In this document: piece after piece, positions 1-23,490 of the stretch
How the letters are laid out: every line of letters starts with the position of its first letter
How positions within the stretch are numbered: position 1 is the stretch's first letter
Virus record (IMG/VR): IMGVR_UViG_3300010042_000023
Span: 1-23,490 of that record
Reading direction: 5' to 3' (one strand)
DNA: 23,490 nucleotides
DNA from: a virus
Translations under genes and position numbers: made by a program
The notes under the pieces: model-generated
The model's database searches: none
The model's input: only the letters and a program-made list of their open reading frames with translations
Told to the model about the DNA's origin: nothing

Positions 1-123
1 ATTCAAGGAGGGACGTGAAGGGTTCTTAATCCATACACCAGTAAGCACAGGCGTAATGGTCTGTGTATCACGGGCAGAGTATGGACGCTTACCAAACATA
101 ACCGTTGCAGCTTTGGATATAGC
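1..123. repeat. Terminal overlap copy 1 (circular contig join)
   Basis: These 123 bases are identical to the last 123 bases of the window. The repeat lies inside a minor tail gene whose frame continues across it, so it is best read as the overlap of a circular assembly and not as a biological terminal repeat. Confidence 0.95.
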
Positions 124-930
124 TGAACCTCCACCAGTTACAGTGAATGATCCTGCTGGTTGCTGAGCAGTAGTGAACTTAGCTCGATACCACCACACAG
201 CTGCTGCGTCATCACCAGTAGTTGTACTGATGTTTCCTAGCTCAGCATCAAATCCTGGAATGGTTGGTGAACCTGTCCAGTCATCTTGCTTCCAACCGAG
301 CACGACCACCATGCTTGGAGCTGAACCAGGCGTGACAGCCGGATAAGCAATGTTCTGAGCAGATGCGTTCGTCTGTATTGCTGGTCCGCCTACGGGCGTT
401 AGAGCGGCATTCCTGAACGTAGTTGTCTGAGCTGTCGTATCAGCATTGGCCACACCACCTGTGAAGGTAATGGTTGGTGCTGCTGTACCGTCATGAATCT
501 TTCCGAAGAGACGGACGTTTCCCATGTCAACAAGCGTGGTCCAACCTGAAGGTTGATTAGGAACACCAGCACCCGAGTTACGGATAGTTGCCAGACAGAG
601 GATAAGATCCCCTACTGCTGTTGACCCGTTATAGGCAACAGCTAGTGAAGCGTTGTTTCCTGTGAACGGACCTGATGAACCTATCCATGACATTGCAGCT
701 GAGTCGACATAAGAAACTCTGTAAGTGTTGAGTACACCCGCAGTGAATTCATAGTCATCTAGCTTGCCTGCCCCGGCAGTAATGGCGACAGTCAAGCCAC
801 CTCTAACGGTAGTCCAGGTGATGCCATCCGTGGATCTTTCGAACCATGCATAGTCGGCATCAGCCGGAGCACCCGTAAAGGCTAAGCGAACGCGAGATAG
901 ATCACCCGCATATGTTGCTGTAAGAGTCAT
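1..930 (-). CDS. Minor tail protein, N-terminal 310 residues (gene split by the join)
   Basis: The gene starts at ATG 930 and runs off base 1, resuming at 23367 down to 22894. The whole protein is 467 residues. This part begins MTLTATYAGD and is rich in G, T, S, N and beta-prone segments, without charged helices. Residues about 75-290 look like a phage beta-sandwich domain of the carbohydrate-binding or tail-adhesin kind (GSTAVGDLIL, then PSGWTTLVDMG, then TITFTGG). It directly follows the tape measure gene, which stops at 931, and that is the usual place for distal tail genes. The role as a distal tail or adhesion component is inferred from position and fold style. No enzyme motif is visible. 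Confidence 0.8.
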   Translation of the reverse strand, partial: MTLTATYAGDLSRVRLAFTGAPADADYAWFERSTDGITWTTVRGGLTVAITAGAGKLDDYEFTAGVLNTYRVSYVDSAAMSWIGSSGPFTGNNASLAVAYNGSTAVGDLILCLATIRNSGAGVPNQPSGWTTLVDMGNVRLFGKIHDGTAAPTITFTGGVANADTTAQTTTFRNAALTPVGGPAIQTNASAQNIAYPAVTPGSAPSMVVVLGWKQDDWTGSPTIPGFDAELGNISTTTGDDAAAVWWYRAKFTTAQQPAGSFTVTGGGSAISKAATVMFGKRPYSARDTQTITPVLTGVWIKNPSRPSLN

Positions 931-2844
931 CTATCTGCGTCCTCCTGTTCCTGTTCTAATCCCCGTAAGGATTGCGTCGCCTTGTTTGTCTAGCTCACCT
1001 TGAATAACCATGCTTAGCTGTTCTGAAATATCTATATTCAGAGTGAAGCTCTGATTTCCACCTAGCTGGTTATTAGGAACGATGGTTCCCTGTCCACGAG
1101 GAACGAAGAGTTCAGGACCCTTTTCACCAACAATGGCAGGACCGTTAATAGGTCCACCCTTAGCTAGATATGGAATGTTTGGGATAGATGGAATACCAAC
1201 TACGCCAGTAATATTATTTACGCCACCGATAGCACCGTTAATAATTCGGATGACTGCGTTAATGGCAGACTTAACGCCACCTACTACACCATCCCAGATA
1301 CCACCGATAAAGCGACCAACAGAGCTGAAGGCATCCTTGATACCTTGGACACCTTGGTTCCACTTGTCCTTAATCCATCCAACGACTTCACCGATCTTGC
1401 CGGTAATGCCATTCCATAGATAGCTAAACCACGCGGTAATAGTTCCCCACACTGATTTAACCCAGTCGACAGCTTCTGTGAAACCTTGCTTAATCCAGTC
1501 AACAGCTACGCCTATCGCATCACCGATTGCACGGAAGATACCTAGGAAAAACTCCTTGATAGGCTCCCAGTAGGTAATGATCAGAGCAACGATAGCAATC
1601 AAAGCTACTACCGCTGCAATAACAAGACCAATAGGGTTTGCCATCATGGCAGCATTTAGAAGCCACTGAGCAGCAGCCCATACACCGATAGCGATGATGA
1701 GCGGAGTAATCCAGCTAGTGTTCTGCTGAATAAAGTTAGCGATGTTCTGAAGCACAGGTGCCAAGAACTGAATCACCGGAACAAGAATGCTCGCTACGGT
1801 TGTCGCTAGATCAGCGAACGCTGTAGCCAGTGGCGGAATGATTGGTGCTACAGCTTTAAGGGCAGCAAGTAGTACAGATGAAACAGCACCGCCTACGGTC
1901 TGTAGAGCTGTACCGAATGCCTGTAGAGCTGCTTGCCCTTCTTTGCTTGACGTGAATCCGTGGATCGTATCGAGCACCTGAGCGAGTGGACTAATAGCCC
2001 CTTCTGCACCAGCGCTTAGACCCTTGAATACGTCACCGACAATGCCGACGATATCGCCAAGCATCGCAAAGAGTTGCTTGAACGCGTCAATGCCACCTTG
2101 AATCCAGTCAGCTATCTTGCCTGACTCTTTAGCTTCATGAACCCAAGCAGCGAATCCCTGTGCAGCTCCCCCGGCACCAGCCGTTAGGTTGGTGAACATG
2201 TTCGAGCCGACAGAAGCTACGTCTAAGAACGCTTGACCTAGTGGTGCCAGTGCTGCACCAACGTTAGTCACAAAGCGAGCTGAGTTCGAGAGGATAGCAT
2301 TTAGACTATTGACGTTCTCTTTCTGCTTCAGCATTGCCGTGAACTTGGTACCGACACCACCAATGGCAGTACCGATTCTCTCAAAACCACCTGTTAGTTG
2401 CGGGATTACACCTTTAAGATTCTGTACCGCAGGAGCTAGCGACTTCTCTAGTGAAGCAGAAACTTTAGACTTGAGAGTGTCGAGCGTTGGCGTTAGCTTC
2501 TCGAAAGCCTTCTTAACACCATCCGCACCTAGCTTCATTGTGACCAGAGCGGCACCAGCTACAGCAGCTGCACCAGGAACCAAGCCCAGTGCACCCGAGG
2601 CCGCTACGGCGAAACCAGCTAGGCCGGATACCGCATTAACGCCACCCGCAAGACTAGACATCGAGCTTGCTAGCTGTAGTCCGCTCTTAGCAGCAGAACC
2701 AAAGCTACTTGAAAGACTCTTTGAGAACTTTGAACCGTCCCCATTCAAAGACTTCAGGGAAGCCTGAGCGACTGTTACGCCACGTAGTAGACCTGATATG
2801 TCCGATAGGAACTTAAACTTGATATTACGTTGACCATCTGCCAT
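931..2844 (-). CDS. Tape measure protein
   Basis: 637 residues, the longest gene in the genome. It sets tail length and is thought to pass into the host envelope during DNA entry. The sequence has the family signature: low-complexity A/G/S/V-rich amphipathic helices, hydrophobic stretches around 310-360 and a strongly hydrophobic block around 378-428, repeated W-containing helices at 430-520 (VDWIKQGF, VDWVKSVW, VGWIKDKW), and a C-terminal GGPINGPAIVGEKGPELFVP motif seen in many tape measures. At about 0.15 nm per residue the tail would be roughly 95 nm, on the short side for siphoviruses. It lies between the gp10-like gene and the minor tail genes, with 7 bases separating it from the upstream gene. 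Confidence 0.95.
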   Translation of the reverse strand: MADGQRNIKFKFLSDISGLLRGVTVAQASLKSLNGDGSKFSKSLSSSFGSAAKSGLQLASSMSSLAGGVNAVSGLAGFAVAASGALGLVPGAAAVAGAALVTMKLGADGVKKAFEKLTPTLDTLKSKVSASLEKSLAPAVQNLKGVIPQLTGGFERIGTAIGGVGTKFTAMLKQKENVNSLNAILSNSARFVTNVGAALAPLGQAFLDVASVGSNMFTNLTAGAGGAAQGFAAWVHEAKESGKIADWIQGGIDAFKQLFAMLGDIVGIVGDVFKGLSAGAEGAISPLAQVLDTIHGFTSSKEGQAALQAFGTALQTVGGAVSSVLLAALKAVAPIIPPLATAFADLATTVASILVPVIQFLAPVLQNIANFIQQNTSWITPLIIAIGVWAAAQWLLNAAMMANPIGLVIAAVVALIAIVALIITYWEPIKEFFLGIFRAIGDAIGVAVDWIKQGFTEAVDWVKSVWGTITAWFSYLWNGITGKIGEVVGWIKDKWNQGVQGIKDAFSSVGRFIGGIWDGVVGGVKSAINAVIRIINGAIGGVNNITGVVGIPSIPNIPYLAKGGPINGPAIVGEKGPELFVPRGQGTIVPNNQLGGNQSFTLNIDISEQLSMVIQGELDKQGDAILTGIRTGTGGRR

Positions 2845-2851
2845 TTAGCAT

Positions 2852-3343
2852 TTAGCCCCCTCTCACGAACTCGCTAACCGCATCATCAGCAGCCGCGAAG
2901 AATAGTTTCTGAATCAATGGCGCTTCCTTCTCGATAAGCGGGAAGAACCAATAGCCCTGACTTCCACGGTGCGGTTTGTACTGTCGCTTGATATTCCCGC
3001 GATACTGTGGAGCGCCGAACCAACCGGACCTTGTGCTTGTACCGAACTCAGAACCGAATAGGACTGCGTACGCGGGTACACGTTGCTTACCCACCTTGCG
3101 AGTACCACCCGCTTGAACAACCGGCACACGGTCGCGTAGGGCTTTAATCGTGGGCACCATGAGTGCTGCCTGATGCCCTTCAGCAGTAGCAGCAAGTTTT
3201 GCCTTACCGGCTAGTGCAGTCGCAATGTCTTTTGACTTGTCACGTAGCCGGTCGTTGGCATCTTTGGGTAGCGCTTGCATCTTACGTAATGCTTGGTCGA
3301 GCCCTTCAATTCTGATTGGCACGATAAGACTTCTGTTAGCCAT
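2852..3343 (-). CDS. HK97 gp10-like tail-associated protein
   Basis: 163 residues starting MANRSLIVPIRIEGL. The N-terminus (IRIEGLDQALRKMQALPKDAN) and the helical first half resemble the HK97 gp10 / tail-completion family. The second half is basic and aromatic (YAVLFGSEFGT, RQYKPHRGSQGYWFFPLIEKE), also seen in that family. It sits between the tail chaperone frameshift product (ending 3352) and the tape measure, a less common position than the usual place before the major tail gene. Function is inferred from family resemblance; a minor tail component is equally possible. Confidence 0.6.
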   Translation of the reverse strand: MANRSLIVPIRIEGLDQALRKMQALPKDANDRLRDKSKDIATALAGKAKLAATAEGHQAALMVPTIKALRDRVPVVQAGGTRKVGKQRVPAYAVLFGSEFGTSTRSGWFGAPQYRGNIKRQYKPHRGSQGYWFFPLIEKEAPLIQKLFFAAADDAVSEFVRGG

Positions 3344-3351
3344 GAATACTC

Positions 3352-3791
3352 CTATCCGGATACAGCGTTAGGACTACGTTTCTTGCCCTTAGATGCATCC
3401 TCTTCTGCCTTACGGCGTTCGACTAGCATCTCCACAACTGTTGCCATGAAGAGCTCGCCCTCAGTCATCTCAAACCATTCATCTGGTTTAACGCCAGTTT
3501 CGATAAGCAAATAACTGAGGGTCCATCCGAGGCTACCTACTTTGAAGCTTTTGGGCCGTCATCCAACTTAGGTTCAATATCGTATTGAGCCATGAAGTCT
3601 TCTAGAGATCCCTTGAATAGCTTCTTGTCTACGGCGACAACGTGTGCCACTTCATAGACTGATGCAAGACTCTCATTAAGGTCTTTTGCTGATTTGCCGG
3701 TAGTGGCTTCCCAGCGAAGAGTCGCACGAGAACCTAGAGTCACCTCAAAGCTATTTCCATCATCATCGGTACACACCATTACTTGACTCAT
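3352..3791 (-). CDS. Tail assembly chaperone, -1 frameshift product (gpGT-like)
   Basis: On the minus strand the zero-frame codons GGC CCA AAA GCT contain the slippery heptamer C CCA AAA (3555 to 3549), a canonical X XXY YYZ. A -1 slip there bypasses the TAG at 3537-3539 and reads on through SFKVGSLGWTLSYLLIE, then GVKPDEWFEMTEGEL, to a TAG at 3352-3354, giving 146 residues. The extension has no start codon or ribosome site of its own near the slip and is protein-like throughout. This is the arrangement known for lambda gpG/gpGT and most siphoviruses. Frameshift efficiency cannot be judged from sequence. Confidence 0.85.
3537..3791 (-). CDS. Tail assembly chaperone, short form (gpG-like)
   Basis: 84 residues, beginning MSQVMVCTDDDGNSFEV and ending DDGPKASK. 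Such proteins coat the tape measure during tail assembly and are absent from the mature tail. The identification rests on position before the tape measure, small acidic character, and a slippery heptamer near the 3' end that gives an extended form. The ATG overlaps the end of the upstream gene (stop at 3788) by 4 bases, so translation is probably coupled. Confidence 0.85.
   Translation of the reverse strand: MSQVMVCTDDDGNSFEVTLGSRATLRWEATTGKSAKDLNESLASVYEVAHVVAVDKKLFKGSLEDFMAQYDIEPKLDDGPKASK
3549..3555 (-). promoter_or_regulatory. Programmed -1 ribosomal frameshift site CCCAAAA
   Basis: Heptamer C CCA AAA in the correct phase, four codons before the zero-frame stop. No strong downstream stem-loop is obvious by eye. 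Confidence 0.85.
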
Positions 3792-4132
3792 ACTGAGATC
3801 ACCCCGCGAGTTACCGAAGTAACGCTTGAGTAGTCAACGTATGCACGTCCCGCATTGGCATCACCATAAGCGCGACCGAATGTCCCAACCGGGAAAGGGC
3901 CGATAATACGGAAGCCAGCAGCAGGAACAGTAACGGTTAGATCGGCTACGTCTAGACCATCCACAGTTAGTGGAGTCTGAACAGTAACGGTGATCGGTGC
4001 GCCTGAACCATTGAGCACATAGAGCATGGTGCGTCCAGTGTCGATAATATCGCCATCAACAGTAGGACCAGTTAGCACAGTTGCAGTGCCGGTACGTGTA
4101 ACAGGTTGTGTAGTAACAGATACTCTAGCCAT
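3788..4132 (-). CDS. Beta-rich structural protein, function unknown
   Basis: 114 residues (MARVSVTTQPVTRTG...). The protein is almost all alternating T/V/G segments with few charged residues, pointing to a small beta-sandwich (VLNGSGAPITVTVQT, LTVTVPAAGFRIIGPF). Similar small proteins occur near head or major tail genes of actinophages and may decorate the head or tail, but I cannot assign it to a named family with certainty. It starts 3 bases after the major tail gene stops and overlaps the chaperone gene by 4 bases, so all three are probably co-translated. Confidence 0.6.
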   Translation of the reverse strand: MARVSVTTQPVTRTGTATVLTGPTVDGDIIDTGRTMLYVLNGSGAPITVTVQTPLTVDGLDVADLTVTVPAAGFRIIGPFPVGTFGRAYGDANAGRAYVDYSSVTSVTRGVISV

Positions 4133-4135
4133 TTA

Positions 4136-4549
4136 TTACACCCCCGTCGCTGTGTAGCTTATGACCTGGAAAGTTGTTTCTGTCATATCGTTGTCGCGTA
4201 CGTCTCCACCCAATGGGCCTGGACGTGCTCGCAGAACACCAGTGACAGTGAACTTCTGATCAGCCTTATCGTTAAGGTGAACTAGTTCAAAATCGACGTC
4301 TTCACCCTTGTGCTCCCATAGAAAGCGGGAAACACCAGTGGTGTGGAAGTCGGCATAGAAAGTAACGTCAAGTGTTGGGTTGTCGTCTACTTCCTGGACA
4401 GTGCGGTTAGCTCCTGAAGAACAGTAGCTATATAGAACGTCTCCATCATCGATACCCGGATCGAACGTGTATGACTGCACCTGGCAATCCACACTAGTTC
4501 CGTCAAGGGTGAATGAGATGTTCTTATTACGGTTTACGTTTAAAGACAT
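4136..4549 (-). CDS. Major tail protein
   Basis: 137 residues (MSLNVNRNKNISFTLDG...). It should form the tail tube as stacked hexamers. The sequence is beta-rich with the pattern of major tail proteins: an early FTLDG strand, a central NPTLDVTFYADF segment, and a C-terminal GDVRDNDMTETTFQVISY. Position fits, after the putative tail terminator and before the tail chaperones. At 137 residues it is at the small end for the family. A ribosome site (AGGAGG) lies just upstream of the ATG at 4549. Confidence 0.8.
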   Translation of the reverse strand: MSLNVNRNKNISFTLDGTSVDCQVQSYTFDPGIDDGDVLYSYCSSGANRTVQEVDDNPTLDVTFYADFHTTGVSRFLWEHKGEDVDFELVHLNDKADQKFTVTGVLRARPGPLGGDVRDNDMTETTFQVISYTATGV

Positions 4550-4552
4550 TGT

Positions 4553-4912
4553 TTATCCTCCTAAGGAAATTTGTACTTCGAATGTGTAGCAGGGCAGCGA
4601 GGCCGTCCCAGTTTCTAGAAAGTTGAAGCTTGCAGAAGAAACCTCTGCAACGTCGGTTAAGTCTTCTACGGCTTGTGCTACTTCTGGCAGTAAGCGGTAA
4701 AGACTGTCAGTGTTCTTTGAGTCAGCACTCACAACTAGGTATAGCTGCAAGACGCCATCTACTGGACAACCTCGTATGAAGTTGATGCTAGGAACTCCCA
4801 TAACTACAGCTGGTGTAGCCATATCGGCAACGACTGCTTGATAGACAAGAACACCATCTACCGTCTTGAGAGCTTGATAGATCTCAGTAACAACTTCTTT
4901 GATGGATGCCAT
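4553..4912 (-). CDS. Tail terminator-like protein
   Basis: 119 residues. Tail terminators cap the growing tail tube and form the interface to the head connector. The sequence has the alternating pattern of the gpU / gp10-type terminators: an N-terminal helix (KEVVTEIYQALKTVDGV), then PAVVMGVPSINF, LQLYLVVSADSKNTDSLYRLLPEVAQAVE and a final strand YTFEVQISLGG. It lies between the head-tail adaptor and the major tail gene, the usual place for a terminator, and its ATG overlaps the adaptor stop by one base. Confidence 0.7.
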   Translation of the reverse strand: MASIKEVVTEIYQALKTVDGVLVYQAVVADMATPAVVMGVPSINFIRGCPVDGVLQLYLVVSADSKNTDSLYRLLPEVAQAVEDLTDVAEVSSASFNFLETGTASLPCYTFEVQISLGG

Positions 4913-5274
4913 TACGCAATCACCGGTGGAGCGTATCGACCGATACCTAGCATTCGTTCTATGTCTGCGTCGAAAGCAGGAACGCGAGCTGAACCCAATT
5001 CACCTAGAGACACAAAGCCTTCAGGTGAGTTACGTCTAGTAAACCAACGTCCAGCTTGTCTCAGGGTTCCGAGAACTGTAAGGACTGTTGGCTTAGGACG
5101 TGTGTCGAGCTCATCAAAGCTAAAGTCCATGTCCCACTTATTCGCTTCAACGTATGCAACAGCAGCGTCTAGACATTGCTGTAGTGCTGCATCATCTCTA
5201 TCGTCTTCACGGTTGGTTACATCAGTGAACTTGTCTGCTTTAAAGTCTCCTAATGTTGGTGGCCAAATAGCCAT
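4912..5274 (-). CDS. Head-tail adaptor (connector) protein
   Basis: 120 residues (MAIWPPTLGDFKADKFTD...). Helical, acidic, with an ALQQCLDAAVAYVEANKW helix like those in HK97 gp6 / SPP1 gp15 type adaptors that dock under the portal ring. It is the first gene after the major capsid gene, the canonical adaptor position. The ATG at 5274 is preceded by AAAGGAGA at good distance. The only feature separating it from the capsid gene is a strong hairpin (5296-5327). Confidence 0.75.
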   Translation of the reverse strand: MAIWPPTLGDFKADKFTDVTNREDDRDDAALQQCLDAAVAYVEANKWDMDFSFDELDTRPKPTVLTVLGTLRQAGRWFTRRNSPEGFVSLGELGSARVPAFDADIERMLGIGRYAPPVIA

Positions 5275-5295
5275 TGAGCATTCTCCTTTAAGATG

Positions 5296-5327
5296 CAGAA
5301 GGGGCCACCTTTCGGCGACCCCTTCTG
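5296..5327 (-). terminator. Strong hairpin with GAAA loop just after the capsid gene
   Basis: On the minus strand a 14-bp stem is formed by CAGAAGGGG-T-CGCC and its partner GGTG-G-CCCCTTCTG (two G-T pairs) closed by a GAAA tetraloop. No U-run follows on the transcript, so it is more likely a partial terminator or mRNA 3'-end stabiliser that keeps capsid mRNA more abundant than tail mRNA than a full stop. Confidence 0.7.
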
Positions 5328-5340
5328 TACATCCTGTTTA

Positions 5341-6612
5341 TTAGCTAGCAGCTGTAACCTGAACAGCCTTTACGCCGCGCCCGCCTTCACGAACGATGCA
5401 ACCCGCGTAACCCCAGATGCCAACCTTGATTGTGTGAGGTCCGGCAACCTGATCGTAAGTGAACTCGGTTAGGCCACTCTCGAATAGAAGGGTGTCCTGT
5501 GGCTTAAGGATAAGGAACTTGTCCGGGTATGAACCTGTACCTACACCTTCAGTCTGGATAACTCCTAGACCACGAATACGTCCTTCGACGGCAACTTCAC
5601 CGACACCGAAGACGTTCATTGCGACACCAGAGTCACCACCGATTAGCGGACGACCATCAGCATCCTTTAGCTTAAGGAATGCACCATAACGCTGAGGGGT
5701 CATAACGATTAGTTCAGCGTTGGCGTGACGCGCTACACGTACAGCAACAGATGCGTCAACGACTGCATCTAGAGCACCAGTTACGAAAGCCGCTTCATTG
5801 GCTAGGGTCGCTGAGACACCAGCTGCTGTCTTAAGCTTGGAACCTACTAGAGCTTCAATCTGGTAGTTGTATACGGAAACGAGGTCACCGAAGATAACTG
5901 CGTCGATTGAAGGGTCTGAGCTGTCAAGGAACTGACGTGAGTAGTCCTGCTCACCAGTGATGGTTACAGGAGTCATTACATCGGTACCTGTGGTGATTGC
6001 GTTAGTAGCGGTAGGCGCGTCGTTCTCGTTCGCCTGTACACCTACTACTGAATCAGTACCCGCAGTCTGCTTACCGAAGTTGATTGCACGTGGGTCCTGA
6101 CCTAGCGGAAGGTTACGAACAGCATTAGCGATCGCACGACCTTGACGCTTAAGTGTCTCGAACTCATCAGTCATCCAACGAGGCTGGATAAGACCAGAAC
6201 CCGCAGATGTTGATAGCGCACGTGTGTGAGCCTGTAGACGCTCAGCCGCATTACGGTTTCCCTTTGAAGCCTGGTAACCATCAGCGAAGAATGAGTGTCC
6301 ACCTTCCTTACGGTAATGACCAGGGTCACGGTCCTGAGTTGTGAAGCGTGAGCCGCGTGTTTCCTCGGCTCCTGTGTTTGCGTCTACTTCTGCCGCTAGA
6401 GCGCCTACCTTGGTAGAACGTTCCTGAGCTTCAGTTAGAGCAGTGATTTCGTCGGCTAGCTTGCGTGCTGCCTCGTTCTGCTCTGTAACACTGCGCAACT
6501 CGTCATCTGATAGGTCACGCTTTTCTGTGGCTGCCTTGTCAGTGATTGAACGAACGTTCGCGTTTAGTGCGTCGAACTTTCCTCTCTGTGCAGCGATATA
6601 TGGATTAGACAT
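5341..6612 (-). CDS. Major capsid protein, HK97 fold
   Basis: 423 residues. It builds the icosahedral head. Residues 1 to about 105 are charged and helical (ATEKRDLSDDELRSVTEQNEA), matching the scaffold-like delta domain that the prohead protease removes in HK97-type phages. The rest is the shell domain, including WMTDEFETLKRQGRAI, FLDSSDPSIDAVIFGDLVSVYNYQIEALVGS (written here only as a region around 228-258), the MTPQRYGAFLKLKDADGRPL segment near 305, and a C-terminal IWGYAGCIVREG strand. A clear ribosome site (AAAGGGAGC) precedes ATG 6612. The protease lies directly upstream, consistent with delta-domain cleavage. Confidence 0.95.
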   Translation of the reverse strand: MSNPYIAAQRGKFDALNANVRSITDKAATEKRDLSDDELRSVTEQNEAARKLADEITALTEAQERSTKVGALAAEVDANTGAEETRGSRFTTQDRDPGHYRKEGGHSFFADGYQASKGNRNAAERLQAHTRALSTSAGSGLIQPRWMTDEFETLKRQGRAIANAVRNLPLGQDPRAINFGKQTAGTDSVVGVQANENDAPTATNAITTGTDVMTPVTITGEQDYSRQFLDSSDPSIDAVIFGDLVSVYNYQIEALVGSKLKTAAGVSATLANEAAFVTGALDAVVDASVAVRVARHANAELIVMTPQRYGAFLKLKDADGRPLIGGDSGVAMNVFGVGEVAVEGRIRGLGVIQTEGVGTGSYPDKFLILKPQDTLLFESGLTEFTYDQVAGPHTIKVGIWGYAGCIVREGGRGVKAVQVTAAS

Positions 6613-6741
6613 TGTATAGCTCCCTTTAAAGTATTTTTGTGTTGCTAAACCTCCTGTTTGCCGGGTGTCGTTAATAAGATGTAAGGGGTGCAGCTATGCC
6701 TAGCTGGGTGTCTTAGTTCTTAGAACGGGGTGCGGTACATA

Positions 6742-7296
6742 TCAAGCCAGTGGAGGCAATACAGGCCATGTGGCTAGTATTTGCTGAGCTTGATTTAAAC
6801 GGGTTCTGCTCTGTTCTGCTCTGACGGCAGTAACTAGAGCGTCTTCACCGTACGCACCTTCAGGCACTACTGATACCTCAAAGAGGTGTGCTTTGGTACG
6901 TTCAACAACGCCATTGGGTAGGCGTCTATCTGAAACCATGTGGAACCCTACAGATAGATCTGTTAGCGCCCCGTCTCTTAGTAGCTCTAGAGTCTCGTTA
7001 CCTCGCTCGGTATTGGAGACTCTGAACTGCATATAGAGACCACGTGAATCATTACGCATCTCGATAGCGCGACCAATGATTGATCCGCCTTGCGATTGGT
7101 GATCACGAGTGAACTTGATTCTATTAACAGCAGCGGCCTGGTGATCAAATGCACCAGAGGCAAACTGTTCTACTAGAGTGGCATCAATACGCTTAGCTAG
7201 TCCGTATGGAACTACGATGCCTTCAACTGTTCGGCCGTCACCTGAACTACGTATTTCTAGGTCAGGTGTGAAGCTACGTATTTGCATATCGTCCAT
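6742..7296 (-). CDS. Prohead protease, HK97 type (family S78)
   Basis: 184 residues from ATG 7296, whose A is shared with the TAA stop of the small upstream gene (TAATG), suggesting coupled translation. An in-frame ATG at 7314 would add six residues. It cleaves the capsid delta domain during maturation. Family features: EGIVVPYGLAKRI near the start, FASGAFDH, the catalytic histidine in FTRDH (H66), GRAIEMRND, and the catalytic serine in LTDLSVGF (S115), followed by VVERTKAHLFEVSVVPEGAY. Length and order (portal, protease, capsid) are standard. Confidence 0.93.
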   Translation of the reverse strand: MDDMQIRSFTPDLEIRSSGDGRTVEGIVVPYGLAKRIDATLVEQFASGAFDHQAAAVNRIKFTRDHQSQGGSIIGRAIEMRNDSRGLYMQFRVSNTERGNETLELLRDGALTDLSVGFHMVSDRRLPNGVVERTKAHLFEVSVVPEGAYGEDALVTAVRAEQSRTRLNQAQQILATWPVLPPLA

Positions 7297-7439
7297 TACT
7301 TCATACCGCTCCATTCTTTAAAGTGTTCAGCGCATAGGCCGTACTTAACTTCAGGTTCTTTGCACTCCCCCGCCGTACATGTGGGCACCTTAGGAGTTTG
7401 CTTTGTCGCCTGTGTCGTCTTGCGTGTTGTTGGTGGCAT
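7296..7439 (-). CDS. 47-aa cysteine-rich protein between portal and protease
   Basis: ATG at 7439 follows an excellent ribosome site (AAGGAGG). It overlaps the last 50 bases of the portal gene in another frame and ends in a TAATG overlap with the protease gene. The protein starts MPPTTRKTTQATKQ, a basic unstructured tail, and ends with C-x4-C-x11-C-x2-H (TCTAGEC, then LCAEH), a likely zinc-binding knuckle. Family unknown to me. Because it is made in the head operon it may assist head assembly or pair with the portal or protease; that is only inferred from place. Confidence 0.75.
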   Translation of the reverse strand: MPPTTRKTTQATKQTPKVPTCTAGECKEPEVKYGLCAEHFKEWSGMK

Positions 7440-8607
7440 CTTTGTCGCCTCCTTCTATTTGTCGTGGTGGTGGCGCTAGGTTCAGCGGCTTAGGTTTAGG
7501 CAAGCCTTCAACCTCGGCCACGTAGTCGGCATCAATGAAACCGGCTCGAATACCAATCTCGTAAGTCTGGTAGCGAGCCATCTTGTCTGGTCTATAGAGA
7601 GCATCCAAGTCGATTGACACTGTTGTTCCACGTGGAAACAGCAGGCTTAGCGCTTGTTCAAAGCGTGCGATCATACCTTGCAGCTTTCCGAACTTAACGA
7701 GGTTGATAGCTTCCTGTTCAATGTTTGAATAGGTGCCGCTACTAGTCTCGGCATTAAGGAACCATGCTGGCACACCGAACATATTCGCTATGTCGGTAAG
7801 CATGAACTTGCGAGCTTCAATGAGCTGTAGTTCTTCAGGGTTCCAAGCTAGTGCCTTGAACTCTGTCTGAGCGTTAAGCACGGCGACTGTTCTAGTGGCC
7901 TGAGACTCAAGCCAAGACGCTTTGAGCGCTTGTGCCTGTGCAGGTGTCAGATCAGGGTTTGAGTTCGTTAGAACGCCTGTGGGGACACCAGCGGTAGACA
8001 ATGAGCCTGCTTGAGTGTTCTGAGCATGAGCTAGGTTCAAGGTACTCATCTGAAGTTCCAAGATCCCGTACCCGCGTACATCACCAGGGCGACATTCACC
8101 CTTGATATGAATTACTTCAACTGAGCTATACGTCTCGCTACCTACCTTGTATTCAATAGCGCCTACTGGTAACCATGACTCGCCTGGCTTCAGAACCCGT
8201 CTGATACCTACTGAGCACACAGGTACAGGAACTACTGAGGTTGGATAGCCGTTAGCATCCCAACTAGAGATAATACCGAATGCGTTTCCGTTCATGACAT
8301 AGTCTGTTGCCCATGCGCTGAACGTATTGGCTCGTGTTTCCGGTGGTGATGGCTGTTCGAGCAACGGTGGTCTAGGGAAGATCTTCTCTGCTCTAGCTTT
8401 ACCGTGTGTCGTATATGCATCCCATGGAAGTGAACCGATCACATCAGCGATAATCTGTACTGCTCTGGCGACGCCTGGAATAGCCATAGCGCCCATGTAA
8501 TATCCGGCTGGGTAGTAACCTTGCGAATATCCTTGGATGTTCTGCCAGAACGGGACTGTGGAGCGAGTTTGCTCTACAGGCTTCTCCTTCTTAAATGGAT
8601 TCCACAT
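7390..8607 (-). CDS. Portal protein, HK97 family
   Basis: 405 residues from ATG 8607 (MWNPFKKEKP). This start is preferred over an in-frame ATG at 8736 because it follows AAAGGGGGGAG and clears the end of the terminase gene (8660). The portal is the dodecameric channel for DNA packaging. Family signs are the N-terminal PFWQNIQGYSQGYYPAGY, GVARAVQIIADVIGSLPW, WATDYVMNGNAFGII, VEVIHIKGECRPGDVRGYG, MLTDIANMFGVPAWFLNAE and SNIEQEAINLVKFGKLQGMI. The C-terminus is proline-rich and charged and overlaps the small cysteine-rich gene. Confidence 0.93.
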   Translation of the reverse strand: MWNPFKKEKPVEQTRSTVPFWQNIQGYSQGYYPAGYYMGAMAIPGVARAVQIIADVIGSLPWDAYTTHGKARAEKIFPRPPLLEQPSPPETRANTFSAWATDYVMNGNAFGIISSWDANGYPTSVVPVPVCSVGIRRVLKPGESWLPVGAIEYKVGSETYSSVEVIHIKGECRPGDVRGYGILELQMSTLNLAHAQNTQAGSLSTAGVPTGVLTNSNPDLTPAQAQALKASWLESQATRTVAVLNAQTEFKALAWNPEELQLIEARKFMLTDIANMFGVPAWFLNAETSSGTYSNIEQEAINLVKFGKLQGMIARFEQALSLLFPRGTTVSIDLDALYRPDKMARYQTYEIGIRAGFIDADYVAEVEGLPKPKPLNLAPPPRQIEGGDKDATNNTQDDTGDKANS

Positions 8608-8659
8608 CAGCTCATACTCACTCCCCCCTTTAGATTTGTTTTCAATGTAAGTCCTTCCG

Positions 8660-10132
8660 TTAGTAGATAAGCCAGTTAGGTTGTGCTTCCGGCTCTTCTC
8701 TGGTCTGTAGCGCGTAGATAGCTCCTGCTGCTGCATATGCTGCGTCTACGTGACCGGCATCCTTACGAACGAATGACCAGCCTGTTTCGCCTTTGTAATA
8801 ACGACGCGCACCTTTAACGTGAGCATTCAATAGCGGGTCATCAGGATGAATAATGCGACGACTAGAGATAAGTTCCGAGAACCCCTGACAAGCTTCATTG
8901 ACTTTGGCACCGATCAATTCAACGCCATCGTATTGACGTAGCTCGGTAGCTAGAGCAGCAGCCGGACCAGTTGGAAACCACGCGAAAGCTATTGGCTTAA
9001 TCTTGTCCATAAATGCTGGCAGTTTTGCTCTGACTTCTTCGGTGCTATCCCAAGCCGCTACCGACTCAAGGCGAATACGTCCGTCATCTGTCTGCGCAGC
9101 AGCAACTAGCGTCGCGTGATTTCCATCAGGTGCTATATCGAGACACAGAACAATCTTATTTCTAAGACCATCCATGGTGCCCTTATCGTCGGCCTGGTCG
9201 TCCCAAGCGTTTAGATCTACGGCAGTGTGAAGGTTCTCTACAGATTGACATAGAACCTCTGTACGGAAACCGTTCTGCTTCATGCCCTCTAGAGCGTCTT
9301 CAATCTCGCTTATCGGGAACATATAACCCAATGCAGGGTTAGCAGCTTTCCAGCCTTCTCTATTGTCAAGCTGACAGTTTTCTTCTGCCGACCACTCGAA
9401 TAGAGCGATTGAGCTACTACCAGCAATGGCTTTAGCTCTTAGGTCATTGAGTACAACACTCTGAGCATCCCCCGCGTTCGAGATAGCCCAGATCTGCCCT
9501 TTGCGTGGTTTACGCGTTGTTGGCGCTAGCGCATTCCAAGCATCAGAGTTCTTGTGCTGCCTGATCTCATCTAGCGTGAGGTGGTCGATAGTCATACCAC
9601 GTCCAGCGTCATCGTTAGTCGCACAGATGAGGTAGCGAGCACCGTTGGTCAGCTCTAGCTCTTGCTCACCGTTAGTCTTTCTAACCCCCGCCTTTTGAGC
9701 ACGCAGGTCAGGTATTGCGTCTATGAATTTAACTGCGCCTTGCCACACTTCACGGGCAATACGTAGGTTCTGGGCAGTCCCTAGCACGTTCATTGCTCCA
9801 TCTACATACATTTTGTAGAGAGCTATGACCTGACTAAGAAATGACTTGCCGTTCTGTCGAGCAACGATGATTAGAACAGTCTTGAATCTATAGCGACCGT
9901 TAGGTAGTAGTTCAAGAGCTCTAATCACTACTTCCTGTTGCCAAGGATAGAGAGGAACGCCCATAACGTCTCTGGCGAACCTGATAACCTTAAAGCCGTT
10001 TGAAGTTTCTTCTGTTAGTTCACGTAGCGGTTCAGTGCATAATCTGGGACTTGTGTTGCCGTATACGTCACCGAACTCACCATTAGCCTCGTTTTTGTAG
10101 CTCTGCAAGGGGGCTGGATTGATTGATAACAA
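8660..10132 (-). CDS. Terminase large subunit (ATPase and nuclease)
   Basis: 490 residues, TTG start at 10132 nine bases after AAAGGGGGG. It packages DNA into the prohead and cuts the concatemer. N-terminal ATPase: variant Walker A ARQNGKS (91-97) after PLYPWQQEVVI, and Walker B LTLDE (185-189) with the catalytic glutamate. C-terminal nuclease: first aspartate in LCLDIAPDGNHATL (D332), last in AGHVDAAYAAAG near residue 465. The HK97/actinophage type is clear. The start overlaps the small subunit gene by 50 bases. All active-site motifs are present, so the enzyme looks functional. Confidence 0.95.
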   Translation of the reverse strand: MLSINPAPLQSYKNEANGEFGDVYGNTSPRLCTEPLRELTEETSNGFKVIRFARDVMGVPLYPWQQEVVIRALELLPNGRYRFKTVLIIVARQNGKSFLSQVIALYKMYVDGAMNVLGTAQNLRIAREVWQGAVKFIDAIPDLRAQKAGVRKTNGEQELELTNGARYLICATNDDAGRGMTIDHLTLDEIRQHKNSDAWNALAPTTRKPRKGQIWAISNAGDAQSVVLNDLRAKAIAGSSSIALFEWSAEENCQLDNREGWKAANPALGYMFPISEIEDALEGMKQNGFRTEVLCQSVENLHTAVDLNAWDDQADDKGTMDGLRNKIVLCLDIAPDGNHATLVAAAQTDDGRIRLESVAAWDSTEEVRAKLPAFMDKIKPIAFAWFPTGPAAALATELRQYDGVELIGAKVNEACQGFSELISSRRIIHPDDPLLNAHVKGARRYYKGETGWSFVRKDAGHVDAAYAAAGAIYALQTREEPEAQPNWLIY

Positions 10133-10370
10133 TAGGTGCGCCCCCCTTTCTTAAACTTGCTCTGGCCATAGGAGAGGCACCTAATGACTCAAGTACTGCT
10201 AGCAGCTTTGCCGCCAATTCGGCGATAGTTCTGCCGCTTTCTTCTACATCAATTTGTCCAGCTAATGTCAAAGCTAGAGCAGAAGCAGCCATATCTTCCG
10301 GATTAAGATCTAATTCTTGCAAAGTCTCTAAAGTCGCTTCACGAACGCTTTCGATAATGTGTCGCTTCAT
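10083..10370 (-). CDS. Putative terminase small subunit
   Basis: 95 residues from ATG 10370 (MKRHIIESVREATLETL), preceded by AGAAAGG at good spacing. The frame stays open upstream to 10475 but that part has no ribosome site. The protein is mostly helical (DLNPEDMAASALALTLAGQID, then AELAAKLLAVLESLG) and ends in a flexible basic tail. Its place between an HNH gene and the large terminase fits a small terminase, which recognises packaging DNA. No diagnostic helix-turn-helix motif is obvious by eye, so the call leans on position, size and helical content. Confidence 0.6.
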   Translation of the reverse strand: MKRHIIESVREATLETLQELDLNPEDMAASALALTLAGQIDVEESGRTIAELAAKLLAVLESLGASPMARASLRKGGAPIVINQSSPLAELQKRG

Positions 10371-10490
10371 ATGAGTGCCTTTCTGTGCGTGTGAAGTGTC
10401 GGGGGAGAGAGAACAGAAGGACGTGGATGTCCAGGGCTGGCATACCCTCAGAAAAAACGCAAGCCTTTTGCTCAACTTTCTTTTTTATTT

Positions 10491-10757
10491 TTACCAGTTT
10501 GTCTTTGGTGTTGGTTTTGGATCTTTTAATCTTCCGTCGCCCTTACTTTGGTTACACCATGCACATGCTGGCTGTAAGTTCTCTATGATGTCTTGTCCAC
10601 CTTGACTCTTAGGTCTTATGTGATCCATGTGGGTGGCTCTACCTGTGCATCCTTCTCTTTGCAGTACACATGTGGTGCCACCTTCATTGAGTCTAAGTAC
10701 TACTACTCTTAGCTCTCTCCATCTTCTAGTACTACCGTTCTTCCATGCTTTACTAAT
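10491..10757 (-). CDS. HNH endonuclease of the packaging module, apparent ATT start
   Basis: 88 residues read from ATT at 10757. Sequence after the start is (M)SKAWKNGSTRRWRELRVVVL, the standard N-terminus of small phage HNH proteins placed next to terminases. It is followed by C30, C37, the HNH core THMDHIRPKSQGG (H46 catalytic), N60 and CAWCN (65-69). An in-frame TAG lies 9 bases before the ATT, and no ATG, GTG or TTG occurs before residue 44, so the family N-terminus can only be made from ATT. AGGGAG is five bases upstream. In cos phages this protein works with the terminase for DNA cleavage. If ATT is not used the gene is dead. Confidence 0.75.
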   Translation of the reverse strand: MSKAWKNGSTRRWRELRVVVLRLNEGGTTCVLQREGCTGRATHMDHIRPKSQGGQDIIENLQPACAWCNQSKGDGRLKDPKPTPKTNW

Positions 10758-10870
10758 AGCTACTCCCTATCCCCCGCGTTTCTCAGACACGCCTGTAGTG
10801 GGGGTGGTACTAGGTGTAGTCATGTAGTACTGGTAGTCTCTGCCTTGGTATCTACTACTAAGGAGAGTTA
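10758..10870. promoter_or_regulatory. Divergent intergenic region, candidate promoters and cos region
   Basis: This 113-bp region separates the virion operon (minus) from the lsr2-like gene (plus), so it should hold a promoter for each. It is rich in GTAGT/AGTACT-type motifs and short C and G runs. As the non-coding stretch next to HNH and terminase it is the natural place to look for the cos site. No cohesive-end sequence can be fixed from sequence alone. Confidence 0.35.
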
Positions 10871-11275
10871 GTGGCTCGCGAAAAGATCGTTCAATACAAG
10901 GTCACCGACGATTTCACTGGTGATTCGATTGAAGAGACTGAAGCTGAGTACATTAAGTTTCAGATCAGTGGTGTTGAGTACAGCTTTGAGGTAGGTGCAG
11001 CTACCCGTACTAAGTTCAAGACTGCCCTTAAGGCGTTTATCGCCAAAGGTGACTCTGAGCAGGATGAGGACGGTATGGGCCCTCACAGGCGCGTCCTAGG
11101 TCGAGCCGTCCCTACAGCGCTCCTAGCTACGTCTGAGAAGTCGCAGTGGTTGGCGCGTGTACGTGAGTGGGCCGGATCGAACGGTCACAAGGTGGCCGAG
11201 AAGGGCCGCATTGCCCAGAAGGTCACTGACGCTTATACCGAGGCCAACCCCAACGATCCTGAGCCGGACGCCTGA
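10871..11275 (+). CDS. Lsr2-like nucleoid-associated protein
   Basis: 134 residues, GTG start with AAGGAGA upstream. Lsr2 proteins bind AT-rich DNA and silence foreign genes in actinobacteria; phage copies may protect or regulate the phage. N-terminal dimerisation part: VTDDFTGDSIEETEAEYIKF and GVEYSFEVG, matching the Lsr2 pattern of acidic turn and strands. An acidic linker (60-70) follows. The C-terminal DNA-binding part is ARVREWAGSNGHKVAEKGRIAQKV; the family's R-G-R minor-groove hook appears as K-G-R (111-113). It is a single-gene unit ended by a strong hairpin at 11297-11332. Confidence 0.85.
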   Translation: MAREKIVQYKVTDDFTGDSIEETEAEYIKFQISGVEYSFEVGAATRTKFKTALKAFIAKGDSEQDEDGMGPHRRVLGRAVPTALLATSEKSQWLARVREWAGSNGHKVAEKGRIAQKVTDAYTEANPNDPEPDA

Positions 11276-11296
11276 TCTTTCGGTAGAGACGCTCTC

Positions 11297-11332
11297 AGCC
11301 CCCGTTAGGCCATTCCTGGTTTGGCGGGGGCT
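11297..11332 (+). terminator. Terminator after the lsr2-like gene
   Basis: An 8-bp GC stem (AGCCCCCG with CGGGGGCT) extends inward by about 8 further pairs, several G-T, to a TTCC loop. The tail is pyrimidine-rich (TTCTCTATG) but not a clean U-run. Confidence 0.75.
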
Positions 11333-11375
11333 TCTCTATGTCCTGGTGCACGAGCTGCTGTGCCGACACAGCGTT

Positions 11376-11468
11376 TGTATCAGTATTTGTACCAGGTCAG
11401 CCGGCAAAGATATGTACCAATGACTGTACCAAGCTCGCCGGCTCTTATATGTACCAAGCATTGTATTG
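11376..11468. repeat. 37-bp-period repeat array of TGTACCA boxes
   Basis: Six boxes matching TGTAYYR start at 11376, 11388, 11413, 11425, 11450 and 11462. Spacing alternates 12, 25, 12, 25, 12, so the unit is a 37-bp repeat, two full copies and one partial, each with two half-boxes 12 bp apart. The two full units also share GCCGGC (11400 and 11437) and an ATATGTACCA boundary. The array is in the non-coding gap between two converging genes. It could be an origin, a partition site or an operator. Confidence 0.8.
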
Positions 11469-11501
11469 CCTATTTCGTCACCGTGACTTAACGGGCTGGT
11501 G

Positions 11502-12026
11502 TCATTGGATCTTGGGTTTAGCTCCAGTAAAGATATTTTTTCCCTCTGCGTCGACTGAGTTGCCATATTTATCTCTGAATTGAATGCCTACATTGGCAAA
11601 GTGGCGGCGGCCCTTTTGAAGCTTATAGCTTCCAGGATTCATTGCCTTATCATGAGCAATCTTAATGCCATTAACCATGATTCCGCCCTCTGCAATAAGA
11701 CGCTTTGCTTCTCCCCTTGAGGCCACAAACCCCACTTGCTCGATAACCTTACTCAAATAAAGATCACTATCATCTATTAGCCTAGACATAAATGTAGTTC
11801 CAAGATCTCTAATGCCTTGCGGATCTAGGTCGTTAGCAAGCTGCTTGAATAGCTTAACAACAGCCATACGATCGCGCTCTTCAAAGGTAACAACCACCTG
11901 ATAGTTAGATCCTGAGCCATTCGTCTTATGAATGATTGACTCTAATAGGACCTTAGGTTCTTCTAGGTCAAACGTCTCTATAGTCTTACTGCTATTGAAC
12001 TTTCGCAATCCTTTTACTTCATCCAT
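11502..12026 (-). CDS. S4-domain RNA-binding protein (TyrRS C-terminus-like)
   Basis: 174 residues from ATG 12026 (MDEVKGLRKF), which follows AGAAAGAAG. An in-frame ATG at 12107 lacks a ribosome site. Residues 88-148 (LSKVIEQVGFVASRGEAKRLI, AEGGIMVNGIKI, YKLQKGRRHFANVG) match an S4 domain closely, above all the tRNA-binding C-terminal domain of tyrosyl-tRNA synthetase. The catalytic Rossmann part with HIGH and KMSKS motifs is absent. Residues 1-80 have no family I recognise (FDLEEPKVLLESIIHK, QVVVTFEERDRMAVVKLFKQL). It probably binds structured RNA, such as tRNA, rRNA or a phage transcript. It is the last gene of the minus-strand replication block. Confidence 0.7.
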   Translation of the reverse strand: MDEVKGLRKFNSSKTIETFDLEEPKVLLESIIHKTNGSGSNYQVVVTFEERDRMAVVKLFKQLANDLDPQGIRDLGTTFMSRLIDDSDLYLSKVIEQVGFVASRGEAKRLIAEGGIMVNGIKIAHDKAMNPGSYKLQKGRRHFANVGIQFRDKYGNSVDAEGKNIFTGAKPKIQ

Positions 12027-12104
12027 CTTGATACTTCTTTCTGGCCCCACGGCCGTTATATTTTCTCCCCACGGAGAATCCTTATTTCTTGTTACCCCGG
12101 CTGT

Positions 12105-12156
12105 CATGCGGTTATGTAACGAGGCAGAGACGAAGTCTCAACGAAGTGACGTAACG
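12105..12156. promoter_or_regulatory. Candidate control region of the S4-domain gene
   Basis: The region holds a small palindrome GAGACGAAGTCTC and two GTAACGA motifs 34 bp apart (12116 and 12150). On the minus strand TTGAGA (12141-12136) and TACATA (12118-12113) are 17 bp apart, a weak promoter match. CGGTTATGTAACG (12109-12121) is the reverse complement of a sequence at 13930-13942 in the initiator gene's control region. Confidence 0.35.
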
Positions 12157-12164
12157 AATGACAT

Positions 12165-12179
12165 CTTGGCAAAGCCAAG
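12165..12179 (-). terminator. Small hairpin after the zinc-ribbon gene
   Basis: Perfect 6-bp stem CTTGGC/GCCAAG with a 3-base loop, directly after the stop of the 54-aa gene. There is no U-run, so it may only slow transcription. Confidence 0.35.
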
Positions 12180-12182
12180 CCT

Positions 12183-12347
12183 CTATTCTGTTTCTTCTCC
12201 TATGGCTAGCTCTTCTGCACACTCTCTACAGATAGGATCTTGATTATCTTTTCTAAAGCCACCGGGCCAATTTCCTATCATGTCTTCACATTCGACACAT
12301 AAGAAGCAGTCTTCAATCTCTGCTAGTAGTTCCTTTGTTGGTTTCAT
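12183..12347 (-). CDS. 54-aa zinc-ribbon-like protein
   Basis: Starts ATG 12347, three bases after the upstream gene's TGA, so translation is probably coupled. Sequence: MKPTKELLAEIEDC, then CFLCVEC (cysteines 14, 17, 20), a middle IGNWPGGFRKDNQDP, and CREC (40, 43), then an acidic tail. Two CxxC pairs in a 54-residue protein indicate zinc binding. Small zinc proteins of phages often bind nucleic acid or host proteins; nothing more specific can be said. Confidence 0.7.
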   Translation of the reverse strand: MKPTKELLAEIEDCFLCVECEDMIGNWPGGFRKDNQDPICRECAEELAIGEETE

Positions 12348-12350
12348 AGC

Positions 12351-12698
12351 TCATGGCATCCAATCCTCGTTATCTTCTGTAAGTGCTAGCTGAGCATCCG
12401 CGATAGGCACCTTATGGGCTATCAGAGCGTCTAGGGCTTTAAGTTTCATTATCTTGTATCTCTGATACCAGCCGAACGCTTTTGTTTGCCACCCGGCCGA
12501 TTCAGCCTCTAAGGCGTCTATACGAGCGGACTGCTCTTGAAGTTTCTTGTCTTGCTTATCGGTAGTCTCGCGTAGCTCATCACGTAAAGCCTTGTCCATC
12601 TCATACTTGGGAGCCTTACGATGTAGCCACATATCGGCAAACTTGAATAGCGCTCCCCCACTGACCAAGCCCAGGAAGACCTGAATTACTGTCTCCAA
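12351..12698 (-). CDS. Membrane-anchored coiled-coil protein (holin-like candidate)
   Basis: 115 residues from TTG 12698 after AAAGGA (METVIQVFLGLVSGG). The frame stays open to an ATG at 12794, but the added segment would be coded by a strong hairpin (12737-12771) and looks unlike protein. Residues 2-22 form one membrane helix, followed by a basic stop (HRKAPKYEMDK) and a coiled coil (LRDELRETTDKQDKKLQEQ to about residue 70). Such one-helix coiled-coil proteins are seen in actinophages, sometimes labelled holin, but the role is unproven. It lies between the initiator-like gene and the zinc-ribbon gene. Confidence 0.65.
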   Translation of the reverse strand: METVIQVFLGLVSGGALFKFADMWLHRKAPKYEMDKALRDELRETTDKQDKKLQEQSARIDALEAESAGWQTKAFGWYQRYKIMKLKALDALIAHKVPIADAQLALTEDNEDWMP

Positions 12699-12736
12699 TT
12701 GGCACAGTCCTTTCTTAAGTTTGTACTTGAAAACCA

Positions 12737-12771
12737 GGGTAGAGCAGGAGTCAGCCTCAACCGCTCTACCC
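12737..12771 (-). terminator. Hairpin before the membrane protein gene
   Basis: Perfect 9-bp arms GGGTAGAGC and GCTCTACCC with a 17-base loop. On the minus strand TGGTTTTC follows, so it may be a terminator for read-through from the initiator gene or a 5'-leader structure of the membrane protein gene. Confidence 0.55.
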
Positions 12772-12842
12772 CGGCCGTCTTCTGTATATTGCATTGATCG
12801 TTAATAGTCTGGGATGAATGCAAGTATGAAGTTTAAAAGAGC

Positions 12843-12872
12843 CCCTGCATTTCAGTAGAAGTAGATGCAGGG
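12843..12872 (-). terminator. Terminator downstream of the initiator-like gene
   Basis: Perfect 8-bp arms CCCTGCAT and ATGCAGGG with a 14-base loop that can pair a little further (TTC/GAA). On the minus strand it is followed by GGCTCTTTTAAA, a terminator-like tail. Confidence 0.6.
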
Positions 12873-12969
12873 ACCCTTTGAAGGTGGAGTGAATATTTAT
12901 TTAGCAGCGAGGTTTTATCCCTCTACTTAGTTAGTGTGCTGCAAACGGCTTTTCGGCGAGTTTTGCACT

Positions 12970-13725
12970 TTACCAAGTACAGTTCTCTTCTGCCTCCTGA
13001 TCATACTTCGCTGGAAGATTCTTTCTGACTTTAGCTATCTCTTCTAAAGAGGGGTTGTTCTTTCTAAATTCCCTTACTCTTCTTCTAGTTTCATCTTCTA
13101 ATATTGCACCTTCGGTGCGGTTTACCTCAATAGGAGTATCTGCCAATAGAGAAGAATGATTAGGTTTATCAATAGGAGAAATACTACCCGCGCTAGCGGG
13201 TGCTGAGCTTTGCTCAGCTTGACCTTCTTCCTTATCCTCTATTTTGATAAATTCTCCCTTGGTCTTTCTATTCATACTTCTATGGGTAGTTCTCTTAGTA
13301 GTTTGTGTCTTGTATGGAGACACCCCCTGTCTTGAATCTGGACACCCCCTGTCTTCTGTGGAGACACCCCCTGTCTTGAGAGAAGACAGGGTCACCATCT
13401 GAAGATCATAGAAATTGGTACCACCTGGCTTCTCCTTGGTTACATCACGGACTAGGAAACCTAGAGCTGAGAGGATCGTAAAGGCGTCTGAGATGGTCTG
13501 ACGTGAAGCGTTGAACTGTTCAGCCAGTTTCGCCTGAGAGCACCACACCCCCTGTCCTGTTTCCCATGTAGCTCTCTTATCGGCTAGATGGTAGGCAATG
13601 AACCCTACTGTCATGTTCATCTTGATTGTGACTGTTTTACCAGTCTTCGTCTTGTGCTCGATATTAAGCTTAGCTGTGATGGCGTCGTCTATTTGGCGCA
13701 TCCATTCGTTCTTGTTGTATCGCAT
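12970..13725 (-). CDS. Winged-helix replication initiator-like protein with internal iterons
   Basis: 251 residues (MRYNKNEWMRQIDDAI). Residues 55-95 form a helix-turn-helix (WCSQAKLAEQFNASRQTISDAFTILSALGFLVRD), preceded by MNMTVGFIAYHL, as in replication initiators and replisome organisers of Gram-positive phages and plasmids. From about 115 the sequence becomes low-complexity and charged, ending in a helical tail. The DNA coding residues 117-136 holds three 15-bp repeats at exact 22-bp spacing. That period is not a multiple of 3, so selection is on DNA and not protein, as with the origin inside lambda gene O. AAGGA precedes the start. It is the only replication-type gene in the genome; a pure transcription regulator remains possible. 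Confidence 0.65.
   Translation of the reverse strand: MRYNKNEWMRQIDDAITAKLNIEHKTKTGKTVTIKMNMTVGFIAYHLADKRATWETGQGVWCSQAKLAEQFNASRQTISDAFTILSALGFLVRDVTKEKPGGTNFYDLQMVTLSSLKTGGVSTEDRGCPDSRQGVSPYKTQTTKRTTHRSMNRKTKGEFIKIEDKEEGQAEQSSAPASAGSISPIDKPNHSSLLADTPIEVNRTEGAILEDETRRRVREFRKNNPSLEEIAKVRKNLPAKYDQEAEENCTW
13319..13377. repeat. Three 22-bp-spaced direct repeats inside the initiator gene
   Basis: GACACCCCCTGTCTT occurs at 13319-13333, 13341-13355 and 13363-13377, identical and exactly 22 bp apart (two helix turns). A related copy, ACACCCCCTGTCC, lies at 13545-13557. An inverted partial copy, AAGACAGGG, at 13383-13391 makes a 9-bp hairpin with the third repeat. Candidate iterons of a phage origin. 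Confidence 0.85.
13369..13391. other. Perfect 9-bp inverted repeat at the edge of the iterons
   Basis: Arms CCCTGTCTT and AAGACAGGG with loop GAGAG. It could extrude as a hairpin next to the direct repeats or place two initiator molecules face to face. Confidence 0.7.
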
Positions 13726-13746
13726 GTCATGTCCTTAAATGAAAAT

Positions 13747-13778
13747 AATCCCCGGGGGACATGACTACCCCGGGGATT
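13747..13778 (-). terminator. Leader hairpin upstream of the initiator gene
   Basis: Perfect 11-bp arms AATCCCCGGGG and CCCCGGGGATT with a 10-base loop. On the minus strand it is followed by ATTTTCATTT, a terminator-type tail, only about 20 bases before the initiator start. It could attenuate initiator expression. Confidence 0.65.
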
Positions 13779-13838
13779 AAGCCTTTTGGATTTGAGCTGG
13801 AATTAGATTCCTGATGTCATGTCATTGCCCTTATCTCT

Positions 13839-13866
13839 ATTGTACGGATATCCATTTATGACGCAA
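13839..13866 (-). promoter_or_regulatory. Promoter candidate for the initiator-like gene
   Basis: Minus strand: -35 TTGCGT (13866-13861), 16-bp spacer, -10 TACAAT (13844-13839). The -10 is a 5/6 match to the vegetative consensus. Confidence 0.5.
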
Positions 13867-13927
13867 ATGGCTACTCAGAAATACTATCTGACTACTGGGA
13901 AATAGTATCTAAACCAAACAATCCAGA

Positions 13928-13952
13928 ACCGTTACATAACCGTTACATTACC
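13928..13952. repeat. Tandem 11-bp repeat, candidate operator
   Basis: ACCGTTACATA followed directly by ACCGTTACATT, then ACC, giving one helix-turn spacing. CGTTACATAACCG from it recurs inverted at 12109-12121 before the S4-domain gene, and GTAACGA is again at 13994. A shared regulator of the two early transcripts is possible. Confidence 0.5.
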
Positions 13953-14010
13953 TTTTATCTAGCCAATGCTTCTACCAGCAACTATAGGAAGAGTAACGAA
14001 AAGGGCATAG

Positions 14011-14016
14011 TATAAT
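14011..14016 (+). promoter_or_regulatory. -10 element of the plus-strand operon
   Basis: Perfect TATAAT, 52 bases before the first gene. No good -35 stands at the usual distance (GAAGAG), so an activator may be needed. Confidence 0.45.
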
Positions 14017-14067
14017 TAGAGTATGCCCCGGAAGGTGGGGTAAATAAAAGGAAAAGCAGTGATGTAA

Positions 14068-14601
14068 GTGAAACAAATCAATATCCCCGAGGTTTGGAAG
14101 GACACCGAATACGAGTTCTACCAGGTAAGTAATCTAGGAAGAGTCAAGTCGCTTAAGTTTGGCAAAGAAAGAATTCTCCAAGCAGGAACACATGTACATG
14201 GATACAAGTTCTACTGCCTCTACACTGGTACAGGTCGTAAAGTAGTTACTGCACACTCACTAGTATGTGCAGCGTTTATCGGGCCACGTCCAGAGGGCAA
14301 GATTATTCTACATAAGAATAACAAGCCGCACGTAAACACCATCTTTAATTTGAGTTATGGAACACCCCGTGACAACTGGCTAGATTCAGTCAAGGCCGGT
14401 ACAGCCTTTATAGGAATTCAGAATGTCGGCGTAGCCAATCAGCACGCTAAGCTCACAGAAGCCGATGTAGAACGAATCAGAGAGCTCTACGCTACCGGCA
14501 ATTTCATTCAAGCCGAGCTAGGCGCAATGTTCAACGTCTCAGGTCCTGCTATCTCCAAGATTGTAAACCGCAAGGTCTGGGCTCATGTAGGTGCAGCGTG
14601 A
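14068..14601 (+). CDS. NUMOD4/HNH homing-type endonuclease with C-terminal HTH
   Basis: 177 residues from GTG 14068, the first possible start after an in-frame TAA. Residues 5-45 match the NUMOD4 DNA-binding motif (EVWKDTEYEFYQVSNLGRVKSL). Residues 60-112 are an HNH core (TAHSLVCAAFIGPRPEGKIILHKNNK, N in VNTIFNL, then YGTPRDNW). The usual HxDGN turn reads HKNNK, a possible weakening. The end (NQHAKLTEADVERIRELYATG, AELGAMFNVSGPAISKIVNRKVW) is a helix-turn-helix. Such genes are mobile and insert between phage genes. Here it heads the operon, so it may be a recent invader or a regulator. Confidence 0.85.
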   Translation: MKQINIPEVWKDTEYEFYQVSNLGRVKSLKFGKERILQAGTHVHGYKFYCLYTGTGRKVVTAHSLVCAAFIGPRPEGKIILHKNNKPHVNTIFNLSYGTPRDNWLDSVKAGTAFIGIQNVGVANQHAKLTEADVERIRELYATGNFIQAELGAMFNVSGPAISKIVNRKVWAHVGAA

Positions 14602-15173
14602 CAACCACCACTGAGCAGACTTTTAGAGATGCATGGCTAGAAGCGATCGGCAGAGATGACGGCTACCTAGCTATTCGCCGTACGGCTTTCGCCTATGCCG
14701 TTGATCCTGACGACCTGGTGCAAGATGTAGCCGAGTGGTTTATCAGCAATGCAGACGATCTAGAGGCCAAAGCTATCCAAGCCAAGGTCACAGAGAATTA
14801 CATTGTGAAGATTATCAACAACCACGCTAAGAAGCTCGCCATGAAGGAACAAGCCAATAGGTTTGAGAACACTGGTCAGCACATCTACACAAAGTCCTTC
14901 ATTCGCAAGCACAAGGGCGAGCTAGCTCAAGCTCAGGGGAAGTACACCAACGTCACGAGCGACGCTCACGCTGTCTATGTGGACTTTGAATGCGGTATCT
15001 CAACACTGACAGAGGATGAGCTAGAGCTATTCCTCACTCCCCCGGCTGACTATCCAGAGGATGAAGCAGAGAACAAGCGCTTTAGAACACGCGTCTCAAA
15101 GCTCACTGAGCATGTATACCGACGCATGAACGATGCCAAGTATAAGCGAGGTGCCACAGATGTTGAGCGATGA
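14598..15173 (+). CDS. Sigma-factor-region-2-like protein
   Basis: 191 residues, GTG start overlapping the previous stop by 4 bases. Residues 25-88 look like sigma70 region 2: LAIRRTAFAYAVDPDDLVQDVAEW is close to the DxxDLVQDV signature of ECF-type factors, followed by ENYIVKIINNHAKKLAMKEQANR, like the region 2 helix that melts the -10 element. The second half is acidic then basic and has no clear region 4 (EDEAENKRFRTRVSKLTEHVYRRM). It could be a divergent phage sigma factor that turns on the virion operon, or a host sigma mimic. Resemblance is by eye. Confidence 0.5.
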   Translation: MTTTTEQTFRDAWLEAIGRDDGYLAIRRTAFAYAVDPDDLVQDVAEWFISNADDLEAKAIQAKVTENYIVKIINNHAKKLAMKEQANRFENTGQHIYTKSFIRKHKGELAQAQGKYTNVTSDAHAVYVDFECGISTLTEDELELFLTPPADYPEDEAENKRFRTRVSKLTEHVYRRMNDAKYKRGATDVER

Positions 15174-15318
15174 AAACGTACAGCGCCTTAGAGCAATGTT
15201 TCTCAGTATGGATGAATCTTTCAGACTACTAGGAGAAGGCTTACAAGAGATCACCGAAACACTAGAGAATATCAGCAAAGAACTACACAGATTGGAGACA
15301 GAGACATGGTTCAACTAA
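15160..15318 (+). CDS. 52-aa coiled-coil protein
   Basis: ATG 15160 follows GAGGTG and overlaps the end of the previous gene. A longer in-frame start at 15133 is less likely. The protein (MLSDENVQRLRAMFLSMD...) is one long heptad-like helix (FRLLGEGLQEITETLENISKEL). No family recognised. Confidence 0.6.
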   Translation: MLSDENVQRLRAMFLSMDESFRLLGEGLQEITETLENISKELHRLETETWFN

Positions 15319-15470
15319 TAGCACAGGTGCTCATAGCGCTTATCTTCTGGGCTTTTACGGCAGTAGCCTTTATTGCCGGAGGTCTATGGATGATCGCCGG
15401 AGGAGTACTAGCAGTACTTTCTATTATCGCAACTAAGGTAGTAACAGAAGTCTATAAGGAGAAGAAATGA
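15306..15470 (+). CDS. 54-aa two-helix membrane protein, holin candidate
   Basis: ATG 15306 overlaps the previous gene by 13 bases and the next by 4. It begins MVQLIAQVLIALIFWAFTAV and has two hydrophobic segments (about 3-23 and 25-43) split by a GG turn, then a basic tail ending KEKK. Size, two helices and charged C-terminus fit a small class II holin, which would open the membrane at lysis. No lysin is adjacent, and membrane proteins for superinfection exclusion can look the same. Confidence 0.6.
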   Translation: MVQLIAQVLIALIFWAFTAVAFIAGGLWMIAGGVLAVLSIIATKVVTEVYKEKK

Positions 15471-15628
15471 GAGTAACTATTAAGCTAGACAACGACGTAG
15501 CAGACGGTTTCCGCATTGTTCGACAGTACGGTGACAAGGATACGGTTTTCACTATTGAGGGTGAAGATGCAGCCATTGCGGCATTCTATGTAGAACTAAA
15601 CGACAAACTAGGAGATGAATGGGTATGA
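15467..15628 (+). CDS. 53-aa acidic protein of unknown function
   Basis: ATGA overlap with the preceding stop. AAGGAGAAG gives a strong ribosome site. Sequence MRVTIKLDNDVADGFRIVRQ then YGDKDTVFTIEGEDAAIAAFYVEL looks like a compact alpha/beta fold. No family recognised. Confidence 0.65.
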   Translation: MRVTIKLDNDVADGFRIVRQYGDKDTVFTIEGEDAAIAAFYVELNDKLGDEWV

Positions 15629-15813
15629 GTAACAACAAAGTGCGATATGGATACAACAAGGTAGATGGTAATGCGCAGTTCAAGTTATGGCGCTATAACG
15701 ATGAGGCAGTGCAAGTAATCTGGGAAGGAAGCATAGAAGAAACCGGCAAGATTGAGCCACTAATTGACCTTATCAGTGAATACGAGGGCAAGTTGGGTTA
15801 CACAAATGACTGA
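15625..15813 (+). CDS. 62-aa protein of unknown function
   Basis: Start chosen at ATG 15625 (MSNNKVRYGYNK), a 4-base ATGA overlap with the previous gene. An in-frame ATG two codons earlier exists. Beta strands (FKLWRYNDEAVQVIWEGS) are followed by an acidic helix. No family recognised. Confidence 0.65.
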   Translation: MSNNKVRYGYNKVDGNAQFKLWRYNDEAVQVIWEGSIEETGKIEPLIDLISEYEGKLGYTND

Positions 15814-16036
15814 GCGATACATTCCAGACTTTGAAGATGAAGCAGCGTTTGATGCATACATTGATCAGCGTATCGAGCTTAAGCAGGAACAAGAACGCCC
15901 GGTAGTAGCTATTGATGATGAGTTCGTCAAGAACTTCCATAAGGAACGTGCTCGTGTTGTCAAAGAACAGATTGAGCAGGAAGAGCGAGATAAGGCACCA
16001 AAGGAAGACAAGCCAGTTAAGAAGGGAAAGAAGTAG
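15806..16036 (+). CDS. 76-aa charged protein of unknown function
   Basis: ATG 15806 (MTERYIPDFEDEAAFDAY), overlapping the previous gene by 8 bases. It has an acidic N-terminal half, a helical middle (NFHKERARVVKEQIEQEERD) and a lysine-rich tail (KPVKKGKK). It may bind nucleic acid through the tail. No family recognised. Confidence 0.6.
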   Translation: MTERYIPDFEDEAAFDAYIDQRIELKQEQERPVVAIDDEFVKNFHKERARVVKEQIEQEERDKAPKEDKPVKKGKK

Positions 16037-16037
16037 C

Positions 16038-16205
16038 ATGTTTCATAAACCAAACGAAGCTACCACTAAGTTTCTAGAGCTACTAAGAGGTCTAGCGCAG
16101 AAGGGTGACCACGCAGTATTTGAGAAGTGCACCTATGGAACTCATGAATACACTTTTCAAGCATTGCTCTGGCAGGCTCTAAGAAACGAAGACGATAAGG
16201 AATGA
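16038..16205 (+). CDS. 55-aa protein of unknown function
   Basis: ATG 16038 (MFHKPNEATTKFLELLRGLA) right after the previous stop, with AAGAAG upstream. The frame upstream is open but reads against another gene. It is mainly helical. No family recognised. Confidence 0.6.
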   Translation: MFHKPNEATTKFLELLRGLAQKGDHAVFEKCTYGTHEYTFQALLWQALRNEDDKE

Positions 16206-16390
16206 CGGTAGATGGTTGCTCATGTCAGCACAGTTGGTATGGCAACCATCCCTGCCGGGGGTTATTAGTAAAGCTTCTAATACTCCCAGACGTACTACTT
16301 ACAGTATGTGAAGCCTGCCAGGATGTCATAGCTACGCATGACTTAGGGCTACATAGCATGTACCTAGAGGCAGAGTTCACAACAGAATGA
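16202..16390 (+). CDS. 62-aa cysteine-rich protein
   Basis: ATGA overlap with the previous gene. MTVDGCSCQHSWYGNHPC gives C6, C8, H10 and C18, then VCEACQD gives a CxxC at 36-39, a likely zinc site. Unknown function. Confidence 0.6.
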   Translation: MTVDGCSCQHSWYGNHPCRGLLVKLLILPDVLLTVCEACQDVIATHDLGLHSMYLEAEFTTE

Positions 16391-16417
16391 TAAGCAATAT
16401 ACTCCCAGTAGCCAACG

Positions 16418-16439
16418 CTTAGGTCACGATAAGCCTAAG
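16418..16439 (+). other. Small inverted repeat before the metallopeptidase gene
   Basis: CTTAGG and CCTAAG arms, 10-base loop, in the 100-bp gap between the small-gene run and the metallopeptidase. It could be a processing or partial termination point. Two strong AGGAGG sites follow (near 16452 and 16480). Confidence 0.35.
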
Positions 16440-16490
16440 TATTAGTTATAAGGAGGTTCTAGAAGGATACTAAGAGAAGGAGGTAGAGAC

Positions 16491-16952
16491 ATGAAGGCAT
16501 TAGCAATCATAGTAATAGCAGTACTACTGTTCGGGCTAACCATAAGTGAACCTGTACACGCCATACCAACCCCTAAGGCATGTATGACAGAAGTACTCGC
16601 AAGAGCTGCACAGCTAGGCATCAACGGCTGGCTATGGATAGAAGACAACGAACACAAGATAGACGCAGCGGCTTTTGTGGATCCTGCTACGCACTCAGTC
16701 CATATCTCTGATTTTGTATCCTGTGAGCTAGCCGTATCAGTCGCTAATCACGAATGGGCTCACACCCGTCAGATGGACACATACGGCGAACGCACAACAG
16801 CAGCATATGGAGACGAGCTAGAGATCATTGCCGATTGTGCATCCATGCTATTGGAAAGCACATACACCCCCTACATTGCCAGGAAGAAAACAAAGGAGTG
16901 TTTCGGATGTACTCAGCTACAGCTTATCTCGGCAAGGAACCTATTGAAATGA
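16491..16952 (+). CDS. Secreted zinc metallopeptidase (HEXXH)
   Basis: 153 residues with a perfect AAGGAGG site before ATG. Residues 1-24 are a signal peptide (MKALAIIVIAVLLFGL, cleavage likely after VHA). The active site is NHEWAHTRQ (H87, E88, H91). Twenty residues later DELEIIADCAS resembles the ELxADC motif that supplies the third zinc ligand (E111) in neutral zinc metallopeptidases of the YpfJ type. Six cysteines (31, 78, 116, 137, 140 and near) suit disulfides outside the cell. Substrate unknown: it may act on envelope proteins during exit or entry, or take the place of a lysin. It is not a known endolysin family. Confidence 0.75.
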   Translation: MKALAIIVIAVLLFGLTISEPVHAIPTPKACMTEVLARAAQLGINGWLWIEDNEHKIDAAAFVDPATHSVHISDFVSCELAVSVANHEWAHTRQMDTYGERTTAAYGDELEIIADCASMLLESTYTPYIARKKTKECFGCTQLQLISARNLLK

Positions 16953-16958
16953 GACTAT

Positions 16959-17069
16959 ATGGAGAAGGAGTTACCCGGTGAACTTTGGATAGACCAGATA
17001 CTAGAAGCTCTAGAGAGTGAAAGCTTTGATGAGCAGACAGCACGAGACATCCACACCATACTCACATAG
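16959..17069 (+). CDS. 36-aa acidic peptide, last of the operon
   Basis: ATG 16959 (MEKELPGELWIDQILEALES), stop overlapping the terminator stem. The ribosome site is weak (AATGAGA), but the sequence is helical and amphipathic and fills the space to the terminator. Moderate support only. Confidence 0.4.
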   Translation: MEKELPGELWIDQILEALESESFDEQTARDIHTILT

Positions 17070-17102
17070 CGAAGGGCCCTAGGATTACCTAGGGCCTTTC
17101 GC
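17069..17102. terminator. Bidirectional terminator between converging operons
   Basis: A 15-bp stem (arms GCGAAGGGCCCTAGG and CCTAGGGCCTTTCGC, one G-T pair) with ATTA loop. It separates the plus-strand operon from the integrase operon and can work both ways. Confidence 0.85.
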
Positions 17103-17109
17103 ATATCTA

Positions 17110-17274
17110 CTACTGCTTACGTGGCTCTACCAATGTTCCTGGTCCATAGAGAGTACTGACAGCCTTCATCAGATCATCGGCGTTGACGTAGCGGTTAAGC
17201 TCGTTGCCGTCCCTGTCTTCCAGAATGATGGACGTCTTGTCCTCGGTAACCCGCATATACAGAAGCTCAGCCAT
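17110..17274 (-). CDS. 54-aa protein at the end of the integrase operon
   Basis: ATG 17274 after GGAG (MAELLYMRVTEDKTSIILED). It has beta strands, then a helix (NADDLMKAVSTLYGPG) and a basic end (PRKQ). Family unknown to me. It is the last gene before the bidirectional terminator, with 62 bases to the upstream gene. Confidence 0.65.
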   Translation of the reverse strand: MAELLYMRVTEDKTSIILEDRDGNELNRYVNADDLMKAVSTLYGPGTLVEPRKQ

Positions 17275-17336
17275 GTTCACTCCTATCGTCCGGCAGAATA
17301 CTTTTCTGCTCTACCCTGATACTACATGTGACGCAA

Positions 17337-17534
17337 CTACGCGCGGTCCAAGTATAAGCGGTGAACCAAGACAGCCGAGTCAATGCCTTCAAACTGAACC
17401 CACAAGGCATCATCCCCGGAGTAGCCAATAACCTGACCAGGCGTGCTAGGAGGAACCTCGGGAGTGTCTTCAGTCTTGCCCAAGGTGTATGAGCCGTTGA
17501 CCTTGACGTAGTCGTTAATCTCAAGCTTGTTCAT
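17337..17534 (-). CDS. 65-aa SH3-like protein downstream of the integrase
   Basis: ATG 17534 with GGAGGA, 8 bases after the integrase stop. The sequence (MNKLEINDYVKVNGSYTLGK, PGQVIGYSGDDALWVQFEG) has the alternating pattern of a small SH3/KOW-like barrel. Role unknown. Co-transcription with integrase makes a lysogeny or recombination role possible. Confidence 0.65.
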   Translation of the reverse strand: MNKLEINDYVKVNGSYTLGKTEDTPEVPPSTPGQVIGYSGDDALWVQFEGIDSAVLVHRLYLDRA

Positions 17535-17542
17535 GATTCCTC

Positions 17543-18856
17543 CTAGAATACGAGTTGAGTATCAGGGTCAAAGCGGAGTCCCTTGCGGCCTGTTGGCCGC
17601 ACACCGACTACAGGATAGATCCTTGAGATAGTTGCTCGTTGCTTGTCCACGGTGGCGTCTATGAAGCTCTCAGCGTCATCTACAGGCAGTGGGACAGTCT
17701 TTAGCTGCGTCTTACGTAGGGCTTTAATCTGCTCACGATAGCTAGCCGCAAACTGAGCATAGTCCGCGAACGTCATCTCGACATCAGGATTTTCCTTAGC
17801 AAGTTGCAGTTCCTCTAGCTGCTTCTCAAGCTTAGCTATCTTGACTTTGGTGAGATCTTCCTTAGGTTCCTCGGACGGCTTAGGAAGTTTCTTGATGTAC
17901 TCATATGCCCGCCGGATCATATAGTCATCTACGGCTTTCATATTCCTGGTTACCTTGCCACAACCACCACGGTTTGTATTACACACGTAGCTAGGACTCT
18001 TGCCAGATAGCTTCACACCACAGAGAGCACATACCAGAATGCCTGTTAGAAGATGCTTCCGAGCTGTATTCCGTGAGAAAGCTTTCTTCCCGCTAAGAGC
18101 CGCTACCACTTCATAGTGCTCATCTTTGGTGAAGATGGGTTCCCATGAACCTTGTCCAACCACTTCACCCTTATAGGTCTTCATGGCTGCAAGCTCAGGC
18201 CTACGCAACGTACGTAGAAGATCCTGTGTCTTCCAGTCCTTACCAGTGGTTGTCTTAATACCCTTCTCGGTTAGACCTTTCACAATGGCATAGCCAGTCA
18301 TACCCGCTACAGCTTGTTCACGAGCTTCACGAAGATAGGCTTTCTCCTCCGGGATTACGGAAGCATAGCCCTTGGTATAGCCACACGGACGTTGCCTAGC
18401 AAAGGGTGCTTTACCCTGCTTAGCGTTATAGAGCTTCTTCTCAGCAACAGCCCTACCAACAGCCTTGGCATAGTCAGCATCTACCATGCCCTTAATCTGT
18501 GACTGCAAGTCGTTCTGAATCTCACGCCCATAGGAGTCACGTACTTCTACCTTCTTCTTCTCTATCTTCTGAAGAAAAACAAGCAGCTCAATAAGCTCAC
18601 GACTGATACGAGCCTGATCGCGTGCACAGATACGCTTAAGCTTGCCTGAATCAATATCACTAAGCATCCTTAGAAAACTAGGCCGGTCTAAGCCCTTAGA
18701 AGCTGAGATGCCTTCATCTACATACTCTTCTGCTACATAGCCCCCACGAGACTCAACGTAGGCAGTGTCGTTCTCCCGCTGTACATCGATTGACTCGGCA
18801 TCACTGTCATCAGCTACGTAGCTCTTGCGGAGGTAGATCCCCCAAGGTTCAGGCAT
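17543..18856 (-). CDS. int: Large serine integrase
   Basis: 437 residues from ATG 18856 (MPEPWGIYLRKS), which has GAGGA eight bases upstream; an in-frame GTG at 18871 is alternative. It integrates and excises the phage by cutting attP and attB through a 5' phosphoserine link. Catalytic serine is S12 in YLRKS. Resolvase motifs: SIDVQREND, EYVDEGISASKGLDRPSFLRML, RDQARISRE. Recombinase domain: RPCGYTKG, GMTGYAIVKGLTEKGI, TLRRPELAAM. Zinc ribbon: CALCGVKLSGKSPSYVC then GGCG. A coiled coil (KVKIAKLEKQLEELQLAKE) follows, needed for directionality. All key parts are present, so it looks active. Confidence 0.95.
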   Translation of the reverse strand: MPEPWGIYLRKSYVADDSDAESIDVQRENDTAYVESRGGYVAEEYVDEGISASKGLDRPSFLRMLSDIDSGKLKRICARDQARISRELIELLVFLQKIEKKKVEVRDSYGREIQNDLQSQIKGMVDADYAKAVGRAVAEKKLYNAKQGKAPFARQRPCGYTKGYASVIPEEKAYLREAREQAVAGMTGYAIVKGLTEKGIKTTTGKDWKTQDLLRTLRRPELAAMKTYKGEVVGQGSWEPIFTKDEHYEVVAALSGKKAFSRNTARKHLLTGILVCALCGVKLSGKSPSYVCNTNRGGCGKVTRNMKAVDDYMIRRAYEYIKKLPKPSEEPKEDLTKVKIAKLEKQLEELQLAKENPDVEMTFADYAQFAASYREQIKALRKTQLKTVPLPVDDAESFIDATVDKQRATISRIYPVVGVRPTGRKGLRFDPDTQLVF

Positions 18857-19004
18857 CGGCAGAGTCCTCACACGTGATGTGCCGGAAGACCTGTGTACCG
18901 GTCTCAGACCAGCCTGTAGGCGTCTGTGGGCTGCCCTCTGGCGTGAAGCTGTGCCGACATACGATGCAGGCTGTGCCGTCCTCTACAGCCGCTTCCTGGT
19001 CCAT
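18849..19004 (-). CDS. 51-aa zinc-finger-like protein coupled to the integrase
   Basis: ATG 19004 after AGGAG, stop TGA overlapping the integrase start by 8 bases. MDQEAAVEDGTACIVCRHSF, then FRHITCED, gives C13, C16, H18, H42 and C45, a likely zinc site. No family recognised. First gene of the integrase operon. Tight coupling to integrase makes an excision or integration helper possible, but recombination directionality factors vary so much that sequence cannot tell. Confidence 0.7.
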   Translation of the reverse strand: MDQEAAVEDGTACIVCRHSFTPEGSPQTPTGWSETGTQVFRHITCEDSADA

Positions 19005-19142
19005 GTCACTCCTAGTAGCGAGTGCCTACCCTGTGTCTAGTACACAGGACATTACACATGGACATATTACCTCAGCTGTGTCATAGCCTCTGACCTGGTG
19101 TTACTCCGTTCGTGGCCTGGTCCACGGGTGTACTCTCCGGCC
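19005..19142. promoter_or_regulatory. Divergent promoter region, regulator versus integrase operon
   Basis: 138 bp between divergent genes. It holds the 19-bp palindrome (19030-19048) and must contain both promoters. A TACTCT at 19131-19136 sits seven bases before the regulator ATG, which has no ribosome site, so the regulator mRNA may be leaderless. attP could also lie here. Confidence 0.5.
19030..19048. promoter_or_regulatory. Palindromic operator candidate
   Basis: CCTGTGT and ACACAGG arms, perfect 7 bp, with CTAGT spacer. Typical size and spacing for a dimeric helix-turn-helix repressor, or part of an attP core. Confidence 0.55.
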
Positions 19143-20408
19143 ATGACTGCTGCCCCCAAGCTCCCAGACTGGTCACAGGCGCGCTATGCCGACGCGCTAG
19201 CCCGTAGAGACGTACTGGCCATCTTCGGCTACCTGGTAGAGCAGGGCTGGACACAACGACGCATAGCGTTCGAGCTTGGTTCTATGCAGTCAGAGATCTC
19301 GGACATCATGAAGGGCCGACGTAAGCCCATCAAAGTCAACTTCTTTGAGAAAGTTGCTAAGAGCTTCCACATTCCCCCGGGCAAGATGGGCCTAGCCTGG
19401 TCTGACAGCACTAAGCAGTATCAAGGCGCAGAAGCACCGGACATGCTCGAACATGCCATCAAAGCAATGATCGGTGAATCTTCTTATGAGCGGTCTAGCT
19501 ATCTCCTAGATCCCACACCTAGCTATAGCCATATAGGCAAAGCAGACGCAACAGCAGCCAATGAGTACTTCCTAGCTATTCAGCGGATAGAGCAGCAGTA
19601 CAGCGGACAGCTTCTACCGGCACAGGCTTTGATTCGCCAGACTGGACAGATGCTCAAGTCAGAGATGACTGATGATGTTCGGACTAGGCTTACCCAGATG
19701 CAAGGTTGGATGAACAGTTTTGCCGGATGGTGCGCTATCGACAGCGGCAACTTTGACCTAGGTATGTCGCACTTCTCAGAAGCCCTAAATATTGCCGGTA
19801 GCGTCAACGACCATCTTGGCAAGTGTCGTGCTCTCTACTCTGCTGGTAAAGCTGAGCTTCACTACGGCGACCCTGAGCAAGCACTGAAGCTCTTTCAGTT
19901 TGGTGTCATCCCTGCCGACGCTGTTGGTTCACAGCTCTTTCAAGCAGGCTTTGCCGCACACAGTGCATGGGCCGTCTCGCTACTGGACCCTTCACACGTT
20001 GCCCGCTACACGGAACACACGTGGGAATCCTATGGGCTGATGAAGCCCCAGAACGAGCGTGAGCAGATGGAGAAGTTTGTAACCCCCACCGACCTCCTAG
20101 CGGTCACCGGTCAAGCACAGGTGCTCTCAGCCCCAGAGAAGGCCATCAAGGATCTACGGCTGGCATTACGTAAGCGTCCGGCTAGTACACGCTCTACCGC
20201 GTTCGAGACAGCCACCTTGGCACATGCCTATCTGGCAGCAGGCTATACAGATAAAGCCCTTGAGACTGGCCGTAAGGCACTGAAGCTCGTGAAGAGTGTC
20301 AGGAGCAAGCGGGTAGCTGTACGTCTCAAGCCGTTGAAGGTAGCGGCCTATACGCATGGCTCTAGCGCGATGACTGAGCTTGCAGAGGACATACGTAAAG
20401 CTAGCTAG
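19143..20408 (+). CDS. HTH regulator with TPR-like C-terminus, probable immunity repressor
   Basis: 421 residues from ATG 19143 (MTAAPKLPDW). A longer open frame from 19098 has no ribosome site. Residues 35-62 are a XRE-type helix-turn-helix (GWTQRRIAFELGSMQSEISD, then KGRRKPIK), followed by HIPPGKMGLAW, the pattern of many Streptomyces regulators. Residues from about 130 to 415 are helical repeats (FSEALNIAGSVNDHLGKC, RALYSAGKAELHYGDPEQALKLF, AHAYLAAGYTDKALETGRKAL), TPR-like. This HTH plus TPR layout is that of peptide-sensing RRNPP-type regulators, though no peptide gene is seen here. Divergent from integrase, so most likely the repressor. Confidence 0.75.
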   Translation: MTAAPKLPDWSQARYADALARRDVLAIFGYLVEQGWTQRRIAFELGSMQSEISDIMKGRRKPIKVNFFEKVAKSFHIPPGKMGLAWSDSTKQYQGAEAPDMLEHAIKAMIGESSYERSSYLLDPTPSYSHIGKADATAANEYFLAIQRIEQQYSGQLLPAQALIRQTGQMLKSEMTDDVRTRLTQMQGWMNSFAGWCAIDSGNFDLGMSHFSEALNIAGSVNDHLGKCRALYSAGKAELHYGDPEQALKLFQFGVIPADAVGSQLFQAGFAAHSAWAVSLLDPSHVARYTEHTWESYGLMKPQNEREQMEKFVTPTDLLAVTGQAQVLSAPEKAIKDLRLALRKRPASTRSTAFETATLAHAYLAAGYTDKALETGRKALKLVKSVRSKRVAVRLKPLKVAAYTHGSSAMTELAEDIRKAS

Positions 20409-20431
20409 AACGCACCTACGGCAAAACAAAA

Positions 20432-20460
20432 AGGCCCCGACATATAGAATGTCGGGGCTT
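20432..20460. terminator. Terminator ending the virion operon
   Basis: Perfect 9-bp arms GCCCCGACA and TGTCGGGGC, 7-base loop. On the minus strand CTTTTTGTTTT follows, a strong intrinsic terminator for the tail genes. It also stops the regulator gene converging from the other side. Confidence 0.9.
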
Positions 20461-20470
20461 AATTGTTTTA

Positions 20471-21016
20471 TTAACGTACTCGCCATACACGGAACTCGGC
20501 AGGCACTGTAGCAAATGCAGTGCTAGCAGTAGCTTGGTTGTTATAGCAGTAGGCAGAGATAGTGGTTCCCGCCGATAGGCTCACAGTCACACTCGCAGAA
20601 GCTGAAAGACCATTCGGCGAAAAGACACCATCAATAAAGAGGGCACCAGGCGGACCGAATAAGGTAGCAGCCGAAGTGCCGAGGTAAACGGCGTAGTTAA
20701 GACCAGTGCCACCCGGCATATAGACCATGGCTGAACAGGCGTAGAGGCCCGCAGTCAGTGTGGTGAACTGATTAGAACCATTCCAGGTGATACCTGAAGC
20801 GGCAGTGATGGTAGTGCCGAAGTTGAGCTTATTAGGACCAGTGATTAGTGACTGCGTACCGGAAGCTCGATACTCACCACCAATGATTGTATTGATAGCT
20901 GCATCTACGGTAACGAACTTGCCCTCTACGGCGGTAGCTAGAGCTTGTATCTGAGCAGCACCGTTAGGCGAGTCATTTGAAACAGGATATGGAAATCCAT
21001 ATGTAGGTGTTGGCAT
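20471..21016 (-). CDS. Tail tip protein, C1q/TNF-like receptor-binding candidate
   Basis: 181 residues (MPTPTYGFPYPVSND). The N-terminus has a short attachment helix (PNGAAQIQALATAVEGKFVTVDAAINTI). Residues 50-181 are a jelly-roll pattern with LTAGLYACSAMVY, YAVYLGTSAATLF, VTVSLSAGTTISAYCYNN and a final FRVWRVR strand, resembling C1q/TNF-like heads used by phage receptor-binding proteins. It is the last gene of the virion operon, where host-range genes usually lie. Fold assignment is by eye. Confidence 0.7.
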   Translation of the reverse strand: MPTPTYGFPYPVSNDSPNGAAQIQALATAVEGKFVTVDAAINTIIGGEYRASGTQSLITGPNKLNFGTTITAASGITWNGSNQFTTLTAGLYACSAMVYMPGGTGLNYAVYLGTSAATLFGPPGALFIDGVFSPNGLSASASVTVSLSAGTTISAYCYNNQATASTAFATVPAEFRVWRVR

Positions 21017-21058
21017 TATTTCTCCTTAGTGAACTCCCTTCAGATAGGGGTTGATTGT

Positions 21059-21760
21059 TTAAAGCGGAATGATGGTAATGTTGCGTGTATCAAATCCACC
21101 GGCGATAGTGTTATCGGCGGATTTATATTTAGCAGTGAAAGTATTAAAGCCTTGATTAAGCCCATCGGCGGCAGTCAGATAGAACTGAGCTGACACACTG
21201 ACAGTAGTACCAACACCAGTAACCGCATAGCCAAAACCTAAAACAGACTTAAAGCCACTAGGCGCTATGGCACTTGCGCCAGTTACCTGAAAGCCCATAT
21301 AGCCGCCAATGTAGGCAGCCTTTGTGCCAGCATATGAAACAACGCAGCTAAGATTAAGAAGGCACTTGCGGGAAGAACCTATATAGGTGGTAACCGCAGG
21401 ACCAGGCGTAGTCAAGTCAATGAAGCTCCCGTTGTTAGTGGTGAACTCATAAGTAGCCACACTTGCTGATGCGATTTGCTGAGCAGCACCAGCACCAGGG
21501 GCAGCGATGCGACCCATGATGAAATACGTGGTCTGGTTCTTTCCTACTGCTACTACGTCACCAGGCTGATACTGAATACCGAGCCCTGATTGAAATGCTC
21601 GCACGTTGGGAACGACAGTCCCACCAATAATCACCGTGTTAGTTGCACCGATGTCATCCCAAGACTGAACAACACCTTGTTTGTACTCAAGCGAACCATT
21701 CTCGGATGGAGCGTTCTGTCCTATAGCTAGGACAGCTGCTATCTCAGCGGCTGTTGCCAT
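21059..21760 (-). CDS. Minor tail protein
   Basis: 233 residues (MATAAEIAAVLAIGQNAPSE). The first 90 residues (VVQSWDDIGATNTVIIGGTVVPNV, YQPGDVVAVGKNQTTYFIMG) form a small barrel seen in actinophage tail proteins that sit on the hub. The rest is G/T/V-rich beta structure like an adhesin. Its ATG shares one base with the stop of the gene before it (TAATG). Confidence 0.75.
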   Translation of the reverse strand: MATAAEIAAVLAIGQNAPSENGSLEYKQGVVQSWDDIGATNTVIIGGTVVPNVRAFQSGLGIQYQPGDVVAVGKNQTTYFIMGRIAAPGAGAAQQIASASVATYEFTTNNGSFIDLTTPGPAVTTYIGSSRKCLLNLSCVVSYAGTKAAYIGGYMGFQVTGASAIAPSGFKSVLGFGYAVTGVGTTVSVSAQFYLTAADGLNQGFNTFTAKYKSADNTIAGGFDTRNITIIPL

Positions 21761-22872
21761 TAAATCTCCTTCAAATACTGTTTTCTAGTTTCTATCTGCA
21801 TCAACCCTTTAGGAGATAGCGGGATAGTTAATTTCTCAATAATGTGTGTCTCTGGCGTTTCATAGTCATCGTAAGTAACTCTGATGACGTCACCAGTCTC
21901 AAGAGCTGGATTAGGTACAGTCCCGAGAGACACCGTGTATGGCAGCCCAGTTAGACCGCTAAGCATCGATAAGGCAGCAGCATCACACTGTGCCTGTGTG
22001 GTCATAAACGTAGAGTTGAACTTTCTAGGGACCTGACCAAACGGTCCATAGAAGTAGGTTGGTGAAGCAGGATCATTATCGATAGCCACACCACGGACTG
22101 GCGGTAGCTCTCCCGCAGGTTCACCAGTAGCGATTACTGCGTTATAGACAGAGTCACGAGAGATGTTCTGCGAGATCTCAGCAAGTACACCGTTACGTCC
22201 AGAGTTGATGGTGTACACGGGTGTCTTAGTTGGATCCGGACGTGACTTGATTTGCAGTCTTCCCGTGTAGTCAAAGTACATAGTCTTTGAGAACGAGTTG
22301 ACTAGATCTAGCAAGAACTTTAAGCGATCGTCATCGCATACATGCTGGATACCCAATAAGGTAGTACCGGCAGAGAAGTCATAGACCGTAGTAACACCAG
22401 GCATAACCTGCTGCACCAGTTGATCCACCACGCCTTGAACTGACGCAGAAGAACCGAAGACTTGCGATTGCAACATGAACGCATCAGCAATATTGGCCAT
22501 ACGGTCCGCACCTGTAAGCGAGATCAGACCTCTAGGCTCGTCACGCTTAGCGCTATTGATACGGAAGTAGCCGAGACCTACATACTCTGCCTTGCCATTG
22601 CCATACACGATACCGCGTTCAATGAAGAGCTCTTGACCATAAGGGCTACCCAGATCAGAAGCAGCAAGCGGGAACGAGTCAAGTCGTGCCGTAAGCGAGC
22701 ATGTAGCGTTGATATCAGCAGTAGAGTCATAGGTGACAGAACCACTCTCTACATCAATCACTGTTCCAACAGGGTTGACCCCTATCTGATTAGGGGCACA
22801 GATACGCGCTCGCAGCGCAATGTTATGAGCGTTAGGAATAGTTCCAAAGAACTGATCACTTGCTAGACGCAT
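21760..22872 (-). CDS. Tail hub protein (DUF5047-like minor tail protein)
   Basis: 370 residues (MRLASDQFFGTIPNAHNIAL). Such proteins form the hub at the tail tip of actinophage siphoviruses. It has the first segment RARICAPNQIGVNPVGTVIDVESGSV (about 22-47), the LFIERGIVYGNGKAEYVGLGYFRI strand pair, the SLTGADRMANIADA turn, and a C-terminal ETGDVIRVTYDDYETPETHIIEKLTI like the gp27/Tal hub barrels. It lies between the Dit-like protein and the minor tail protein, in standard order. No peptidoglycan hydrolase motif is seen in it. Confidence 0.8.
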   Translation of the reverse strand: MRLASDQFFGTIPNAHNIALRARICAPNQIGVNPVGTVIDVESGSVTYDSTADINATCSLTARLDSFPLAASDLGSPYGQELFIERGIVYGNGKAEYVGLGYFRINSAKRDEPRGLISLTGADRMANIADAFMLQSQVFGSSASVQGVVDQLVQQVMPGVTTVYDFSAGTTLLGIQHVCDDDRLKFLLDLVNSFSKTMYFDYTGRLQIKSRPDPTKTPVYTINSGRNGVLAEISQNISRDSVYNAVIATGEPAGELPPVRGVAIDNDPASPTYFYGPFGQVPRKFNSTFMTTQAQCDAAALSMLSGLTGLPYTVSLGTVPNPALETGDVIRVTYDDYETPETHIIEKLTIPLSPKGLMQIETRKQYLKEI

Positions 22873-22893
22873 ATCTGTACCACCTCTCGTTTA

Positions 22894-23490
22894 TTAAGGA
22901 ACAATGACTTCGCCACTGTCCGCGATTGAATCCTGAAGGTTGCTCCAAGACGACTTAGCTGTAACCACATCTGCCCACGTTGCATAAGTAGCAACAACGT
23001 CAAGCCATAGAATCGTGTCACCGGCGATAGTCACACCAGGTGCAGCTACTTCTACTAGAGGCAATGTGAACTGTCTCCACTCTGTGAACATAGAGTTCTT
23101 GGAAACAGTGATGTCACGGATAACCGCATACATCGTTGGGACTTGCTCATCTAATCCAGGAGCCTGAACAAAGATAGGCTGTCCCGTAGCTAATCGAGCA
23201 TCCATGTCTCTATACTCAGCCAACGTCTTAGTTGTAAAAACCAAGGTCAGTGATCTAGAACTTTGAACGTCGCTAACCACAACAGGGTTAGTCCTACCGA
23301 TAATGTCGAACACCTCGGTACGCGCCGACCTTGTAATCGCAGAAACATCATTGACGTCTACCTGGATATTCAAGGAGGGACGTGAAGGGTTCTTAATCCA
23401 TACACCAGTAAGCACAGGCGTAATGGTCTGTGTATCACGGGCAGAGTATGGACGCTTACCAAACATAACCGTTGCAGCTTTGGATATAGC
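22894..23490 (-). CDS. Minor tail protein, C-terminal part of the split gene (Dit-like)
   Basis: This is the continuation of the gene starting at 930. An apparent start at ATG 23466 (MFGKRPYSAR) is an internal methionine. The unique part, 23367 to 22894, adds 157 residues. The C-terminal domain (GVWIKNPSRPSLNI, then VFDIIGRTNPVVVSD, then WRQFTLPLVEVAAP) resembles the beta-rich distal tail domain that links tape measure and tail hub in siphoviruses. The next gene (22872) starts 21 bases downstream. Joining an adhesin-like N-terminus to a Dit-like C-terminus in one chain is plausible for actinophages; the domain assignment is inference. Confidence 0.8.
   Translation of the reverse strand, partial: AISKAATVMFGKRPYSARDTQTITPVLTGVWIKNPSRPSLNIQVDVNDVSAITRSARTEVFDIIGRTNPVVVSDVQSSRSLTLVFTTKTLAEYRDMDARLATGQPIFVQAPGLDEQVPTMYAVIRDITVSKNSMFTEWRQFTLPLVEVAAPGVTIAGDTILWLDVVATYATWADVVTAKSSWSNLQDSIADSGEVIVP
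23368..23490. repeat. Terminal overlap copy 2 (circular contig join)
   Basis: Exact second copy of bases 1-123. Removing it gives a 23,367-bp circle. Confidence 0.95.

Follow-up and report, generated by a model that had tools for sequence, protein, structure and literature searches.

An iteron array within an O-like initiator gene of a circular viral genome as a predicted replication origin

Described systems and the studied locus

Replication origins residing inside the gene for their own initiator are a textbook arrangement. In lambda and Stx phages, the iterons and an AT tract are found in the middle of gene O (PMC7466680). In the case of the RepA_N initiator Rep of plasmid pSK41, the winged-helix N-terminal domain binds boxes located centrally in rep, the origin encodes the linker of the protein, and the C-terminal domain interacts with host DnaG (PMC5703833). 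For RepA mycobacteriophages the origin has been placed within or next to repA, and the neighbouring regions examined contained no repeats (PMC7157519). The satellite phage MiniFlayer is reported to lack key replication genes (PMC10690885). What would matter beyond the layout as such is the recurrence of a short site across distant hosts.

Here, we analyzed a viral IMG/VR record of 23,490 bp (IMGVR_UViG_3300010042_000023, termed the window in the following) with an iteron array in the gene for a 251-aa protein. Its resemblance to lambda supports the original prediction that the locus follows the logic of gene O with its internal origin: iterons are located mid-gene beside an AT-rich tract, the array starting at nt 351 here and at nt 349 in lambda, and the two proteins have PHROG families 678 and 391 in common. 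On the other hand, lambda possesses four 18-bp iterons of the ATCCCTCAAAACGAGGGA type at 20–24 bp steps, while GACA-GGGGG-TGTC is repeated here at exactly 22 bp. Lambda also has an adjoining P gene, whereas no loader was recognised here and the initiator gave no PF04492 hit.

The viral genome and its initiator protein

The ends of the record overlap by 123 bp, so it represents a complete circular genome of 23,367 bp. Gene content comprises terminase, capsid, connector and tail genes, a serine integrase, an HTH-TPR regulator as well as Lsr2 and HNH genes, and relatives of the terminase stem mostly from actinophages. The initiator-like gene is oriented divergently from an HNH/sigma-like pair. 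In agreement with what had been noted earlier, PHROG and Pfam scans of the open reading frames outside the structural module recognised no polymerase, primase or helicase, nor a helicase loader. As the genome is a complete circle, the absence of polymerase, primase and helicase is meaningful. The initiator may represent the whole replication module, although short genes of unknown function are also present.

The 251-aa open reading frame (12970–13725, minus strand) had been called correctly and is assigned to the O-like replication initiators on the basis of PHROG families 678, 270 and 391 and an AlphaFold2 model. This model, built on a shallow alignment, features a winged helix (residues 38–110), a disordered linker (118–189) and C-terminal helices (205–250), with pLDDT values of about 88–93 for the wHTH blocks and largely below 50 for the linker. 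Matches were obtained with phrog_678 (4.9e-9) and phrog_391 (1.6e-7), both annotated as 'replication initiation O-like', and also with phrog_270, though part of the match falls in the linker and some of the score may therefore be compositional. Since lambda O, run as a control, matches the same families (phrog_678, 1.7e-35; phrog_391, 2.7e-39), both proteins belong to one broad O-like group, and the view that the protein is unrelated to that of lambda has to be given up. The family phrog_186 of DnaD-like helicase loaders scored more weakly (E 7.5e-4) than the O-like families. Among Pfam models, generic HTH domains were weakly matched and those of the HTH_36 type stayed below the cut-off; PF04492 (Phage_rep_O), to which lambda O itself matches with 5.7e-36, did not recognise the 251-aa protein, and neither did the RepA_N domain, which sets it apart from RepA_N initiators. 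A fold search returned generic winged helices, none of them with an E-value below 0.001. Weak matches to 4pql and 4pt7, which we take to be RepA_N domains, were no better than those to other winged helices. In protein-based searches, close relatives were found neither in IMG/VR nor in plasmids, nor, in a search run without a positive control, in 396 genomes of the Corynebacterium phylum.

Selection on DNA within the iteron array

As originally reported, the 15-bp sequence GACACCCCCTGTCTT (plus strand) occurs in three exact copies at 13319, 13341 and 13363, i.e., with spacings of 22 and 22. Read on the minus strand, these are three exact GACAGGGGGTGTC 13-mers at 22-bp steps in the part of the gene that encodes residues of the disordered linker 118–189, the unit on the gene strand consisting of AAGACAGGGGGTGTC and a diverged 7-bp spacer, repeated three times. 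Iteron 1 (13363–13375, minus strand) is located at gene nt 351 in reading phase 2, iteron 2 (13341–13353, minus strand) at nt 373 in phase 0 and iteron 3 (13319–13331, minus strand) at nt 395 in phase 1. In the whole window, GACA-n5-TGTC is present at these three sites only.

Because the 22-bp steps place one copy in each reading frame, three different peptides are encoded (TGGVS, DRGCP and RQGVS). With the protein given and the phage's own codon usage, the chance of each 13-mer arising by codon choice amounts to 0.0023, 0.0021 and 0.0019, respectively, and that of all three to about 9e-9; none of 20,000 synonymous shuffles contained any 13-mer three times. The frame test and the shuffling agree with the earlier proposal that a period breaking the codon frame indicates pressure on the DNA, and support the conclusion that selection in the array acts on DNA and not on the peptide. 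RNA folding of the array was not significant (z −1.8).

Elements flanking the array

A degenerate outlying copy, CACACCCCCTGTC (GACAGGGGGTGTG on the minus strand), is located at 13544–13556 (minus strand) inside the wHTH-coding part and retains 12 of the 13 core positions. This fourth copy had been listed along with the array, and synonymous shuffling indicates that it is unlikely to arise by codon choice (p = 0.0017), but it lies 181 bp from the nearest iteron, is out of the 22-bp register and has no counterpart at that place in the other genes examined.

Iteron 1 is preceded by the half-site TGTC (13385–13388, minus strand) and iteron 3 is followed by GACAC (13305–13309, minus strand), each after a 9-bp gap and in register. 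The former is part of the perfect 9-bp inverted repeat CCCTGTCTT/AAGACAGGG (13383–13391), which does exist as originally described, yet is better read as an in-register half-site. With half-sites exactly 9 bp away on either side, four TGTC-n9-GACA units are an equally possible reading of the array. We compared 16 related arrays, comprising the pattern-found genes, three dyad-variant genes and MiniFlayer: TGTC stands ahead of the first copy with a gap of exactly 9 bp in 11 of the 16, and in the majority GACA is present at offset 9 past the last copy. These counts are supportive rather than independent proof, as the loci were selected by the repeat, several are mutually related, and half-sites may be in-register remnants of tandem duplication.

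The array is adjoined by an AT-rich stretch (13231–13304, minus strand; about 62–70% AT), a candidate unwinding element. Its enrichment is modest, with an AT content of 0.66 in the 80 nt beside the array vs. 0.55 for the gene, and a peak of 70% per 40 bp vs. 72.5% elsewhere nearby. Across the compared set, the AT content of the 80 nt downstream of the array exceeds that of the gene (0.52 vs. 0.43; Wilcoxon p = 3e-4), while no enrichment was seen on the upstream side. A perfect DnaA box was not found, and no extremum of the cumulative GC skew coincides with the array. A 12-bp inverted repeat with a U-rich tail (13746–13779, minus strand; −22.7 kcal/mol, z −3.6), located a short distance upstream of the initiator gene, is predicted to fold into a strong hairpin resembling an attenuator or terminator.

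A diverged array in MiniFlayer

The only named homologue found for the 251-aa protein is gp13 of the Streptomyces satellite phage MiniFlayer (tblastn 2e-14, 31% identity), which is annotated as a hypothetical protein and encoded on a satellite that requires a helper. Within its gene (L011:12351–12407), GACAGTGTCTGTC, again GACAGTGTCTGTC and AACAGTGTCTGTC follow each other at 22-bp steps in three reading frames and in the same linker. Both genes thus carry a three-copy 22-bp linker array with GACA/TGTC arms, the core being GTGTC in MiniFlayer and GGGGG here. Relatives that keep the protein while lacking the repeats would speak against an origin; the sole detectable close relative, MiniFlayer gp13, has kept the array. 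The MiniFlayer iteron is absent from the helper MindFlayer even when one mismatch is allowed, so mimicry of the helper by the MiniFlayer site is unsupported. The array bears on the question of how far the described satellite truly depends on its helper for starting replication.

Recurrence of the 13-mer in other phages and bacteria

An IMG/VR scan for two exact copies of GACAGGGGGTGTC within 1–31 bp identified pairs in 10 other viral contigs, which represent about six lineages as counted by eye. All 10 arrays are located inside wHTH initiator genes (open reading frames read by eye), and the site occurs in either orientation relative to the gene. Assuming uniform composition, the probability of an exact 13-mer pair by chance is negligible. 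In GTDB contigs the pattern gave eight matches. Three fall in wHTH genes (Corynebacterium variabile, Thiobaca and Rhodovibrio), four lie outside initiator genes, and the remaining one is part of an ATPase-like gene in an Anaerolineales MAG. Loci L019 and L021 from GTDB were rejected as repetitive coding sequence, and loci L018 and L020 because they lie outside recognisable initiator genes.

The window's protein was aligned with the products of 15 genes identified by the pattern, some of which are close copies; of these 16 sequences, 15 match phrog_270 and 14 match phrog_391. Proteins of genes with the 13-mer or the G5 core are 14–27% identical to the 251-aa protein. A one-to-one link between recognition helix and iteron was dropped, as the same 13-mer goes along with helices such as SRQTIS, GRQAVN, SKASIC and AADNVP. 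Judged by sequence, one short site recurs in distantly related O-like phages of several bacterial phyla. The repeat had originally been regarded as unrelated to that of lambda, from which it does differ, but it is shared with these other O-like phages. No additional sites were obtained with an extended AAGACA dyad pattern. A text search in PMC for the 13-mer yielded no relevant paper, and one for AGGGGGT together with 'iteron' just an unrelated IncQ palindrome and a maize-virus paper.

Two further arrangements were observed. In the Anaerolineales MAG (L016:5671–5791), the same 13-mer site occurs in a different protein: pairs of GACAGGGGGTGTC with 21-bp steps are flanked by an ATPase-like domain on one side and a helix-turn-helix-like tail on the other. 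At four loci (L025, L027, L031 and L032), GACAAATGGTGTC arrays with 22–23 bp steps are located at the apparent start of the wHTH gene or upstream of it, and not mid-gene.

A wider class of arrays with an AGGGGGT core

Three AGGGGGT at 21–23 bp steps were found at 81 IMG/VR loci, in which the core is constant because it served as the search key. At 38 of 80 parsed loci the array lies within an open reading frame matching an O-like HMM trained on named phages only, while few matches occurred among 2,403 other open reading frames. The gene studied here resembles these other O-like phage and prophage genes with a G5 core in combining a wHTH gene with AGGGGGT at 21–23 bp steps, and they differ, phage to phage, in the arms around the core. 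Within 31 distinct arrays, arms vary from phage to phage, and they are complementary at a higher rate than permuted pairs at distances 1–5. One family (L126) was rejected since its array resides in another phage gene.

Of 40 genes selected from 481 genomes by matches to O-like or initiator profiles, 14 contain a significant tandem array within the gene. Internal iterons with such a period are therefore common, and the array studied here is of a known kind. About half of the significant arrays in this profile-based sample contain a G4/C4 run, an independent hint for the core. The wider scan points to AGGGGGT as a recurrent core flanked by variable arms. It is conceivable, albeit at somewhat less than even odds, that these arrays share a hidden iteron code in several phyla, with a constant A-GGGGG-T core that the winged-helix initiators recognise in a common manner and variable, often palindromic arms for the specificity of each phage, at about 22 bp under the linker, MiniFlayer having a diverged version with its own initiator and origin. 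The recurrent site provides a sequence handle for finding origins of initiator-only phages from metagenomes, and its recurrence allows the division of labour between core (general binding) and arms (specificity) to be tested.

The array as origin and alternative functions

The original prediction of a probable phage origin inside an initiator-like gene holds up in silico: we consider it highly probable that this is an O-type initiator gene with its own origin inside, and predict binding of the protein to the array as well as origin activity. The winged-helix domain would bind all three GACA-GGGGG-TGTC sites and probably also both half-sites next to them. With a step of 22 bp, or about two helical turns, the proteins bound there would sit on the same face of the DNA and form an O-some-like complex. 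This complex may melt the adjacent AT-rich stretch, while the C-terminal helices could recruit host helicase or primase, a step proposed because the phage encodes no recognisable one. As the array lies under a disordered linker, the protein would tolerate a DNA sequence that is held in all three frames.

Among the alternatives, an operator array, from which the winged-helix regulator would repress its own gene or an early operon, is unlikely. Proteins of such a fold are often repressors, the 251-aa protein has weak GntR/MarR-type profile matches, and the outlying copy is located upstream in the gene; however, the array resides about 350 nt into the coding sequence and not at a promoter, the best profile matches are replication families, and an AT-rich flank is recurrently paired with the array. 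Operator and origin functions can also coexist. Direct repeats serve as parS and pac sites, and a centromere-like site for partition or plasmid maintenance, or a packaging site, residing in the gene by chance, has thus to be weighed. This is very improbable, given that no ParA/ParB gene was recognised in the complete genome and that the site tracks the wHTH initiator gene across different phages. Least probable is a coding by-product without DNA function, i.e., a repetitive peptide linker or a recent tandem duplication: the linker is of low complexity and the GTDB matches L019 and L021 are such repeats, but the frame-shifting steps with their differing peptides, the codon-choice probability, unchanged 13-mers between diverged spacers, and the presence of an identical 13-mer, on one strand or the other, in unrelated genes all argue against it.

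Further genes of the virus

In the complete genome, neither an endolysin nor a holin could be clearly recognised. Beside the serine integrase, a 436-aa HTH_3 and TPR regulator is encoded (19098–20408, plus strand), the layout of which recalls peptide-sensing regulators of the RRNPP type. A 201-aa protein (11502–12107, minus strand), free-standing in this phage, carries an S4 RNA-binding domain similar to the C-terminus of tyrosyl-tRNA synthetase, and the gene at 16491–16952 (plus strand) possibly encodes a secreted metallopeptidase with a signal-like N-terminus, an HEWAH motif and a weak match to DUF6782.
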